From a virus, in the IMG/VR virus record IMGVR_UViG_3300008117_000018, positions 1-64,000 of that record: DNA of 64,000 bases, one strand, 5' to 3'. Positions 1-64,000 of the stretch are shown here, one piece after another. The notes under the pieces are model-generated. The model saw nothing but the letters and a program-made list of their open reading frames with translations. It was not told where the DNA came from and did not search any database. The position numbers were made by a program, and so were the translations under genes. The number at the start of each line of letters is the position of its first letter. The first letter of the stretch is position 1.

Positions 1-5
1 GGGTA

Positions 6-563
6 ATGAAATTTTTTAAAAAATTGTATGATAATGGTAAAATTCTCATTAAGGATCCAAAAGAAGTGTATAGAACATTTTGGATTGGTCATGAATCAAA
101 AACAGGTGGAAAAACTGTTCCAGGAATAGGGAAAGAATTTAGAAATGATGTCTATGAGTTTCTTTTTAATAAACCATATGAAGATGTGACATGGAGTGAT
201 GTAAATATTAAAAATATCAAAAGAGTATATGAAAAAACAGGAGATTCGTTAAAAACTCTTTTTAATTTTGCTGATGACAAAGAAAAACTAAAATCAAAAG
301 AGGGTGTCGAAGATGCAAGTCTTAAATTAAAAACTTGGTTCAACAGAGTTCTTGGTTTTGGAGTCAATACGGCATTTTCAATTGCTATAGGAAATTTAAT
401 AGCTGGTGTGATTTTTACAACCGGAATAGGAGTTATTGGCTCCGTATTACTATCTATTTTAGTAACTATTTTGACTATTTTAATTATGGTTTTTGTGGCT
501 TTTATAAGTAGAAAAGTAAAAAATAAATTACAAGAAAAAGGCCTTTGGTTTAAACAAAGATAG
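6..563 (+). CDS. Hypothetical membrane protein, probably frameshifted near its 3' end
   Basis: Not recognised. The 185-residue product has a charged N-terminal half and one long hydrophobic stretch at about residues 118-165 (a hairpin of two membrane segments), followed by a basic tail. The start is ATG at 6. The frame stops at 561-563, but the +1 frame stays open without its own start codon to 705 and reads like a natural continuation (GLNKDRVAGSEKW...). Deleting one base from the A5 run at 535-539 would join the two. Either an indel (mutation or assembly) truncates the gene, or a frameshift is used. Function unknown. Confidence 0.5.
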   Translation: MKFFKKLYDNGKILIKDPKEVYRTFWIGHESKTGGKTVPGIGKEFRNDVYEFLFNKPYEDVTWSDVNIKNIKRVYEKTGDSLKTLFNFADDKEKLKSKEGVEDASLKLKTWFNRVLGFGVNTAFSIAIGNLIAGVIFTTGIGVIGSVLLSILVTILTILIMVFVAFISRKVKNKLQEKGLWFKQR

Positions 564-705
564 AGTAGCAGGTAGTGAAAAATGGTCACCTAATGACAAA
601 CGAAACGTTAGTGATTACGTAATGAATCATTTGGATAATTTATTTGCAAATCAAGGTTGTAAAGAAATAGAAATGAACGGTTTTGAAATACCACTCGCAG
701 CTTAA
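541..705 (+). pseudogene. Out-of-frame C-terminal continuation of the preceding membrane protein
   Basis: In the +1 frame relative to the gene ending at 563, codons run open from 520 to a TAA at 703-705 and encode about 50 residues with normal composition, ending in the residues GFEIPLAA. There is no ATG, GTG or TTG near its beginning (the first in-frame ATG is internal, after a Tyr-Val pair), so it is best explained as the displaced C-terminus of the gene at 6-563. This is inferred from reading frame only. Confidence 0.4.
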
Positions 706-758
706 AAAAAGAAAATATAATTAAATATATAGATTAATAAAAAAAAATTAATAAAGAC

Positions 759-1115
759 ATGAAAAAAATTGTTAAAAATTTTAATGGATTCAAAAAAATC
801 TACGAAAATGAATTGAACTCTGAAGATAAATCAACTGGTAAAATTGAGACAAAACCAGAAGAAGCGAAAAAGGCAGCTGAATTGATTAATCAATCAATTC
901 AACAAGATTCACAAAATGCGCCAATTAAAAATCTTTTAGATAAAATCGAGACACAATCTCAAAAAGAAATTAGAGAGGCTATTGATCCAAAATCCTTTAC
1001 TAAAGCAATTTCAGCATCAGATCCACAAAGTGAAGCTGAGTTAAAATCAAAAGTAGAAGCACTATTGAAAAAAATGCACCAAAACATCCTACATTTGGAA
1101 AGTTACAATATATAG
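759..1115 (+). CDS. N-terminal part of a frameshifted protein with a capsid-targeting-like N-terminus
   Basis: Encodes 118 residues, rich in Lys, Glu and Gln and predicted mostly helical. The N-terminus (MKKIVKNFNGFKKIYEN) resembles the capsid-targeting signal seen on many proteins here, with a possible cut after the Glu of IYE. At the A7 run 1068-1074 the frame diverges and the last residues (MHQNILHLESYNI) look like a shifted tail. The -1 frame stays open from 1073 and runs directly into the gene called at 1196. One missing A in the run would restore a single protein of roughly 320 residues with one membrane segment. Function unknown. Confidence 0.5.
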   Translation: MKKIVKNFNGFKKIYENELNSEDKSTGKIETKPEEAKKAAELINQSIQQDSQNAPIKNLLDKIETQSQKEIREAIDPKSFTKAISASDPQSEAELKSKVEALLKKMHQNILHLESYNI

Positions 1116-1195
1116 ATGTCAACAGTCAAATTCTCCGTTATGAGACCGCAAAAGGTTACAATTGGAATGCTGAATCCGGCATCGTTAGATTTGAA

Positions 1196-1717
1196 GTGAC
1201 TGAAAGTGAAAGAAAACATATTGAAAATATACTTTCTGAATCTGTTGCAAAACAAAAAACCCTTAAGTGGTTATCAGCAGCGGCACAAGTTTTAGGAGGA
1301 TCAATGTTTTTATTAGGAATAGGTATGATACTATATGGTGTAGGTAAGAGGAGTGAAATATATGGACGTATTCATGACGAATTAAATAGAAAGTTTGGAT
1401 TTTTAGACACAGACTCTGGTGCTGATTTTGCACCAAAACACCATTATGATCCTCAAAATTACGAAGACATGGGTATTGATCCTACTCATGATAAACTTCT
1501 TGATGAGTTGGAAAGAAAAGGTATGATATCTAATGTCTGGGTAGGCGGAGATGACTCGATGGACACTTTTGGAAAAAAAGAATACGGATATGTTTATAAC
1601 TGGGATAAAATTTTGACATCAGATCAATCAGCAGAGCTTAGTAGCAATGCCTTAACATTCATATTAGGTGGAGCAGTCACAAGCGGTGTAGGACCGACAG
1701 CCAATCTTATATTTTGA
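1196..1717 (+). CDS. C-terminal part of the frameshifted gene at 759, with a membrane segment
   Basis: The 173-residue frame can start at GTG 1196, but the same frame is open back to 1073 with protein-like sequence (GKLQYIDVNSQI...), so this is probably the second half of the gene that begins at 759. A hydrophobic helix at residues 30-50 of this piece (LGGSMFLLGIGMILYGVG) predicts a membrane span. The 3' end overlaps the convergent gene at 1624-2052 by about 94 bases on opposite strands; which frame is real in the overlap cannot be decided from sequence alone. Function unknown. Confidence 0.45.
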   Translation: MTESERKHIENILSESVAKQKTLKWLSAAAQVLGGSMFLLGIGMILYGVGKRSEIYGRIHDELNRKFGFLDTDSGADFAPKHHYDPQNYEDMGIDPTHDKLLDELERKGMISNVWVGGDDSMDTFGKKEYGYVYNWDKILTSDQSAELSSNALTFILGGAVTSGVGPTANLIF

Positions 1718-2052
1718 CAATCTAAAGACTCTGCTTTTAACCACCAGTGACCTTTTTTATTAGAGCGAACTATAGTAGGATCGTATTTAACTACGACTTC
1801 TTTTCCATCAAAAAGGTCTCTTGCTTGTAAATAAATTTCATCATCTACAATATCGTTAATAAAAGTTAAGTGAGTTCCTCTTAAAGGTTTGTTTAAGAAT
1901 AAATTGAATCTTTTTTTCAAAAACCAAGAGTAGTATTCATAAAGGTCACAATCAAATTTTACGATAGCGACTTTTTTCCACGCAGATTGAGCATTGTGCT
2001 TTTTAGTCACATTGATTGGATCAAATACTATTTTTCCCTTCATCTCAAACAT
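1624..2052 (-). CDS. Conserved-looking hypothetical protein
   Basis: Encodes 142 residues with a mix of beta and alpha signals, including RGTHLTFIND and KYDPTIVRSNKKGHWW. The HLT triplet recalls the HxT motif of 2H phosphoesterases, but a second HxT is not visible, so that assignment is not made. The product is soluble with no signal peptide. It is transcribed divergently from the membrane protein at 2084 and converges on the gene ending at 1717. Function unknown. Confidence 0.5.
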   Translation of the reverse strand: MFEMKGKIVFDPINVTKKHNAQSAWKKVAIVKFDCDLYEYYSWFLKKRFNLFLNKPLRGTHLTFINDIVDDEIYLQARDLFDGKEVVVKYDPTIVRSNKKGHWWLKAESLDCQNIRLAVGPTPLVTAPPNMNVKALLLSSAD

Positions 2053-2073
2053 AGAACAAATATAGTAATTTTT

Positions 2074-2084
2074 TTTAATATATA
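2074..2084 (+). promoter_or_regulatory. TTTAATATATA promoter-like motif
   Basis: Exact motif; overlaps the first possible ATG (2084) of the membrane protein and supports the ATG at 2093. Confidence 0.45.
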
Positions 2085-2479
2085 TGTTTAATATGATATT
2101 TTGGTCAATAACAATAGCTAATATAGTTTGGATACTCTACTCTATCTCAGAGGGTGTAAGAGAAGGTTTTTTTACACATTATAAAAATCAGTGTAAAAGA
2201 AATAGTGAATACAAATGCTCAAATATATTCTATTTACAAAGAATTATAGTTTTACTCACTACATCTTCTATTTTAATTAGTGGTTTAGGTTTATTATATT
2301 CAATACCATTTATTTTAGGTCAAATTTCAATGTTTAATTTTTTTCATAAAATATCTTTAAAACAAACCTATAAAAAGATAAATTCAGAAGATATAAAAGA
2401 CGATAAAGAAAAATTATACAAACCACTAGTAATTAGTGGCATCGCACTACAAGTTTTTGTATATATATTCATGTTATGA
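2084..2479 (+). CDS. Small multi-span membrane protein
   Basis: Encodes 131 residues with about three hydrophobic helices (near residues 3-20, 50-75 and 115-131). The first ATG at 2084 lies within the promoter-like motif TTTAATATATA (2074-2084), so the ATG at 2093 (MIFWSITIAN) is the more likely start. The stop overlaps the ATG of a 55-codon gene (ATGTTATGA), suggesting translational coupling. No family recognised; an inner-membrane role such as host-envelope modification is only a guess. Confidence 0.5.
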   Translation: MFNMIFWSITIANIVWILYSISEGVREGFFTHYKNQCKRNSEYKCSNIFYLQRIIVLLTTSSILISGLGLLYSIPFILGQISMFNFFHKISLKQTYKKINSEDIKDDKEKLYKPLVISGIALQVFVYIFML

Positions 2480-2643
2480 AAAAATTGACAAAAAACGAAA
2501 TAAAATTACTAAGAGAAAAATTCTTAGTGAAATTCTGTAAAGAAAAAAAATGGAATCCAAATGAACTGACTACTGGACAAATGTTAATTATATCAAAACA
2601 TCCTGATTACCTGAACCCAAAAAAAGAATCAATTCAATTTTAA
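2476..2643 (+). CDS. Small basic hypothetical protein (55 residues)
   Basis: A short gene whose ATG overlaps the TGA of the membrane protein upstream and which ends 15 bases inside the convergent peptidase gene. The product (starting MKKLTKNEIKLLREKF) is lysine-rich, hydrophilic and probably helical, with a Trp-Asn-Pro segment (KKWNPNELTTGQM) in the middle. The coupling and sensible composition support a real gene, but no family is recognised. Confidence 0.45.
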   Translation: MKKLTKNEIKLLREKFLVKFCKEKKWNPNELTTGQMLIISKHPDYLNPKKESIQF

Positions 2644-3699
2644 TCTTACTTTTGATGCACTAACTTCAGAAAGTTCAGGTATCATTTCTAATAAATCCAT
2701 CCTATTTGCTAAAAACTCATAATTAGTATCAGTTTCAACATATAAAGAATTACCGTCCCAGGATAAATCAGTCAATCCTGGATAAATGTCATTTTGTAAA
2801 ATCCAATTCCGAATGTCCTGTTTTTCTTTTTCAATTTGCGACTTTGAGATATACATTTTTTTTGAATCATCAGCTTCTCCGATGCTAAAATAAGAATACA
2901 GATCAATAGACCATTCATCATCTTCATCATACTGCCATTGTTCGTCTTCTTGCTCTTCAAAATCATTTGAAACATTTCTGACAACAGGTAGTGTTTCCCA
3001 ATCAATCAAACAAACAGCCTTACAAAGTCTTTTGAGGAACTCTATATCTTGAACTTCTCTTGTAGTATGTTCATTATAATAACCAACTGAAATATTAGTA
3101 CACTCAGGAACAAGTGAGGTAAACTTAGCAGAATCAGTATAAATTCCAGTAGGATCTGGTTTGTATTCTAATTCAAGTTCTGTGTTGTTCAATCTATCAC
3201 ACAATTCTTTTGCAAATTCATCAGAACAACAAACACCAAAAAGTTGCTCTGTTATTACTGATGTAGTACCTCTTCTATCAAATGATACAACTTTTGTAAT
3301 ATATTTAGAGAAATCAGTAGAAAGCCAATTTCTTGATAACTTACCGGAACCAACACAGCCAACTTCCTCACCTACAAAGAAATAATAAAGTCCAGGAACT
3401 TGATTTTCTATCATATAAAGAAGAACAATCATTCCGGCTTTATCATCTGCGCCTAATATTGTTGAACCATCAGTCTTAATAAAATCACCTTCAATAACAT
3501 GATTTACTTTTTCCCTGGCACCACAACTAGTGTCTAAGTGACAAGTAAACATTGTGGTTGGATTTTCACCTATTTGTAGGTAGTAATTGTCAAATTCATC
3601 TTTGTGTATCTGTTGTGGTAAATAATTTTCAAGTAATTTTTCCGTACCGAAAGGATATGTAAAACTAGTAAGTTGTTTGAATTTTCTTGATATTCTCAT
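2629..3699 (-). CDS. M20/M28/M42-type dinuclear zinc metallopeptidase (short paralogue)
   Basis: A 356-residue aminopeptidase-like enzyme of the PepT/M42 type expected to trim peptides. Metal ligands can be placed as His54 (CHLDT), Asp85 (GADDKAG), Glu111/112 (GEE), Asp141 (SFDRRG) and His211 (YNEH), the usual pattern for this clan. The C-terminal 80 residues form a small alpha/beta domain. It is clearly paralogous to the gene at 38874-40409, sharing motifs in the same order, but lacks that protein's N-terminal targeting-like segment and extra domain. The start ATG is at 3699. Phage copies of such peptidases are unusual; the substrate is unknown. Confidence 0.8.
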   Translation of the reverse strand: MRISRKFKQLTSFTYPFGTEKLLENYLPQQIHKDEFDNYYLQIGENPTTMFTCHLDTSCGAREKVNHVIEGDFIKTDGSTILGADDKAGMIVLLYMIENQVPGLYYFFVGEEVGCVGSGKLSRNWLSTDFSKYITKVVSFDRRGTTSVITEQLFGVCCSDEFAKELCDRLNNTELELEYKPDPTGIYTDSAKFTSLVPECTNISVGYYNEHTTREVQDIEFLKRLCKAVCLIDWETLPVVRNVSNDFEEQEDEQWQYDEDDEWSIDLYSYFSIGEADDSKKMYISKSQIEKEKQDIRNWILQNDIYPGLTDLSWDGNSLYVETDTNYEFLANRMDLLEMIPELSEVSASKVRLKLN

Positions 3700-3732
3700 G
3701 ATTATATTAAATTATTTACAAATTTACAAAAT

Positions 3733-4269
3733 TTATTTCTTTTTTTCAAATAAATATTCTAATTTCTTATCTCTGATGTATGCTAATTTCAAAGATTCTG
3801 TAGTAGATGACGTATTGTTAATTTTATCATTTATCCAAACTTCACTTTTATACATTTCTTTATACTCAGTCCTTATGTGAAATTCATTTACATCATCATT
3901 TGATTTATAGTGAAATTCTTTAGCCACTATTATAATGGGTAAATTTAATTTTTCAATTTTTTCTAAATATTTCCAAATTAATGATTTATTGATAGACCAC
4001 ATATCGATAACTATTATATCGACTCTAAAAAAATTAGACGAATTTGTTATTTTATCAACAAAGTCATCAAAACTACTAATTATAAGCTTATTGTTTAAAT
4101 AATGAAAAAGACACAAATCGTGAATTTTATTAGAAGATTGTGGTTTTGGTGGCGTTATTAATATATAATTACTACCCGCTAAATCAAAAAAATTAACTAT
4201 ATCACTCACACCTCGAGCAACACAACTGATTTCACCAGTGAAATAATTATATTTTTTTAGGCTTACCAT
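3733..4269 (-). CDS. Hypothetical protein
   Basis: Encodes 178 residues. The middle (VDIIVIDMWSINKSLIWKYLEKIEKLNLPIII) alternates hydrophobic strands and helices and looks like part of a Rossmann- or P-loop-type alpha/beta fold, but no Walker A motif is present. The start ATG at 4269 overlaps the end of the retropepsin-like gene by 23 bases, so the two are probably co-transcribed. Function not recognised. Confidence 0.45.
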   Translation of the reverse strand: MVSLKKYNYFTGEISCVARGVSDIVNFFDLAGSNYILITPPKPQSSNKIHDLCLFHYLNNKLIISSFDDFVDKITNSSNFFRVDIIVIDMWSINKSLIWKYLEKIEKLNLPIIIVAKEFHYKSNDDVNEFHIRTEYKEMYKSEVWINDKINNTSSTTESLKLAYIRDKKLEYLFEKKK

Positions 4270-4645
4270 GTATATTTTTTTTCTTTACATCAACTAAAAA
4301 ATTATTATTATGTAGAAATTTTCTACCTATTAATAACTGGTATTTCATATTTTTTCTATCAGTAAGAGTCACAAATATAGAATATTTTTTTTGACCTAGT
4401 ATCATTTTTAATTTTATACCAAATCTTTTCTGTACCTTACCATTTGAACTCTTTACATCTATTTCAGTCCATTCATGAAAGATATATGTATGATTTGTTA
4501 CTTTTACTTTTAAACCACTATCCTCAACTTTTACAAAATCTACATGCAAAGCAGCACTATAAGCACCAGTATCTATTTTACCAGTAATTACACTTCCATT
4601 TAATTTTGGAAAATAAATTTTTTCAGTTCTTCCTATTTTTTTCAT
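4247..4645 (-). CDS. Retropepsin-like protease of the RimB / 'ATP-dependent zinc protease' family
   Basis: A 132-residue protein with the hallmark IDTGAYSAALH near residues 24-34, matching the DTGA aspartic-protease-like signature of the family often found beside RimK ligases in bacteria, and the matching C-terminal LLIGRKFL...FLVDV. In cells this family removes glutamate tails added by RimK to ribosomal protein S6. No RimK-like ATP-grasp gene is visible in the window, so the phage protein may act on host-modified proteins or on a protein of its own. The family call is from motifs; the substrate is inference. Confidence 0.65.
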   Translation of the reverse strand: MKKIGRTEKIYFPKLNGSVITGKIDTGAYSAALHVDFVKVEDSGLKVKVTNHTYIFHEWTEIDVKSSNGKVQKRFGIKLKMILGQKKYSIFVTLTDRKNMKYQLLIGRKFLHNNNFLVDVKKKNIHGKPKKI

Positions 4646-4675
4646 TTAGAATAATGTTTTTATGATATATAGTAT

Positions 4676-6823
4676 ATGTTACTTATTACAAAAATCTCAT
4701 ATTTCGAATTATTAAATTATAAGAAAAATATATTTAATTGTTTAAACTTAAATTCTTCAAACTCTTTTATCAACAAGATTATTGTATTTTTGGATGCTCA
4801 TTTTGATGGACTTCCTAAAAATAATAAAATACAATACATCATCAAAAAAGACTTAGACTCTAAGTTGATAGAATACGCAATGAAACAATCTGAAGAAAAA
4901 AAATTAATATGGTCAAATCCAAATTATGTATTTACAGAGTATCATTTGAAAAATGCCTCAATTAATTCTGATTTATATGAAGAAAAAGATAAATATACTT
5001 TATTTGAAAGAGGTAAAGATAATTTCTTAGACAAATTAAGAAACAAAGAGGTTTTATTAGAAAAAAAATCAAAATTAGTCAATTTATTAGAATCAAATGA
5101 AGATATTCCAAAAATAACAAAATCAAATAAAACAACAATAAATAACAAAATAAACAGAAAATTAGATGTAATAATTATTTCTGTAAATTATAATGATTAT
5201 CTTATAGTAACACTAAAACATAATACTAAGATATTTGAAAATATAACAATAGTCACCAGTCCTGATGATTTTATGTGCCAAAAAATTTGCGAAGAATATA
5301 AAGTAAATTGTGTCGTAACAAATTCAATGTTTGAAAATGGTGATAAATTTAATAAAGGAAAAGCTTTAAATGTTGGTATAAATAGTTTAGAAAGTCCAGG
5401 TTTCATTTTAACATTAGACGCTGATATCATTGTCTCTGATGAAATTGATACAAGTATTTTAAATGAAAATGTATTATATACTTCAGACAGATGGATATGT
5501 CAATCCTATGATAAACTATTACAATCACAACAAGATAAAACAAATATTGGATTATATACAAAATTTGAAGAAGATAAAGGTTTAGGATTTTTTCACCTAT
5601 TTCATTACACTAAACAACAATCTTACCCAGAATACTCTAAAAACGCGGCCTTTGATGACTTATTGTTTCGAGATAAATTTACAGAGAGAGAAAAAATTGA
5701 AAATCAAATTATTCATTTAGGCAAAGCCTATAAAAATTGGGACGGTAGAATCACTGAAAGATTTATAACAGATATTGAATTTCAGTCTTTATTTGATGAT
5801 ATTGAAGAATACGTAACTATTCTATATCCACCCACAATAAATTGGCATTTATTATTCCAAAGACCTCAACAATTAATGAAAAATTTTGCTAATCAAAAAA
5901 ATGTGAGAAGTATATTCTGGAATTCAAGAGGTGAAGTAAGACAAAAAGAAAGAATACAAAAACTAAATAATAATTTATTTATAGTTGACCAATATCTGAA
6001 AATTGAAGAATTTCAACATCTATTCAAAGGAAAAAAAGTTTATTGGTTCTCACATCCATCACACCATTATATAAAAGAACTGACAGATTGGGACTTGGTA
6101 ATTTTTGACGCAATTGACAATCCGGTTGACGAGTTTGCTGAATGGTCAATTGAGCTTAAAACGGCTGTAGAAAAAGCAGATGTGATAATCGCATCAGCTA
6201 AAATAATGTACGATGAACACAAAAAATCCGGAAAACCAGTCTTTATGTTACCAAATGGTTCTGACTTTGAACTATTTGAAAAGTCCATCAATAAATTAGA
6301 AAAACCAAATGACTTTCCGGACTTGACAGGTCCGGTAGTTGGTTACTATGGCGCGATGGCGACTTGGCTCGATTGGGATATAGTCGAAAAAATTTCAACA
6401 AAATATCAAATTTTAATGATTGGTGGAAATAAATACTATAATGAGAAAATATCAAACGACAATATACACTATTTAGACCATAAAAAAATTGAAGAACTAC
6501 CAAATTACTTATCTCATATAGATGTACCAATAATTCCATTTAAATTAACAGAAATGATAAAAGGTTGTGACCCTATTAAATTTTATGAATACATATCATC
6601 TGGAAAACCACCAGTAGTAACACAAATGATAGAATTAGAAAGGTTTAAAGATATTTGCTACTTTATGAATATAGATAATTGTTTGGATATTATAGAAGAG
6701 GCAGCAAATGAAGACAATAAAGAATTAGTCAAAAAAAGAATAGAGATAGCAAAACTTAATTCTTGGAATGTGAGAGCCGAAACGGCTGTTAAAATAATAA
6801 GAAAATATCTAAATGCAAAATAA
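4676..6823 (+). CDS. Two-domain glycosyltransferase (GT-A plus GT-B)
   Basis: A 715-residue fusion. Residues 1-160 are unassigned. Residues about 165-375 form a GT2-like GT-A domain: DVIIISVNYN, then a GKALNVGI segment and the DxD-type metal site LTLDADIIV. Residues about 380-715 form a GT-B domain of the GT1/GT4 type: RPQQLM, FDAIDNP, LPNGSDFE, GPVVGYYGAM and the nucleotide-sugar-binding DPIKFYEYISSGKP. Expected to build or modify a glycan, perhaps on virion proteins or DNA. It heads a plus-strand sugar cluster and overlaps the next gene by 11 bases. Donor and acceptor cannot be read from sequence. Confidence 0.8.
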   Translation: MLLITKISYFELLNYKKNIFNCLNLNSSNSFINKIIVFLDAHFDGLPKNNKIQYIIKKDLDSKLIEYAMKQSEEKKLIWSNPNYVFTEYHLKNASINSDLYEEKDKYTLFERGKDNFLDKLRNKEVLLEKKSKLVNLLESNEDIPKITKSNKTTINNKINRKLDVIIISVNYNDYLIVTLKHNTKIFENITIVTSPDDFMCQKICEEYKVNCVVTNSMFENGDKFNKGKALNVGINSLESPGFILTLDADIIVSDEIDTSILNENVLYTSDRWICQSYDKLLQSQQDKTNIGLYTKFEEDKGLGFFHLFHYTKQQSYPEYSKNAAFDDLLFRDKFTEREKIENQIIHLGKAYKNWDGRITERFITDIEFQSLFDDIEEYVTILYPPTINWHLLFQRPQQLMKNFANQKNVRSIFWNSRGEVRQKERIQKLNNNLFIVDQYLKIEEFQHLFKGKKVYWFSHPSHHYIKELTDWDLVIFDAIDNPVDEFAEWSIELKTAVEKADVIIASAKIMYDEHKKSGKPVFMLPNGSDFELFEKSINKLEKPNDFPDLTGPVVGYYGAMATWLDWDIVEKISTKYQILMIGGNKYYNEKISNDNIHYLDHKKIEELPNYLSHIDVPIIPFKLTEMIKGCDPIKFYEYISSGKPPVVTQMIELERFKDICYFMNIDNCLDIIEEAANEDNKELVKKRIEIAKLNSWNVRAETAVKIIRKYLNAK

Positions 6824-8732
6824 CTACTGGAACAATTTTTATAAAACGAATCATAATTTCGAAAATAAGCCAAGTAATTTTTGTTTATTTGTTATGGATT
6901 ATCTTAAAGAATATCCAAATAATAAAAAAATGATAGATTTAGGCTGTGGTAACGGAAGAGATTTATTTCATTTTTTACAATCGGGCTATAATTGCACAGG
7001 CATCGATAATTCGACAGAAATATGCAAAATATTACAATCTCATAATAACGAAATTAATGTGATATGTGATTCATTTATCGATTATGATTATAATAATTTT
7101 GATATCTATTATTCTCGATTTACTTTGCATGCCTTATCTTATAATGATGTACTAAGATTCATAAACAACATTTCAGAAAATATGAATGAAAATTCATTAT
7201 TGTTTATCGAGACAAGATCTACTATTGGAACAGAATATGAAGAATTAGATTATATCGAGGCTAATTTCAAATCAGGAATAGGTGAAATACATAAAAGAAC
7301 ATTATTTAAAAAAGAGTGTTTAGTAAAACTATTTAATAAAAAGAGTATTTTTTGTGAATTTGAAATTGAAGATAAAGGTTTATCTCCTTATATGGGAGAA
7401 GATCCTTATTTAATAAGACTAGTTTTAAAAAAAATTAACAAAAAACTACAAATCAAAAAGCTTATCAGTGAAGTTGAAAAAAAACAATTTTATATTAAAA
7501 AAATAGTAGATGAGTATATTGAAATTTTGAATAGAAACGGTATAAATTATAGTATTTTTTTCGGAAATCTATTGGGACTTATAAGGCACGATTCTCTATT
7601 TATTCCTTGGGATGACGACATAGATATAGTAATAAATAAGGAAGACCTTAATAGAGTTCAAGAATCTATAAAAAAAGAAAGTTCTTATAAAATAAAAGAA
7701 ATAAAAATATCAGACACAACTTTAATTTTTATAATTGATGATATCTGGATTGACTTTTTTTACAACTTAAAGGAATTTCATGGACTTAATGAAGAATTAG
7801 AACTATCAAAAACGATACAGAAGGAAGGCTATAAGTATGCTTTACATTTTGAAAGTATTTTTGAAAAATTTTACAATCAAAAAATTGAAGAAATACTTAA
7901 AACATGTGTCATTTATAATCATTCATATAATAACAGATGGAATTCAAATAATTTTAATCAATTAAGAATTGAGATAGAAGAATGCAATAATTTAGTAAGA
8001 GAATCAAGAGCCGAATTAAATAATTTTCAAGTTGAACTTTTTAAAGAATACCATAACGAATCAGGAAATTTATATTATTTAGATACAAACTATTTCTATA
8101 CTATTGAAGAATTAAATAATTTTTTAATGAATATTGTTCAAATAAAAAATTATAAAAAGATTTATCTACTACTTGATGAATTTTTTGATTATAAATTCAA
8201 AGAATTAGAAATTGATTTTAAAAATTCAAATTTTCACGTTACTAAGCATGTTATGAGTGACAAAAAATTAATAGAACTTTTAGGAAATGACATAGAAAGT
8301 ATTTTCATCGATACTCTAAAATTAGATGAGTTAAACTACACCGATGATGTATTTGATACAATAAAAAAAATAAATCAGAAATTTGGTGTTGTATTTTTTG
8401 GATTAAGTCTTCTCTTACTTACACAAAATAAAAGAGAAATTAAAATTCTTCAGTTTATGGTAATTGATAAAAAAATAGAAGAACTTGGATTATCAAAAGA
8501 AAAAAATAAACACTGGACTTCTTTTCAGTTTGATAAATTTCAGATAGAAATTTTTGAATATACTAAAGTAGAAAATGAACTATTCGTAAATGAAGATGTC
8601 TATAAAAACACCTTTTTGTATGATAAATTGAAATACAATGTACAATATATTGATGGATTAGTTATCAATCCATATCTTCGATTACATAATCTAAAACTCA
8701 ATGAAGAAGAAATAAAATTTATGTTCTTTTAA
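6813..8732 (+). CDS. Fusion of SAM methyltransferase and LicD-like transferase
   Basis: A 639-residue protein. Residues 1-210 are a class I SAM-dependent methyltransferase with motif I MIDLGCGNGRD at about 39-49 and a later YYSRFTLHAL segment. Residues about 215-330 match the LicD family (nucleotidyltransferase fold that transfers phosphocholine-like groups), with FGNLLGLIRH and the catalytic-type PWDDDIDIV. Residues 330-639 are not assigned. It overlaps the upstream glycosyltransferase, so both probably decorate the same glycan. The fusion order is uncommon; whether LicD uses choline, ribitol or another group is unknown. Confidence 0.75.
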   Translation: MQNNYWNNFYKTNHNFENKPSNFCLFVMDYLKEYPNNKKMIDLGCGNGRDLFHFLQSGYNCTGIDNSTEICKILQSHNNEINVICDSFIDYDYNNFDIYYSRFTLHALSYNDVLRFINNISENMNENSLLFIETRSTIGTEYEELDYIEANFKSGIGEIHKRTLFKKECLVKLFNKKSIFCEFEIEDKGLSPYMGEDPYLIRLVLKKINKKLQIKKLISEVEKKQFYIKKIVDEYIEILNRNGINYSIFFGNLLGLIRHDSLFIPWDDDIDIVINKEDLNRVQESIKKESSYKIKEIKISDTTLIFIIDDIWIDFFYNLKEFHGLNEELELSKTIQKEGYKYALHFESIFEKFYNQKIEEILKTCVIYNHSYNNRWNSNNFNQLRIEIEECNNLVRESRAELNNFQVELFKEYHNESGNLYYLDTNYFYTIEELNNFLMNIVQIKNYKKIYLLLDEFFDYKFKELEIDFKNSNFHVTKHVMSDKKLIELLGNDIESIFIDTLKLDELNYTDDVFDTIKKINQKFGVVFFGLSLLLLTQNKREIKILQFMVIDKKIEELGLSKEKNKHWTSFQFDKFQIEIFEYTKVENELFVNEDVYKNTFLYDKLKYNVQYIDGLVINPYLRLHNLKLNEEEIKFMFF

Positions 8733-9711
8733 TTAATATCTCTTTTATTTTTTTCCAACTTAAACCATCTCCATAAGGACAATCAGCATCAACAACATAA
8801 TCATTTTTCATTAAATCAAATAGTTTAGATAATTTATCTGGAGATTCACATAAAAAACTATGAACACCAACACTCTCAGGTCTCTCTGTAGTTTTTCTAC
8901 AAACAATAATTTTCTTATTCAAAAAAGAACACTCTTCCTGAAGTCCACCACTATCACTTATAACAAATTTACATTTTTTTATGTAGTCAATTGTCTCTGG
9001 ATGAGATAAAGGACTTACAATTTTTACATTTTTTAGAATATCTCTGTGTTTTTGAACATCAGGATTAGGATGCAACGGGATAATAAACTCAATGTCTTTA
9101 TTTTCAGAAGCTAGTTTGTCTATTGACTCAAACCATTTGTCCATAATAGAAAGATTGTCTCTTCTATGTAGAGTAATTAATATTTTATCATCATAAATAC
9201 AATTAGATTTGTCTATATTATCAAGTCCAGTATTCCCTACAACAAATACATTATCTCTTATATTTTCATTCAATAAGTTTTTAGCATTAAATTCAGTTGG
9301 ACATAAGTGTATAGAAGATATTCTACTTATTAATTGCCTATTCATTTCTTCTGGAAATGGATTAGAAATATCACCAGACCTTAGTCCCGCTTCTAAATGT
9401 ATTATGTTTTTTTGACAATTAAAAGCTGATATAGATATTGCACAAGCAGTAGATGTGTCACCTTGAACTAAAACATAATCAACATCATCAAAAATATGTT
9501 CATTTCTAAGAATATTTGCTATAATATTATTTAATCTATTAGTTGATAATTCATCACTGATATTCAACTTGATATCAACTTTAACTTCACTTAGTAGATC
9601 TTTATGTTGACCAGTAAAACAAGTCTTAACCGGTAGGTTATCTATTATTGATTTCACCTTTATATATTCTGGTCTAGTACCAAAACAGACTAAAACTCTA
9701 GATAAGTCCAT
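8719..9711 (-). CDS. wecB: UDP-N-acetylglucosamine 2-epimerase (WecB type)
   Basis: A 330-residue enzyme that converts UDP-GlcNAc to UDP-ManNAc, supplying sugar precursor. Diagnostic motifs are all present: FGTRPEYIKV at the N-terminus, HLEAGLRSGD and PEEMNRQLIS in the middle, LITLHRRDN, and the C-terminal SDSGGLQEE with TERPESVGV. It is slightly shorter than cellular WecB (about 370). It converges on the LicD fusion with a 14-base overlap and is flanked by glycosyltransferases, which fits a glycan pathway. Start MDLSRVLVCFGTRPE. Confidence 0.88.
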   Translation of the reverse strand: MDLSRVLVCFGTRPEYIKVKSIIDNLPVKTCFTGQHKDLLSEVKVDIKLNISDELSTNRLNNIIANILRNEHIFDDVDYVLVQGDTSTACAISISAFNCQKNIIHLEAGLRSGDISNPFPEEMNRQLISRISSIHLCPTEFNAKNLLNENIRDNVFVVGNTGLDNIDKSNCIYDDKILITLHRRDNLSIMDKWFESIDKLASENKDIEFIIPLHPNPDVQKHRDILKNVKIVSPLSHPETIDYIKKCKFVISDSGGLQEECSFLNKKIIVCRKTTERPESVGVHSFLCESPDKLSKLFDLMKNDYVVDADCPYGDGLSWKKIKEILIKRT

Positions 9712-9798
9712 AAATTTAAATTTTTATTATATATAAAAACATTACTTATTTAAACATTAGGTAATTTACAATCTATAATAAAAAAATAAAACCTATTA

Positions 9799-10557
9799 AT
9801 GGAAAAATACGCTTTCACCTATATCATAGGATATAGACACAGAGTAGATAGATTTATGAATCTAAAAAGAGTGTTAGACTGGATTAATGCATTTTCATCT
9901 GTTCAAGTAATATTAGTAGAACAAGATAAGTATTCTAAAATTTCACACTTGAATCTCAAAGCACAACACATCTTTTTAAAAACAGACAAACCATATAATA
10001 AATCTTGGTCTTTCAACGTGGCTCTTAAATACGTAAAATCAGATATAGTTGCATTTGCAGACTCAGATCTTATCATGAACCCAGACGCTCTAATAGAATC
10101 ACTAAAATTAATTAGTCAATATGAAATGGTGAATCCCTATAATTCTGTAATAGACTTGGACCCTCAAGAGACAGGACTACCTATAGACCAAATTGTTTCA
10201 ATTAATAGACCTGGTAGAGGCGAGACGGATCATCAAAAAGTGCCTCTATGTGGGGGAATTTGCATCTTTAGAAAAGATGCAATAAACAAGATAGGCGGTT
10301 GGAATGAAAACTTCATAGGCTGGGGAGCAGAAGACGATTTTCAATCAATTAAAGTTACTAATTTTTTATCGTGGACTGAACTACCACATAAATGTTATCA
10401 TCTTTATCATGTAAGAGAAGCACCTAACATGCCGCTTTATCAAAGAAATATTCAACTATTGAATCAATTAGCTACTCTCTCTAAAGAAGACTTAGTCAAA
10501 ACCATAAATAAAGACATTCCAAAAAATGGCATGAAAAATAAATATGACAATTTTTAA
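9799..10557 (+). CDS. GT2-family glycosyltransferase (galactosyl/GalNAc-transferase-like)
   Basis: A 252-residue single-domain GT-A enzyme. Residues 1-90 carry the nucleotide-binding strand pattern and the metal site FADSDLIM; residues about 150-190 carry GGICIFRKDAI and the acceptor-loop signature GGWNENFIGWGAEDDF typical of polypeptide GalNAc-transferases and chondroitin polymerases. Likely adds a hexose or N-acetylhexosamine to a phage-directed glycan. It overlaps the following capsid-like gene by 14 bases, which may hint that the target is a virion protein; that link is inference. Confidence 0.8.
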   Translation: MEKYAFTYIIGYRHRVDRFMNLKRVLDWINAFSSVQVILVEQDKYSKISHLNLKAQHIFLKTDKPYNKSWSFNVALKYVKSDIVAFADSDLIMNPDALIESLKLISQYEMVNPYNSVIDLDPQETGLPIDQIVSINRPGRGETDHQKVPLCGGICIFRKDAINKIGGWNENFIGWGAEDDFQSIKVTNFLSWTELPHKCYHLYHVREAPNMPLYQRNIQLLNQLATLSKEDLVKTINKDIPKNGMKNKYDNF

Positions 10558-11320
10558 AGACCAATTAAAATCTATCTGCAACTATTCAGATAAGCAGATG
10601 ACTACACCAAAAGCTCAATTGATGTATGTTGATATGATATCATCAGATGATGAAGAATATAAAAGACAGATCAAACAAAAAAATAGAGAATTAGTAGTTG
10701 ATGCTATTTTAGATGATAAGATTGAAGAATTAAATACATTCAGAGAAAATAACATTGCATCACAAGTAGTTGATTTAAGCTCTCAATATAATCCGGCAGT
10801 TAGTAGTGCTGGACAACAAGTAATAAGTCCAAAAATTATGCAAATAAACTTAACTGCTAAAAAATTTGAGACTTATGAAAAATTATGGAATGAAGTAGTT
10901 GATTTTTTAAATCAAAATACACAAAATCCTAAATCTAAAGCAAATGGCCCATACACATCGTTAGATGTTACTCTAAATGGTGACTTTGAACAAGATTATA
11001 GAAGAGTAATTGCAAAATTGATGATGTCATCAAATATAATTGCAATGGATGGAAGAATTGGACCAGCAACATCACTAATTTATGGTAAAAAATCATTTCC
11101 TTATATAAATTATGCTAGAAATCAATTTGAATCAAATAATATAAATGGAATACAAACCTATTTCAGTGACTTAATTGATGATGATAAAATCATCGTATGT
11201 AGAGGAAGTAATATAGACCAACCAGGATTATTACTTATTGATAACTCTACAACAGGAAATTACTTTTTTGACAAAACACCAAACTGGCATAAACAATTTT
11301 GTTGGTTTAAAATTATTTAA
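10544..11320 (+). CDS. Small protein with a C-terminal piece of the major-capsid-protein fold
   Basis: A 258-residue protein. Its C-terminal ~110 residues align by eye with the last quarter of this phage's capsid protein (40885-42609): AMDGRIGPATSLI against ATEGRVGPAQYLI, and DDKIIVCRGSNIDQPGLLLI against DNRIVLGRKNNPDQPGIIFV, in the same order and similar spacing. The N-terminal half is helical, polar and unassigned. It is far shorter than gp23 or gp24 of T4 (over 400 residues), so it is not a full vertex protein. It may be a capsid accessory or a decoy of the fold. It sits between glycosyltransferase and methyltransferase genes. Confidence 0.6.
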   Translation: MTIFKDQLKSICNYSDKQMTTPKAQLMYVDMISSDDEEYKRQIKQKNRELVVDAILDDKIEELNTFRENNIASQVVDLSSQYNPAVSSAGQQVISPKIMQINLTAKKFETYEKLWNEVVDFLNQNTQNPKSKANGPYTSLDVTLNGDFEQDYRRVIAKLMMSSNIIAMDGRIGPATSLIYGKKSFPYINYARNQFESNNINGIQTYFSDLIDDDKIIVCRGSNIDQPGLLLIDNSTTGNYFFDKTPNWHKQFCWFKII

Positions 11321-11323
11321 TAT

Positions 11324-11932
11324 ATGGAAATAATTGAACCAAATCCATTACTGATAAAATATGTCCAAAGATGTAATTCACTATTTACAGAATTTGATTC
11401 TTTAAAAAAAGATTTTGTTGATTCAAACGAGTGGCATTATATAATGTCTAATTTAGAACAAAATATTTTTCTTTTACAAAGATTAAAAGAAAAGAATCTT
11501 CTAAATAAGAATACAATTAACATATGTGATGCCGGTATAGGCTTAGGCGCTGCATTATTTGATATCTATTTACAATCACAAGAAATTACTGATAAAAAAT
11601 TTTATTTTACAGGTATAGAAAAATATGATTCGTATCTGAATTATCTAAATGAATACTTGATAGAAAATTGGAAAAACAAACTTACAATTATAAAAGGTGA
11701 CATAATGCAACAGGATTATTCAAAATATGATATAGTTTATTCATACTCACCTTTTAGAAGTCCAAGATTACTTGTAGACTTCTACACAAAAGTTAAAAAT
11801 GAGATATCCCCTGGTTCATTGATTATTGAAAATAGAAATAAAGGATATGGAATTGAATCAACTATGACTATGGTCGATGGATTAGAATGTATAGTATTGG
11901 ATGATATAGTTGTTTTTAAAAAAACTATTTAG
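11324..11932 (+). CDS. SAM-dependent methyltransferase-like protein
   Basis: A 202-residue protein with a Rossmann-type class I methyltransferase pattern: motif I as ICDAGIGLGAAL (about residues 66-77), an acidic strand end at FTGIEKYD, then GDIMQQDYSKYDIVYSYSPF in the place of motif IV. Glycine-rich loop spacing is canonical. The substrate is unknown; its position directly after the capsid-like protein and within the sugar cluster suggests modification of a glycan or protein. A partial promoter-like TTTAATATATG overlaps its ATG. Confidence 0.6.
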   Translation: MEIIEPNPLLIKYVQRCNSLFTEFDSLKKDFVDSNEWHYIMSNLEQNIFLLQRLKEKNLLNKNTINICDAGIGLGAALFDIYLQSQEITDKKFYFTGIEKYDSYLNYLNEYLIENWKNKLTIIKGDIMQQDYSKYDIVYSYSPFRSPRLLVDFYTKVKNEISPGSLIIENRNKGYGIESTMTMVDGLECIVLDDIVVFKKTI

Positions 11933-12509
11933 CAGCTACTCTAATTTTATCGTACTTAATTAATAATTTATAAATATTTTCATATTCGTTTATTGGATCA
12001 GAAACTATTTGTTGATACCATTTGTTATTGTTAAGATACTCTACTAACATTCCTTTTTTGAAATCACCAATTTTAGTTGGTTTCCAATATCTTACTTGCT
12101 CTAAAAATGAAAAAGATAAACCATTGTATAAATAAGAAGTGTTATCTGAGTCAGTATTATATAAAACTATACTAAGTGGTTTTTCTTGACCATCTCTAAA
12201 TACTTTTTTAGCAATTGACTCATCTCTATATTTTATTATACCACACTCTTGATGAAAATGATTCAATAAAAATATTAAATCTTTTCTTAGTTCATCATTA
12301 TCTACACCAGAAAAAGCCAAAATAGAATTTTCATACTGACCTTTATAAAAACTCTGAATAGGAATTATTGTATAGTCTTTAGCATATAATATAGATGTCA
12401 TATCATCGAGCCTATCTGATGATAGCAATATAAATGATATTTTAGGGTTTTGTAAATCTAACACAAACTTATATATTAAATTAGAAGTCTTAGAAATTGA
12501 ATTGATCAA
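11925..12509 (-). CDS. Hypothetical protein
   Basis: Encodes 194 residues of mixed alpha/beta composition. The N-terminus (MINSISKTSNLIYKF) is followed by a strand (ISFILLSSDR); the C-terminus ends KLLIKYDKIRVAAK. There is no signal peptide or membrane helix. Its start lies 20 bases inside the polymerase-like gene upstream, so it is the last gene of a minus-strand unit running from 16045. No family is recognised. Confidence 0.45.
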   Translation of the reverse strand: MINSISKTSNLIYKFVLDLQNPKISFILLSSDRLDDMTSILYAKDYTIIPIQSFYKGQYENSILAFSGVDNDELRKDLIFLLNHFHQECGIIKYRDESIAKKVFRDGQEKPLSIVLYNTDSDNTSYLYNGLSFSFLEQVRYWKPTKIGDFKKGMLVEYLNNNKWYQQIVSDPINEYENIYKLLIKYDKIRVAAK

Positions 12510-13749
12510 ATAACTCTGTTTTAAATATAGCCTCTACTAAATTTTTATTCTTTTTTGCCATAATCAAACTGTCGTGTACGGTTATCAATTTTACCGAAGA
12601 ATCCTCTATCATTATTTTTTTTACAATTTTATTAAAGATTAAATTAGATTCCATTTTTTGCAAATCATAAGCTAAAATTTTATAATCACCCTTTTCCTTT
12701 TTATATAGAGTTATAAAATTGTGAATTGTCGGAAATACTGATTTAAATAACTTATCAGCTCTACTATTTGCTGCATTCCTACCGAATAAAACCTTATAAG
12801 TTAGTTCTTTTACTTCTTTTTTATCTTTTATATTTAGTTTCTGCATTAAAAATTGATAATAATTACCAGAGATAGTCAATTCTTTAAAAATTTCAAACTC
12901 TTCAGATTTAACCCAATTTGTTTTAGAATCTCTAATTAATTTTGTTAGAAAAAGTGGTTGTGAATTTGAAATATCTATTTCACAAGTTTCCTCACCATCT
13001 ATAAGAAGACAATTTTTTCTAATGAAACTTCTCAGGATAGTAAAATTAGTATGCATTCTACCATAAGAATCAAAATGAAAAAATATATGTTTTTCATTTA
13101 TTGAATCACAAGCATAAACATTTCTATTATAGATATCAAAGTCTTTTTCTTTTAATGAATCTAAAAAGAAAATCGATCTTGGTAAGTCGATCTGAACAGA
13201 AAATAAATCAGACACTAACTTCTCACGAACCGTATCTTCAATAAGTGTATAATTTGTTTTAGAATTATTAATTAATTCTAAAACCTTTTTTTTATATTTT
13301 TTTAATAAAACTTTATCGTAGTTTTTTATTCTTTTTTTCTTAGATTTTATGACTTTTGGATTTAGTGAGTAAATTCTAGACGTCACGCCCTTTTTATAAT
13401 TAGTAATTAGTTGAAGTATGTTTCTCTCTATCAGATAATCCATATAACTTTTATACAAATAGCCATATTTATCTTTTAAAACTTCAGCATTTATGACAAA
13501 TTTGTTTTCTTTTTTGAAATAGTATTTTAATAGTAAGTTATTGACTATATCAATAAGATAAGCTGGTTTAATTTTTTGATTTTTATATTCTATAGTTTTT
13601 AATTTAGAAATAGAATCCAGACACTCTGGAAGATAATGTAGGCAGTAATTTTTTTCTCTTAATCTTTTTAAAATATTATTTGAAATTTTTAAGTTACTTA
13701 CTTTGACTATATTCATATCAATCTTATTAAGATTTTCTAATAGATTCAT
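12490..13749 (-). CDS. Compact polymerase-like protein (family A DNA polymerase / T7-type RNA polymerase palm)
   Basis: A 419-residue protein with the palm and fingers signatures of the family A/T7 superfamily in the right order: HFDSYGRMHTNFTIL (about 225-239, like the template-contacting GR motif), motif A EIDISNSQP with Asp259, fingers helix KELTYKVLFGRN (about 314-325), DLQKMESNLIF (362-372) in place of the MQGTAAD helix, and motif C LITVHDSLI with His392-Asp393. Exonuclease and normal thumb domains are absent; residues 1-200 are Lys-rich and unassigned. Both catalytic Asp residues are present, so activity is plausible. Whether it makes DNA, RNA or primers is unknown. Overlaps neighbours on both sides by a few bases. 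Confidence 0.6.
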   Translation of the reverse strand: MNLLENLNKIDMNIVKVSNLKISNNILKRLREKNYCLHYLPECLDSISKLKTIEYKNQKIKPAYLIDIVNNLLLKYYFKKENKFVINAEVLKDKYGYLYKSYMDYLIERNILQLITNYKKGVTSRIYSLNPKVIKSKKKRIKNYDKVLLKKYKKKVLELINNSKTNYTLIEDTVREKLVSDLFSVQIDLPRSIFFLDSLKEKDFDIYNRNVYACDSINEKHIFFHFDSYGRMHTNFTILRSFIRKNCLLIDGEETCEIDISNSQPLFLTKLIRDSKTNWVKSEEFEIFKELTISGNYYQFLMQKLNIKDKKEVKELTYKVLFGRNAANSRADKLFKSVFPTIHNFITLYKKEKGDYKILAYDLQKMESNLIFNKIVKKIMIEDSSVKLITVHDSLIMAKKNKNLVEAIFKTELFDQFNF

Positions 13750-13946
13750 TGTTTGAAAATTTTATTAATTTTTTGTTTTCTTTTACTCTTAATCATCTCA
13801 CTCATTAATTGACTGGCTAAATCGTCTATATTGATACCATGATAAGATTTTAAATCATGTGATAAATCTCGTGACCAAGTCGCTCTTAGAACTCTTGTAT
13901 CAGCTTTAACTTCAACAGAAGTCATACTAAGACCAATAGATTTCAT
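13746..13946 (-). CDS. 66-residue fragment resembling the gp23 capsid spine region
   Basis: The short product (SVEVKADTRVLRATWSRDL...) resembles the T4 gp23 segment with SVEAKSRQLKAAYSIELAQDL followed by an HG-x-D-A-E-like helix; here SYHGINIDDL takes that place. The same region of this phage's own capsid protein (near ISSKTIAVGTIEVSS) is more distant. It overlaps the genes on both sides by four bases or one base (ATG/stop), so it is translated as part of the cluster and is not a random remnant. Role unknown; a capsid-assembly helper is possible. Confidence 0.5.
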   Translation of the reverse strand: MKSIGLSMTSVEVKADTRVLRATWSRDLSHDLKSYHGINIDDLASQLMSEMIKSKRKQKINKIFKQ

Positions 13947-15286
13947 TATTTTGTTGGTGTTTGTTCTTTACCAACTTCAGGAACTATAGGCATTTTACCA
14001 CCTTTACCCTTTTTCTTCTTTTGCTCACCAGATTCTTTATCAAATTCATCATATACATCTGGATAAACTTGACCCTCAGCATCAGTGTCATATTGTATAT
14101 CGAAGAAGTCTCCAAAGTCAAGAAGACCAGCTCTACCTAGCTCTATTTCTTGCATTTTATTTAAATATTTAGATATATAATCGTCAATATCTTGAACAAA
14201 ACCATTAAAAAGTTTCACGGTATTATCAGTAAATATACCAATTGCTTTTTTCTTTTTCTTATTAAGAGAACCCAATAAAACTTTGAAAATATATTCAAGT
14301 TTTGGACTTTCTTCAATATACTCTTTAGTCAATTTATTATTTATCAACTCAACATTAATTTTAAACTTTTGTTTATCAAAAAATTCAGGAACAATGAAGT
14401 CAAAGTTTAGTAAATCTTCTTTTACCTCAGAAACATAGAGGTTAAATAATTTGCTTACTAAATAAAGGTAACACTCATCTTTCTTTTCGCCTTTTAATTT
14501 TATATCTTCTATATTTAGAGATTGACAAAAATTTAAGAAATTTACAAGTATAAGTGTATAAATCTCAACAAAATCAGTATCATTTGTTTCACTTATTCGA
14601 GTATAAAGTGGATTCAATAATTCAAAAGAAAGGTCATCTTTTAAAGTTCTTATAATCAGCTTTTCTATGTTATTCTGAAAGTCTTCACTATTCATTAAGA
14701 AAGAGTTTTCAATGTTAGGATTTAAAATCTTATAAAAGAAATAAGAAAATGATTTTTCACCAAAAATATAATCTAAATCTTCTTCAGACGTATTTAGAAA
14801 ATATTTTATAGCTTCTTTCATTGTTTCAGTAAGTTTACCTTGAAAAACAATTGGAACCATATCAACATTTATTAATCTAGCATATTCGTCTAGTTCATCA
14901 ATATTAAAGCCATACTTTCCTGATTTATTTATAGCAGATAACACTAAATTATTTTTAGGAATTCTATCATATTGTATATTGGCGGGTTGATTATCTGGAA
15001 AATATTCAAAACAAAACCACCATTTCTTATTAAGAAGTGATTTTACACGATTATCTAATTGATTAAAGTAATTTATTGCAGGATTATAATAATTCTGCAT
15101 CGCTAAGTCAATTAAGTTTATTGGTTCGTTTGATATAGACTTAGGCTTTAGAATAAATTCAGTTCCATTCCAATTTACCCATATTTTACTACCTTGTATA
15201 TCTTCTATTACAATAATTTCATCACTTAATATACCATCAAGTAATTCTTTTTCATTTAAGCCGTTAAGCGTAACTAATTTTGCCAT
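13946..15286 (-). CDS. RNA-ligase-like nucleotidyltransferase, apparently without catalytic lysines
   Basis: A 446-residue protein with the layout of phage ATP-dependent RNA/DNA ligases: motif I region at VIEDIQGSKIWV (about 26-37), motif III at WWFCFEYFPDNQP followed by IQYDRIPKNNLVL (conserved in T4-type phage ligase homologues), and a motif IV/V-like IEKLIIR...FELLNPLY. In active members motif I reads EKxxG with Lys as the AMP acceptor; here it reads EDIQG, and the motif IV Gly and motif V Lys also appear replaced. It may be a pseudoenzyme with a structural or RNA-binding role. The C-terminus is a charged, Lys-rich disordered tail. Confidence 0.6.
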   Translation of the reverse strand: MAKLVTLNGLNEKELLDGILSDEIIVIEDIQGSKIWVNWNGTEFILKPKSISNEPINLIDLAMQNYYNPAINYFNQLDNRVKSLLNKKWWFCFEYFPDNQPANIQYDRIPKNNLVLSAINKSGKYGFNIDELDEYARLINVDMVPIVFQGKLTETMKEAIKYFLNTSEEDLDYIFGEKSFSYFFYKILNPNIENSFLMNSEDFQNNIEKLIIRTLKDDLSFELLNPLYTRISETNDTDFVEIYTLILVNFLNFCQSLNIEDIKLKGEKKDECYLYLVSKLFNLYVSEVKEDLLNFDFIVPEFFDKQKFKINVELINNKLTKEYIEESPKLEYIFKVLLGSLNKKKKKAIGIFTDNTVKLFNGFVQDIDDYISKYLNKMQEIELGRAGLLDFGDFFDIQYDTDAEGQVYPDVYDEFDKESGEQKKKKGKGGKMPIVPEVGKEQTPTK

Positions 15287-15315
15287 TTTGATTTCTGTTT
15301 TTTATCAAATTTTTG

Positions 15316-15326
15316 TATATATTAAT
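15316..15326 (-). promoter_or_regulatory. TTAATATATA promoter-like motif
   Basis: Minus-strand ATTAATATATA about 30 bases before the ligase-like gene (start 15286). It overlaps the end of the gene at 15322. Confidence 0.4.
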
Positions 15327-15594
15327 TATTCAAAAACATTAATATCTCATCTAAATTCTCTTTATTGAATCCGTGTAATGGTTTTCCACCATTTTTGAGA
15401 TAATCATTATATAATTCATTATATTGATCCTCTGTATAAAAGTTATCATCTATTTCGGAAAATATAATATTTGTGTCGTGTGATGTAATGGTCTTATTTT
15501 GTAGACGTGTCTCACCATAAGCAGGACCAACCGGACCAACAAGTTCCGTTCCAGAGACTTCTTCTAAAATAAATTCTTTAAATTTCTTAATCAT
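15322..15594 (-). CDS. Small protein with capsid-targeting-like N-terminus
   Basis: A 90-residue protein starting MIKKFKEFILEEVSG, very close in form to the T4 internal-protein signal MKTYQEFIAE. A cut after the Glu pair would leave a ~75-residue acidic protein. No enzymatic motif; the remainder has a Gly-Pro segment (ELVGPVGPAYGE) and acidic, Tyr-rich helices. Its start overlaps the stop of the gene at 15587-16045. It may be an internal head protein; inference rests on the N-terminus only. Confidence 0.5.
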   Translation of the reverse strand: MIKKFKEFILEEVSGTELVGPVGPAYGETRLQNKTITSHDTNIIFSEIDDNFYTEDQYNELYNDYLKNGGKPLHGFNKENLDEILMFLNN

Positions 15595-16045
15595 TATTTG
15601 CCTCTATTTTTTCAAAAAATTCATCTTGTTGTTGAAGCGAATATTGATTCTTTTTCACATTATAAATTATATTATATAAGAATCTGTCACTTAGAAAATG
15701 AGTATAATCTCCTTTTAATTTTATTATACATTCTTCTTTTTCAAAATCGTTCCCAACAGAAGTAATTTGTAATCCGATTTTACCATCTCTATCAATCAAA
15801 TCACAGATAACAATCTTGCTTTTGGATAACAAATCATTCAAACGGCTATAAGTTGTATTTTTACTTAATAACATGTAATCTTTAGTATCATCATCAGTGG
15901 TCTCATTATATAAATTTAGAAAACTTTTTTCTCTATCAGATAATTTTTTCTTTTTAGAAACTTTATCCAATATTCTATTCATCTCAATATCTTTAAGAGA
16001 TTCACCCAAAATGTAGTACTTAAATAGTCTTTTCACATCAGTCAT
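15587..16045 (-). CDS. Hypothetical protein
   Basis: A 152-residue soluble protein. The N-terminal half (ILDKVSKKKKLSDREKSFLNLY) is helical and basic; the C-terminal half has a strand-rich segment (KIVICDLIDRDGKIGLQITSV). First gene of the minus-strand unit that continues to 11925; a TATATATTAAC motif (16068-16078, reverse of GTTAATATATA) precedes it. The function is not recognised. Confidence 0.45.
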   Translation of the reverse strand: MTDVKRLFKYYILGESLKDIEMNRILDKVSKKKKLSDREKSFLNLYNETTDDDTKDYMLLSKNTTYSRLNDLLSKSKIVICDLIDRDGKIGLQITSVGNDFEKEECIIKLKGDYTHFLSDRFLYNIIYNVKKNQYSLQQQDEFFEKIEANND

Positions 16046-16067
16046 AATTTATAATAACTTACTAATA

Positions 16068-16078
16068 TATATATTAAC
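16068..16078 (-). promoter_or_regulatory. TTAATATATA promoter-like motif
   Basis: Minus-strand GTTAATATATA, 23 bases before the start at 16045. Confidence 0.4.
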
Positions 16079-16094
16079 TAATGAATGCTTAGTT

Positions 16095-16105
16095 TTTAAT
16101 ATATA
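16095..16105 (+). promoter_or_regulatory. TTTAATATATA promoter-like motif
   Basis: Exact motif 20 bases before the tape-measure-like gene (ATG 16125). Confidence 0.5.
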
Positions 16106-16124
16106 CTTTGAAAATTATTTTTGT

Positions 16125-19100
16125 ATGGATCAGAAGTTACTCAAAGCATTAGAAGATATTGGTTATGGTTTAGAGGCATTGGTTGAAGCTTTAGAAAGTA
16201 AAGAAGAAGCAAAATCAGACTCAGGTAAAGCCATACAATCCGGTGATTTTGGAAAACAACTTGAAAGTATCTCAAACCAATTGGTATCAATTAAAGCAGA
16301 TACTGAAGAAATACTAAAACAACAAAAAACACTTTTAGGCATCTCTAAAGAGAAAGAGAAAGAGAAAGGAAAAGATACAAAAGAAATTGAAGGAGCGGGT
16401 GACGCTAAGAAGGAAAAAAGACTAAAAAGTGGAATAGGTACTATTTTATTAATAGCAGTAGCCGTACTTGCTATTGGAATGGCTTTTAAACTTGTAGGTA
16501 ACATAGATTTTCTTTCAGTCATTGCACTAGGTTTAGCGATTTATGTGGTCGCTCAAGCATTTGCAAAAGTTGCCGAATTGAAGCTTTCTTTAAAAGAAGC
16601 ATTTATCACATCATTGACTATGGTATTAATGTCAGTAGCGATTACAGCATCTTCTTATATTTTACAAGGAATAGTTCCAATTAGCATTATTCAATTAATG
16701 ACAGCAGTTGCAATTGCAGGTGTATTTGCAACAATTGGAATGTCTTTAGAAAAGTTAGGTATAGGTATAACAATTTTCCACAAAATGCTTGGAAATAAAG
16801 TCACTTGGGTTGTGCCGTTGGTAATGGTTGCAATAGCAACGGCGATTACAGCATCATCTTGGATTATGTCAGGTATTACTCCTATTGGAATTACACAAGC
16901 ACTTACAGCAATTGCCATAGCAGGTGTTTTTGCGATAATTGGATTTTCTTTACAAAAAATAGCCGTAGGTATAGTAATAGCCCACGAAGTATTAGGAAAA
17001 AGCGCAACCTGGAAAATGCCATTAATATTGGTAGCGATAGCAACAGCAATTACAATGTCTTCTTGGATAATGCAACTAATTGTACCAATTGGTTTTGCTC
17101 AAGTTTTAACAGCAATTGTTATTGCATTTGTATTCTGGATGATAGGTTATGCACTACCACATATAGCATTTGCTGTATTCTTAGTAGATAAAGCTATGAA
17201 TGCTAAAAAAGCAGCTTGGATAATGCCACTTATTTTAGTAGCCATAGCAACAGCAATTACAATGTCTTCTTGGATATTTTCGTTAGTAGTACCAATGGGT
17301 TGGAAAGAAGCATTAACAATCATCTTAATAACAATCGTATTTGCAGTTTTAGGATTTGTTTTACCGTTTATAGCACTTGGTGTTGTTATGGTTGATAAAA
17401 TTTTAGGAGCTAAAAAATTATTTGTATTACCTCTTGTATTTGTTTTTACAGCACTAGCCATAATGTTATCATCTCACATTTTTGCAGAAATGGCTGATAT
17501 TGAGATAGGTAAAATGTTCAAAATACTTCTGTATGGTGTAATCATGGCAATAGTTATAACTGCATTTTTACCAGCAGTAGTCATATCCGCAATAGCAGCA
17601 AAATTAGTTGGTATTGGAAACTTACTTGTAGGAGTTGTAGCTATAGTAGCGGTAGCCGCCGCAATAATGGCCAGCTCATTAATATTAGAAATAGGTAGCT
17701 ATGAATCATATCCTGGTTTAGGTTGGGTAATTGGTGTTGGATTAGCATTGACAGTATTCTCAGTAGCCGCGGCAGCACTTGGTCTATTAGTATTTGGCCC
17801 TCAGGCACTTATATTCTTGGCAGGACTTGCTGCTGTTTTAGGAGTGGCCGCAACAATTGTAGGTGTATCTCACATATTGAAAGATGGTGAATATAACTTA
17901 CCTGGATTTTTAAGTTGGGCTTTAGGAACTGCATTGTTATATGCAGCATTTACACCAATACTTATAACATTAGGCGCAGTTGGACTAGCATCAAGTGTTA
18001 TAAGTTTCTTTGGACCAAATCCTTGGGAGATGGCAAAAGAAATGATGCTTCAAATTGCAGAAACTATTGTTGCGGTTTCTTATGTATTAGCCGAAGGTTC
18101 GTATAAAAAAGGACCAACTAAAGAGTGGGCAGAGGGAATAGCAATTGCCTTAGGAGCATTTGCACCTGTATATAAAATGCTAGTAGATAATGCATTTTGG
18201 TCTGTATTCGGAATGGGCGGTATAGGTCCAGATGAGTTTGCGGATGGTATATTGACAGTAACAGCTGGTATCGTAGTTGCCGCCAACGAATTTGCTAACA
18301 ACGATGCCGTGTTTAAGAATGGACCACCAGTTGAGTGGGCCACTGGTGTTGGAAAAGCAATAAGTGCCTTCTCGCCAGTTTACGGTGTACTTTTAGGTCA
18401 AGGTAGAAGTTACTTTGATAAGATATTTGGTGGCCCTGGACCAACGGTTGAAGATATGAGAAAAGCCATCATAACAATATCACAAGGTATTGTTGAAGCG
18501 GCTAAATTCTTTGCTGAAAATACATCACCATTTACTGAAGGAAATTATCCAAGTAAAAGATGGGGAGAAGGTGTAGGTGGAGCAATTTCAGCTTTTGCGC
18601 CAGTATTTACTGCAATTTCAGCTACTCCGTGGTATAGTAGTCCAGGAGAAACAATTGCAGCATTAGCTTCAGGTATATCCTCGGTATCCTCAGCAATAGT
18701 AGAAGCAGGTTGGATTTTCGCAGGAACAGAAGCCGAAATGTGGAAATCAGATAAAGTACCAAATAAAGCTTGGGGAGAAGGTGTTGCAGCATCAATAAAA
18801 GCTTTTGGTTATGTATTTGATTATATGTCACAAGAATCCGGTTGGTTTACAAGCGGTGAAGAGGTAATAAGTGATATGTGCTATGCAGTGAGAAAAATAT
18901 CAGAAACAATCGCTTATGCCGGGCAACAATTTACTTATGTAAGTGATTGGAAAAAATATCCAACTTCAACTTGGGCAAACAATGTTAGTGATGTCTCAAA
19001 AACAATGACATATCTTTCAAAATTCTTAATAGACCAATATGGTGAAAGTGATTATGAAATTGCTTGGGGTCTCTATACTATGTCTTTGAAGATAAAAGAA

Positions 19101-19883
19101 ACTGCTCAACATCTCTCAGGTTCAAATAGTTGGAAAGCACCAAAACCTATGTGGGCAAAAGATGCTGGTTTTGCTATAAGAGAAATGGCATATACAGACT
19201 ATGAAATTTGGAGAGGTATAAAAGATACTTATCCTCTGGGTGATTCTGTATTAAGAATGGCAAAAAACATGTCAAAGGCAGCTAAGTATTTATTCTCAGC
19301 GTCAGACGCATTTGAATATAAAGTACCTGATGATTTTATACCATCACTTAGAAAAACAATGTTTGATTTTCAAGAACTTGTTTTTGAGATGGTTGAAAGA
19401 GAAGAGGATAACAAAAGTTTTGCTGATAAGTTCTTAGCAAGAATAGGTATAGGGGATGCTAAATCCAAAGATCCAATATTAGTAATGGCTAATAGATTAG
19501 TTAAACTAGCCAAAGGTTATGATGCACTAGCAAACTCTTTAACAAAACTTGGAGGAGCAATGAAGAGCTTAAATGTTAAAAGTTCTCAAGAACTCGGAAA
19601 TCTAACAGCAGGTCTACTTAAAGGAAAAGCACCTAGTGCAGTTAGTGTGAATAATAACATGACTCAAAATAGAGTTCAAATGGCTGAAATGAAAAGAGTT
19701 AAAAAAGAGGAACAAAAGAAAAAAGAAGATGAGGCAAAAAAACCAAGTGAATTACAGAAAGACATAAAACAAATAATAAAACTTTTGAAAAACATTGATA
19801 AATCTGTAAGTTCAGTAGACGAATATATAGCAGAGGTAAGCGGAATACAATCTTCTGGTGCCGGAGGTGGCCTATTCAAATAA
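16125..19883 (+). CDS. Membrane-rich tape-measure-like tail protein
   Basis: A 1252-residue protein. Residues 1-105 are polar and helical; about 105-640 consist of many hydrophobic helices arranged as ~73-residue repeats carrying (M/V)PL(I/V)xVAIATAIT(M/A)SSWI; about 650-1000 contain a second repeat type, W(A/G)xGVxxAIxAFxPV; the C-terminus is Lys/Glu-rich coiled coil. The size, hydrophobic core and place beside baseplate genes fit a tape measure that sets tail length and enters the host membrane during DNA delivery. If so, 1252 residues at about 1.5 angstrom per residue suggests a tail near 190 nm. No peptidoglycan hydrolase motif was seen. It could instead be another large ejected membrane protein. 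Confidence 0.5.
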   Translation: MDQKLLKALEDIGYGLEALVEALESKEEAKSDSGKAIQSGDFGKQLESISNQLVSIKADTEEILKQQKTLLGISKEKEKEKGKDTKEIEGAGDAKKEKRLKSGIGTILLIAVAVLAIGMAFKLVGNIDFLSVIALGLAIYVVAQAFAKVAELKLSLKEAFITSLTMVLMSVAITASSYILQGIVPISIIQLMTAVAIAGVFATIGMSLEKLGIGITIFHKMLGNKVTWVVPLVMVAIATAITASSWIMSGITPIGITQALTAIAIAGVFAIIGFSLQKIAVGIVIAHEVLGKSATWKMPLILVAIATAITMSSWIMQLIVPIGFAQVLTAIVIAFVFWMIGYALPHIAFAVFLVDKAMNAKKAAWIMPLILVAIATAITMSSWIFSLVVPMGWKEALTIILITIVFAVLGFVLPFIALGVVMVDKILGAKKLFVLPLVFVFTALAIMLSSHIFAEMADIEIGKMFKILLYGVIMAIVITAFLPAVVISAIAAKLVGIGNLLVGVVAIVAVAAAIMASSLILEIGSYESYPGLGWVIGVGLALTVFSVAAAALGLLVFGPQALIFLAGLAAVLGVAATIVGVSHILKDGEYNLPGFLSWALGTALLYAAFTPILITLGAVGLASSVISFFGPNPWEMAKEMMLQIAETIVAVSYVLAEGSYKKGPTKEWAEGIAIALGAFAPVYKMLVDNAFWSVFGMGGIGPDEFADGILTVTAGIVVAANEFANNDAVFKNGPPVEWATGVGKAISAFSPVYGVLLGQGRSYFDKIFGGPGPTVEDMRKAIITISQGIVEAAKFFAENTSPFTEGNYPSKRWGEGVGGAISAFAPVFTAISATPWYSSPGETIAALASGISSVSSAIVEAGWIFAGTEAEMWKSDKVPNKAWGEGVAASIKAFGYVFDYMSQESGWFTSGEEVISDMCYAVRKISETIAYAGQQFTYVSDWKKYPTSTWANNVSDVSKTMTYLSKFLIDQYGESDYEIAWGLYTMSLKIKETAQHLSGSNSWKAPKPMWAKDAGFAIREMAYTDYEIWRGIKDTYPLGDSVLRMAKNMSKAAKYLFSASDAFEYKVPDDFIPSLRKTMFDFQELVFEMVEREEDNKSFADKFLARIGIGDAKSKDPILVMANRLVKLAKGYDALANSLTKLGGAMKSLNVKSSQELGNLTAGLLKGKAPSAVSVNNNMTQNRVQMAEMKRVKKEEQKKKEDEAKKPSELQKDIKQIIKLLKNIDKSVSSVDEYIAEVSGIQSSGAGGGLFK

Positions 19884-19916
19884 TTAAACTTTAATTTGAA
19901 ATAAAATATAACTACC

Positions 19917-20345
19917 ATGAAAAAAGTATCATTTTTTAAAAAATTACAACTACTTAGAACTTTTAACAAAGCGATAAAAGAAAATAAAGTAGAGTTACAA
20001 AATAAATTTAATATTAGAATTGATAGAGCAAAAAGATTATACACTGTTCTTAATATTCCTGAAGAACTTATAGGTGAAGCATATTCACTAAAAAAATCAG
20101 ATATAGATAGAATCTCGGAAACTTATATAAAAAGCTATGGTGAAGAACTAGCAACTTTTTTAAATTCAAAAGGTTTGAGTGAGCTATATCAATATTATCA
20201 AATTGAAAAAGTAGATAAATATGCTTATTTGCTTGTCTTTGGATTTAGACTAATCAAATCAGATAAATTTTATAAAAATGTTTATTATATAATTTTACCA
20301 GCATCTGTAATAGTTAGTTTAAGCCTTCTTTTTATATTTTTATAA
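19917..20345 (+). CDS. Small protein with C-terminal membrane anchor
   Basis: A 142-residue protein with a basic, helical body and one hydrophobic helix at the C-terminus (YIILPASVIVSLSLLFIFL), so it is predicted to be tail-anchored. It begins 34 bases after the tape-measure-like gene in the same direction and is probably in its transcription unit. No family is recognised. Confidence 0.5.
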   Translation: MKKVSFFKKLQLLRTFNKAIKENKVELQNKFNIRIDRAKRLYTVLNIPEELIGEAYSLKKSDIDRISETYIKSYGEELATFLNSKGLSELYQYYQIEKVDKYAYLLVFGFRLIKSDKFYKNVYYIILPASVIVSLSLLFIFL

Positions 20346-20392
20346 CAACTTTTTAATAATTTTTTTTTATAATTAAAAAAATAAATAATCAA

Positions 20393-20821
20393 ATGGATAG
20401 ATTCACAGAATTGTATCAAGACACTATTGACGACTTTAATAAAGTTTTTGATAAAAAGTCATTTCCGATACCAATCAAATTTCAATTTATTGGAGATTCC
20501 AAACAAAAAAATCTTATAAAGATTTCAAAATTAGCAGATGACATTGCTTTTATTCTCAAAAAGGAATTAAAAGTATCAATAAATGAATCATTACTAAATG
20601 CTTATGATGAGGAATCAATTACGATTTTATTTGAACAAGAAATTGATAAAGTAAATATAAATATTGACACTGGTAAAATTAAACTTGTTAAAACAGATTT
20701 AAATACATTCTCTTCTTTAGTAAATAAATATGGTGTAGAAAAAGTGGCCAGAGCAAATAAAGTAGAAGAATTATATCAGCAGCAAAGACAAGATGCAACT
20801 GACGAGGAATTTATAATTTAA
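20393..20821 (+). CDS. Hypothetical protein, tail cluster
   Basis: A 142-residue soluble acidic protein. Features include KFQFIGDSKQKNLIKI, ILFEQEIDKVNI and a C-terminal Gln-rich helix with ARANKVEELYQQQ. It lies in a tight plus-strand run (1-base gap to the next gene) between tail genes, so a structural or assembly role is likely, but no known T4 tail chaperone could be matched. Confidence 0.5.
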   Translation: MDRFTELYQDTIDDFNKVFDKKSFPIPIKFQFIGDSKQKNLIKISKLADDIAFILKKELKVSINESLLNAYDEESITILFEQEIDKVNINIDTGKIKLVKTDLNTFSSLVNKYGVEKVARANKVEELYQQQRQDATDEEFII

Positions 20822-20822
20822 T

Positions 20823-21056
20823 ATGATAGAAACAACAAAATTAGGACAAAACTACGTATCAGCACTCAGAAAAAAGTATGAAGCTGAAATGGAAGAAGCT
20901 AAAGCAAATTTAGCACTTTATGTAACCAATCTTACAGCAATTGGTGAACACTCTGATTTATTGGAAGAGCATGATAAATGGATTGAAAAATATACAAATG
21001 CTAAAGATAAATTAGAATCTTTAAATCAATTATTTACACAACCAATTAATGGATAA
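20823..21056 (+). CDS. Small coiled-coil protein
   Basis: A 77-residue protein dominated by helix-forming residues (KKYEAEMEEAKANLALYV, then KWIEKYTNAKDKLESLNQLF), predicted to be a coiled coil. It begins one base after the upstream stop, suggesting coupled translation. Possibly a tail-assembly chaperone or a small baseplate component; neither is proven. Confidence 0.5.
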   Translation: MIETTKLGQNYVSALRKKYEAEMEEAKANLALYVTNLTAIGEHSDLLEEHDKWIEKYTNAKDKLESLNQLFTQPING

Positions 21057-21071
21057 AAAAAATTAAATATT

Positions 21072-21728
21072 ATGAAATTAGAAACAAATGTAATCAAACC
21101 AGAAATAAGTTTCTTTGAAGAAGAAAATGAAAATGTAATCCTTACCACACAATGGGAGACAAGCTTAGATTCTAAATTAGATGAGATTTATGAATATATC
21201 AATAAAAATGATGGTAAAGATAAATCAGAGTCAGAAAAAGATGAGCTATACAAAAACGCTCAACTTTTGTGGAGAGAATTTGCTAATGTGTTAAAAGATA
21301 CAAAATACAATTTCTTTTTGAATAGACCACAATACAACTTTTTAACAGATTTGATTCTCAAAAAGATTGACTATGATGTTAACACAGTTTTCTTTGCAAT
21401 TGAATTGACTGACTTACTTGGCACAATGAAAGGTGTTAAGTTTAATAACGACCAAGAATTGACAGCATTTCCAGTAAATGCTACAGAAATTACTTATATT
21501 TATCACCTTATTGCTACTCACAAAGTAAAAGGATTAGGAAAAGACGCTTATACTTTTGCACAAGTATTAAGAAGAATTGGTGAAATCAGCAAAATATTCA
21601 ATTATTATGATACAGCAGCTAAAAACTCATCTACTGAAATTCAAAATTGGGTAACTTGTTTTGATTCATCAGTAGTAATGGAAAATAGAGAAGAATCCAT
21701 CAGCGCCGAAGTTTTAGATAATAACTAA
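21072..21728 (+). CDS. Hypothetical protein, last gene of the tail plus-strand run
   Basis: A 218-residue soluble acidic protein, mostly helical, with motifs such as FFLNRPQYNFLTDLIL and ITYIYHLIATHKVKGLG. No domain is recognised. The gene ends 19 bases before a strong bidirectional terminator shared with the convergent baseplate gene. Its place implies a virion or assembly role. Confidence 0.5.
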   Translation: MKLETNVIKPEISFFEEENENVILTTQWETSLDSKLDEIYEYINKNDGKDKSESEKDELYKNAQLLWREFANVLKDTKYNFFLNRPQYNFLTDLILKKIDYDVNTVFFAIELTDLLGTMKGVKFNNDQELTAFPVNATEITYIYHLIATHKVKGLGKDAYTFAQVLRRIGEISKIFNYYDTAAKNSSTEIQNWVTCFDSSVVMENREESISAEVLDNN

Positions 21729-21746
21729 AATATTATATTCTAATTT

Positions 21747-21777
21747 AAAACCCATCAATTTTATTGATGGGTTTTTT
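21747..21777. terminator. Bidirectional intrinsic terminator
   Basis: Stem CCCATCAAT / ATTGATGGG (21751-21759 with 21763-21771), three-base loop, preceded by A4 and followed by T6. It can stop transcription from both the tail run ending at 21728 and the baseplate gene ending at 21780. Confidence 0.85.
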
Positions 21778-21779
21778 AT

Positions 21780-24700
21780 TTAGTATACAGGTTTTATTGG
21801 ATTGAATGGACCTATTGGTTCAATATAACTATATGGCTCTTGTAAATCCTTAATTCCTCTTATTTCATAATTTTTTCTATCCGTATAAATTTGTCCATAT
21901 CCGTTATCAGAAGTTACCTCAATAACTAAATACGGATCTATATTTGAATCTATTGTAAAGTTAAAAGGTAAGATATCATCGCCCCTTCGCCATTCTGTTA
22001 TAGTTTGTACAGGCTCCAGGTCTATCAATTTCCATTCAGTAATGTTTAACCAATTTAGAGCATCTAAGTTTGGCGAAACCGGAACAGAACTTGCAGATAA
22101 ACCACTATAAACATAGATATTTCTTCTATATTCTACTAAACTAGTAGGTGAATAGGAAATATTTGGTGTCCAACCCGCAACATTTTCAAATCTTCTTGGA
22201 TTTTTTACACGATTATTATCTATTACAGACTCATATAATTTACCATAGTATGTGATTTTATCACCTTTCATATAAGTTAAAAAGGGTTTCCACTCTTTAT
22301 ATGTTTTATAAGTTCTAATTTTTATGTCAAAATAATCAGGTGTAATCAATTTAGCACCATTGTAAGGTTTATACAAGTAACCATTACCACGACGATCATA
22401 CTCAATTTCAGGAGGAGGACCAGGTTGACTTGAGGTAAATCCAATGTTAGGAACTATACTATAAAAATCCAAAACACAATTGTAAACTGTTGAACCACTA
22501 TTAACAGGCATCAAGTAAGCCTCATTCAATTTAAATGTCACAGGACACATCTCTTCTTTCATGTTTACAATTTTTGTATCTATGACTTGATGAGTAATAG
22601 CATAAGTATTTTTCTGATAAGCCTGTCCAGTAATATCTATAATTTTATGAGTCAATGGAATGACATTTCGCTTAAGCCAATATTTTAGACCCTGTAATTT
22701 TATTATAACTTCATCTAAACTATAATTCAATACATTATTTCCCTCTTCATCTGTAATTAGATATGATAGATTAAATGAATTTGTTTCTTCATATCTTTCA
22801 TTAGGAAAAGTATTTTTAATATACTCATTATCAGTCCAACCATCAATTGTGTTATCAAAAATATCAGGAATTTTTACTTTATAATTTTTATCATAGTTAG
22901 GAGATTTAGGATCTATATCTCTAAAATATTCATTTAATATTAAATCATTAAAACCAAAATAATTTATAGCATTGATTATAGCTTTATAGGAACCAATGTA
23001 AGGATAAATCAGATGTTTCATCATCAACATTTCCTTTCTTTTTCTATTTAGAATTGTCCAATCAATACCACCCTCTAATATATCATATTCTTTAAAAATG
23101 AAGACTTCATCTGGGTTAATTAATTTTCCTATATTACCCAACTCTATTTTAAATCTTTCATCTTCTTCTTCAGTTTGACCATAACAAAGAAATCTACCTA
23201 TTTCTCTGTCTAATACTTTGATTGTAAATTTCAAATACGTTTTACTATTATCAACTGGATAATTATTTACAATAGTAGATTCCGGTATAAGAACACCTAA
23301 ATCACTTAAGAAACTAACTACTATCTGTCTTGTATAAACTTCTCTTATAATAAATAAAGATGCGTGATTAGGTGAAGTATATTGATTTTTTGAATTACTG
23401 AGGTCTTTAAGATAAATAACTATTCTTTGGCCTGGCTTGAACCCCTTACCTGTAAAAATATCAGTAGATTGCTCGTTTAATTTTATTATACCATAAGTAT
23501 CATTTATATTAAAAATACTCTCAAATGTAACATAATTATTACTATTTGAATTGATTGTCAATTCCACATCTTCTTTTTTCCAAAGTAAAAGTTGTGAATA
23601 TTTAACACCCTCATCAGGACTATTAAATCCTAAAAACAATTGTAATGGTTCTATTTCTGTACTAAAATCATCCTCATCATCGATATAACTTAATTTATAA
23701 TTTACTGAATTAAAAATAGTTTGTTGATATTCTGGTAAATTTACCTTCACCACATCGACATTTGGTTTTTTATTTAAAACTATTGTATCTAATGGCTTAG
23801 GACCAGTGTAAGCATATGAGCCAGTTATAGGTAATTGGTCACCTGAGAAGTCATAGATAAAAAACTCATTGACGTCATCAGTTAACCACTTATAATAATA
23901 TTGAACACTAACATCACCTTCATAATTTTCTCTTGGTTTTCTAAAAAACTCTCTAGCCTTTAACCACATAGACGGTCTTGGTTTATAATTTGGATCTAAT
24001 GTTCCATATTGATTTTCAGTGATAGGCGTATATGTACCAGATATAATATTTATTGTAGATAATAATTCAACCTTTATCTCAACTAATGATTTATTTGATG
24101 GTTGAAGTGCCCATATTGACTCTCTATCCGGATTGTAAACAATCTTTGTAGTTTGAGCAGTCATTGGTTGAGATGAAAATGAATTTTTTTGAGTATTTAT
24201 AACTACTATTTTATTTGACACCTGAGATGACAAATAAACATCACCATCATACTGATTGATTTCTAAATAACCATAATCTGTAATGTTATCTTGATTATAA
24301 ATATTTGAACTTAGGTCTAATTCTGTAAAATTACCAGAAGAACCAGATATATTAATTTGACCAGTAAGATTATTAAATATAATATCATTAAATGAATCAG
24401 ATGCCAAAGTGATTGATTGAGTCAAACCATTATCAATTTTCCAAATACTAGTATTTGAAAATACATAGATAGATTCGTTTACAGGTTCATAAAATAATGA
24501 ATGTGTCAAACCAGGAATACCATAAGCTGTTTGTATTGTCCTGTTTGAATTTATTCTTAAAACCTGATTAGCATCTGTAGTGACATATAAATCATTCTCA
24601 AAATTATTGAAAACCATTTTCCCAGTTCTTGTTGCTAATAATGGGAAATTAGTATCTAAAGAATTTATTATATCAGTTGCTAAACTAGAAAGATTTGTAT

Positions 24701-27623
24701 AGGACCAAATATCTAGTCTCGGGCTATTTGAATAAGAAATATAAACATCTCCATTTACAGGATTTATTTGCATATCAAAAGCCAAACTACCAGGGTAAGA
24801 AGCAGTAAGTGATATATTAGAAACTAAAAGATTACTAGTAGGATCGATAACATTGATTTGTTGAGCAGATAAACAATAAATGTAATTATTTATTGGATTG
24901 AATTCCATCTCAATACTTTGAGTATTACCTGTAAACTCTATCGTAGCATAATGAAGACCAGTATTAGAATCGATGACATTAACACCATCTCCGAAAGCAT
25001 ATATTGAATTTGAAACCTGAACATACTTTATATCAACCAAATTACCCGAACCAACAAAACCAGATAAATCTAAATTGTTAATTTCATAATTATTTGGATT
25101 TACAGTTATACTAAAGCCTGGACTGAATGAGTCTATTGAAAAAGGCGCACCATTTCCAGTTCCACCAGTAGGAGCGACCGGTAAAGCACAAGCGGTCTGT
25201 CCAAAACCGGTATCAAAAGCAAGTGTCACATAAGCAGAAGAACTACAAATACTATCAGTTAATCCCCAAAATGGACCCTGATAACTTATATTCATGACGT
25301 GTGGATCTAAAAAAGTGACATTGTATTCTTGATTATTCCATGGGAAAACCGTATTATTAATTGAAATAACTCTACCAGTAGCAAATCCTTCTGACTCAAA
25401 TGAAGCAGTTGATGCCTCTGGTAACATTATTTGATTCGAAGCAATCAACATACCATGATTACCCTTTATTTTTTCGACTAAAGTATAATCTTGTAAGCCG
25501 GGTAAATTTACACGACCAGTGATAATACTAAGGTTCAATGGAACTTCCAATTGAGTCACATCAAATTTAAGAACATAATTTATATTAGTAATTAAATAAC
25601 CAATAAGTGCCAATTCTTCAGAATAAGCATTAACCCAATTCTGAAGTGTAGTCGGTATATCAACAACATTAGTCGAGGCGTAATAAACCGATTCTGTAAT
25701 ATACTCCTCACCATTTATTTTAACATTTACATATGGTATAGAATAACTTCCTGAGTTGAAAGTTACCTTAGAATGCTCAATATGAAATTTTGCAGCAGTT
25801 CCAACTTCAACTCTATCGATGACCATCGGTACGTTTGGATATTGAGTTTTTACGATAATTGCATTGTAAAATATTGAAGTATAATTACCAACATATTTTA
25901 ACTCAACTCTGATTCCAAGAACATAAAGTCTTAGATAATTTCTTACCAACCATCTTCTTAATGTTTTATCAATTGTTCTCTCCATATCAAGAGTCGCACC
26001 AGAATAAACATAAGCGATTTCTTCTTCATAAACCATTCCGTTTATGATTATTTTTAATCCGAATTCATCTAAATCAGTAAAAACTATATTATAACTAAAG
26101 TTTTCAGAAAAATTATAATTTAATTCATAATTTAATTGTTCTTTTGTTTGAATTAACTTTTCATACGCCCTATTAAATGAACCTATTGAATAAGTTGGTC
26201 CAACCGCAGTATGATAAAAATTGACTATAGCATAATTAGATGGATACATCAAGTCCGCTCTTAGTCTATTATTTTTATAATACAGGTCTATATTAAATAT
26301 CTTTAAATCCTCAGCATACTTTTCTACAGCAGAAGCCATTGTTACAGGCGCACTTTGTGTATAAGACATTTCATAATAATATTTATCCGTAGTGTAATAA
26401 ATTTGAGCAAATAAAATCGACTCTTGAACCGTAGTCTGTTCAACAGGTATATAAGTTGGTAATGACCAAAATTTATTATTTAATGGTGTAATAGATGAAG
26501 TTTGAGCTTGTCCAAAACTTTGAGTATATGCCTGTATACATTCGTATATTTTATTATTGAATATTACTTGAGATTGAGTTGCAAAAAAAGTTTCATTGAA
26601 TATACCATCCCAGCGAGGAATATTAGCAACTGTCAAAAAGTTCGAATTGTTTTGAGAATTTATGATTTTTATTTCTTTACCAGGTTTTATAGTTTGAGGA
26701 AATTTAGGAGTAAATGAAATGTTGATACGACCATCACCTGTGATTTCTATTCCACCTTCATATATCTTAGGAAGATCCATTCTTGTCAAAACCTCAATTA
26801 TAAGATTTGATTCTGGCGGTAAGCTAGTTTTACTAACAGAATATTCGAAATGAACTTGGTCAGCTAAATCAACACTTTTTATTGTTACAGGAACTGGTGA
26901 ATATAATGGCGGTCTACTTATTTCGTCACCAACTTGTTTCCCAGTATTTATTAAATTTAATTTTTTATTAACATAATACTTATCATAAAAAAAAGGTTCA
27001 CTCCAAGGTGATATTTTAGGTAGATACTGACTATTGACATAATCATAAACACCAATAGCATTTAGACCAGTAATGGTTTTACCAACATAAGGAGATGGAT
27101 TATCAAGTTCTGTTTGGTCACCACCATATGTTTCAAAATAAGTAGTTTCAAACGTATCATTATCCATCTGAGAAATAATCATTATAGCGCCTTTCTTGGA
27201 TGACACAACAGCATATGTTTGAGTCACGTCAGTAAATTCTAAAAAAGGAACATCAAATCTTATTAGAGTTCCAACAGGAAACTTTTTTTCAAAATTATCT
27301 CCATAAATCCATTTAGAATAAAAATTTGAATCATTGTTGATAGGTTCAATTTTTGTATAAGATTCACTTTCATATTTTGCACCATACATATGTAGACCAA
27401 GTTCATTAAATAATTGAAATTTATCAACAGTTAGCTCACCAGGTAGTTCATATTCAAAAGCCGGTAGCTTTTCTAACATGTATAAACCATAAGTCCTAAA
27501 TGTATCAGTAGAATTTTCATGGAATATGATATTACCTTCAAACCTCTCCGCAACATCATTATAATTAAAATTTAAATAATCCCCTTCTTTATTAAACCAG
27601 ACAAGATTTTTGTGATTTGACAT
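21780..27623 (-). CDS. Giant baseplate wedge protein with beta-propeller insert
   Basis: A 1947-residue protein. The N-terminus (LVWFNKEGDYLNFNYND, then HENSTDTFRTYGLYMLEKLP) matches a baseplate wedge family seen in T4-related phages, probably equivalent to gp7 (1032 residues in T4). Residues about 880-1240 hold a run of beta-propeller blades of the YVTN type (NNYIYCLSAQQINVIDP and similar), apparently inserted. The C-terminal ~120 residues contain two WxxxxxYxxGDxVxYxGxLYxS-like segments that recall carbohydrate-binding modules. It likely joins the inner baseplate to the outer ring, with host-facing inserts. A TTAATATATA motif (27643-27652) precedes it. The exact T4 equivalent is not certain. 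Confidence 0.6.
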   Translation of the reverse strand: MSNHKNLVWFNKEGDYLNFNYNDVAERFEGNIIFHENSTDTFRTYGLYMLEKLPAFEYELPGELTVDKFQLFNELGLHMYGAKYESESYTKIEPINNDSNFYSKWIYGDNFEKKFPVGTLIRFDVPFLEFTDVTQTYAVVSSKKGAIMIISQMDNDTFETTYFETYGGDQTELDNPSPYVGKTITGLNAIGVYDYVNSQYLPKISPWSEPFFYDKYYVNKKLNLINTGKQVGDEISRPPLYSPVPVTIKSVDLADQVHFEYSVSKTSLPPESNLIIEVLTRMDLPKIYEGGIEITGDGRINISFTPKFPQTIKPGKEIKIINSQNNSNFLTVANIPRWDGIFNETFFATQSQVIFNNKIYECIQAYTQSFGQAQTSSITPLNNKFWSLPTYIPVEQTTVQESILFAQIYYTTDKYYYEMSYTQSAPVTMASAVEKYAEDLKIFNIDLYYKNNRLRADLMYPSNYAIVNFYHTAVGPTYSIGSFNRAYEKLIQTKEQLNYELNYNFSENFSYNIVFTDLDEFGLKIIINGMVYEEEIAYVYSGATLDMERTIDKTLRRWLVRNYLRLYVLGIRVELKYVGNYTSIFYNAIIVKTQYPNVPMVIDRVEVGTAAKFHIEHSKVTFNSGSYSIPYVNVKINGEEYITESVYYASTNVVDIPTTLQNWVNAYSEELALIGYLITNINYVLKFDVTQLEVPLNLSIITGRVNLPGLQDYTLVEKIKGNHGMLIASNQIMLPEASTASFESEGFATGRVISINNTVFPWNNQEYNVTFLDPHVMNISYQGPFWGLTDSICSSSAYVTLAFDTGFGQTACALPVAPTGGTGNGAPFSIDSFSPGFSITVNPNNYEINNLDLSGFVGSGNLVDIKYVQVSNSIYAFGDGVNVIDSNTGLHYATIEFTGNTQSIEMEFNPINNYIYCLSAQQINVIDPTSNLLVSNISLTASYPGSLAFDMQINPVNGDVYISYSNSPRLDIWSYTNLSSLATDIINSLDTNFPLLATRTGKMVFNNFENDLYVTTDANQVLRINSNRTIQTAYGIPGLTHSLFYEPVNESIYVFSNTSIWKIDNGLTQSITLASDSFNDIIFNNLTGQINISGSSGNFTELDLSSNIYNQDNITDYGYLEINQYDGDVYLSSQVSNKIVVINTQKNSFSSQPMTAQTTKIVYNPDRESIWALQPSNKSLVEIKVELLSTINIISGTYTPITENQYGTLDPNYKPRPSMWLKAREFFRKPRENYEGDVSVQYYYKWLTDDVNEFFIYDFSGDQLPITGSYAYTGPKPLDTIVLNKKPNVDVVKVNLPEYQQTIFNSVNYKLSYIDDEDDFSTEIEPLQLFLGFNSPDEGVKYSQLLLWKKEDVELTINSNSNNYVTFESIFNINDTYGIIKLNEQSTDIFTGKGFKPGQRIVIYLKDLSNSKNQYTSPNHASLFIIREVYTRQIVVSFLSDLGVLIPESTIVNNYPVDNSKTYLKFTIKVLDREIGRFLCYGQTEEEDERFKIELGNIGKLINPDEVFIFKEYDILEGGIDWTILNRKRKEMLMMKHLIYPYIGSYKAIINAINYFGFNDLILNEYFRDIDPKSPNYDKNYKVKIPDIFDNTIDGWTDNEYIKNTFPNERYEETNSFNLSYLITDEEGNNVLNYSLDEVIIKLQGLKYWLKRNVIPLTHKIIDITGQAYQKNTYAITHQVIDTKIVNMKEEMCPVTFKLNEAYLMPVNSGSTVYNCVLDFYSIVPNIGFTSSQPGPPPEIEYDRRGNGYLYKPYNGAKLITPDYFDIKIRTYKTYKEWKPFLTYMKGDKITYYGKLYESVIDNNRVKNPRRFENVAGWTPNISYSPTSLVEYRRNIYVYSGLSASSVPVSPNLDALNWLNITEWKLIDLEPVQTITEWRRGDDILPFNFTIDSNIDPYLVIEVTSDNGYGQIYTDRKNYEIRGIKDLQEPYSYIEPIGPFNPIKPVY

Positions 27624-27642
27624 CTATTATAATAGTTTTGTT

Positions 27643-27652
27643 TATATATTAA
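27643..27652 (-). promoter_or_regulatory. TTAATATATA promoter-like motif
   Basis: Minus-strand TTAATATATA, 20 bases before the giant baseplate gene (start 27623). Confidence 0.45.
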
Positions 27653-27675
27653 TTTTAGTTTTCTTGATAGAATAA

Positions 27676-27686
27676 TTTAATATATA
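27676..27686 (+). promoter_or_regulatory. TTTAATATATA promoter-like motif
   Basis: Exact motif; four bases separate it from the ATG at 27691. Confidence 0.5.
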
Positions 27687-27690
27687 ATAA

Positions 27691-28053
27691 ATGAAAAGGT
27701 TAAATACGTATATGAACTTTATTAATGAAGAATTTTTTAAAAAAATCAAAAAAAAATCTAAATCTAAATCAGATAGAGTACAAGACGCATTGACAAATAT
27801 TTTAAATTTTCTCAATGATAATCAAATTTATGACTGGTCAGATTTTGAAAAAATGTCACCATTTGACAGAGATATTGTGAATAAAATAATAGACCATACA
27901 GCAAAAGATATGAAAGACGTTGTTGACATAAGATTTAAATTAAAATTAGAGCTATGTGACAGAAATCAACTGAGAAACTATCTTAAAGAATTAGAATCAC
28001 AAGAAGAATTCGAAAAATGCGCAGAAGTGCTTAAAAAAATAAACGAAAAATGA
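27691..28053 (+). CDS. Small protein with capsid-targeting-like N-terminus and UVR-like tail
   Basis: A 120-residue, strongly basic protein starting MKRLNTYMNFINEEFF, with a likely cut after INE or the following Glu. Residues ~100-120 (YLKELESQEEFEKCAEVL) resemble the helical UVR motif found in UvrB, ClpC and McsA, which mediates protein contacts. A TTTAATATATA element ends five bases before its ATG. The stop overlaps the next start by four bases, coupling it to two more genes of the same kind. Candidate internal head protein. Confidence 0.5.
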   Translation: MKRLNTYMNFINEEFFKKIKKKSKSKSDRVQDALTNILNFLNDNQIYDWSDFEKMSPFDRDIVNKIIDHTAKDMKDVVDIRFKLKLELCDRNQLRNYLKELESQEEFEKCAEVLKKINEK

Positions 28054-28259
28054 AACATCTAAAAAAGTTTAACGAAGAATTTGACTGGGATGAAGTTCTA
28101 AAAAATAATAGAAAAACTGAAGAAAAAGACAAATGGTCTAGTTTAGAAAAAGATATGATGCAAATCGTAGATAAATATACAGGTCAATTTGGAATTGACT
28201 CTTATGGAGTAATAGACGCTATGTATCAAGTTTTAGATAATATGTTTCAAAAAAAATAA
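28050..28259 (+). CDS. 69-residue protein with capsid-targeting-like N-terminus
   Basis: Starts MKHLKKFNEEFDWDE, sharing the MKHLKxFNE pattern with the proteins at 33035 and elsewhere. The rest is a short, acidic-basic helical protein (DMMQIVDKYTGQFGIDSYG). The ATG overlaps the TGA of the preceding gene. No other family is recognised; a small packaged protein is the working idea. Confidence 0.5.
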   Translation: MKHLKKFNEEFDWDEVLKNNRKTEEKDKWSSLEKDMMQIVDKYTGQFGIDSYGVIDAMYQVLDNMFQKK

Positions 28260-28267
28260 TATTGATT

Positions 28268-29254
28268 ATGAAAGAAATAAAAAAATTCAAAGATGCTGCT
28301 AAAAATTTAAATATCTCGGATAATAAAGAGAAAAAATCTAAAAAAGAAAAAGATATTGAAATTAAATTTAAAGCTGATTCATTGAAGAGAGATGAAGAAA
28401 AACCAGGTTTCAAAAGTTCAGTTGAACAACAAGAGAAAGTTGAAAAGGAATTCAAAAAAAATAAAGATAAAATTGAAAAATTTGAGTCCTTCATCACAGT
28501 AAATATTGATCATGTTGATAATATTGAATGTGAAAATGACTATGACTTACAAGATGAATTAGAAATAGATTCGGATTATGAAGAAAGTGAAATAAATGGT
28601 TGTGGATGTTGTGATTCATGTACAGGTGAGGATAATTGTTATTGTGGTTGCGCAGATTGTAAATGTGATTCTGACGATAATATCAAAAAAGCATCAGAAT
28701 TTGTGAATATTCTTTTTTCTGAAAGTCTAAAATATCATTTAGAAAAAAATAAACCAATAACTGAAAATATTTTCAGACCTGGTTCAGAGGCATTCTTTAG
28801 TGTTATTAAAGAGGCTCGCCAATTATTCGATTCAGGTAAAGTTAAATTATGTGAAATAGACAAAGAAATCTATGAAAGTACAGAAATAGGTAAATTCGGT
28901 TGGTTTAACGGAGAGTTAGTTCCTCTAGATTTGCCTATGGAAAATGTTGAATTTTTATCAGAAGCTGAATATAAAGGAAAAGAAGTTAAGTTAAACTATC
29001 CAATGCGTGGCGGCACTAAAAAATACTATGTATATGTTAAAAATCCTAAAACAGGAAACGTGAAAAAGATTGCTTTTGGTGATGTACACGGTGGTTTAAC
29101 AGCTAAAGTAAGTAATCCCGAAGCGAGAAGAAACTTTGCAGCTCGTCATAAATGCTCAACTAAGAAAGATAAAACTAAAGCCGGATACTGGGCTTGTAGG
29201 GTAAATAAATATGGACATCTTTGGGGAGGTAAAACTTATCCTGGTTATTGGTAA
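28268..29254 (+). CDS. Protein with Cys-rich cluster and conserved phage C-terminal basic domain
   Basis: A 328-residue protein; ATG 28268 is preferred over a TTG six bases upstream because it gives the common N-terminus MKEIKKFKDAAK. Residues ~110-135 pack about nine Cys into a short span (GCGCCDSCTGEDNCYCGCAD), a probable metal-binding knot. The C-terminal ~95 residues (KLNYPMRGGTKKYYVYVKNP, then FAARHKCSTKKDKTKAGYW) match a basic domain recurring in T4-type phage structural proteins. Probably a virion protein; the Cys cluster is unusual for a phage head component. Confidence 0.5.
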   Translation: MKEIKKFKDAAKNLNISDNKEKKSKKEKDIEIKFKADSLKRDEEKPGFKSSVEQQEKVEKEFKKNKDKIEKFESFITVNIDHVDNIECENDYDLQDELEIDSDYEESEINGCGCCDSCTGEDNCYCGCADCKCDSDDNIKKASEFVNILFSESLKYHLEKNKPITENIFRPGSEAFFSVIKEARQLFDSGKVKLCEIDKEIYESTEIGKFGWFNGELVPLDLPMENVEFLSEAEYKGKEVKLNYPMRGGTKKYYVYVKNPKTGNVKKIAFGDVHGGLTAKVSNPEARRNFAARHKCSTKKDKTKAGYWACRVNKYGHLWGGKTYPGYW

Positions 29255-29258
29255 AATT

Positions 29259-29747
29259 ATGAAACATTTAAAAACATATACTGAATATAATTTTAATTTT
29301 CCAATAATAGAATCTAAAGATGTGGAAAATTTTAGTAGAGATTTACTAAAATTAGAATTAAAATCTAAAATAGATTCTTTACCTGATTCAAATCACTACC
29401 TAACACATGTAACTTCACCAGAATTTGCAAAAAGTATATTTGAAACACAGTTTAAATTCAATTTAGGCACTGGACTTAGTGGCACAACAGCCATAACTAA
29501 TAAATCAAATCTTTACACTCTACTTTCTAATATGATTGATGGTATCTCTCCACATAGAAATCAATTAGGATGTTTTTTATTAGCAATGCCTAAATCAGAA
29601 TTTGGTGAAATATCGTCCGAAAGAAGAGTTAGCATAGACACAATTGAAAATGATTTACTGGACAATTATCAAGAATTTTCTAATGGTAACATACCAGTAA
29701 AGTTTAATTACGGATATTTTGATGGTGAAAAATTAATAACAAAATAA
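29259..29747 (+). CDS. Small protein with capsid-targeting-like N-terminus, possibly ADP-ribosyltransferase-like
   Basis: A 162-residue protein. The start at 29259 (MKHLKTYTEYNF) is preferred to the longer frame from 29211, which overlaps the upstream gene and hides the shared N-terminus. The body has YLTHVTSPEFAKSIF followed by FNLGTGLSGTTAI, a pattern like the first strand-helix of ADP-ribosyltransferase-fold proteins (H-x-T/S ... A-x-x-I ... G). The later Tyr and Glu motifs are not clear, so the enzyme call is weak. It precedes a cupin-like gene by overlap (TAATG). Confidence 0.4.
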   Translation: MKHLKTYTEYNFNFPIIESKDVENFSRDLLKLELKSKIDSLPDSNHYLTHVTSPEFAKSIFETQFKFNLGTGLSGTTAITNKSNLYTLLSNMIDGISPHRNQLGCFLLAMPKSEFGEISSERRVSIDTIENDLLDNYQEFSNGNIPVKFNYGYFDGEKLITK

Positions 29748-30010
29748 TGTTACCTTTCAAAGAAACTAAAATATCAGATAATACTTTTATCAGAGAATTT
29801 AATCAAGAAACAGATTCTGGAGAGTTCATGTGGCACAGAGATTACGAAAATCGTATAATTGAATCTATTAAAGATACAGATTGGATGATACAAATTGATA
29901 ATGAACTACCGAAAATAATTTCTGGGGAAATCACTATACCAAAAGGTGTATTTCATAGGTTGATAAAGGGTAGCGGTGATTTAAAAATTAAATTACAAAA
30001 ACTATTCTAA
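29747..30010 (+). CDS. Small cupin-like protein
   Basis: An 87-residue protein with the order seen in single-domain phage cupins: WHRDYENRIIESI, then a WMIQIDNELPK strand pair, then ITIPKGVFHRLIKG. The His residues of WHRD and FHR are placed as metal ligands would be. Function unknown; such proteins can bind a metal and a small molecule. It is translationally coupled to the gene upstream and converges on the Nudix gene with a four-base overlap. Confidence 0.5.
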   Translation: MLPFKETKISDNTFIREFNQETDSGEFMWHRDYENRIIESIKDTDWMIQIDNELPKIISGEITIPKGVFHRLIKGSGDLKIKLQKLF

Positions 30011-30498
30011 GACCAAACTTCGTGTAGAAAAGATTTCTTAAACTTTGCACCGGATAAGTCACATCCAGTAAAATCTGTTAAAAAAGGAACCCAGTAAACT
30101 CTATCTAAATCTTCTTTATTTACAAATTTCCACTCAGAATTTTCACCGTCTGATGAGGTAGGTAAACTATCAACTTTGCCAGTAAAATAATAAATAAATC
30201 CACAAGCAGAATCTGGATGACCTTTTGTATCAATCACACCCCAATCTTGAACATTTGTTGGCGTTAACCCTGTTTCTTCTAAAACCTCTCTTAAAGCAGC
30301 TTCTTTTGGTTTTTCATCAAGATTATGGTCACCAACCACACCACCAGTAATATTCCAGTGTCCTGGTTTCCAAGGAGCAGTCATTCCTCTTTTAAGTGCT
30401 AATAATTGACCACTCTTATTGAAAAGAGCAATGACAGCAGTAACTGAATTACTCCAATCTTTAGATTCTTTAATAAATTGTGAAAATGTTTTAATCAT
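30007..30498 (-). CDS. Nudix hydrolase with capsid-targeting-like N-terminus
   Basis: A 163-residue protein. The N-terminus MIKTFSQFIKES fits the T4-type signal exactly (cut after IKE, before Ser). The Nudix box is GGVVGDHNLDEKPKEAALRE followed by VLEETGL at about residues 50-76, a slightly lengthened form of G(5)E(7)REUxEExGU with the catalytic REVLEE intact. It would hydrolyse a nucleoside diphosphate linked to another group such as ADP-ribose, a cap or an oxidised nucleotide; the substrate is unknown. Start and stop touch those of the neighbouring ADP-ribosyltransferase gene, so the two may form one operon. Confidence 0.75.
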   Translation of the reverse strand: MIKTFSQFIKESKDWSNSVTAVIALFNKSGQLLALKRGMTAPWKPGHWNITGGVVGDHNLDEKPKEAALREVLEETGLTPTNVQDWGVIDTKGHPDSACGFIYYFTGKVDSLPTSSDGENSEWKFVNKEDLDRVYWVPFLTDFTGCDLSGAKFKKSFLHEVWS

Positions 30499-32972
30499 TA
30501 GAATTGATAATTGATTCCTTTTTCTTTTAATATGTTGTTCAATTTTTGTAAATCATCTTTACTGAGTTCGTCTTTAATCCAATAATCTAAATCATATTCT
30601 TTACCTATCATTCCCTTTCTTTTACCAAAGGCTAATTTTACTTTTTGCAAATCTTTATCGTTTCTTAATTCAGACATTTTATCAAATAATTCATCTTTTT
30701 TGTAACTTGGTCCATACATAGATTTAAATATTCTATCGGCTATGTAGTCGTAGTCCAAATCTGGTTCGAATTCTTCACCAAGCTTGACATATTTAGAGAA
30801 CTCACTATAAACTACTCCGAAGCCAAATCTCAATTGTTCCCCTGATATTTCCAATTTTTCTCCATTTTTTAACTTTAATAATTTTTCTTTAATTCTATCA
30901 AATATCTTATTTCCTTTTATTATATCAATAACAAAATTTTGACCCTTGATTGAACCTCGACCAATATGCTCCTCTTTCATTGCAATTAAATATAAAATTA
31001 TAGCATCAGCAATTATGTCCACGGATTCATCATTAAGCCTACTTGGATTAGATATAACTTTTATAATTAGATTATTTCCTGTGTAATCAGTAGGAGTTTG
31101 TTTAAAGCACTCTATCAAATTTAAAGAAGAGAAACTCGCTTTTTTATCAGCTCGATAGTCATACAGTCGATTAAATCCTTTATGAAATACAATTAATTTT
31201 TTTTGTAACAATTTACAAAAAACATCAATATATTTTTGAGCCAATCCATCAAAACTAAAAGTCATCAAATAGGTAAACCTTTTAAAAGGACTCAATTTGT
31301 AATCTACTAAATTGAATCTTTTCGCATTTGTAGTTGTACCTAAGAAATCTGGGTTCGAGTCCGTCAATTCTGTATTAATTAATAATTTTGATAATTTATC
31401 TAAGGAATCGTCAATTTTTTTATCAACAACTTCTTTTGGTAAAATTTTCATTTCATTTAACATTTTAACAAATACATCACCGTCATATTCAGAAGTCTCA
31501 GAATATAATTCATGAGATTTTAAAAAATTATTTTTTAATACTTCTCTGAATTTTTCAACACTTTCACTACCTCCTTCTATTTCAGAATAGATAGATGTTA
31601 TAACTGAGATTGGAAATGAAATGTCTTCACTATTTTTAGAAAAATACTCACATATTTGTTCAATTTTCTTTTTGAGCAAATCTGATTTTTGACCAGACAT
31701 TTTTACAAACTCTAATAAAAAAATAATCAGATTAGATAAATAATTTATAAATTCACTTTTTTCTAAATTTCTATCTGTTAAAGGTAAATCATAGAGTCTT
31801 TTTATAATATTATCTAATACCTGTGGTTTGCTCTTTGATAAATCCGAAATCAATTCAGTAAATATCTTCTTTGATCCAATACTTGAAATGTTTATACGTG
31901 AAAAAAGTTTGACCGTCTTTTCACTATCTTTGAGAATTGATGGAATATCCAAACTTTTTATCCATTGAACCGGTCTATTCGGGTCTATTTGTATCAACTC
32001 TTTATCATTGTCTATGATTTTACACTGAAGAATGTCTTTATTACCCACTCTTACTCTTTCGTATTGGTACTCTAACTTAGACATTGGATTCCAAGTTCTC
32101 CCATCATCTGATGTATATCTTGTCGGTTTAGCCAAGTCTGCATCATAAATGACCAATACTCTTCCATCATTACCACCTGTAAATGAAATACCATCAACTA
32201 ATGATATAAATCCATCCATTTTACACAATCTTAGAGCAATCGGACCAGTCAAAAATCTACCCTTTTTGTCCTTTTCTAACTCTTCAACAAAACCACCTGG
32301 AGTTGTTACTTTTGTCTTTACTAAGATTTCGTTAAAACCATTCAGTAGTTCTTTATTCTTATTATAGAAATTTAAAAACTTACCACCCATTATTTTTTTC
32401 AATTGGTCAATAAGTGTGTGATTAGCTCCCCAAACTTTTTTTGCTTGATTATTTCCTTCAGTCATATCAAGTATTAAAAATTTACCAGTGTTATCGACTC
32501 TAAATTCAACAATATTTTGTCCATATCCTCTCATATCAGGTTTACCATCACCATCAAAGTCTCTAATCTGATCATCAAACTCATAACAAGTATACAAACC
32601 AACACCATAAAAATCTCCTGCACCTGCTCTGAAACCTTGAGAAATTATTCTTGGATCCTGTGTTGTAATTTTATCACCTATTTTAACTATTGGAAAACCT
32701 CTATCATCCAATTTGATATCGGGATTCATATCACTTAGTAATTTAATATTGTTACTGATTGCTAATTGATACTCTTTTGTATTTTTAGTTAAACCAAAAA
32801 TCATAGACTCAGCAAATTGTTGATAAAAATTTACATTTGGATCAGGTTCTACATTGACTATATAACTTTGTTCGACTAATCTTGTTCTATGGTAAGCTAA
32901 AAACTGACCCGACTCTAAAGCCTCATTGATTCTTAATTCTCTAAATTTGGAAAAATCTCTTATAAATTTCAT
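30498..32972 (-). CDS. Large ADP-ribosyltransferase-like protein with capsid-targeting-like N-terminus (Alt analogue)
   Basis: An 824-residue protein. The N-terminus MKFIRDFSKFRELRINEA contains INE|A, a fitting prohead-protease site. Residues ~25-165 resemble a PARP/ART catalytic domain: AYHRT (His28), GFRAGAGDFYGVGLYTCYEF (about 113-132, the Gly-Tyr-rich segment) and NIVEFRVD. The remaining ~650 residues are helical and unassigned. In T4, Alt is a capsid-packaged ADP-ribosyltransferase that modifies host RNA polymerase on injection; this protein is a plausible functional counterpart though not obviously homologous over its length. The catalytic Glu is not located with confidence. Confidence 0.6.
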   Translation of the reverse strand: MKFIRDFSKFRELRINEALESGQFLAYHRTRLVEQSYIVNVEPDPNVNFYQQFAESMIFGLTKNTKEYQLAISNNIKLLSDMNPDIKLDDRGFPIVKIGDKITTQDPRIISQGFRAGAGDFYGVGLYTCYEFDDQIRDFDGDGKPDMRGYGQNIVEFRVDNTGKFLILDMTEGNNQAKKVWGANHTLIDQLKKIMGGKFLNFYNKNKELLNGFNEILVKTKVTTPGGFVEELEKDKKGRFLTGPIALRLCKMDGFISLVDGISFTGGNDGRVLVIYDADLAKPTRYTSDDGRTWNPMSKLEYQYERVRVGNKDILQCKIIDNDKELIQIDPNRPVQWIKSLDIPSILKDSEKTVKLFSRINISSIGSKKIFTELISDLSKSKPQVLDNIIKRLYDLPLTDRNLEKSEFINYLSNLIIFLLEFVKMSGQKSDLLKKKIEQICEYFSKNSEDISFPISVITSIYSEIEGGSESVEKFREVLKNNFLKSHELYSETSEYDGDVFVKMLNEMKILPKEVVDKKIDDSLDKLSKLLINTELTDSNPDFLGTTTNAKRFNLVDYKLSPFKRFTYLMTFSFDGLAQKYIDVFCKLLQKKLIVFHKGFNRLYDYRADKKASFSSLNLIECFKQTPTDYTGNNLIIKVISNPSRLNDESVDIIADAIILYLIAMKEEHIGRGSIKGQNFVIDIIKGNKIFDRIKEKLLKLKNGEKLEISGEQLRFGFGVVYSEFSKYVKLGEEFEPDLDYDYIADRIFKSMYGPSYKKDELFDKMSELRNDKDLQKVKLAFGKRKGMIGKEYDLDYWIKDELSKDDLQKLNNILKEKGINYQF

Positions 32973-33000
32973 AATCTATATATAAAAAATAAGATTTTAA

Positions 33001-33011
33001 TTTAATATATA
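33001..33011 (+). promoter_or_regulatory. TTTAATATATA promoter-like motif
   Basis: Exact motif 24 bases before the ATG at 33035. Confidence 0.5.
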
Positions 33012-33034
33012 CTTTATAAAAAAAAAATGAAACT

Positions 33035-33436
33035 ATGAAACATTTAAAAAGATTTAATGAAAGTGAAGATACAACCAAACACTTCTACTCACCAGGATTT
33101 GGTAAAGGAACTGAGAGTAACAGAGAATCGGCTGATAAAATGTTTGCAGAAATTGATAGAATTGCAGATTCCGGATCTGATACAGCTCTACATGATCTTT
33201 TTTATACAATAGACCATATCGAAGAATTTATGCAACAATTCGGATATGTACCAGAAGGTGACCGAAATCAAGATGAGGTTTGGGATGACTTAAGTATGCA
33301 TATACATGACTCTATGAGACCACTTATTAGAAGAGCTATAGGAAGTCCTAACTATCCATCGCGTAAACACCAAAGACCAAATATCGCATACACTCGAAAA
33401 TACTCTGATAAGTTTGTTCCAAGTTGGAAAAAATAA
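33035..33436 (+). CDS. Hypothetical protein with capsid-targeting-like N-terminus
   Basis: A 133-residue protein starting MKHLKRFNESEDTT (possible cut FNE|S). The rest is polar with acidic helices (LFYTIDHIEEFMQQFGYVPE) and a basic C-terminus rich in Arg, His and Tyr. No known domain. It is preceded by TTTAATATATA at 33001-33011, and a three-codon ATG-TGA overlaps its start. It ends at a bidirectional terminator shared with the convergent Nudix gene. Confidence 0.5.
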   Translation: MKHLKRFNESEDTTKHFYSPGFGKGTESNRESADKMFAEIDRIADSGSDTALHDLFYTIDHIEEFMQQFGYVPEGDRNQDEVWDDLSMHIHDSMRPLIRRAIGSPNYPSRKHQRPNIAYTRKYSDKFVPSWKK

Positions 33437-33439
33437 ATA

Positions 33440-33472
33440 AAAAAACCTTTGATTCAATTCAAAGGTTTTTTA
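33440..33472. terminator. Bidirectional intrinsic terminator
   Basis: Nine-base stem AACCTTTGA / TCAAAGGTT (33444-33452 with 33459-33467), six-base loop, flanked by A-run and T-run. It lies between genes ending at 33436 (+) and 33470 (-). Confidence 0.85.
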
Positions 33473-34039
33473 TTTTGAGTAAGTTACTAATCCACCTAAT
33501 TTTTTTTTCTCTAAAATTATTTCTTCAGTATTTATATTTGATTTTTGGAAATCTCTAATTAATTTATAAAGCCTTCTATTTACTAATCGCAATTGACCAG
33601 ATATATCTTGTGTAGTATAGATTTTAGTTGAATTTGAATTCAGCCTCTCAAATTTGGAATTTACAGGAACTAATATCATTTCACTTTTTTCTAAAAATTG
33701 ATAAGAACACTTATTTGATTTTAAAATATTTCTATTTTTAGAAAATAAATTTTGAGATATATCGAACTTGAAAAAAGGCAAATAACTTCTATAGAAAGTC
33801 CGACCAGCATTAATATTAATAAATTTATGATTGGATATATCAGATACACTTATGTCAAATAACTTACAACTTTCTTCATAAAACTCTCTGACACAAGTTT
33901 TTTCAATACTTTCCCCAAAGTCACATTTTCCACCAGCATCTGATAAAACTCCTCTTTTTGAACCAAATGTTAAAAAGTATAAGTCGTCATTTATCTTAAC
34001 AATTGGTAATATACCACCACCTGAGAATTTAGTATTCAT
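33470..34039 (-). CDS. Nudix hydrolase (no targeting-like N-terminus)
   Basis: A 189-residue protein with Nudix box GKCDFGESIEKTCVREFYEE (about residues 37-56), which keeps the catalytic REFYEE core. The N-terminus (MNTKFSGGGILPIVK) begins directly in the fold, so this copy is probably cytoplasmic in infected cells, unlike the Nudix protein at 30007. Possible substrates are ADP-ribose, NADH or NTP derivatives. It is divergently arranged from the ligase gene at 34077. Confidence 0.75.
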   Translation of the reverse strand: MNTKFSGGGILPIVKINDDLYFLTFGSKRGVLSDAGGKCDFGESIEKTCVREFYEESCKLFDISVSDISNHKFININAGRTFYRSYLPFFKFDISQNLFSKNRNILKSNKCSYQFLEKSEMILVPVNSKFERLNSNSTKIYTTQDISGQLRLVNRRLYKLIRDFQKSNINTEEIILEKKKLGGLVTYSK

Positions 34040-34061
34040 AATTCAAATATACAAAAAAATA

Positions 34062-34072
34062 TTTAATATATA
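34062..34072 (+). promoter_or_regulatory. TTTAATATATA promoter-like motif
   Basis: Exact motif; four bases separate it from the ATG of the ligase-like gene at 34077. Confidence 0.5.
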
Positions 34073-34076
34073 TAAT

Positions 34077-35135
34077 ATGATTATAAAGAAATTTTCAGAA
34101 TTCAAATTAATATTAGAGAATACAGTAAGTCCTACTAGATTTAGAAACGCGAGTGTAGGTGATATAGTTGATTTTGTAGACCAATTTTTATACAATTCTA
34201 AAAATATAGATATAACCGAAAAAATAGCTGGACAACATCTTACCGTAACAATTAAAGATAATTTTGTCATGGTAAATACAAAAGACCAAATTTTATCAGG
34301 GCAATCTGGAAGAAATGCATCACACTCAAGATGGGGATCAGACATCACTAGACCACTCATAGACATAATTGCCAACCAAAAGTTACCAGATCAAACTTGG
34401 GGATTTGAGATACTAAATCCTCGTTCTAATCACGATTACATACAATATAAAAATGTAGATAAAATATACATTGAATACACTGGTAATCTATCTGAGGAGC
34501 TGGCAGAAGAAATAAGAAAAAAATTAAATACAGGAATAAAACTATTGACAAAAAAAGATATCAAAATTAATATCAATAAAAATCAAGCCTTTGAAGATTT
34601 CAAAAAAGTTTGGGAAGGTGGTTTAAGAAATGAATTCATATCAATGACTTTTAAAGACGATTATAAAGTAGGTAAACTAAAAGATATGATAGGTGATTTA
34701 CTAGATGAAGTAATTGTGTCTGTAGTTGATAAAGTATCACCAATTGAAGGAATTGTTATAGGAACTTCAACACCTATAAAACTACAAACTAATAAATTTT
34801 TAAAAATTCAACGAGTTCAAATGCCAATGTATTCAGTATTCAAAATTAGCAGACATGAAATTGACCAAGTAATGAATAACCCTACTACCTCTTTTGAACA
34901 ATTGAAAAATAAATTTGGCTTAAGATTAGACTCAATATATAGACAAAATCTGAGATATAGTTTATACGAAACTTTAAAATATTATCTTCAACAAAATGCT
35001 AAACTTGAAGGAACAGACACTTCTAAATACAAAAGATGGTTGTCAAGCGAAGAGTCAGAGAGTATGCTAAGAAAATTAACTCAACAAAATTGTAAAGAAA
35101 TATATTTAGAACTTTACAATAAAGTCAATTCTTAG
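34077..35135 (+). CDS. ATP-dependent RNA/DNA ligase-like protein with capsid-targeting-like N-terminus
   Basis: A 352-residue nucleotidyltransferase. Start MIIKKFSEFKLILEN carries the signal, with a possible cut after ILE. Ligase motifs are in order: motif I TEKIAGQHL with Lys49 as the likely AMP-accepting residue, motif III WGFEILNP (about 115-122), motif IV PIEGIVIG and motif V FLKIQ (about residues 230-245). A C-terminal helical domain follows. It would seal or adenylylate nucleic-acid ends. Compare the paralogue-like protein at 13946, which lacks the lysine. A TTTAATATATA element ends five bases before the ATG. RNA or DNA preference cannot be told. Confidence 0.7.
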   Translation: MIIKKFSEFKLILENTVSPTRFRNASVGDIVDFVDQFLYNSKNIDITEKIAGQHLTVTIKDNFVMVNTKDQILSGQSGRNASHSRWGSDITRPLIDIIANQKLPDQTWGFEILNPRSNHDYIQYKNVDKIYIEYTGNLSEELAEEIRKKLNTGIKLLTKKDIKININKNQAFEDFKKVWEGGLRNEFISMTFKDDYKVGKLKDMIGDLLDEVIVSVVDKVSPIEGIVIGTSTPIKLQTNKFLKIQRVQMPMYSVFKISRHEIDQVMNNPTTSFEQLKNKFGLRLDSIYRQNLRYSLYETLKYYLQQNAKLEGTDTSKYKRWLSSEESESMLRKLTQQNCKEIYLELYNKVNS

Positions 35136-35464
35136 TCTAATAAATTATCTAAATTAAAATCTCTGTAGACTTGTTTAGTAATATCACCTAAACCAGTATC
35201 AATCAATTTATCAAAATTTGAGTCTGTTGTATCAAATTCGTAGTCTTTTAGAGTTTCTAAATTTTTATTATACCACATATAAAAGAAATCACAGGTAGTC
35301 TCAACTATATCTTCAAATGATGGTTCTAAAAACGAATCATATCCACAAAATAGAATTCTAAAATCCAATGGTCGTTCAGTGTCATAAATAATATCAATTG
35401 ATTTATTCCAATTTAAATTTATTGTAAAACCTAACTTTTCAATTCTATCTAAATGTTCAATCAT
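35132..35464 (-). CDS. Hypothetical protein
   Basis: A 110-residue acidic protein with aromatic-rich stretches (DIVETTCDFFYMWYNKNLE). No domain is recognised. It overlaps the ligase stop by four bases and its own start lies 8 bases inside the gene at 35457, so it belongs to a compact minus-strand unit with the Dam-like methyltransferase. Confidence 0.45.
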   Translation of the reverse strand: MIEHLDRIEKLGFTINLNWNKSIDIIYDTERPLDFRILFCGYDSFLEPSFEDIVETTCDFFYMWYNKNLETLKDYEFDTTDSNFDKLIDTGLGDITKQVYRDFNLDNLLD

Positions 35465-35687
35465 TTTTAAGTACTTTATTAAGTTTATATTCTCTTTTAT
35501 CTTCTAATTCAATCGGCTCAACTATTAATTCACCATTTGATATTTTTATTTCCCATTTATTACCGGTTACATCATCTAAGAGCGCTAATTTAGTTATGAC
35601 ACAATATCCATCTGGCTCTATTCTAAGAACAGAATCACCAGATGAACTATTCACATTAAATACATTAGGTTGAAGTTTAACAGCCAT
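35457..35687 (-). CDS. Hypothetical small beta-rich protein
   Basis: A 76-residue protein, predicted mostly beta-strand (VLRIEPDGYCVITKLALLDD, then WEIKISNGELIVEPIEL). Its start codon abuts the stop of the Dam-like gene. Composition suggests a small structural or adaptor protein. No family recognised. Confidence 0.4.
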   Translation of the reverse strand: MAVKLQPNVFNVNSSSGDSVLRIEPDGYCVITKLALLDDVTGNKWEIKISNGELIVEPIELEDKREYKLNKVLKND

Positions 35688-36628
35688 TATAGTTTAATAC
35701 CAGTTTTAGGATCATAATTCATAATCAACAACTCAACACCTTTAGCTTGTTCAGTTTTAAGTTCGGAATTATTTCCACCATGAGCAGAGCTTCTGAAAAC
35801 CTCTTTCTCAGTCCAAACGTATTTATCTTTAGGTAATAACTCTTCTAAAAGTGGAAAATAATAATAAGAAAGAGACCAACGACACTTTGTTTTTTTAAGT
35901 AATTCTAATAACCTTCTATGAGAAGCTGGACCAAATACACCTTCTTTGTCAGCTCCATACCAAAAAAGTCTTTTAGCATCGTCCTCTCCGTTCTCATCTG
36001 GTCTAAAATAAGGAGGATCTAAATAAAGATAAGTATCTTCCGCATCATATTTAGTAATCAACTCTTCAAAGTCAATATTTAAAAATTCAGTAATTGATTG
36101 TAATTTATGAGTATATTTATTTTTCTTCAATTTATCAATGAGAACTTCTAATTTAAGACGGTCTTTATCTTTTTTATAACCATTGAAACCAGCACCTCGT
36201 GGATAAACCGAATTATGAGCAGATGTAATAAGAAAAGCATAAATAGCCGCCTTTTCAAAATCTCCAATTTCAAAGTTCATATCATCCAAGAAATCATTCT
36301 TTTGGTAGTCCTTATAAATCTTTTTATAAAAGTCCCATTTTTTTAATGGTTCTGTTTCAGTTGTGTGTAATAAAGTATTTTTTAAATTTTCCAAATAAGG
36401 TAAAAACTCTTCAGGTTGTGATGAACACTTATATAAGTTCACCTGGTGTCGATTTTTATCATTATAGATAACTACATCAAATTTAAGTTGATCGTCGTCC
36501 ATATACGTTCCCATTGAACCAGAAAAAGGCTCTAAATATGTTTTTATTCCAGTTTTTGGAATTTTTGTATTGATTAACTCCTGAAATGCAGAGGAACTTT
36601 TACCTCCAAAATAACTTATTACTGCCAT
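35687..36628 (-). CDS. dam: Dam-like DNA N6-adenine methyltransferase
   Basis: A 313-residue enzyme of the D12/Dam class. The N-terminal YFGGKSS and the SAM site LEPFSGSMG (about residues 32-40) are followed by the catalytic motif LYLDPPYF (about 186-193). A C-terminal HGGNNSELK segment is also present. It would methylate adenine in a short motif such as GATC, protecting phage DNA from host restriction or marking it. Start MAVISYFGGKSS. The recognition site cannot be read from sequence. Confidence 0.82.
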   Translation of the reverse strand: MAVISYFGGKSSSAFQELINTKIPKTGIKTYLEPFSGSMGTYMDDDQLKFDVVIYNDKNRHQVNLYKCSSQPEEFLPYLENLKNTLLHTTETEPLKKWDFYKKIYKDYQKNDFLDDMNFEIGDFEKAAIYAFLITSAHNSVYPRGAGFNGYKKDKDRLKLEVLIDKLKKNKYTHKLQSITEFLNIDFEELITKYDAEDTYLYLDPPYFRPDENGEDDAKRLFWYGADKEGVFGPASHRRLLELLKKTKCRWSLSYYYFPLLEELLPKDKYVWTEKEVFRSSAHGGNNSELKTEQAKGVELLIMNYDPKTGIKL

Positions 36629-36637
36629 GTTTTATTT

Positions 36638-37123
36638 TTATTTTAATATTTGTTCTAATCCGGTTTTTTGTATGCCGTTGATTTCATCTCTTACTTTCAT
36701 TAATATTTTACCTAAATGATTTTCGCCTTTACCATTGAAGACGCCCCAAAAAGTATCTTTCCATAAATTGACCTCGACAATTTTAGCATCACCCGTCAAC
36801 TTTAGTAGTTCTGCGAGATTTTCGTCTTTGAATTTTTCTCTGATTGCAAAATTCATAATTTCAATTTTTTTTTCAGACCAATCTTTGCGAACTTTTATTT
36901 TTTGACCTATTTTTTTTACCACACCTGGTTCTTTTATTTTAGAAATCATTTCTCTAAAGTCAGCCGATGTATAATATTTTCCATTTAACATTTGATCCGA
37001 ATTAGATTTCATAGCAACATAAAAATGCTCAACTGTAGGATAGGTAATTCCCTGAAATTCAATTTTTGATTCATAAAAATTTGATAAAAAATAATATTTA
37101 CCTCTAAATTGCTCAATAGTCAT
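36638..37123 (-). CDS. NADAR-family protein (ADP-ribose / N-glycosidic bond hydrolase)
   Basis: A protein of about 161 residues. The ATG at 37123 (MTIEQFRGKYYFLSNFY) is chosen because the longer frame would begin inside the tmRNA terminator hairpin. The signature YYFLSNFYES...YPTVEHFYVAMKS and the C-terminal LWKDTFWGVFNGKGENHLGK define the NADAR (YbiA-like) family. Known members cleave N-glycosidic bonds in riboflavin intermediates or remove ADP-ribose from guanine bases, countering DarT-type toxins. In this phage an anti-toxin role, or turnover of products of its own ADP-ribosyltransferase, is plausible but inferred. Confidence 0.85.
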   Translation of the reverse strand: MTIEQFRGKYYFLSNFYESKIEFQGITYPTVEHFYVAMKSNSDQMLNGKYYTSADFREMISKIKEPGVVKKIGQKIKVRKDWSEKKIEIMNFAIREKFKDENLAELLKLTGDAKIVEVNLWKDTFWGVFNGKGENHLGKILMKVRDEINGIQKTGLEQILK

Positions 37124-37144
37124 ATTTATTATACTATATAAAAC

Positions 37145-37166
37145 AAAAAAGTCCACTTTTGTGGAC
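37145..37166 (-). terminator. Intrinsic terminator of the tmRNA gene
   Basis: Read on the minus strand: stem GTCCAC / GTGGAC with loop AAAA, followed by TTTTTTG. It starts eight bases after the tmRNA 3' end and matches a factor-independent terminator. Confidence 0.85.
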
Positions 37167-37173
37167 TTAATTT

Positions 37174-37551
37174 TAGTGGAGATGACGATGTACTGCCCAT
37201 CGTGTCTTCCCTAGTTAACAATAATTATTCATTCACAGGCTTAGAAAGTTTTTCGAAACTTACAAAATAGTTAGTTGAACAACCCATCACTCTAACAATT
37301 CTGGTTTCACATTTTTAACTGTGTGATTCAGCTGGAGAATTTTTTCGAAAGCTTAAAAGATTAAACTAAAGATAGCTCTTCTGCCTTAAGCATGTTGTTT
37401 TGTAACGCCGCTACTAAATCTTCACGGGATGCTACTTCATTTGTTTTGCCATTTACGACTTTTTGCCACCAAATTTATTAGTCGGTTACTTGACCATCCG
37501 ACACCTGCATAATCACCACTACTCTATGAATCTATACTAAAAAACATCCCC
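37174..37551 (-). ncRNA. ssrA: tmRNA (SsrA) with an atypical long tag
   Basis: Transfer-messenger RNA for ribosome rescue. The 5' end GGGGATG (37551-37545) pairs with 3' CATCTCC (37184-37178) as a seven-pair acceptor stem with G-U at the third pair, the alanine identity signal, followed by discriminator A and CTA. A six-pair T-stem (ACGATG/CATCGT) encloses a seven-base loop that lacks the usual TTCRANT. GTCGG/CCGAC gives a first pseudoknot stem; TGATTAT/ATAATTA extends helix P2. After AAAAAGTC the reading frame resumes at GTA 37456 and ends TAA 37361: VNGKTNEVASREDLVAAL, then QNNMLKAEELSLV (31 residues). It ends in SLV, not LAA. A host-type promoter lies upstream and a terminator downstream. 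SmpB must come from the host or elsewhere in the genome. Confidence 0.85.
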
Positions 37552-37576
37552 ATAGTTTATATTGTAATTATTTCTA

Positions 37577-37607
37577 CAAATGTATATATAATATTATAAA
37601 ATACAAA
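37577..37607 (-). promoter_or_regulatory. Bacteroidota-type sigma-A promoter for tmRNA
   Basis: On the minus strand, TTTG (37607-37604) is followed after 19 bases by TACATTTG (37584-37577), which fits the Bacteroidota consensus TTTG-N19-TAnnTTTG exactly. The tmRNA 5' end is 25 bases further on, leaving a short leader for RNase P to remove. Confidence 0.7.
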
Positions 37608-37612
37608 AAAGT

Positions 37613-38011
37613 TTAGATATTATCTTCATATTTAAAATATATGTCCATTCTACACTCACCAGCATTATATTGAGAGTTTGGCTTATCAAAGGCAACACCA
37701 GTTCCCCAATACTTCGTCTTCTCTGAACTATATAGAAACTTATTATCTTTTAAATAATCAGAAACGACACCTATAACATCACTAACTTCATTCCAAGTTA
37801 ATTCACGAGATTCTTTTTTAAGTTTAATTATTATATAATAACCATTAGGACCTTTTCTATTACCAACTTTTACAAATCGAGACTCACCTTCAATATTTTT
37901 AAAATTCAATTCTAATAAAATATCATTAACAATAGGAGTAATATCATTAATAATCTCACTAACATCAGAATCTATTGATTCAAAAAATTTAAAATCTGTT
38001 AAATATCTCAT
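37613..38011 (-). CDS. Hypothetical protein with capsid-targeting-like N-terminus
   Basis: A 132-residue protein starting MRYLTDFKFFESIDSD (possible cut FFE|S). The remainder alternates helices and strands (GYYIIIKLKKESRELTW, then YWGTGVAFDKPN) but matches nothing known. It is the last gene of a minus-strand series (40809 to 37613) of signal-bearing proteins, with only 3 bases to the next gene upstream. Confidence 0.5.
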   Translation of the reverse strand: MRYLTDFKFFESIDSDVSEIINDITPIVNDILLELNFKNIEGESRFVKVGNRKGPNGYYIIIKLKKESRELTWNEVSDVIGVVSDYLKDNKFLYSSEKTKYWGTGVAFDKPNSQYNAGECRMDIYFKYEDNI

Positions 38012-38014
38012 TAT

Positions 38015-38290
38015 TTAATTAAATACATCAGGAGAATCACCTTCTTCAGGTTCATATTCATCAGAGTCTAAACTCTTTATAATGTTTTCAACTTCTTCAT
38101 AAGAGTCATAATTTGTCCAAAGAGAACCTTTGCCAAACAATTCTTCAGCGTCTTCAGCATCTTTATAAGTTAGACCATCAGCCATCATTTTTGGAGTGAG
38201 TGCGAATATTCTAAAGTGGCTACCAACTCTATTTACAAAATATTTAACTTTATCGTTGTTAAAACTTTCAAATAATTTAATGTATTTCAT
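38015..38290 (-). CDS. Small acidic protein with capsid-targeting-like N-terminus
   Basis: A 91-residue protein starting MKYIKLFESFNNDK (possible cut LFE|S). After a short basic region (YFVNRVGSHFRIF) it becomes acidic toward the end (SDEYEPEEGDSPDVF). No known domain. It is spaced 3 and 12 bases from its neighbours, which carry the same type of N-terminus. Confidence 0.5.
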   Translation of the reverse strand: MKYIKLFESFNNDKVKYFVNRVGSHFRIFALTPKMMADGLTYKDAEDAEELFGKGSLWTNYDSYEEVENIIKSLDSDEYEPEEGDSPDVFN

Positions 38291-38302
38291 ATTATTTATT
38301 TT

Positions 38303-38872
38303 TTAGAAAGGCATTGTATCATCATCTAAGCCTTCATCTAAAGTAAAACCAAATGAAAGTATCCCACCACCAGATTTTGATTGCCAAATGTCAAATTCAG
38401 CATCATATTGAGCTAAAATATCTCTTTTAAGTTTGTTAGCGACTTCGAAAACTTTGATAACATTTCTTAATGTTTCCTTTTTAGCCATATGAACCTCTAT
38501 TACAATGTCTTCATTTCTTTTAGCGGTAATTTGCACATTATCAACTCCTGAATTTCTAAACATTTGACGAAGTAAATAAGTTAAATGCTGAACATCATCA
38601 TCTTCATCATCTTCATCATATCCATAATCATCATCATCATCATCATCAAACTTCGGATTTGATGATTTTTTTCCAGAATAGTATTTATCGTCTTCATCAT
38701 CATACCAATCATCATACTCACCATAATCTTTAGTAGAATCATCATCATACTCATAATCATCTTCTGGCCAACGTGCTTCATTTTTTTTATTAGCAGAAAG
38801 ACCATTGTTTAGATGACTAAATTCATCTTCTCTGATATTTTCTAAATATTTTATAAATGTTTTTATTTTCAT
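38303..38872 (-). CDS. Highly acidic protein with capsid-targeting-like N-terminus
   Basis: A 189-residue protein starting MKIKTFIKYLENIRED (possible cut YLE|N). Residues ~35-90 are a low-complexity Asp/Tyr/Glu tract (runs such as DDDDDDYGYDEDDEDDD), giving a very negative charge that could mimic DNA or bind basic proteins. The C-terminal ~95 residues are folded-looking (VQITAKRNEDIVIEVHMAKK). Function unknown. DNA mimicry is a hypothesis. Confidence 0.5.
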   Translation of the reverse strand: MKIKTFIKYLENIREDEFSHLNNGLSANKKNEARWPEDDYEYDDDSTKDYGEYDDWYDDEDDKYYSGKKSSNPKFDDDDDDDYGYDEDDEDDDVQHLTYLLRQMFRNSGVDNVQITAKRNEDIVIEVHMAKKETLRNVIKVFEVANKLKRDILAQYDAEFDIWQSKSGGGILSFGFTLDEGLDDDTMPF

Positions 38873-38873
38873 A

Positions 38874-40409
38874 TTATTTCAATTCTATTTTAAAATATGT
38901 CTCATCAAAGAATCCTAAATCCTCTATTTTATATTTGTTTAATATTGTTTGTACTCTAATTAGAGCATCATAAATTTCACCCATATCGGTTTCTTCTAAG
39001 TCTAAACTAACAAAGATTCTATCATCTTTACCAACAACTTTAACATCAATTCCAAAGACATTCTTTTTTATCTCATTAATCATGCTTTTATGCTTAGCAA
39101 ATAACTCTTCATTATAACCAACTTTTCTTTTAATTGGAAGTTTATTCCAATCAACTTTTACCGAAGCTTCAGCTAATCTTTTAAGGTAAGAAATATTTTG
39201 CATTTCTGTTCCTCTATGTTCATTATAATAACCAACTGATATATTTGTACATTCTGGTATGTCCTCCATTAATGACGCGGAATCTGTATAAACACCAGTT
39301 GGATCTAATGATAAATTTAATCCATTTTTATTATATTCATCACACAAAGCCTGACCAAATTCGTTAGAACAACATTGTCTACCTAATTGATGTGTTATAA
39401 CAGATGTTGTCCTTCTTCTATCAAAAGAAACACAAGCTTTTACATCAGTTAGATAATCACATCTATCATAAATAGATGAAAGAGCATTAGAACCAATACC
39501 ACCTCTCTCTTCACCAATAAAGAAGTAATAAATACCTGGAACATTATTAGCCATCATATATAACATAACAGCAGTACCAGCTTTATCATCAGCGCCTAAT
39601 ATTGAAGAGCCGTCGGTATAGATATGTTCATCACCAGTTCCACTTTTTATCAATCTAAATGAATAACCTTCTTCAACTACTCGACCATTGACTTGAAATA
39701 ATTTTGTCGTTTTTTGTTCTCTATCAGCCGTATCTAAATGACAAGTAAACATTATTGTTGGTTTTTCAGAACCAATTATTTTATAATAATTTCCAACTTG
39801 GTCTCTCTCAAGAGATGGTAAAAATTTTAAAACTTCCTTTTCATGTCTACAATCATCAAAATGTGGATATGTTTTTGTAGTTAATGAAAGAAAAGTTGCT
39901 TTAACATCTTTAGGATTATACGAAAACTCAGGAACCTTTATTCTTTGAGCTGAGGTAATTGATTCATCGCCAATATTATCAGATGTCATATCATTATATT
40001 GATATATGAATGACTTAATTTCATCTTCTGTTAATAATCCTGGCCAATAATATCTGAAAAATTTACCAATCTTCATATCAAATTTTTTACCACCAATAGT
40101 TACTTCAAAACAATAAGGTTTATTAGAAATAGTCACATCAGTTATACCTAAACCATTCTGGTACTTAGAATCAGACTCACCTAACCAAAGCATCTCAAAA
40201 GCAAGATAACTATCATTGTCTTCCATTTTTTTAAGAACTTTCTCTAATTCAGAAGATATTTTTATTCTAGCAGATCTATCAACATTTTTTGATTCATCAA
40301 AGACATCTTCTTTGCTTTTGTAACCACCACTTGGTTTGTAATCTTTAGCCTGGTCAACTACACTTTGTGTACCAGCTTCAAATATTTGACTATATTTTAA
40401 TAAATTCAT
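38874..40409 (-). CDS. M20/M28/M42-type metallopeptidase with capsid-targeting-like N-terminus (long paralogue)
   Basis: A 511-residue protein starting MNLLKYSQIFEAGTQ (possible cut IFE|A). Residues ~1-175 form an extra N-terminal region; about 180-440 are the peptidase core with FTCHLDT, GADDKAG, FIGEERGG, SFDRRRTT and GYYNEHRGTE supplying the metal ligands; the last 70 residues form the same small domain as in the paralogue at 2629-3699. The presence of a targeting-like segment on one copy only suggests one peptidase travels in the virion and the other is made in the cell. TTTAATATATA (40414-40424, minus strand) precedes the ATG. Confidence 0.8.
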   Translation of the reverse strand: MNLLKYSQIFEAGTQSVVDQAKDYKPSGGYKSKEDVFDESKNVDRSARIKISSELEKVLKKMEDNDSYLAFEMLWLGESDSKYQNGLGITDVTISNKPYCFEVTIGGKKFDMKIGKFFRYYWPGLLTEDEIKSFIYQYNDMTSDNIGDESITSAQRIKVPEFSYNPKDVKATFLSLTTKTYPHFDDCRHEKEVLKFLPSLERDQVGNYYKIIGSEKPTIMFTCHLDTADREQKTTKLFQVNGRVVEEGYSFRLIKSGTGDEHIYTDGSSILGADDKAGTAVMLYMMANNVPGIYYFFIGEERGGIGSNALSSIYDRCDYLTDVKACVSFDRRRTTSVITHQLGRQCCSNEFGQALCDEYNKNGLNLSLDPTGVYTDSASLMEDIPECTNISVGYYNEHRGTEMQNISYLKRLAEASVKVDWNKLPIKRKVGYNEELFAKHKSMINEIKKNVFGIDVKVVGKDDRIFVSLDLEETDMGEIYDALIRVQTILNKYKIEDLGFFDETYFKIELK

Positions 40410-40413
40410 AATG

Positions 40414-40424
40414 TATATATTAAA
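40414..40424 (-). promoter_or_regulatory. TTTAATATATA promoter-like motif
   Basis: Exact minus-strand motif; four bases separate it from the start of the long peptidase gene (40409). Confidence 0.5.
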
Positions 40425-40425
40425 T

Positions 40426-40809
40426 TCAAATTGTTATTTCTTCTGAATTTAGATAATCAACTTTTACTTGACCATCATTCATATTTGGCTCCTTCTTAAC
40501 AAACTTTCTTTGACAATATACAACTTTTACAGATGGCTCTTTAGCAGCTTTGCTATTTTTTTTAGCTAATTCCGCAGCATATTTCAATATCTCAGGTGTT
40601 GGTAAATTTTCTCTGACTCTAATTACAACATGGCTTCCAGGAACGCCTTTGACATGCATCCATATATCTTCATCTTCTGCTGTATTAAAGGTTAAAAAGT
40701 CATTAGATTTAGCGTCTCGACCAACCATTATTAAATAACCATCAACTTCTATTTTTTTGATGTCAGGAAATTTAACTTTTTTTGATTCAAAATATTTTAA
40801 ATATTTCAT
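40426..40809 (-). CDS. NFACT-R domain protein with capsid-targeting-like N-terminus
   Basis: A 127-residue protein that is essentially one NFACT-R (DUF814) domain, the domain that ends RqcH/Tae2/NEMF, the factors that bind obstructed large ribosomal subunits. Visible signatures: GYLIMVGRDAKSNDFLTF, DIWMHVKGVPGSHVVIRV and YAAELAKKNSKA. It lacks the RqcH NFACT-N, HhH and coiled-coil parts. The N-terminus MKYLKYFESKK fits the capsid signal (YFE|S). It may bind nucleic acid or ribosomes and interfere with host quality control; that role is inference. Confidence 0.75.
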   Translation of the reverse strand: MKYLKYFESKKVKFPDIKKIEVDGYLIMVGRDAKSNDFLTFNTAEDEDIWMHVKGVPGSHVVIRVRENLPTPEILKYAAELAKKNSKAAKEPSVKVVYCQRKFVKKEPNMNDGQVKVDYLNSEEITI

Positions 40810-40814
40810 ATACT

Positions 40815-40824
40815 TATATATTAA
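40815..40824 (-). promoter_or_regulatory. TTAATATATA promoter-like motif
   Basis: Minus-strand TTAATATATA just before the NFACT-R gene (start 40809). Confidence 0.45.
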
Positions 40825-40835
40825 TTTATATAAAA

Positions 40836-40866
40836 CAAAAAAAGACCCATTAAGGGTCTTTTTTTG
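40836..40866. terminator. Bidirectional intrinsic terminator downstream of the capsid gene
   Basis: Stem AAAGACCC / GGGTCTTT (40841-40848 with 40854-40861), five-base loop, A-run before and T-run after. It lies after the stop of the capsid gene (minus strand). Confidence 0.85.
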
Positions 40867-40884
40867 TTAATATTTAAACTATTT

Positions 40885-42609
40885 TTAGTTTAATAATCCA
40901 TAAGAATCAGAAACTTTAATAGTCATAAACTGTTTTTGTGGGAACCAACCAACTTCAGCAACAGCATATCTAGATCTCAACAACATTCTTGGAGCAAAAG
41001 TAGCCTCAGAAATCAAAGAGATTGATTGTGCCATTAAATAAGGTACGAAAATGATACCTGGTTGATCAGGATTGTTCTTTCTACCAAGAACGATTCTGTT
41101 ATCATTATATCTCATATATGGATCAACGTAGATAGAAATATCACCGATTGAACCAACAGGATATAATTGACCTTGTCCGTTTAACTTAGACTTAACTGGG
41201 TTAATAGTGTAACCAGAAATATCAGCTAAAGCAGCAGCAAGACCCCCGTTTGTGATAAGGTATTGAGCTGGACCTACACGACCTTCAGTTGCAATGTAGT
41301 TAGAAGCGTGAGCAATTTTAGTGATAAGTTTTCTTTGTACGGCGTGAGTAGTTTCACCACCAACTGTACTAGTTACATAAGTAGTATCTAAGTCAAAGAT
41401 TGTTTGGCTAGCAATATTAGTTGAGAAAGTTAATCCAGCTAAAGGCGCGCTAGTTCTGTTAAGATCACCCATTTCAAAAATCTTAGCAACGATTTGCTTA
41501 GAAATTGTTTGAGATAATTCATTAACAAGAATAGATTCCATTTTTTGAACGATATCCATACCTGTGTTAGCTTTGATATCTTCAATTTCAGTTCTTCTAA
41601 GAGCTGAAGATACTTCAATAGTACCAACTGCGATAGTTTTAGAAGAGATTTTTGGTCCGATAACTCCAGAATATCTTGAGTCATCTTGATCTCTATCCAT
41701 TGGATATTGTCCAGAGAATTGAGAAGTTGAACCAGAGTTCCAGTTTGCAGAAAAACCAGGGATATGATCTTCTAACGCAGAAACCAATTCGATTGCAGGC
41801 TCACCACCTAAAGCAGTACCACCTAAAGCAATGATTTGAGAAGCCATAGACGTTGTAGAATCAAATGTATTTCTTGTTGTATCAAAAGCCCAAGTTGTAG
41901 CTGCAGAACCAACCGCTGTATGAGACGTGTTGAATTGTCTGTAAGCTCTGAACATTGGATAACCATCAATTCTTGAGAATCCTAAAAATTCAACTTTATT
42001 TTCTTTATCAGATGGCTCTGAAGTAATTGCAGCACCTGTATCGATGTTATTCCAAATTCTACCATTTAAACCACCTGTAGTTTCGCTAATAACTGGAGAA
42101 GAAGCTGCTAACTGAGCTCTAAGACCAGCGATAACTGCTGTTAATTTAGTAGAAGTCAATCCTGCTGTTTTAGGAGCAATTTTGAAAACTTGTGGTCTTT
42201 CATCTTCATTTCCTAAACGAGTATCATCGTATTGGAAGTCGATGTAAAGAAGGTCGATTTTCGGACCTGGAGATGGTTTAACAGCAACAAGGTCAAGACC
42301 GATTGTTTGAGCAGCAATTTTCATAGCTACAGGAAGTAAGTTTTGACCTACATCTCCTGAACCATTTGAACCACCAAAACCAGCCCAATTGTTACCAATT
42401 GTTGAACCAGCTAAAGTTGAAGGTTGTGGAGCAACAACACCACCCATACCAGCAACGTTAGAAGCATTCACATAAGCGTTCTCGTTGATTGAGTGGAACT
42501 CAGCATATTCTGACATCCAATCAATTCTCTCACCAGTAACACCCATGTTCTCAAGAACTGGAGACCATTTCTTGATAGCTTTAGATTTGTCTATTCTAAT
42601 GTGTGACAT
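40885..42609 (-). CDS. Major capsid protein (T4 gp23-like)
   Basis: A 574-residue HK97-fold capsid protein. The N-terminus (MSHIRIDKSKAIKKWSPVLE) matches the gp23 propeptide, and SINE|N at residues 40-44 is a plausible maturation cut of the same kind as on the packaged proteins. The spine-region segment KTIAVGTIEVSSALRRTEIE and the C-terminal DNRIVLGRKNNPDQPGIIFV with ALMAQ-like and RYAVAEVGW segments fit gp23. The gene is followed by a strong terminator and preceded by the protease-scaffold gene, which is the normal order of head genes read on the minus strand. Confidence 0.88.
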   Translation of the reverse strand: MSHIRIDKSKAIKKWSPVLENMGVTGERIDWMSEYAEFHSINENAYVNASNVAGMGGVVAPQPSTLAGSTIGNNWAGFGGSNGSGDVGQNLLPVAMKIAAQTIGLDLVAVKPSPGPKIDLLYIDFQYDDTRLGNEDERPQVFKIAPKTAGLTSTKLTAVIAGLRAQLAASSPVISETTGGLNGRIWNNIDTGAAITSEPSDKENKVEFLGFSRIDGYPMFRAYRQFNTSHTAVGSAATTWAFDTTRNTFDSTTSMASQIIALGGTALGGEPAIELVSALEDHIPGFSANWNSGSTSQFSGQYPMDRDQDDSRYSGVIGPKISSKTIAVGTIEVSSALRRTEIEDIKANTGMDIVQKMESILVNELSQTISKQIVAKIFEMGDLNRTSAPLAGLTFSTNIASQTIFDLDTTYVTSTVGGETTHAVQRKLITKIAHASNYIATEGRVGPAQYLITNGGLAAALADISGYTINPVKSKLNGQGQLYPVGSIGDISIYVDPYMRYNDNRIVLGRKNNPDQPGIIFVPYLMAQSISLISEATFAPRMLLRSRYAVAEVGWFPQKQFMTIKVSDSYGLLN

Positions 42610-42693
42610 AATTTTATTTATTTTTTTTTGTTTTATAATCTATATATTTCCTTTATTTTTCGATTTTTTCGAAGGTGGATTTTTTATAGATTA

Positions 42694-44784
42694 TTATAAA
42701 TTTTTGAATCTTTCTAAGATTGCTTGAGCTTCATTGTCTGAGATTTTATCTTCTTGGATAAGTGCCTCATGTGAAACTAATTTCTTAGTAACTGATTCAT
42801 TCTTTTTGAGATTTCTAGTCAACCAGAAATGCTCAACTTGTGCTTCAGTTTTTAATACATCTTCTGGATAAAGTCTTGCTTGAGAAAGCAATGATTTTTT
42901 AGAAGACTCATTTAACTGATTCCAGACTGGCTTAACGTTTTCAGGCATCAATCTGATAACTCTTTCTTCAAGAGTCTCGTTCTTAGTTGATAATGCTTCT
43001 GCGATCAGACCTAACACATCTTTCTGTGTGAAATAACTTCTTTCGTTTATGTGAAGTTTTACAGTTTCCTGTTCTTCGTCTGATAATGCATAAAAGCTAT
43101 CTACTTGTGACTTGTTTAAGAACTTTAAGAAATTCAAGTCAGTAGTTTCAGAAACTTTACGTTTTTTAGCTTCTTCAATAAGTTTATTAATAGATTCTGA
43201 TAATTCAGTATCGTCTTTTCCTGTTACTTCGTAAGAAGATGGACCACATTCTTCCTCTTCTTCCTCTTTATTATGAACGTGAGTCGCTTCAGCAGCTGGA
43301 ACACCATTCATGTTATATTCTGCTTCTTCATCATCTTCTTTATTCCAAGAATTTTCTTTTTCATCATCTTCAACCATTTCAAAACCAGCAGCGTTTAAAG
43401 AAGGAAATGCACCTTCTGATTCGAATAATTTACCACCATTTAATTTTTCAACGATTAATCCTTGATAAGAAATTGATTTATCTAAGCTTTCAGCGATGTA
43501 TTCAGAGTAAGCAATATTATCATCTAAATGTTCAGCGATGTATTCAGAGTAAGCAATATTACCTTCAACATGCTCTGCTAAATACTCAGAATAAGCAATA
43601 GAATTATCAACATGTTCAGCTATATACTCAGCATAAGCAATGTTTTTATCTAAGTTTTCAGCGATGTATTCAGAGTAAGCAATATTTTTGTCTAAGTTTT
43701 CAGCCAAATATTCAGAGTAAGCAATATTTTTGTCTAAGTTTTCAGCCAAATATTCAGAATAAGAAATGTTTTTGTCTAAGTTTTCAGCGATATATTCAGA
43801 ATAAGAAATATTCTTATCAAGATTCTCAGCTAAATACTCTGAGTACTCAATATTTTTATCTAAATTTTCAGCAACATACTCTGTGTAATTAATAGCCTTT
43901 TCTAAGTTTTCAGCTAAATAATCATTGTGTTTAACTAATTTTTCAGTCGTAGATTTAAGAGATTTGTTCTCATTTACAACAACTTGAATTTTCTCAGCTA
44001 AATAATCTAAGTATTTTACCACTTTAGAATTTGTCTCGTTTAACTCCTCATAATACTCAAGTAGTTGTTCTAATTTTTTAGGACTCATATTTCCTTTAGA
44101 AATTGCATTTTTGACTTCTTTCTTAGTAGAGGCAATCTCATTTACTAAGTATTGTGAATAATCAGTCAACTGTTTTTTTGTTACGAATTCGTTTTTGTTC
44201 ATGTTGAATAATTCATTTATTTTAGACTCGTCGGACATTTCATATATCCTAAAGTTAGATTGTGGATTGTATCCTAAGGACTCATTCAAAACTTTAACAC
44301 TCATTTTTGCAGAAGCAAAACCTGGGTCAGCTACTATATCATATGTGAAAAGTTTTTTCAAAGAAACAGAACCATCAGATTCAGTGATACCAGCTGCTCT
44401 TGATGATACAAATACTGGACAACCATCATCAACCAAAGCCTTTGCCTCTTTACCCCAATAAGTTGATAAAAGTTTAATTTCACCAGATACTAAGTTTTGT
44501 TCTTTAATGTATTGCGCTTTAGTGATTGTGTGAGATGCTCTTGCCAAAGATGTATCAAAAACATCTGGGTGGTCAAATTCACCATAAACAGCACCTAAAC
44601 TATTCATTCTTTCGTTTAATTCATCTAAGGCAGGAAGGAATTTATCTGCAGTATAGATTCTTTCGTTTCTATTCTTAACACCAAATTCCGTGAATGTACC
44701 TCCTAAGATATAATCCTTCTTACTAGAAGAATTTTCTCTAATAAGAGAATTAGTTGAGTTTTCTACTATTAAAACTGGTTTCAT
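42694..44784 (-). CDS. Prohead protease fused to a repeat-built scaffold (gp21 + gp22-like)
   Basis: A 696-residue fusion. Residues 1-165 are a gp21-type serine protease: VKNRNERIYTADKF, GEFDHPD with His72, VFVSSRAAG with Ser127/128 and YDIVADPGFASAKM. Residues ~195-450 form a helical scaffold with 11 tandem 14-residue repeats (consensus YSEYLAENLDKNIA, about 286-440). The C-terminus is acidic, then helical. T4 encodes protease and scaffold separately; here the protease carries its scaffold. Each repeat contains (I/L)AE|N, close to the T4 cleavage consensus, so the scaffold may be cut into peptides on maturation. Confidence 0.85.
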   Translation of the reverse strand: MKPVLIVENSTNSLIRENSSSKKDYILGGTFTEFGVKNRNERIYTADKFLPALDELNERMNSLGAVYGEFDHPDVFDTSLARASHTITKAQYIKEQNLVSGEIKLLSTYWGKEAKALVDDGCPVFVSSRAAGITESDGSVSLKKLFTYDIVADPGFASAKMSVKVLNESLGYNPQSNFRIYEMSDESKINELFNMNKNEFVTKKQLTDYSQYLVNEIASTKKEVKNAISKGNMSPKKLEQLLEYYEELNETNSKVVKYLDYLAEKIQVVVNENKSLKSTTEKLVKHNDYLAENLEKAINYTEYVAENLDKNIEYSEYLAENLDKNISYSEYIAENLDKNISYSEYLAENLDKNIAYSEYLAENLDKNIAYSEYIAENLDKNIAYAEYIAEHVDNSIAYSEYLAEHVEGNIAYSEYIAEHLDDNIAYSEYIAESLDKSISYQGLIVEKLNGGKLFESEGAFPSLNAAGFEMVEDDEKENSWNKEDDEEAEYNMNGVPAAEATHVHNKEEEEEECGPSSYEVTGKDDTELSESINKLIEEAKKRKVSETTDLNFLKFLNKSQVDSFYALSDEEQETVKLHINERSYFTQKDVLGLIAEALSTKNETLEERVIRLMPENVKPVWNQLNESSKKSLLSQARLYPEDVLKTEAQVEHFWLTRNLKKNESVTKKLVSHEALIQEDKISDNEAQAILERFKNL
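43475..43925 (-). repeat. 42-bp tandem coding repeats in the scaffold
   Basis: About 11 in-frame units of 42 bases encode the 14-residue scaffold repeat. Units in the middle (roughly 43620-43850) are nearly identical at the DNA level; outer units have diverged, which suggests expansion by unequal recombination. Not a CRISPR: there are no unique spacers. Confidence 0.85.
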
Positions 44785-44958
44785 TCGCGAATAATTATTT
44801 TTTTCAGTTCAAAGTATATATATGCTTTATAAAACCATACTTTTTAAAAGGTGGATTTTTTACAGAACTTCTAATTCTTTTGACAAACACTACGTTTCAA
44901 AGGACTAAAAAGGAAGAATTAACTTTTTAATAAATAATTAAATTTTTTGCGGTTTTTT

Positions 44959-45360
44959 ATGATTTTGACCAGAGAGATAGTAGTAAAAATAAATGAGGCC
45001 AATTTCTCATACTATGAGAATTTAGGCTATGAGGATATAATAATAGGCGAAGAACTCATGATACCCGTAGAATTATTATCAAAAGGTTCTCATCACAAAA
45101 TAAAGTGCAAATGTGATTCATGTGGTATTGAAAAAGATGTGATATTTAAAAATTATGTAAAGTACGATAATAAATTTGGAGAATATAGTTGTAGAAAATG
45201 CTCCGAAAAGAAAAGAAAAGAAACATTACAAAAAAACTACGGTGTGGATTATCCTATTCAAAATAAAAAAGTTATGAGTAAAATGAAGAAAACACTTGTA
45301 AAAAAATATGGTGTAGACAATATTTCGAAAAGAGAAACTAAACAAAAGAGTTCTAAATAA
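44959..45360 (+). CDS. Zinc-ribbon protein, probable truncated homing-endonuclease relative
   Basis: A 133-residue protein; ATG 44959 is preferred to a TTG at 44947. It has two Cys pairs (CKCDSCG and CRKCSEKK) that form a zinc ribbon, followed by repeated basic elements (TLQKNYGVDYPIQ and TLVKKYGVDNISK) typical of DNA-binding tails of phage homing endonucleases. The usual C-terminal nuclease part is missing, so it is either a truncated element or a stand-alone DNA-binding protein. It sits between the prohead protease and RNase R genes, 10 bases before the latter. Confidence 0.5.
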   Translation: MILTREIVVKINEANFSYYENLGYEDIIIGEELMIPVELLSKGSHHKIKCKCDSCGIEKDVIFKNYVKYDNKFGEYSCRKCSEKKRKETLQKNYGVDYPIQNKKVMSKMKKTLVKKYGVDNISKRETKQKSSK

Positions 45361-45370
45361 TAAAACTTCT

Positions 45371-47248
45371 ATGATAAATATAATAGAAGGTGACCGATAT
45401 GAAGGTCAAATAGAGTTTTCGAATAACGGAAATGCAACAACAACAATAGGTGAAAAATTAATATTCATACATAGAAAAAACACAAAAAATTCTTTACACT
45501 TAGATAATGTACGAATAGAAATATTCAAAGGTGAAAAAAAACTTGAAGGAAAAGTTATAGAAGTTATTTCAAGATTCAGAACAGAATTTGTAGGCAGAGT
45601 TCAAATAGGAAAAAAATCAACATTTGTAATTCCAGATAGTGATAAATTATCAGTCGATTTTTATATAAAAGGAGGTTTAGTAGCAAAGGATGGTCAAAAA
45701 GTAATTGTAGAACTTACAAAATGGGAAGATAGCAAATCACCACAGGGAAAAATAACAAAAATATTAGGAGATGCTGGTGATAACAACGCAGAGATGAATT
45801 CAATAATGTATGAATATAATCTACCAGTAGATTTTCCACAAGAAGTACTTAACGAGTCGGAATTAGTTCCAGAAGTTATATTTGATAAAGAAATATCTCT
45901 AAGAAGAGATATGAGAAACATAACTACATTAACAATTGATCCAGTAGATGCTAGAGACTTTGATGACGCTCTTTCAATTAATATAATAAATGAAAATAAT
46001 ATTGAAGTTGGGGTTCATATTGCAGATGTAGGTCATTATGTAAAACCAGGAACTAAATTAGACGATGAGGCATTTAAGAGAGCAACTTCTGTCTATCTTG
46101 TAGATAGATGTGTACCAATGATTCCCGAAAGACTAAGTAATGGAATATGCTCATTAAAACCAAATGAGGACAGATTAGCATTTTCAGTTGTTTTTAATAT
46201 TGACAAAGATGGAAAGATTATCAATGAGTGGCATGGAAAAACTGTCATTCACTCCGATAGAAGATTTACTTATGAAGAAGCTCAAGAAATAATTGAAGGA
46301 CAAGAAGGTGATTTCCAAAATGAAATAAGAGTTCTTAACGGACTAGCTCAAAAAATTAGAAAGAAAAGAATAAGTGATGGCTCCATTGAAATGGGTGGAA
46401 TTGAAGTCAGGTTTAAGTTAGCAGATGATAATAAAAAACCGATTGGTGTCTATTTCAAAGAACAAAAAGAAGCTAACAAACTTATTGAAGAATTTATGCT
46501 ACTTGCAAACAAGTCAGTAGCTAAGATACTTTCTAATAATCAATGGTTTAATGTCTATAGAATACACGATACACCAAATATGGAAAAACTTCAACAACTT
46601 GTAGGAGTTTGTCAAAATTTTGGACACGATGTTGCAATAGAAGGCGAGGGTGATGAGTTAAAAAAATCCATAAACAAATTACTAAAAGAAATAAAAGGAA
46701 CTCCTGAAGAAAACATGATTGAAACTTTAGTAACAAGATGTATGTCTAAAGCAAAATACACAATAAAAAACATTGGACACTACGGATTAGGTTTCACACA
46801 TTACTCACACTTTACCTCACCAATTAGGAGATATCCAGACTTAATAACACATAGAATTCTTTTTGATTTTTTAAATAAAGGAAAACAAGGAAATCCTAAT
46901 AAAATTGAAGAACAAGCCAGTTGGTGTTCAAGTAGAGAGCTAATTGCGGCAAAAGCTCAACGAGATTCAATTAAGTATAAACAAGCAGAATTCTTACAAG
47001 ATAAAATTGGTCAAGTTTTTGATGGAATAGTATCAGGAGTCACTGATTGGGGTATCTATGTAGAGCTTATAGATTCTAAATGCGAAGGAATGATTCGATA
47101 TAATAGTATTGGTAAAGTAAAAGTAGATTTAGACCACTATACCATCACTGATGAAATGGGAAATAAAATCAGACTAGGAGATCCTTTAAAAGTTATTGTT
47201 TCATCAGTTGATTTAGAAAAGAAACAAATTGATTTTAAATTATTCTGA
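45371..47248 (+). CDS. rnr: Ribonuclease R (RNB-family 3'-5' exoribonuclease)
   Basis: A 625-residue full-length RNase R/RNase II-type enzyme. N-terminal cold-shock-like domains (about 1-150), RNB catalytic domain with TIDPVDARDFDDAL (188-201; Asp residues bind the metals), VGVHIADVGHYV and HYSHFTSPIRRYPDL, and a C-terminal S1 domain (FDGIVSGVTDWGIYVEL). Cellular RNase R degrades structured RNA and, together with tmRNA-SmpB, nonstop mRNAs. Presence in a phage that also encodes tmRNA suggests joint action. It shares a TGATG overlap with the next gene. Likely acquired from a host. Confidence 0.9.
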   Translation: MINIIEGDRYEGQIEFSNNGNATTTIGEKLIFIHRKNTKNSLHLDNVRIEIFKGEKKLEGKVIEVISRFRTEFVGRVQIGKKSTFVIPDSDKLSVDFYIKGGLVAKDGQKVIVELTKWEDSKSPQGKITKILGDAGDNNAEMNSIMYEYNLPVDFPQEVLNESELVPEVIFDKEISLRRDMRNITTLTIDPVDARDFDDALSINIINENNIEVGVHIADVGHYVKPGTKLDDEAFKRATSVYLVDRCVPMIPERLSNGICSLKPNEDRLAFSVVFNIDKDGKIINEWHGKTVIHSDRRFTYEEAQEIIEGQEGDFQNEIRVLNGLAQKIRKKRISDGSIEMGGIEVRFKLADDNKKPIGVYFKEQKEANKLIEEFMLLANKSVAKILSNNQWFNVYRIHDTPNMEKLQQLVGVCQNFGHDVAIEGEGDELKKSINKLLKEIKGTPEENMIETLVTRCMSKAKYTIKNIGHYGLGFTHYSHFTSPIRRYPDLITHRILFDFLNKGKQGNPNKIEEQASWCSSRELIAAKAQRDSIKYKQAEFLQDKIGQVFDGIVSGVTDWGIYVELIDSKCEGMIRYNSIGKVKVDLDHYTITDEMGNKIRLGDPLKVIVSSVDLEKKQIDFKLF

Positions 47249-47685
47249 TGACAAAAGAGTTTAGTGTTGAGTTAGATAATAATAAAATAACTGATTATGA
47301 ACATTTATTATCGAGATTTTCAAATTGGAAAAAATACAAAAGAGAAATAAATCTCAACCAATTATTAGAGAAAGGAAAAAAAATTCAATTTGATATAGAA
47401 ATCAAAAATAATCCAATGGTCTTTTATATCTCAGTAAGTGACCAAGAATATACATACACAACATCACTAACAAATGCATGTTCATCTTTGAAAAAATTAA
47501 CTTTTATAATTTTAGAAAATGAAATTTTGAAACTAGAAGCTGAATTAATTTTATTAAACACACGATGGGGTAAAGTAATTAAAAACTTAGTAGAGTCCGG
47601 CTTAGAATTAAAACTTAATCAACATATAAATATAGAAGGACAAATAGATAACTTTTATTTTGAATTACCAAAACAAGCAGCATGA
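47248..47685 (+). CDS. Hypothetical protein with a prohead-protease-like segment
   Basis: A 145-residue protein. The C-terminal part (LILLNTRWGKVIKNLVESGL) resembles the segment of this phage's prohead protease that reads LLSTYWGKEAKALVDDGC, but where the protease then has VSSR with the catalytic Ser, this protein has LNQHI. If the similarity is real it is a catalytically empty relative of the protease fold, perhaps a regulator or partner. Its start overlaps the stop of RNase R, and its own stop overlaps the next gene. Confidence 0.45.
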   Translation: MTKEFSVELDNNKITDYEHLLSRFSNWKKYKREINLNQLLEKGKKIQFDIEIKNNPMVFYISVSDQEYTYTTSLTNACSSLKKLTFIILENEILKLEAELILLNTRWGKVIKNLVESGLELKLNQHINIEGQIDNFYFELPKQAA

Positions 47686-48116
47686 GGTTTTATAAGATAA
47701 CAACCACTAAACACCAAAGAGAGATTGATGAAATAATTATGTCTATGTCATCAACAGAGGTAGATTATGTATCAACATTATACAACAAGATATCAATGGT
47801 TGAGTTTACCGATGAAAAAGAATACGAATGTATGTTTGCCATTCTAGACAAATATCTATTAAATAAGATATCTGAACTATATCTAAAATACTCTATCGAT
47901 CATAAAATATTTGATTTGACAAAGGATATTATTTTTGATAATAATTTAAAATTATCATATAAAAACTATAGAAATCAACCAGTTAAGAATGAAGTTCTAA
48001 AACTTATTAAATTGTTCAAAAAAGACTGGACTACAAAAGATGATGTTTTGGATAAAATACTAGAAAAAGGAATCAATTCATTATCAGATTTTGATTTAGA
48101 AATTCTGAACTCTTAG
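47682..48116 (+). CDS. Hypothetical protein
   Basis: A 144-residue helical protein with alternating charged segments (FTDEKEYECMFAILDKYLL, then KLFKKDWTTKDDVLDKILEK). No domain is recognised. It is translationally coupled to the upstream gene (ATGA overlap) and converges on the portal gene with a four-base overlap. Confidence 0.45.
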   Translation: MRFYKITTTKHQREIDEIIMSMSSTEVDYVSTLYNKISMVEFTDEKEYECMFAILDKYLLNKISELYLKYSIDHKIFDLTKDIIFDNNLKLSYKNYRNQPVKNEVLKLIKLFKKDWTTKDDVLDKILEKGINSLSDFDLEILNS

Positions 48117-49834
48117 AATTCAAACTCTCCACCACCTTCTCCACCACCTTCAGCAGGAGCTTCTCCACCACCTTCAGCAGGAGCTTCACCTTCAGCAGGA
48201 GCCGCTTCACCACCTTCCGCAGGAGCTGCCTCACCGCCTTCAGCCGGAGCTGCCTCACCACCCTCTGCAGGAGCAGCACCAGCTGCACCAGCCGCGACAT
48301 TCGCCACATCTCTAGCCCAATATCTTTCATTTTCAGCCTTCTGTTCAGGTGTTAGTTTGAATACATTATCCATAATCCATTCAATATGGAAATAAGGTTT
48401 TTCACCATTCATAACTCCTAATAAAGTTCCAACAATCTCAGATCTTTTAGACAGATTATTGATTTTCTTCCAATCTTCAAATAGTTGATTAGAATAGAAT
48501 TGAATATCTACCTGATTTGTGAAAACTTCATCATCTTTCAGTTCAGGAAACTCTATCAACATCTGTAGTTTCAGAGGTTTCACTATCAATTCTTTAAAGT
48601 TAGCACGTAATCTTGAAATGAAATTGTGAAATTTAATTTCATCTCTAGTCATTTCTGATGAGTCTCCAAATAAATTTCCACCACCATTCTCAGCCTCAAA
48701 TCGTTGCATAGGTATCTTAGAGGCTCTTTTAAGAGCTTTATAAAACCAAGATAGCATAGTTTCATCATTCAAATCATGACCCTGTGGAGAAACTAATTCC
48801 ATATTCGGAGTTCCAGCATCACCTTCAGGAAACCATATTTGTTTATTATAAGGTAAATGCTTGGCGCCATTAATAGTCAAAGTTCCTAAAGAATCATCCC
48901 ATTCAACTTCTTCTGAATAATCATGAATAAGTTGACCTATTTGTTCCTCAGCTCTTTGTCTTGATAAACCTTTGATTGGAATCGTGAATTTTTGATATAC
49001 AGTCGCATTTACTATATTGAACATAATTCTTGTTTGTTCAAGTATTTTTAATTGATTATAAGGCTTTATTAAACCCTCAACATAAGATGTCTCTGAATAA
49101 TCATTTTGTGTAGAGTAGGAGACATAAATAATCTGAGAATCTAAAAATATTCTTCTTAATTGAGGATCTTCAGGAAACTGAATCCATAGATGTCCTATAG
49201 TTGGTTCATATGCCGGAACTAAAGTGTCAGGTCTCAATCTATTAAAACCAATAATGTTTTTCTTTTTATCATCAAAAATTATTTCTATTGCAATATGACC
49301 ATCAATTAGAAAATCTTTCATCATACTCCAAGCAGTTATATTATCAGAAAATCCAAATTTGTTATAAATTTTCTCAAAATATTCTTGATATTTGTCTCTT
49401 ACCTCTTGAGAATATTCATTTGAAATAGATTTAGGAGCACAAAAGTCACTATCATCATTGAAAACAATAGATTCATCACAAATTGTAGAAACAAAATCTC
49501 TTATTTCATCTTTGATTGAATATTCTCTTAATATTCTTCTTTTATCAGCATATGCTTTATCTAAATAAGGTATAGATTTTCTGTTCAAAACAGACGCAAC
49601 TGCTCTTTGAGAAAAGAAATCATACATCGAGTTACCTTTAGCCGCATATGGATCTTCATTTATACCAATACCAACTTGATTACGAATTATCATATCATCG
49701 TAATTCATTCCATAGTTAGAAAGTGTTCTGAGAATCCTAGAAAATAATCCTTTGTTTTCTACTGCAGAATTAGAAGCAAATGCAAAGTTTGAATTATTTT
49801 GTTGAGTGGAACCAAAATTGTTATAAGTTGCCAT
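48113..49834 (-). CDS. Portal protein (T4 gp20-like) with repetitive acidic tail
   Basis: A 573-residue portal that forms the DNA gateway and starts head assembly. The core (residues ~30-510) has the T4-type portal signatures ICDESIVFND, AWSMMKDFLIDGHIAIEIIF, NAENGGG-like AENGGGNLFGDSSEMTRDE and the conserved LVSPQGHDLNDE. The last ~55 residues are a low-complexity tail of PAEGGEAA repeats. Its tail is unusual for a portal and would project from the ring as a flexible acidic-proline arm. Preceded by TTTAATATATA (49860-49870, minus strand). Confidence 0.82.
   Translation of the reverse strand: MATYNNFGSTQQNNSNFAFASNSAVENKGLFSRILRTLSNYGMNYDDMIIRNQVGIGINEDPYAAKGNSMYDFFSQRAVASVLNRKSIPYLDKAYADKRRILREYSIKDEIRDFVSTICDESIVFNDDSDFCAPKSISNEYSQEVRDKYQEYFEKIYNKFGFSDNITAWSMMKDFLIDGHIAIEIIFDDKKKNIIGFNRLRPDTLVPAYEPTIGHLWIQFPEDPQLRRIFLDSQIIYVSYSTQNDYSETSYVEGLIKPYNQLKILEQTRIMFNIVNATVYQKFTIPIKGLSRQRAEEQIGQLIHDYSEEVEWDDSLGTLTINGAKHLPYNKQIWFPEGDAGTPNMELVSPQGHDLNDETMLSWFYKALKRASKIPMQRFEAENGGGNLFGDSSEMTRDEIKFHNFISRLRANFKELIVKPLKLQMLIEFPELKDDEVFTNQVDIQFYSNQLFEDWKKINNLSKRSEIVGTLLGVMNGEKPYFHIEWIMDNVFKLTPEQKAENERYWARDVANVAAGAAGAAPAEGGEAAPAEGGEAAPAEGGEAAPAEGEAPAEGGGEAPAEGGGEGGGEFEF
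48120..48290 (-). repeat. Short tandem repeats coding the portal's PAEGGE tail
   Basis: GC-rich units of about 24-27 bases encode repeated A-P-A-E-G-G-E. Composition differs sharply from the AT-rich surroundings, and units are imperfect copies, which fits repeat expansion. Confidence 0.7.
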
Positions 49835-49859
49835 CTATTATTTATATAAAAATTTACCA

Positions 49860-49870
49860 TATATATTAAA
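49860..49870 (-). promoter_or_regulatory. TTTAATATATA promoter-like motif
   Basis: Exact minus-strand motif 26 bases before the portal gene (start 49834). Confidence 0.5.
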
Positions 49871-49897
49871 TTATGGTTATTCCTCCAAAACAAAAAA

Positions 49898-49920
49898 AAA
49901 TCGAGACTATTTCTCGATTT
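49898..49920 (-). terminator. Intrinsic terminator overlapping a stop codon
   Basis: Stem AAATCGAGA / TCTCGATTT with a five-base loop; on the minus strand it is followed by a T-run. The stop codon of the gene at 49907-50215 lies in the loop, so the hairpin uses the end of the coding sequence. Confidence 0.75.
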
Positions 49921-50215
49921 TAAAAATATCATGACCTGTTCTACCAGCTCTTGGTTTGTATTTTGAATTTAATTCTTTTATAGCTTTTATATAATCTTCT
50001 GCCTCAGGACCAAACAATCTATCAGATATTTCTTGTAAGAAATATGGATCCATAGATTTTATCTTCTCTTTTTCTTTTTTTGTATCAGAGATTAATTTTT
50101 GTAACTCATCATCACTTAATCTGTTTACAGGTTGAAATGGTCTTTCTACCGTTTTCTTTACACCCATAGGTTTTAACTCTGACTCTTTTTTTGATTTAAA
50201 ATTGAAAATTTTCAT
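49907..50215 (-). CDS. Hypothetical head-region protein
   Basis: A 102-residue basic protein beginning MKIFNFKSKKESEL. A short helical middle (LSDDELQKLISDTKKEKEKI) and a tail with KPRAGRTGHDIF. It lies between portal and the gene at 50221, and may be a small head or neck protein. No family recognised. The N-terminus is only a weak match to the targeting-like signal and is not counted. Confidence 0.5.
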   Translation of the reverse strand: MKIFNFKSKKESELKPMGVKKTVERPFQPVNRLSDDELQKLISDTKKEKEKIKSMDPYFLQEISDRLFGPEAEDYIKAIKELNSKYKPRAGRTGHDIFKIEK

Positions 50216-50220
50216 ATGAT

Positions 50221-50922
50221 TTATTTTAACTTGTTTCCGTATTTTATTTGATTTGTTCTAATTCGATTTATATGGTTTTTTAACGTACTATATTTTTCAT
50301 CTATATCAAAAGCAACATCATAAAATTCACTTAATATTGAAGTTGTCATTTCTTTATGTCTGCTATCTCTTTTTTCTAATTTAACTTTCCAAATATCCAC
50401 TAACTTTTTAGGATCATATAAATTTTTAGGATGTTGATGATATAAAAATCTTGGCAATACATTTAATCCGATTCTATGAACTAATTGTATTCTAGAAGAA
50501 TCAAACTCCATAAGTGCATATTCAAATCCTATACTTCTTAATTCATTATACATACCATTAAAATCTACTTTTAAAAAATTATTTTTTTCAAAATCTTCAG
50601 GTTTTATAAACTTATCAAATAAAAAAACTCTGATTTCCAATGGTATTAAATTAAAGTTTACTGCAAATATAATAATTTTATTTGAAAACTTCCTAAAATC
50701 CGAAACAAAAACAGGAGACCATTTCATCCAGTTAGAATCATCTAAATAATGAAAGAAATAAAATCCACCAGGAAATATATCTTTTGTTTGAATATTTTTA
50801 ATCTCTTCAGAAGATTTTTGGTATTGTTCATAAAACCATAAAGAATTTTTTTTGAAATTATCAGCCAAACCATTACCATTAACTAACAAACTAAGCTTAG
50901 ACCTTTCGATTAATTCACCCAT
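50221..50922 (-). CDS. Conserved phage structural-region protein (gp2-like possible)
   Basis: A 233-residue protein. The segment GGFYFFHYLDDSNWMKWSPV followed by AVNFNLIPLEIRVFLF resembles a family widespread in T4-type phages with a Y-x-F-x-Y ... P(L/V) ... NLHYLPPxxR pattern, sometimes annotated as a DNA end-protector. The function cannot be settled here. Being divergent from the gp4-like head-completion gene supports a role at head completion. Confidence 0.45.
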   Translation of the reverse strand: MGELIERSKLSLLVNGNGLADNFKKNSLWFYEQYQKSSEEIKNIQTKDIFPGGFYFFHYLDDSNWMKWSPVFVSDFRKFSNKIIIFAVNFNLIPLEIRVFLFDKFIKPEDFEKNNFLKVDFNGMYNELRSIGFEYALMEFDSSRIQLVHRIGLNVLPRFLYHQHPKNLYDPKKLVDIWKVKLEKRDSRHKEMTTSILSEFYDVAFDIDEKYSTLKNHINRIRTNQIKYGNKLK

Positions 50923-50967
50923 AAAGAGTTTTTGTTTTTATATATAAAATAAAGAAAGTAGACAAAT

Positions 50968-51495
50968 ATGTTAAACTCTAAGCCAAATAATACTAATTAT
51001 TCTCAAGGTAATTATATTCCTAAAAACAAAGATAAAATAATAAAATTAAATACAATAGGTGGTGTTTACTACAGAAGTTCTTGGGAAAAAAAAATTATGA
51101 CTTGGTTAGATCATAATGAAAAAATAACTAAGTGGGGAGCAGAATGTATGAGAATACCTTATCAAATGACTCATTTTGATAATGGTGACATGAAAGTAAA
51201 AGAGCACTGCTACTATCCAGATTTTTATTATGAGATGAGAAACGAAAACGGTCAGTTAAGGCAAGTAGTTGTAGAAGTAAAACCTATGAAAGAATATAAA
51301 ATGGTCATTGCGTTAAACGAAGGTAAACTCCAAGTTCCAGAAAAGGGTACAAAAAAGTTAAAAAACTTTGAATATGATTTGAAAATGGCATATAAGAATA
51401 AAAACAAGTGGGAAACGATGATAAACTGGTGCAATAAAAAGGGTTATGAGTTTATAATAATTACTGAAGACCATCTAAAGAAATTTAATGTTTGA
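50968..51495 (+). CDS. Head-completion protein, nuclease-fold (T4 gp4-like)
   Basis: A 175-residue protein closely matching T4 gp4 (gp50/65) homologues: YYRSSWEKKIMTWLDHNEKI, then a TnsA-type PDFYYE (catalytic Asp) with VVEVKPMKEYK (Glu and Lys), and the conserved end KGYEFIIITEDHLKKF. The PD-(D/E)xK nuclease residues are all present. In T4 it acts after packaging to complete the head before tail joining. The gene is divergent from the one at 50221. Confidence 0.8.
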   Translation: MLNSKPNNTNYSQGNYIPKNKDKIIKLNTIGGVYYRSSWEKKIMTWLDHNEKITKWGAECMRIPYQMTHFDNGDMKVKEHCYYPDFYYEMRNENGQLRQVVVEVKPMKEYKMVIALNEGKLQVPEKGTKKLKNFEYDLKMAYKNKNKWETMINWCNKKGYEFIIITEDHLKKFNV

Positions 51496-51832
51496 AAAAC
51501 AAATAAAACATTATAATTATCATTATTATTATAGAAAATATCGGAACCAAAACATTATATAATCTATATAATTTTTTAACTAAATGATAAATCGGAAACT
51601 TGGCTATATTTATTAAAATCATTGATAAGAAGAAAAAGTAGATTGATGTAAAAAAACCAATAAACAACCAAATCCAATAAGTTACTCTTAAAAAATAGTA
51701 AAAAAAATCACTCTTACTCATATTAGACAAATCTTTCTGGTAAAATCTAGCATCTAATTTAGTCAAATTAGCTAAATAGTATAGATTCATCCATATAAAG
51801 AATGGTATAAATATGTAAAAAATACTAGTCAT
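51485..51832 (-). CDS. Small membrane protein
   Basis: A 115-residue protein with three hydrophobic segments: near the N-terminus (IFYIFIPFFIWMNLYYLA), at about 48-75 and at the C-terminus (LVPIFSIIIMIIIMFYLF). Predicted inner membrane. It overlaps the gp4-like gene end by 11 bases and the upstream gene by 8. Possible roles include lysis or superinfection control, but no motif supports one. Confidence 0.5.
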   Translation of the reverse strand: MTSIFYIFIPFFIWMNLYYLANLTKLDARFYQKDLSNMSKSDFFYYFLRVTYWIWLFIGFFTSIYFFFLSMILINIAKFPIYHLVKKLYRLYNVLVPIFSIIIMIIIMFYLFFKH

Positions 51833-52124
51833 TTGATATTTCGATTTCTCTTAGACCTAAAAGATTATTAAACTCATGTTCCTGTAGTCTAACGTTTTTA
51901 TCTCTTTGTAGAATTCCATATATTACATCATTCACAAAAACATAAACAGGATCACCAACAAAGTTTTCATATATAGCAGGAACAATTTCACTATTTCTAG
52001 AATTTACTATAAAATTAATATATTCTTTATGACTTGCATAATCCAAATGTAACGAACAACCATCCGGTCTTAATTGATTTCCTAACTCTGATTCCTCCCA
52101 AATCTGTAATAATATTTGATTCAT
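51825..52124 (-). CDS. Hypothetical protein
   Basis: A 99-residue acidic soluble protein (MNQILLQIWEESELGNQL; later YENFVGDPVYVFVNDVIYGI). No domain recognised. Its stop overlaps the start of the membrane protein downstream. The upstream gap to 52199 serves the divergent glutamine synthetase. Confidence 0.45.
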   Translation of the reverse strand: MNQILLQIWEESELGNQLRPDGCSLHLDYASHKEYINFIVNSRNSEIVPAIYENFVGDPVYVFVNDVIYGILQRDKNVRLQEHEFNNLLGLREIEISND

Positions 52125-52198
52125 AAAAACAATTTATGATTTTTGTATTTAAAAATTAAACAAAGTTTAAATATGAAATAAAATAAAAAAAACACTTT

Positions 52199-53272
52199 AT
52201 GAAAATTAAATTAGAGTATATTTGGTTAGATGGTTCTGAGCCACAACAACTCAGAAGTAAAACAAAAATTGTTGACAAAGCAGATACAAATAATCCAGAG
52301 GATTACGCAATGTGGTCTTTTGATGGAAGTTCAACTCTTCAAGCAGAGGCAGGAAAAGGGAAAAACACTGATTGTTTACTAAAACCAGTTTTTGTCTGTA
52401 AAGACCCATTTAGAGAGTATCCTAATAAATTGGTATTTTGTGAGGTACTTAGTCCAGATGGAACTCCTCATCCAACAAATAATAGAAGAAATTTATCTAA
52501 TGTTATAGATGAGTTAAATCTTACGAATTTAACTAAAGACGAGTCTCCATGGTTTGGTTGGGAGCAAGAGTATACACTTACTCATAAACCAGGATTGCCA
52601 TTTGGTGAGGGTGTTGGTCTTCCACTTGGATTTGAAATTGGTAAAACACCAAGAGCACAAGGTGATTATTATTGCGGAATCGGAGCTGACACTGTAATTG
52701 GAAGACAAATAGTTGAAGAGCACATGGATATGTGTTTAGAGATTGGTTTAGATATTTCTGGTATTAATGCTGAGGTTTTACTTGGTCAATGGGAATATCA
52801 AATTGGCCCCGTAACTGCTTTGAACGGTTCTGATCAATTATGGATATCAAGATATATTTTGGAAAGAGTTGCAGAAAAACATAATGTCAACGTATCTTTA
52901 CATCCGAAACCAATTAAAGGAGATTGGAATGGAACCGGTTGTCACGTCAATTTCTCTTCTAAAGAAATGAGAAAAGATGGTGGTATCGAATTGATTAAAG
53001 AAACAATGACAAAGCTTGAATCAACTCATATGGAACACATCCAGGTTTATGGTCTACATAATGAACAAAGACTTACTGGTGAACATGAGACATCAGGAAT
53101 TCATGAATTTAGTTATGGATATAGCACTAGAGATACTTCTATTAGAATTCCAGCACAATCTTTGGTTGAAGGTAGAGGTTATTTTGAAGACAGACGACCA
53201 GCCTCAAATTGTGACCCTTACTTAGTATCTGCTAAAATGTTAGAAACAGTTTATTCTGAAGTATTAGTATAA
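52199..53272 (+). CDS. glnA: Glutamine synthetase, type II (eukaryote-like)
   Basis: A 357-residue full-length GSII enzyme that makes glutamine from glutamate, ammonia and ATP. Conserved elements are in place: WSFDGSSTLQAEA, WFGWEQEYTL (metal-binding Glu), the long GINAEVLLGQWEYQIGP segment, GDWNGTGCHVNFS, NEQRLTGEHET and YFEDRRPASNCDPY. No truncation or missing active residue was noticed. GSII is found in some Bacteroidota, so host origin is likely. The gene stands alone between small phage genes; a weak host-like promoter (TTTTG 52141, TAAATATG 52168) may drive it. Glutamine supply for nucleotide synthesis during infection is a reasonable inference. Confidence 0.92.
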   Translation: MKIKLEYIWLDGSEPQQLRSKTKIVDKADTNNPEDYAMWSFDGSSTLQAEAGKGKNTDCLLKPVFVCKDPFREYPNKLVFCEVLSPDGTPHPTNNRRNLSNVIDELNLTNLTKDESPWFGWEQEYTLTHKPGLPFGEGVGLPLGFEIGKTPRAQGDYYCGIGADTVIGRQIVEEHMDMCLEIGLDISGINAEVLLGQWEYQIGPVTALNGSDQLWISRYILERVAEKHNVNVSLHPKPIKGDWNGTGCHVNFSSKEMRKDGGIELIKETMTKLESTHMEHIQVYGLHNEQRLTGEHETSGIHEFSYGYSTRDTSIRIPAQSLVEGRGYFEDRRPASNCDPYLVSAKMLETVYSEVLV

Positions 53273-53288
53273 ACATACTACTCAAAAA

Positions 53289-53318
53289 AAACCCACTCAA
53301 TTTGAGTGGGTTTTTTTT
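53289..53318. terminator. Bidirectional intrinsic terminator
   Basis: Stem CCCACTCA / TGAGTGGG (53292-53299 with 53303-53310) flanked by A- and T-runs. It lies between the glutamine synthetase and late sigma factor genes, which converge. Confidence 0.88.
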
Positions 53319-53333
53319 ATTTTGATAAACTAT

Positions 53334-53699
53334 TTAAATAGAATGTAGTCCTTGGCCATCATTACTACCTTCTATAGATATTAATTTTATTTGATTCTCA
53401 TTATCACCCTTTTTCTTATACAACTCATTAAAACCCTTAGCTATTCCTCTTTTAAAGACTTCTGTAAAATAAGCAAAAGCATTCACTGATTTATCTTCAT
53501 TAAAATTATACCAATTTTGATACATATCTAATAAACCCGATTGATAACAATCAAGTTTATCATCATTTGACCAATATCTCATTTTTTTGATTGTTTTCTT
53601 ACCAAGAAGTTCTAACATTTTTTCAGCATTTCTGGTCAGTTTACCTTGTGCTTTTGATACGATTATCTCAACATAGAGATCTTTATTATTTAAATACAT
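53334..53699 (-). CDS. Late-transcription sigma factor (T4 gp55-like)
   Basis: A 121-residue protein resembling the core of T4 gp55 (185 residues): start YLNNKDLYVEIIVSKAQGKL against YVNNKELLQAI, and the key helix pattern KLDCYQSGLLDMYQNWYNFN followed by NAFAYFTEVFKRGIAKGFNE, matching gp55 GIEASIKGLHNFD...NPHAYITQACFNAF. gp55 directs host RNA polymerase to short TATA-like late promoters together with the sliding clamp. It is shorter than T4 gp55 at the C-terminus. A recurrent TTTAATATATA motif in the window is a likely target. Confidence 0.7.
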   Translation of the reverse strand: MYLNNKDLYVEIIVSKAQGKLTRNAEKMLELLGKKTIKKMRYWSNDDKLDCYQSGLLDMYQNWYNFNEDKSVNAFAYFTEVFKRGIAKGFNELYKKKGDNENQIKLISIEGSNDGQGLHSI

Positions 53700-53785
53700 C
53701 CATTATAGCTTATTTTTTTAAGAGATTAACTCTTTGAAGCTATTTACTTCATGTTATATCTCTATAGTCTAAAAAGTTTAAAAAA

Positions 53786-53816
53786 TAAAAAACCCTCAAA
53801 AAGAGGGTTTTTTATT
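53786..53816. terminator. Bidirectional intrinsic terminator
   Basis: Stem AACCCTC / GAGGGTT (53791-53797 with 53803-53809), AAAAA loop, flanked by A-run and T-run, upstream of the gp55-like gene and downstream of the gene ending at 53831. The rest of the 53700-53830 gap is AT-rich without a gene. Confidence 0.85.
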
Positions 53817-53830
53817 TTTATTTATATAAA

Positions 53831-55111
53831 TTAAATTTTAACTCTTTCTTTATATTGTAATTCTTTAACACCTAACAATTCAGCATCTAAATTAGCTCTT
53901 CTTTTTTCAAGATTTTTAAGAGCAGTAGAAAGAATTTCAGACTCACCTAAAAGCTCCATAGAACCTTTAACCTTTTCAATGTTGAATTGAACATCTTCTA
54001 ATTTAAGAGTAACTTCTCTTTCTTTATCTTCAAGTTTTCTTTTAATAACTAATTCTTTATCTAATTTATTTTCATAAAAATAACTCAAATCATAATTTAA
54101 CTCATTCTTAACTTCATTAACTAATTCTATAGCAGATTCATATTTAAAGAATGAATTACCATATCTTTCATCACATCTATAAAGAAATGTATTATTTTTA
54201 TAATTAAAAGCAAAACACTCCAAATGTGGATTAATTAAATTATTAATTCTTTTAACAACATCTAATTCAACAAACTTATCCATATTTTGAGATACTTCTA
54301 ATAACACAGGATAAAAGTTTTTATTTACTATCGGAACAATAGGAGATGAGAAAAGAGACTCTAACGTAGTTTCGTCATTCAATTCATCTTCATTAATAAA
54401 AATTCCTTTTCCATTAACACCTAAACCAATTGTTAAGTACTCAGATACTCTAAAATTAACTCTATCCTCAGAAATTTGAGCATATTTTAAAGCAGATTCA
54501 ATAACTCTTAAAGTTTTCAACTCAGCTTCATCTTTAACATGATTTTCTAAAAGTGTTTTCTCAATTGAATTTTCAGTAAGTAAGAACCAAGAATCCTTAA
54601 CTAAAGCAATATGACCATCTTCAACTTGTTCTACAATAGTAAATACAGATTCACCCTTACCACCACTTAACAAGTTTGTTCTCTGTTCAGGTGATTTTGT
54701 CAAATTATGAACAAATAATTTAATCTCAGGAACCCAATCATAAATAGCCAATTCATTAAGAACTTTAGACATCCTATCTTGTTCTGACTCTACGTTAATA
54801 GCTTCTAAAAGAACATTGATAGGTTGTCTATACAATTCTCCTTGATTTTTAGAGTTCAATATGTTATATAGACTTTTAAGTTCATATAACAATTCATGAG
54901 CTTTAACATCATCATTCAAATTTTCTAAAAGAGATTTTACACTTTTATCATATGTATACGCTTTTAATTTTTCATTAAGAGAATTAATAATAGTCTTTTC
55001 TGAATGTTCATTGCATGCATTCATATGCCCTTCAATTATAACTGAAATCTCTTCTTGGTCAAGTGAAAGATTCTTTTTGAAGTTAAACAATTCTAGTTTA
55101 AGATTCTTCAT
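53831..55111 (-). CDS. Hypothetical coiled-coil protein
   Basis: A 426-residue acidic protein. Residues ~1-110 are helical; the middle (~140-330) is mixed, with EQVEDGHIALVKDSWFLLTE and LTIGLGVNGKGIFI; residues ~365-415 form a coiled coil (EREVTLKLEDVQFNIEKVKG). Size and location among tail genes suggest a virion component, but no T4 protein is recognised. CTTAATATATA (55141-55151, minus strand) precedes it by about 30 bases. Terminator at 53786-53816. Confidence 0.5.
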   Translation of the reverse strand: MKNLKLELFNFKKNLSLDQEEISVIIEGHMNACNEHSEKTIINSLNEKLKAYTYDKSVKSLLENLNDDVKAHELLYELKSLYNILNSKNQGELYRQPINVLLEAINVESEQDRMSKVLNELAIYDWVPEIKLFVHNLTKSPEQRTNLLSGGKGESVFTIVEQVEDGHIALVKDSWFLLTENSIEKTLLENHVKDEAELKTLRVIESALKYAQISEDRVNFRVSEYLTIGLGVNGKGIFINEDELNDETTLESLFSSPIVPIVNKNFYPVLLEVSQNMDKFVELDVVKRINNLINPHLECFAFNYKNNTFLYRCDERYGNSFFKYESAIELVNEVKNELNYDLSYFYENKLDKELVIKRKLEDKEREVTLKLEDVQFNIEKVKGSMELLGESEILSTALKNLEKRRANLDAELLGVKELQYKERVKI

Positions 55112-55140
55112 ACTTATAAATATTATTTTTTTATATAATC

Positions 55141-55151
55141 TATATATTAAG
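55141..55151 (-). promoter_or_regulatory. TTAATATATA promoter-like motif
   Basis: Minus-strand CTTAATATATA 30 bases before the coiled-coil gene (start 55111). Confidence 0.45.
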
Positions 55152-55183
55152 ACAAAAAACTCATTTTTTGCTATTTTTTATTT

Positions 55184-56326
55184 TTAAATTGGATTCGGAT
55201 TTATAGGTGGATTTTGAGTATCATTTCCATTTGCACCTTTACCAGCATTTGGATTTGAATTTATTGCATTCGCATTTTGTCTTGCTTTCAATATATTATT
55301 AAACCACCTAGTTCTTTTCGGAGCATATGAAAAATAATCAGAGTCAGACTTAGGAGTAGGAGCAGAACCAGCGGGCCATCCACCAAAACTACCAGTTTGT
55401 CCATATTGAGGAAGTTCACCAGGTATATCAAACGGAGTTTCGTTGTAAGGCCAAGGAAGCGAACCAGGGAAAGGTCTACCTGGTGGACCACCAGGTGGTA
55501 ATGAATCCGGATTTAAAGGTATAAAATCAGGTCCATTAGGATCACCAGTGACAGTAGGATTAGGCGCAGTACCATCACCACCAACATCAAAGGCATTACC
55601 TAAATCACTACCAGTGTTCCAATTATTCAAATCAGCACCATCTGACTGACCAGTACCATAAAGTGTAGGATAACCATCTAGATTTACTCTATCTCTTCTA
55701 AATGCAGGATAGTATGTTTGAACTTGAAATGATAATGTCAACTTTATCGTATTATCACTTGTTAAATTTTTTTCTCTGTTTATTTCAATTGAACTTGAAT
55801 CAGGCATTATTATCACAGCATCTATGTTCATGAAATTATGCTCAAAATACATGAATTTATAAATCCAAAGAGTATCCAAAATAGCTTGACTACATTTAAA
55901 TGTATCAATTTCATTTGACAGAAGTATAGATAGTTCATAATCAACCGTGATAGGAACTGCCCTAACCTTTGCTAATATTTTTCGTATCTCTACCTGGTTC
56001 TCTACAACCATTCTTAACCAAACATTTGGATTAGCAAATTCATCTGACATAATATTAAACGACTTAAGTGTTATATGTCCTCTCGGGATTATATCAGTGT
56101 TTAATTCTACAAATCTGTTTTCAGAAACTATATCATCCTGAAAAGTATCAAGCAAAAATCTTTCATCTCCAGAAAGTGAGTAATAAAAGGGAACCTGAAC
56201 ATATATATCACCTGATGAAAATCTGTTAACCCATTTTATTTGACCCTCTAATGTATCAAGTACACAGACTGTCAAATCTCGAAAGAACACATCTTCCATG
56301 TTAAACTTTCCTGCTATCATAAGCAT
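55184..56326 (-). CDS. Tail terminator / sheath-stabiliser-like protein (gp15 type) with Pro-Gly-rich tail
   Basis: About 380 residues. The longest frame starts at 56362, but the motif TTTAATATATA occupies 56336-56326, so the start is placed at ATG 56326 or 56320 (MIAGKFNMEDVFFRDL). The first ~220 residues follow the layout of the T4-type proximal tail/sheath-completion family: an early IYVQVPFYYSLSGDERFLL, a middle VDYELSILLSNEID and TIKLTLSFQVQTYYP. Residues ~220-380 are a low-complexity Pro/Gly/Asn/Asp tail. The assignment to gp15 is by eye and moderate. Confidence 0.5.
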   Translation of the reverse strand: MLMIAGKFNMEDVFFRDLTVCVLDTLEGQIKWVNRFSSGDIYVQVPFYYSLSGDERFLLDTFQDDIVSENRFVELNTDIIPRGHITLKSFNIMSDEFANPNVWLRMVVENQVEIRKILAKVRAVPITVDYELSILLSNEIDTFKCSQAILDTLWIYKFMYFEHNFMNIDAVIIMPDSSSIEINREKNLTSDNTIKLTLSFQVQTYYPAFRRDRVNLDGYPTLYGTGQSDGADLNNWNTGSDLGNAFDVGGDGTAPNPTVTGDPNGPDFIPLNPDSLPPGGPPGRPFPGSLPWPYNETPFDIPGELPQYGQTGSFGGWPAGSAPTPKSDSDYFSYAPKRTRWFNNILKARQNANAINSNPNAGKGANGNDTQNPPINPNPI

Positions 56327-56336
56327 ATATATTAAA
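56326..56336 (-). promoter_or_regulatory. TTTAATATATA promoter-like motif
   Basis: Exact minus-strand motif; it lies inside the longest possible frame of the gp15-like gene, which argues for a start at 56326 or 56320. Confidence 0.5.
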
Positions 56337-56382
56337 TAGAGTTTGTCCCTAAACTTATTCAATATTTAAAAATATATTTTCT

Positions 56383-57348
56383 ATGAGCATAAATAAATTA
56401 TTACTTTGGGAAAAATGGAGACCAAAAAAAATTGATGACATTATATTACTACCAAGAATAAAAAAACATTTTGAAGATGGATTAAATGGTAACTATATAT
56501 TTTATGGTAATTATGGTACAGGTAAAACAAGTCTGGCTAGAATATTAATAGGTAAGTATTCAAAAGATAAACCAAATTTAGAGATAAATAGCTCACTTTC
56601 AACTTCAATAAATATTTTAAGAAGTGAAATTGAAGACTTTTGTAAATTTACACCTATGATGGAATCAGAATCAGACTTAAAATATGTATTTTTAGATGAA
56701 TTTGAAAGAACATCACCTGAATTTCAGGATGCATTCAAAGCATTCATCGAAACATACTCAAAAAGAGGCGTAAGGTTTATTATAACAACTAATCACATTA
56801 ATAAAATATCAGATGGAATAAAAAGTAGAATACCTCAAATAAATTTTGATTGCCAGAATATTGAAGAAGAAAAATATTTAAAACAAGAAATTTACAAAAG
56901 AATATCAAATACAATATTACCATCTGAAAATTTTGAAATTCCAAAAGAAGATTTAGTTACAATAATAACAAAAAAATTTCCAGACTTTAGATCCACATTA
57001 GTAGAAGTAGGTAACTATATCAACACAGGTTCTCTAACTTCTTCATCAAATACAATAAACACAAAGACTAAATTAGAACTATACAATTTAATTTATGATA
57101 AAAATATAGACTATATCTCAATATATAATTTTGTGATTTCAAATTTTGGACCCGAAAAAATAGATGTTTTAATTAATTTATTAGGCAAATATTTCATAGA
57201 TTGGTCATTAAATGAAAATAAAAATATAGAAAAACTATTTGAATGTAACTATATAATAGCTGATTACACATCAAAGTTAGAGACTAACACTGATCCTATA
57301 GTATTAGCATTAACAATAATAGGTAAATTCAGGGATATATTATTATAA
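56383..57348 (+). CDS. Sliding-clamp loader ATPase (T4 gp44-like)
   Basis: A 321-residue AAA+ ATPase. Motifs in order: EKWRPKKIDDIIL at the start, Walker A YGNYGTGKTSLA (about 41-52), Walker B VFLDEFER, sensor 1 RFIITTNHINK and the arginine-finger-type KSRIPQINFD (SRC-like). It loads the sliding clamp for replication and, in T4, for late transcription. The partner gp62 and clamp gp45 are not in this window. Together with the gp55-like protein it suggests T4-style coupling of replication and late transcription. Confidence 0.85.
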   Translation: MSINKLLLWEKWRPKKIDDIILLPRIKKHFEDGLNGNYIFYGNYGTGKTSLARILIGKYSKDKPNLEINSSLSTSINILRSEIEDFCKFTPMMESESDLKYVFLDEFERTSPEFQDAFKAFIETYSKRGVRFIITTNHINKISDGIKSRIPQINFDCQNIEEEKYLKQEIYKRISNTILPSENFEIPKEDLVTIITKKFPDFRSTLVEVGNYINTGSLTSSSNTINTKTKLELYNLIYDKNIDYISIYNFVISNFGPEKIDVLINLLGKYFIDWSLNENKNIEKLFECNYIIADYTSKLETNTDPIVLALTIIGKFRDILL

Positions 57349-57358
57349 GATAAAATAT

Positions 57359-57369
57359 TTTAATATATA
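57359..57369 (+). promoter_or_regulatory. TTTAATATATA promoter-like motif
   Basis: Exact motif; four bases separate it from the ATG of the gp25-like gene (57374). Confidence 0.5.
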
Positions 57370-57373
57370 AAAT

Positions 57374-57748
57374 ATGCCAGTAAACTTTAAAGATTTCTAC
57401 ATAGGATATAAAGGTCATCCAAGATACGAATCTTCTAAATTTATAGAAGATGATGTAATTAGAGTAATCGTTCAAAAATATGAAATGATAATTTTCACTA
57501 ACAAAGGTGAGTTATTAGGTGATCCTAGTTTTGGTGCTGATTTACCGCTATTACTTCATGAGACAAGACTCTCAGAAGATAGTATACAAGGCGATATAAA
57601 CGCTCAAATATTTGAATATATACCTGAAATAAGTAATATACCCTATACTTTAGAGGTCAATATTTATGATGATCCAGAAAGACACCAAGAGTGGATGGAA
57701 ATTCTTTTTCAGATTAGAGACTTAGAAGTATACGCAACAGTAATCTAA
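57374..57748 (+). CDS. Baseplate wedge protein (gp25-like)
   Basis: A 124-residue protein of the gp25/GpW family that nucleates sheath assembly on the baseplate wedge. Signatures: VQKYEMIIFTNKGELLGDPSFGADLP (shown here as two parts: IFTNKGELLGDP and SFGADLPLLLHE) and a C-terminal strand region with ISNIPYTLEVNIYDD. Length is normal. TTTAATATATA (57359-57369) ends five bases before the ATG. It converges with the SET gene by a four-base overlap. Confidence 0.85.
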   Translation: MPVNFKDFYIGYKGHPRYESSKFIEDDVIRVIVQKYEMIIFTNKGELLGDPSFGADLPLLLHETRLSEDSIQGDINAQIFEYIPEISNIPYTLEVNIYDDPERHQEWMEILFQIRDLEVYATVI

Positions 57749-58197
57749 TCTACTCTATAACTATTTCTTTGCCAATATCTTTTACCATAACCGACAAATA
57801 TTTCTTCACCGGAACGAATATCTCTATCAGCAACTAAAACAACTTCATCATCATCATTCATTGTTATGATAGAATTATTTTTGAAATTTGAAGAGATACC
57901 CTCCGCATCATTTGCAAATTTCGCAAAACAAAAAGTTTTCTTACAATCTAATGTTTCACCAGACGGCAACATCATAAAATAATCATCTTCTTTTGCATTT
58001 GCTCTTTTTGCGGCCTCTTCATTTGATATTACTTCACCCATAAATTTTGATATTACTTCACCACATTCTATATCTATAGATGTAAAGAGTCCATTTCCGG
58101 AATTTGGAATTTGAGAAGACTGTACATATAAAAAATCTTCTTCTGGTAAATCTATTGAGTCGTAATCGAAATTTTCAAAAAATTTAAGATATTTCAT
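57745..58197 (-). CDS. SET-domain protein lysine methyltransferase with capsid-targeting-like N-terminus
   Basis: A 150-residue protein. ATG 58197 (MKYLKFFENFDYD) is preferred to an upstream GTG because it exposes the shared signal (FFE|N). Residues ~25-145 are a SET domain: NSGNGLFTSIDIECGEVI (GxG motif and following strand), the substrate/SAM pocket at FCFAKFANDAEG with a nearby NN, and DIRSGEEIFVGYGKRYW (catalytic-type Tyr). It would methylate a lysine on a protein, with target unknown. SET proteins in phages are rare; packaging one would deliver it at injection. There is no pre-SET or post-SET zinc region. Confidence 0.75.
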   Translation of the reverse strand: MKYLKFFENFDYDSIDLPEEDFLYVQSSQIPNSGNGLFTSIDIECGEVISKFMGEVISNEEAAKRANAKEDDYFMMLPSGETLDCKKTFCFAKFANDAEGISSNFKNNSIITMNDDDEVVLVADRDIRSGEEIFVGYGKRYWQRNSYRVD

Positions 58198-58210
58198 ATA
58201 CACTTAGGCT

Positions 58211-58825
58211 TTATTTGATAGGACAACTTGTGGCTGTCCAGATATATTTATAGTCTCTTTTTATTTTAACTCCTAAACTTTCAGCGGTTGTTACAACATC
58301 CTCCAAACACTCACCATCAGCACCACCAACTATTACTACCTCTCTTCCTTTAAGATCGGTAAGTAATTCATAAAGTTTTTTAGGACAATGAAACCAAACG
58401 TGATTGTTGTTGATAAAAGTAATTATTGTACCTTCTTTTGTTGGAAATATATCACCTTTTTTTAAAGACTTATTTTCTTCCCTTTTGCTAATGTCTTCAT
58501 ATACATTTTTATCTAATATTTTCTTGTAAAAATCAGCATCAACATCGTAATTATATCTTTTTTCAATTAATTCTTTTTGATTAGGAAAATGGTACAAATC
58601 TTTGTGTATTGGAATTTCAGGTTCATCTTCATATAAATAATCTTTATCTACGTTTTTACCATCAGGATGATTATCCCAAATTTGATAAACATTATTAAAA
58701 TTTTTACAATATTTTTTAAGTTCATTTAGATACATTTCAGAAAAAAACTTTCTGAATGATTTTTGAACATCAACTATTATTAGCGTATCTTCATTATAAC
58801 TCTCAAAGGTTTTAAGAAATCTCAT
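58211..58825 (-). CDS. Isochorismatase-fold hydrolase with capsid-targeting-like N-terminus
   Basis: A 204-residue protein starting MRFLKTFESYNED (TFE|S). The fold is visible as LIIVDVQKSF (catalytic Asp) near residue 17 and the C-terminal VVIVGGADGECLEDVVTTAE with the catalytic Cys. The family includes nicotinamidases, isochorismatases and other cysteine amidohydrolases. The middle third is longer and more charged than usual, so the specific activity is not clear; a nicotinamidase-like role would fit the other NAD/ADP-ribose genes but is inference. Preceded by TTTAATATATA (58831-58841). Confidence 0.65.
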   Translation of the reverse strand: MRFLKTFESYNEDTLIIVDVQKSFRKFFSEMYLNELKKYCKNFNNVYQIWDNHPDGKNVDKDYLYEDEPEIPIHKDLYHFPNQKELIEKRYNYDVDADFYKKILDKNVYEDISKREENKSLKKGDIFPTKEGTIITFINNNHVWFHCPKKLYELLTDLKGREVVIVGGADGECLEDVVTTAESLGVKIKRDYKYIWTATSCPIK

Positions 58826-58830
58826 AAACT

Positions 58831-58841
58831 ATATATTAAAT
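58831..58841 (-). promoter_or_regulatory. TTTAATATATA promoter-like motif
   Basis: Exact minus-strand motif; five bases separate it from the start of the isochorismatase-fold gene (58825). Confidence 0.5.
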
Positions 58842-58842
58842 A

Positions 58843-58868
58843 AAAAACCCATCATTTCTGATGGGTTA
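58843..58868 (-). terminator. Intrinsic terminator after the Gln/Gly-repeat gene
   Basis: Stem AACCCATCA / TGATGGGTT with a four-base loop; on the minus strand it ends in T6. It follows the gene ending at 58888. Confidence 0.8.
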
Positions 58869-58887
58869 CTTAAATATTTTAATTAGA

Positions 58888-59559
58888 TTAAGCCGGTAGT
58901 TCTTCCTCACCCTCTTCCTCTTCTTGTGCTTGACCCTGTCCTTGTGCTTGACCCTGTCCTTGTGCTTGACCCTGTCCTTGTGCTTGACCCTGTCCTTGTG
59001 CTTGACCCTGTCCTTGTGCTTGAGGTTCTTCAAATTCACCTTCTTGAGCTTGAGCTTGACCTTGTGCTTGACCTTGTCCTTGTGCTTGACCTTGTGGCTG
59101 TGCTTGACCTTGTCCTTGTGCTTGACCTTGTCCTTGTGCTTGACCTTGTCCTTGTGCTTGACCTTGTGGTTGTGCTTGACTTTGTGGCTGTGCTTGACCT
59201 TGTGGCTGTGCTTGCATTTGAGCCTCACCTTCTACTTCAACTTGCGGTTGAGATTGAGATGATTGTCCCTGAGCTTGACCACCCATAAGAGCATTACCTG
59301 GAAGCTTTTCAACGTCCAAATTATTCATATTAATATATTTAACAATTTCCTCGGCGATATCAACATCCCCAAAAAATTGGCGTAAATTCTTACCTGTTGT
59401 ATCTTTTACTTTTTTAACATAAGCATTGATTAATGACTGAGGAATGTCAATCATTGTCTTAACTTTATAGATATCGTTTACTTGTAAAACAGATTCTTTT
59501 ATAATCTCTTCTCTGTTTTTTCTAATACGATAACTTTCAAATGTTCTAATGTGCTTCAT
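58888..59559 (-). CDS. Gln/Gly/Ala low-complexity repeat protein with capsid-targeting-like N-terminus
   Basis: A 223-residue protein starting MKHIRTFESYRIRK (TFE|S). Residues ~1-85 look folded (VKTMIDIPQSLINAYVKKV, then LRQFFGDVDIAEEIVKYIN). Residues ~95-210 are repeats of Q-G-Q-A and Q-P-Q-G-Q-A with almost no other residues, then an acidic end EEEEGEEELPA. The repeat region should be disordered and sticky, perhaps filling space or phase-separating inside the head or host. Long apparent frames on the other strand here are shadows of the repeats. Preceded by CTTAATATATA (59584-59594). Confidence 0.65.
   Translation of the reverse strand: MKHIRTFESYRIRKNREEIIKESVLQVNDIYKVKTMIDIPQSLINAYVKKVKDTTGKNLRQFFGDVDIAEEIVKYINMNNLDVEKLPGNALMGGQAQGQSSQSQPQVEVEGEAQMQAQPQGQAQPQSQAQPQGQAQGQGQAQGQGQAQGQGQAQPQGQAQGQGQAQGQAQAQEGEFEEPQAQGQGQAQGQGQAQGQGQAQGQGQAQGQGQAQEEEEGEEELPA
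58920..59215 (-). repeat. Tandem 12/18-bp repeats coding Gln-Gly-Gln-Ala
   Basis: The DNA is built from units such as TGTGCTTGACCTTGTCCT (plus-strand reading) with small variants (GGC or GGT for CCT). The region is nearly free of stop codons in several frames for this reason. Copy number is likely variable. Confidence 0.85.
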
Positions 59560-59583
59560 TTTTTAGCTATATTTTTTATAAAT

Positions 59584-59594
59584 TATATATTAAG
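59584..59594 (-). promoter_or_regulatory. TTAATATATA promoter-like motif
   Basis: Minus-strand CTTAATATATA 25 bases before the Gln/Gly-repeat gene (start 59559). Confidence 0.45.
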
Positions 59595-59616
59595 TAAAAA
59601 AAATCATTTTTTTCAC

Positions 59617-60108
59617 TTATTTTAGAATAGATAATAATATCAATCCTATTATTCCAGCAACGCCTATACCATAACCAACATTCTTTTTCACCTTTAATCT
59701 TGTTATCTCACCTTCCAAAGTCGTGACTTTAGTATTTAATTCAATTTTCTGATTCTCACACTCGACAGAGAGCCTATTTGCATTGTCTAATCTTTGTTGT
59801 AAATTTGAAATAAGTAAATCTTTATCAACTAATTGTTCTTTTAACAACTTTACATCTAATTCAAGAAAAGAAATTGTCTTTTTTTGCTCATCTATAACTT
59901 TTATATAAGAATTACTAAGATTATCACAATCCACTATTGCCTTTTCTAAAAGTGATAATATTTCCATATTGTTGTCTAATTTTTGAGCCTGTTCTATAGT
60001 CATCACTACAACTTTATTACCACTCGAATCAACTTCAATTTTAGGGTAGGTTTGTGAAAAACAAAGTAAGCTAGTAAATAAAACTAATATAGTAAGAACG
60101 TGTTTCAT
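59617..60108 (-). CDS. Exported coiled-coil protein, possible spanin-like partner
   Basis: A 163-residue protein with an N-terminal signal sequence (MKHVLTILVLFTSLLCFSQ; the CFSQ end is typical of Bacteroidota signal peptides), a coiled coil at about 60-140 and a C-terminal hydrophobic helix (GIGVAGIIGLILLSIL). The layout suits a periplasm-spanning protein. A classic lipobox is not clear (LLC), so an outer-membrane lipoprotein call is not made. It is adjacent to a Rz-like gene; the two may act together in lysis. Confidence 0.5.
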   Translation of the reverse strand: MKHVLTILVLFTSLLCFSQTYPKIEVDSSGNKVVVMTIEQAQKLDNNMEILSLLEKAIVDCDNLSNSYIKVIDEQKKTISFLELDVKLLKEQLVDKDLLISNLQQRLDNANRLSVECENQKIELNTKVTTLEGEITRLKVKKNVGYGIGVAGIIGLILLSILK

Positions 60109-60112
60109 ATAT

Positions 60113-60529
60113 TCAATTATTTTTTAATTTGTCTTTTAAAGAATTTATTAAGTCATCACCTTCTCTTTTTAAAGGATTATCTTTAAGTTTCTGTATTCTT
60201 TTTTTTGACTCTTCAAGTATTTTTTTATTATCAGATAATTGATTGTTTGCAATTATCAAATTATTTTTTGCCACTCTTAAATCTTTTTCAATATTTTTTA
60301 TTTTTTCATCCCTATTAGAGATTATTTTCTGTATAGAAATATAATCTTTTTCCAATTTTTTATTTACTATTTTCAAAGAGTCTCTAATCTTTTCTATTTC
60401 TTGAATCTTTCTATCAGATTCTTTAATTTTCTTCTTATAATCACTACCTTGCATATACCACATTGTAGCAAAAATGATAGAACTAACAAGTAATGCTAAA
60501 GTTATTATTGAATTAACATTTAACTTCAT
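60113..60529 (-). CDS. Inner-membrane coiled-coil protein, Rz/i-spanin-like
   Basis: A 138-residue protein with one N-terminal membrane helix (IITLALLVSSIIFATMWYM) followed by about 100 residues of coiled coil (KKIKESDRKIQEIEKI through EESKKRIQKLKD). The topology matches inner-membrane spanins that disrupt the outer membrane at lysis. It is four bases from the exported coiled-coil gene. There is no sequence identity claim; the call is by architecture. Confidence 0.5.
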   Translation of the reverse strand: MKLNVNSIITLALLVSSIIFATMWYMQGSDYKKKIKESDRKIQEIEKIRDSLKIVNKKLEKDYISIQKIISNRDEKIKNIEKDLRVAKNNLIIANNQLSDNKKILEESKKRIQKLKDNPLKREGDDLINSLKDKLKNN

Positions 60530-60573
60530 AAACTTTAATTTTTTTGATTATATATAATTATAGTTACCTTCAA

Positions 60574-60605
60574 TTTTGATTTAAAAAACAAAATTTGTAT
60601 TTTTG
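60574..60605 (+). promoter_or_regulatory. Bacteroidota-type sigma-A promoter for the HAD-ClpS genes
   Basis: TTTTG (60574-60578) is followed after 19 bases by TATTTTTG (60598-60605), fitting TTTG-N19-TAnnTTTG. The ATG of the HAD gene is 26 bases downstream. The spacing equals that of the tmRNA promoter. Confidence 0.65.
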
Positions 60606-60631
60606 TATCAAATTATTTTAATAAATAAGAA

Positions 60632-61213
60632 ATGTCTAAAACTTTATACTCATTCGATTTTGACGATACTCTTTGTCATACTATGTTACCAGAAAATGGT
60701 GAAAAAATCTGGTTTGAAAAAACTGGAACAAAGTGGCCTTATAGAGGATGGTGGTCAAAACCAGAAACAGTAGACCCTGAAATATTTTTTACTCCAAAGA
60801 ATGAATGGGTTTATTTAGAGTATTTAAAAGCCAAAAGAGATGAAGACTCTACAATTATTATGGCAACTGGTAGATTACAAATAGTTCCTAATATGAGAGA
60901 AAATATCATAAAAATCTTAAACCAACATAATTTATCTTTTGATGAAGTTTGGATTATAAATTCCACAGACGAACAACAAAGTGGAAATGGAAAAGATGGA
61001 ATTTATTTAAATTGGGGCGGTGATACATTTATGTTTAAAACTACACTTTTTGAAAAACTAATATCTATTACTCAATGCGAACACTTTGTAATGTATGACG
61101 ATAGACAAGAACACTTAGGTAGATTTGAAGAGTGGGCATCAACTCAAAATTGTAAAGTAACAATAGTAGACGTTGTAAATAAAAAATCAACAATTATAAA
61201 CGAAAATATATAA
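60632..61213 (+). CDS. HAD-superfamily phosphatase (Swiss-Army-Knife type)
   Basis: A 193-residue HAD hydrolase. Motif I FDFDDTLCHT (Asp nucleophile at about residue 9-11), the WPYRGWWSKPETVD insertion typical of the HAD_SAK group, a motif II-like MATGR, and motif IV YDDRQEHL. Relatives are linked to nucleic-acid end repair by removing phosphates. It is followed after one base by ClpS. The specific substrate is unknown. Confidence 0.75.
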   Translation: MSKTLYSFDFDDTLCHTMLPENGEKIWFEKTGTKWPYRGWWSKPETVDPEIFFTPKNEWVYLEYLKAKRDEDSTIIMATGRLQIVPNMRENIIKILNQHNLSFDEVWIINSTDEQQSGNGKDGIYLNWGGDTFMFKTTLFEKLISITQCEHFVMYDDRQEHLGRFEEWASTQNCKVTIVDVVNKKSTIINENI

Positions 61214-61214
61214 G

Positions 61215-61505
61215 ATGAATATGGCAACAATTACAAAAAAGAAAACATCAACAAAAGTTGAAGAATTATTATCTAAACCATATCTTTTGGTTTTACACAA
61301 TGATGATTATAACACATTCGACCACGTAATAAATTGTCTGATGAAACACTGCGGTCATGAATTTGAACAAGCGAATCAGTGCGCACATATAGTTCATTTT
61401 AATGGTAAATGTGACGTCAAATATGGAGATTATGACACGATTTCAACTATGAAAGATAAATTGAAAAATGCGGGTCTTTCGGTAACAATGGAGGCTAATT
61501 CATAA
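61215..61505 (+). CDS. clpS: ClpS adaptor (N-degron recognition factor)
   Basis: A 96-residue protein (an alternative start at MATITKK two codons later). ClpS delivers N-degron proteins to the Clp AAA+ protease and, in E. coli, blocks ClpA from degrading SsrA-tagged proteins. Core motif YLLVLHNDDYNTFDHV (Asn29, Asp30, Asp31 for alpha-amine binding; Phe replaces the gatekeeper Met), and AHIVHFNGKCDV with His61 at the second contact. The N-terminal extension (~20 residues) is basic and disordered as in cellular ClpS. Phage ClpS is rare. It sits in a host-type-promoter unit with the HAD gene. Confidence 0.85.
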   Translation: MNMATITKKKTSTKVEELLSKPYLLVLHNDDYNTFDHVINCLMKHCGHEFEQANQCAHIVHFNGKCDVKYGDYDTISTMKDKLKNAGLSVTMEANS

Positions 61506-63644
61506 TTATTTTAATCCAAACCAATTTCCATTATTTCCAACACTTCCTTTAGAACGATTTAAAAATTGTCTTCTAACCTTAAGAACTTGACCATAGTCAA
61601 CACCCTCGACATAGTCAACGTTCTTTAAACAATCATTAATATAGTTAGTCATTGATTTATCCATGTGCCTTGACATCCAGTCCTCACACATTTCCTTGAA
61701 CTCATTTTTACCAAAAAAAGATGTTGTGTTTACAATAGTCATAACTGTGTCATCATGACCGACATCGGCTGCATATTTTATATTACCAGCGTTTGTAGTA
61801 TGTTTAACAAAAGTAGTAATTTCTCTAATTGTATCTTCATTATTAATATAGAAAGATTTCGATGTCATCAAGTCTTGGTAATCTTTTACTAATAAATTTT
61901 TATTTTCTCCAACCTTTAATCCTATTTTTTCTTCGTTAGAGTCTGCTCTGTGTTTATATCTTACAAATACAGATGAGCCATAATTATTATTACCATCAAA
62001 AACTTGTGGCATCTCGGCTAATAATGTATTACCATAATTATTTAATTCTAATACAACTTTACAATTTTCCGGATTCAAATATTCAAAAACTAGAAGGTAT
62101 AATAACTCGGCTAATTGTTTTACAGAAACTAAATTACTTCTATATATTCCAACTTGTTCTAATCTAAAAAAATCAACTAAGGATTTATAAGAATTTTTTT
62201 GAGATTCTATTGTGTCTTTGGTTTTACTATTTAATTTAAAAATATTAATAACTGAATAATCTTGTCCCAGACCCTCTGAGATATCGACCGAGATTACAAA
62301 TCTATACTCCTTTCTTCTTAGTGGAATATAAACGTCATCGTCGTCTATCCAGATTAAATCTTTATAACTAAATTTTATCTTTCTTTCAAACTCAGACAAT
62401 TCTTCCCATTCATAATTTCTTTTATTATTAGTAAGATCATTAATTATAGCCTCATTTAATAATGATTTAGAAGCATTAATAAATCTAAGTCCATATTCCT
62501 GGTTAAAAGCATCCTCTCCACCAATATCCTTTATCGCCTCTTCTTTCCATGTAGTTATCTCAGCTAATGATAATAGAGGTATTTCATAATCTTTATCATT
62601 TTTCAACGTAAAAGTCTTAATTTCTTGATCTGAACAAGCATCATTATTATAAATGGATATAACATCTTTTTGTAAGTCAGTATTCCAATACATCTCTACT
62701 TTGGTGAGATGACCCCATTTAGATTTAATAATATCAAAAACATCTTCTTTTTTCAAACCATTATCAAATAACTGATGATTATTTAATCTTACATAAGTTA
62801 CAAATCTACCCGGCACTTGATACCAGTATACCCTCATTGGTTTATAGTTGTTTTTTAATGGATCACCCTGAGGTCTCTCAGCATCTGTAAGTAATTTATG
62901 AAACAAATTCATACCATTTGGAGTTGATGTAATTATAATTTTAGAATTTTGAACAGCGGCTGTTGTAGGAAATGCAGCGGTGTAATATGGCTCTATTATA
63001 TTAGATGGTATATGGGCAAACTCATCTAAGTAAAGCACATCTATTGTAAAACCAATAGCAGGTGTTTTAGTTCTAGCAGATGTTTTGATTCGACAACCAT
63101 TCTCAAATGTCAGCGATTTTTGATTCCAAGTTTTTATACCTGGTTTTAAAAAAAATGGTAGTAGTGAATAAATTGACTTTATCTTATCAACAATTTCAAC
63201 AGCAGTATCACCTTTATTAGCAACTATCATTATGTTTTTATCGTTATCAAATAAAATTTTATGCAACATGAAAATTGCAGAAGATATTGTTTTACCAACC
63301 TGCCTTGATGCCATTAATATATTAAATCTATTATTAATAAAATTATCAAGTATCTCTTTTTGATAATCTCTTAAAAGTATATTACCTATACTACCATCTT
63401 CTCTTTTTACTTTACAATATTTCTCAACAAAATAATGCACATCTAATGCACATCTAACATATTCCTGTTGCTCATCTGGTGTCATTCTGAAAGTCACACC
63501 TGATCTTCTTAATCCAACTTCACTTTTCAACCAAGGATTTTGATATCGCTTTACAACAATACCATCATTTATTTTATCTGTTGCCTCATCTACTAATTTA
63601 GTAGTAAATATCATTTGTTTTTCTTGAGCTTCATTAAAAGCCAT
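61506..63644 (-). CDS. Terminase large subunit (T4 gp17-like)
   Basis: A 712-residue packaging motor. N-terminal ATPase with Walker A MASRQVGKT (111-119), Walker B VLYLDEFAHI (203-212) and a motif III-like IITSTPNGMNLF; C-terminal RNase H-type nuclease with VISVDISEGLGQDYSVI (first catalytic Asp) and later HDDTVM. Size is slightly larger than T4 gp17 (610). Convergent with ClpS (stop codons adjacent). Upstream on the other strand is a partial gene that may be the small subunit. Confidence 0.9.
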   Translation of the reverse strand: MAFNEAQEKQMIFTTKLVDEATDKINDGIVVKRYQNPWLKSEVGLRRSGVTFRMTPDEQQEYVRCALDVHYFVEKYCKVKREDGSIGNILLRDYQKEILDNFINNRFNILMASRQVGKTISSAIFMLHKILFDNDKNIMIVANKGDTAVEIVDKIKSIYSLLPFFLKPGIKTWNQKSLTFENGCRIKTSARTKTPAIGFTIDVLYLDEFAHIPSNIIEPYYTAAFPTTAAVQNSKIIITSTPNGMNLFHKLLTDAERPQGDPLKNNYKPMRVYWYQVPGRFVTYVRLNNHQLFDNGLKKEDVFDIIKSKWGHLTKVEMYWNTDLQKDVISIYNNDACSDQEIKTFTLKNDKDYEIPLLSLAEITTWKEEAIKDIGGEDAFNQEYGLRFINASKSLLNEAIINDLTNNKRNYEWEELSEFERKIKFSYKDLIWIDDDDVYIPLRRKEYRFVISVDISEGLGQDYSVINIFKLNSKTKDTIESQKNSYKSLVDFFRLEQVGIYRSNLVSVKQLAELLYLLVFEYLNPENCKVVLELNNYGNTLLAEMPQVFDGNNNYGSSVFVRYKHRADSNEEKIGLKVGENKNLLVKDYQDLMTSKSFYINNEDTIREITTFVKHTTNAGNIKYAADVGHDDTVMTIVNTTSFFGKNEFKEMCEDWMSRHMDKSMTNYINDCLKNVDYVEGVDYGQVLKVRRQFLNRSKGSVGNNGNWFGLK

Positions 63645-63688
63645 ACAGAGAAGTTATTTTTTATATATATTGCAAAAACCGAATCTCT

Positions 63689-64000
63689 ATGTCTAAATCA
63701 GAAAATGAAAGAAATAGAATTAAAGACGAATTTGACCAAATTCAATCAGAAGGTGGTGATTTTGATATATCAAAGCATTTAGCATCACCGGATGATTTAC
63801 CGGATCTAGGCGAAATTGAAATATATGACTACGATTCGGACTTAACAGCCTCTTCACATCAGTCAATGGATGTATTAGAATCTCTTGTAGATTTGTATCT
63901 CAGTGATGTACCTCAACTAAAAGAACATCCTTACATAAAAAATAAAATGAAAGAAGACGCAACAGTCTACGCTGAGGCTATTTTTTTATCTAAAATGACG
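63689..64000 (+). CDS. Partial hypothetical gene running off the window (small-terminase candidate)
   Basis: An ATG at 63689 opens a frame of 104 codons without a stop to the window end. The product is acidic (KDEFDQIQSEGGDFDI, then MDVLESLVDLYLSDVPQLKE) and appears helical. Being next to the large terminase and helical suggests a terminase small subunit, but it is divergently oriented and no gp16 motif is conclusive. The TATATATATTGC just upstream may be a promoter for one or both genes. Confidence 0.45.
   Translation, partial: MSKSENERNRIKDEFDQIQSEGGDFDISKHLASPDDLPDLGEIEIYDYDSDLTASSHQSMDVLESLVDLYLSDVPQLKEHPYIKNKMKEDATVYAEAIFLSKMT

Follow-up and report, generated by a model that had tools for sequence, protein, structure and literature searches.

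Paralogues of phage capsid proteins are known as parts of the shell, as with T4 gp24. The same phage also encodes Srd and Srh, which are annotated in the record as postulated sigma-factor decoys. One report describes how CapRel-SJ46 is triggered by the capsid protein of SECphi27, so that an HK97-fold major capsid protein (MCP) is sensed by bacterial immunity (PMC9712102). Here we describe mini-MCP, a phage capsid paralogue so reduced that it probably builds no shells, whose missing helix sits on a separate conserved gene, while related huge phages hold further single-segment MCP pieces. This suggests that these phages imitate their own capsid for a purpose beyond building it, and as capsid proteins are known to be sensed by bacterial immunity, the collection provides a concrete test set for structural-protein decoys or weapons. 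In some of these phages about 10% of the small proteins carry common C-terminal peptides, and these offer a handle on hundreds of uncharacterised genes.

The window, meaning the whole 64-kb stretch of DNA analysed here, is a portion of a 111-kb virus record. Its MCP is of the T4 gp23 type (PHROG 138 match, E=6e-26), and when this protein is used as a BLASTP query against the ORFs of the window at E<=1, mini-MCP is the only match besides the query itself. Residues 153-232 of mini-MCP align with MCP 426-522 (40 bits, E=4e-8), which bears out the sequence-only reading that two blocks, GRxGPAxxLI and DxxIVxxRxxNxDQPG, run in the same order in both proteins (here GRIGPATSLI and DDKIIVCRGSNIDQPG). 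Chance similarity was rejected: none of 1000 shuffled sequences scored as well (38.5 bits for the real sequence, at most 25.0 bits for the shuffles), and the pairwise HMM check proposed by that reading, run as a profile-profile comparison of a 20-sequence mini-MCP family profile with a 13-sequence MCP profile, aligned residues 82-233 with MCP 308-523 (probability 97.4%, E=1.5e-11). The same reading had seen the C-terminal part of the capsid fold behind an unrelated helical N-terminus. The shared capsid domain is supported and a helical hairpin is predicted, but the homology is not confined to the C-terminal part and the N-terminus is not wholly unrelated, since residues 82-107 (including VISPKIMQINLTAKKF) align with the return strand of the MCP E-loop. 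Homology of residues 20-33 is suggestive only. The hairpin contains the motif KNRELVVDAILD at residues 46-57, and its Arg48 is invariant across the mini-MCP family. No similarity was found to MCP 1-110, the N-terminal delta domain that is removed by the prohead protease, and the profile alignment has large gaps over the spine-helix segment. As a single sequence, mini-MCP matches no Pfam or PHROG family at E<=0.1, and phmmer and profile searches of PDB sequences gave chance matches only.

We are nearly certain that the phage's own gp23-type MCP has in mini-MCP a shortened and diverged paralogue. Retained are the return strand of the E-loop, the A-domain and, judging by the model described below, the closing P-domain strands; the delta domain, a large middle region and nearly the whole spine helix have been lost, and the E-loop has acquired the helical hairpin.

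The AlphaFold model (20 sequences, pLDDT 80, pTM 0.73) places this hairpin between strands 23-33 and 94-107. Where the spine helix would be expected there is a short helix of 14 residues (111-124), with the A-domain and closing strands after it. The spine-helix segment of the MCP is one long helix, at about 330-378. In a Foldseek search of the PDB the first match is T4 gp23 (7vrt; E=3.6e-7, probability 1.00, TM 0.52 on the query), and below it stand other HK97-fold capsids, including HK97 gp5, and an encapsulin. Among viral models the matches are MCPs and, from Vibrio phage nt-1, one "head vertex protein" of 297 aa. The predicted fold is thus of the HK97 type, as the sequence-only reading had anticipated; since the rmsd values are large and the domain arrangement differs, we claim the type of fold and not its details.

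Table 1. Features of the mini-MCP locus and MCP-derived ORFs of the 635-kb phage.
Feature	Position	Strand	MCP segment	Remarks
Promoter-like element 5' of glycosyltransferase	9774..9791	+		TATAATAAAAAAATAAAA in window; TATAAATAAAAAATAAT in relatives
Glycosyltransferase (GT2 / GT7C-like)	9799..10557	+		14-nt overlap with mini-MCP start
mini-MCP	10544..11320	+		258 aa, ATG start; short paralogue of gp23-type MCP
Predicted helical hairpin between two E-loop-like strands	10643..10750	+		residues 34-69
Strand aligned with MCP E-loop return strand	10823..10864	+	about 317-330	residues 94-107
First block, A-domain	11051..11080	+		GRIGPATSLI; residues 170-179
Second block, A-domain	11180..11227	+		DDKIIVCRGSNIDQPG; residues 213-228
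Spine-helix ORF	13746..13946	-		66 aa; gp23-type E-loop return strand and spine-helix segment only; ends in SKRKQKINKIFK
MCP (parent fold)	40885..42609	-		574 aa; PHROG 138 (gp23 type)
635-kb phage, 157-aa ORF			8-47 and 90-120	
635-kb phage, 166-aa ORF			40-94	
635-kb phage, 84-aa ORF			39-89	
635-kb phage, 67-aa ORF			343-374	weak
635-kb phage, mini-MCP			393-454	
635-kb phage, 243-aa ORF			448-544	
635-kb phage, 75-aa ORF			506-552	

What might such a protein do? We tentatively favour a capsid mimic working off the shell, a reading that we hold to be somewhat short of probable, and the weights given here to all roles rest on inference. Made together with the glycosyltransferase, mini-MCP would display the A-domain surfaces of the MCP and would presumably engage the usual binding partners of the capsid protein. 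The partner could be a host sensor that recognises capsid protein, with mini-MCP acting as a decoy, or alternatively the capsid subunits of a competing phage, with whose assembly it would interfere; the 66-aa spine-helix protein, a member of the same set, may complete the fold in trans. Several facts speak against this off-shell mimic. The promoter-like element in front of the glycosyltransferase resembles one of the T4 late type, and a role in the virion would explain the association with a sugar gene equally well. The mini-MCP family exceeds the other MCP pieces in age and completeness, and the tag-like motif in the window copy is internal and degenerate (28/200 shuffles reach its held-out score). 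A scan of mini-MCP against the PADLOC defence models gave no match, and no sensor is known in the host.

The main rival, which we consider rather unlikely, places mini-MCP in the virion as a minor capsid subunit: a gp24-type vertex-like or decoration protein that is perhaps glycosylated by the neighbouring enzyme. The compact HK97-type model with T4 gp23 as its best PDB match would suit such a subunit, as would the vertex protein of phage nt-1 among the structural matches. So would the late-type element, and so would three relatives (L065, L069, L073) in which the MCP gene itself, with a 64-aa ORF behind it, stands immediately in front of the same glycosyltransferase. Against a subunit of the shell stand a spine helix reduced to residues 111-124, the loss of the delta domain, a gene outside the head operon and, in the 436-kb phage, apart from the glycosyltransferase, and the failure to detect mini-MCP in four large MCP-bearing records (227.6, 464.6, 117.9 and 636.4 kb). 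We know of no decoration protein with the fold predicted here. The promoter-like element occurs in the exact form TATAAATA in 10/18 distinct relatives, and TATAAATAAAAAATAAT upstream of the glycosyltransferase recalls the late promoters of T4. This likeness implies that mini-MCP may be made alongside the capsid protein, a late timing that suits a capsid-sensing decoy and a virion role alike. A second element, ATATATA, lies within 80 nt upstream of 22/45 window genes (1.6 expected), including those for MCP, portal and protease, and is probably a phage promoter class.

The helix that mini-MCP lacks is found a short way along the window in the 66-aa ORF. Several hundred T4-like phages have capsid proteins that this protein matches (best E=3e-6), its family profile finds residues 251-304 of T4 gp23 in the PDB (E=3.7e-7) and, weakly, gp24, and by local alignment it covers MCP 312-371 without a gap; the hhalign comparison of the family with the MCP profile is weaker (37%, E=3.5e-4). 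It also bears a C-terminal peptide of the xxRDxKIDxIL type (0/200 shuffles as good). The ORF clearly belongs to the set of MCP-derived mini-proteins, and single-segment members such as this one cannot be shell subunits. Two proteins of 419 aa (window 12490-13749, minus strand) and 446 aa (13946-15286, minus strand) flank it in almost all relatives; neither has a match in Pfam, PHROG or the PDB.

Could the two genes encode one capsid-like unit in two pieces, with the helix supplied in trans? Such a unit would be compatible with either the mimic or the subunit role, and what mini-MCP lacks is exactly the segment to which the 66-aa family aligns. The ORF is present in 27/29 loci with mini-MCP and in 5/32 without it (p=4e-10), or in 14/15 and 4/22 (p=6e-6) when glycosyltransferases are collapsed at 85% identity, but these loci are related by descent and the p values, which overstate independence, are indicative. 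The five loci have the 66-aa ORF with no adjoining mini-MCP, some family members lack the middle of the helix, and genome-wide the ORF is again found without mini-MCP, while the 436-kb phage has both, far apart. We think a two-piece unit improbable.

Upstream of mini-MCP is the glycosyltransferase and then, as the sequence-only reading had it in placing the gene inside a sugar cluster, come genes for a UDP-GlcNAc 2-epimerase and LicD/methyltransferase proteins. The enzyme and mini-MCP stay paired in nearly all relatives. A still less probable reading takes mini-MCP for a docking or substrate partner that brings the glycosyltransferase to capsid proteins. The genes overlap, their adjacency has been kept over wide divergence (the enzyme is about 60% identical), and two other kinds of MCP-derived gene adjoin the enzyme: the full MCP gene in the three relatives named above, and pieces of the MCP N-terminus in the slot behind it in L022, L030 and L031, where one piece continues into an apparent tail-sheath N-terminus. 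However, the two genes lie apart in the 436-kb phage, many copies of the enzyme have no mini-MCP beside them, and the adjacency to other MCP genes may represent two single events. Chimeric ORFs that join an MCP segment to a tail-sheath-like N-terminus were seen at L030:5794-6060(+) and L113:698-1999(-), the latter also holding a segment that by eye resembles family B DNA polymerase. The 202-aa protein at 11324-11932 (plus strand) of the window is methyltransferase-like (Pfam PRMT5, E=5e-7; PADLOC mad2, weakly, E=2e-5), and in relatives it lies sometimes behind mini-MCP and sometimes in its place. In the 436-kb phage, an 816-aa protein (L002:2551-5001(+)) has, judged by eye, an apparent signal peptide and a C-terminus resembling the gliding-motility/T9SS type of Bacteroidetes. 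The host of mini-MCP phages is probably a member of the Bacteroidetes, which are reported as hosts of the largest Mahaphages (PMC7162821).

When mini-MCP itself was the query, IMG/VR yielded six relatives, and two more came from the complete genomes of the huge phages LR756502 (642 kb) and LR745206 (635 kb); genome contigs gave none, and the megaphage copies used as lone queries matched no viral contigs. With the neighbouring glycosyltransferase as bait, 59 loci were collected, and at most of those more closely related the family profile recognised mini-MCP directly behind the enzyme. In one 154-kb relative (L085), a single TGA interrupts the MCP frame and splits it into two ORFs. Diverged lineages that keep the gene number about 15 and include the 635- and 642-kb phages; mini-MCP identity between lineages is about 30-35%, compared with about 60% for the glycosyltransferase. 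That mini-MCP is a partial copy might suggest a decaying, functionless relic of an MCP duplication, but it is intact in many diverged lineages and under purifying selection (dN/dS 0.17-0.37 in nine pairs, about 0.2), and we reject the pseudogene reading as barely credible. In the 735-kb phage, a 479-aa ORF fits the mini-MCP profile better than that phage's own MCP does, from which it follows that the mini-MCP family is older, and it is more complete, than the other pieces of MCP.

These other pieces emerged when the MCP was searched against whole records, which gave many partial matches in small ORFs (ORFs in the huge phages were called mechanically, longest first). Each of the related phages of 176-735 kb has 3-8 small proteins, every one with a different MCP segment, as tabulated for the 635-kb phage, where small partial paralogues number five for the MCP and at most two for any other gene. 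Comparable sets are present in a 642-kb phage, a 735-kb phage and a 176-kb contig; in one 642-kb phage, where the MCP ORF is cut by the boundary of the stretch, other genes exceed the MCP in partial paralogues. A general enrichment of gene fragments among tagged small ORFs was rejected (7/86 against 29/697, 2/83 against 36/751 and 11/75 against 77/728), and the link to fragments is therefore confined to the MCP and, in the 735-kb phage, to a few named structural genes, its tagged ORFs including pieces of prohead protease/scaffold, portal and tail sheath. The open-access literature yielded no report of capsid fragments or tags of this kind. Because mini-MCP lies within a wider MCP-derived set, some members of which are unable to be shell subunits, the decoy-like idea gains some weight.

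The tags came to light when the MCP pieces, aligned by eye, proved to have a 12-residue motif in common. A scan of the 994 ORFs of the 635-kb phage gave 94 matches where 5 were expected, mostly in small ORFs and within 10 residues of the C-terminus. In LR745206 (L128-L161) and LR756502 (L175-L208) an xxRDxKIDxIL-type peptide ends about 85 small ORFs each, or about 10% of the small proteins, at a rate per 1000 residues of 6-7 in tails against 0.1 in protein bodies. For the 635- and 642-kb phages, an unbiased search for enriched C-terminal residue triples arrived at this motif again. For the 735-kb phage, LR756501 (L209-L247), it gave DPYGEExW instead, of which there are 99 near-invariant copies at C-termini, at N-termini and in internal linkers of larger enzymes; in one such enzyme a deaminase is fused to a poly(A) polymerase/HD-like protein. 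The motif was absent from stretches of T4 and phage G (50 kb each). The codons of the RDxKIDxIL motif vary as in the genome at large, which rules against a DNA-level explanation and makes the peptide a protein-level signal; those of DPYGEExW vary too, with some bias to CCT and TAC.

With held-out motif models, trained on other genomes and with MCP-like proteins excluded, tags were found on 5/8 MCP-segment ORFs against 129/775 other small ORFs (p=0.005), and 5/8 against 145/826 (p=0.006); the corresponding figures for the 735-kb phage are 3/9 and 81/961 (p=0.04). Some pieces have no tag. Three relatives of the window's mini-MCP (L008, L037, L023) have a better tag-like motif (1/200 shuffles). 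The element AATATATA found 5' of many genes is rarer for tagged ones (1/86 against 124/717, p=4e-6; 5/83 against 141/764, p=0.002), and these therefore probably belong to a separate expression class.

Taken together, it is possible, though we consider it more doubtful than otherwise, that in huge gp23-type phages, including those of the Mahaphage size class, dispersed and tagged mimics of structural proteins and a common docking hub form one system, serving as immune decoys or in interference with competitors. In this equally doubtful picture the small genes would jointly carry most MCP segments, with segments of prohead protease/scaffold, portal and tail sheath added in one phage, and the lineage tags xxRDxKIDxIL or DPYGEExW would also mark dozens of unrelated small proteins. 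Mini-MCP would then be the most complete of the capsid mimics.

Among described systems, CapRel-SJ46 and SECphi27 illustrate the circumstances under which a phage would profit from a capsid decoy, although the accessible text of that report describes no decoy and no CapRel is known for the present host. HK97 gp5 and the encapsulins resemble the mini-MCP model in size and overall fold (with low TM values of 0.32-0.37), but they have retained a long spine helix and form shells by self-assembly, whereas the spine helix of mini-MCP is nearly absent. T4 Srd and Srh are, like mini-MCP, small phage proteins that resemble part of a larger protein and have been proposed as decoys; they imitate host sigma factors, while mini-MCP resembles a structural protein of the phage itself. 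The closest relatives are the T4 gp23/gp24 family (Pfam PF07068; PHROG 138), to which mini-MCP is homologous by profile comparison with its own gp23-type MCP, and T4 gp24 is likewise an MCP paralogue. Members of that family have 427-574 aa, however, and mini-MCP, at 258 aa, without the delta domain and with its spine helix nearly gone, differs from them further in the helical hairpin of its E-loop, its location away from the head operon, its patchy occurrence and its escape from detection by Pfam and PHROG.
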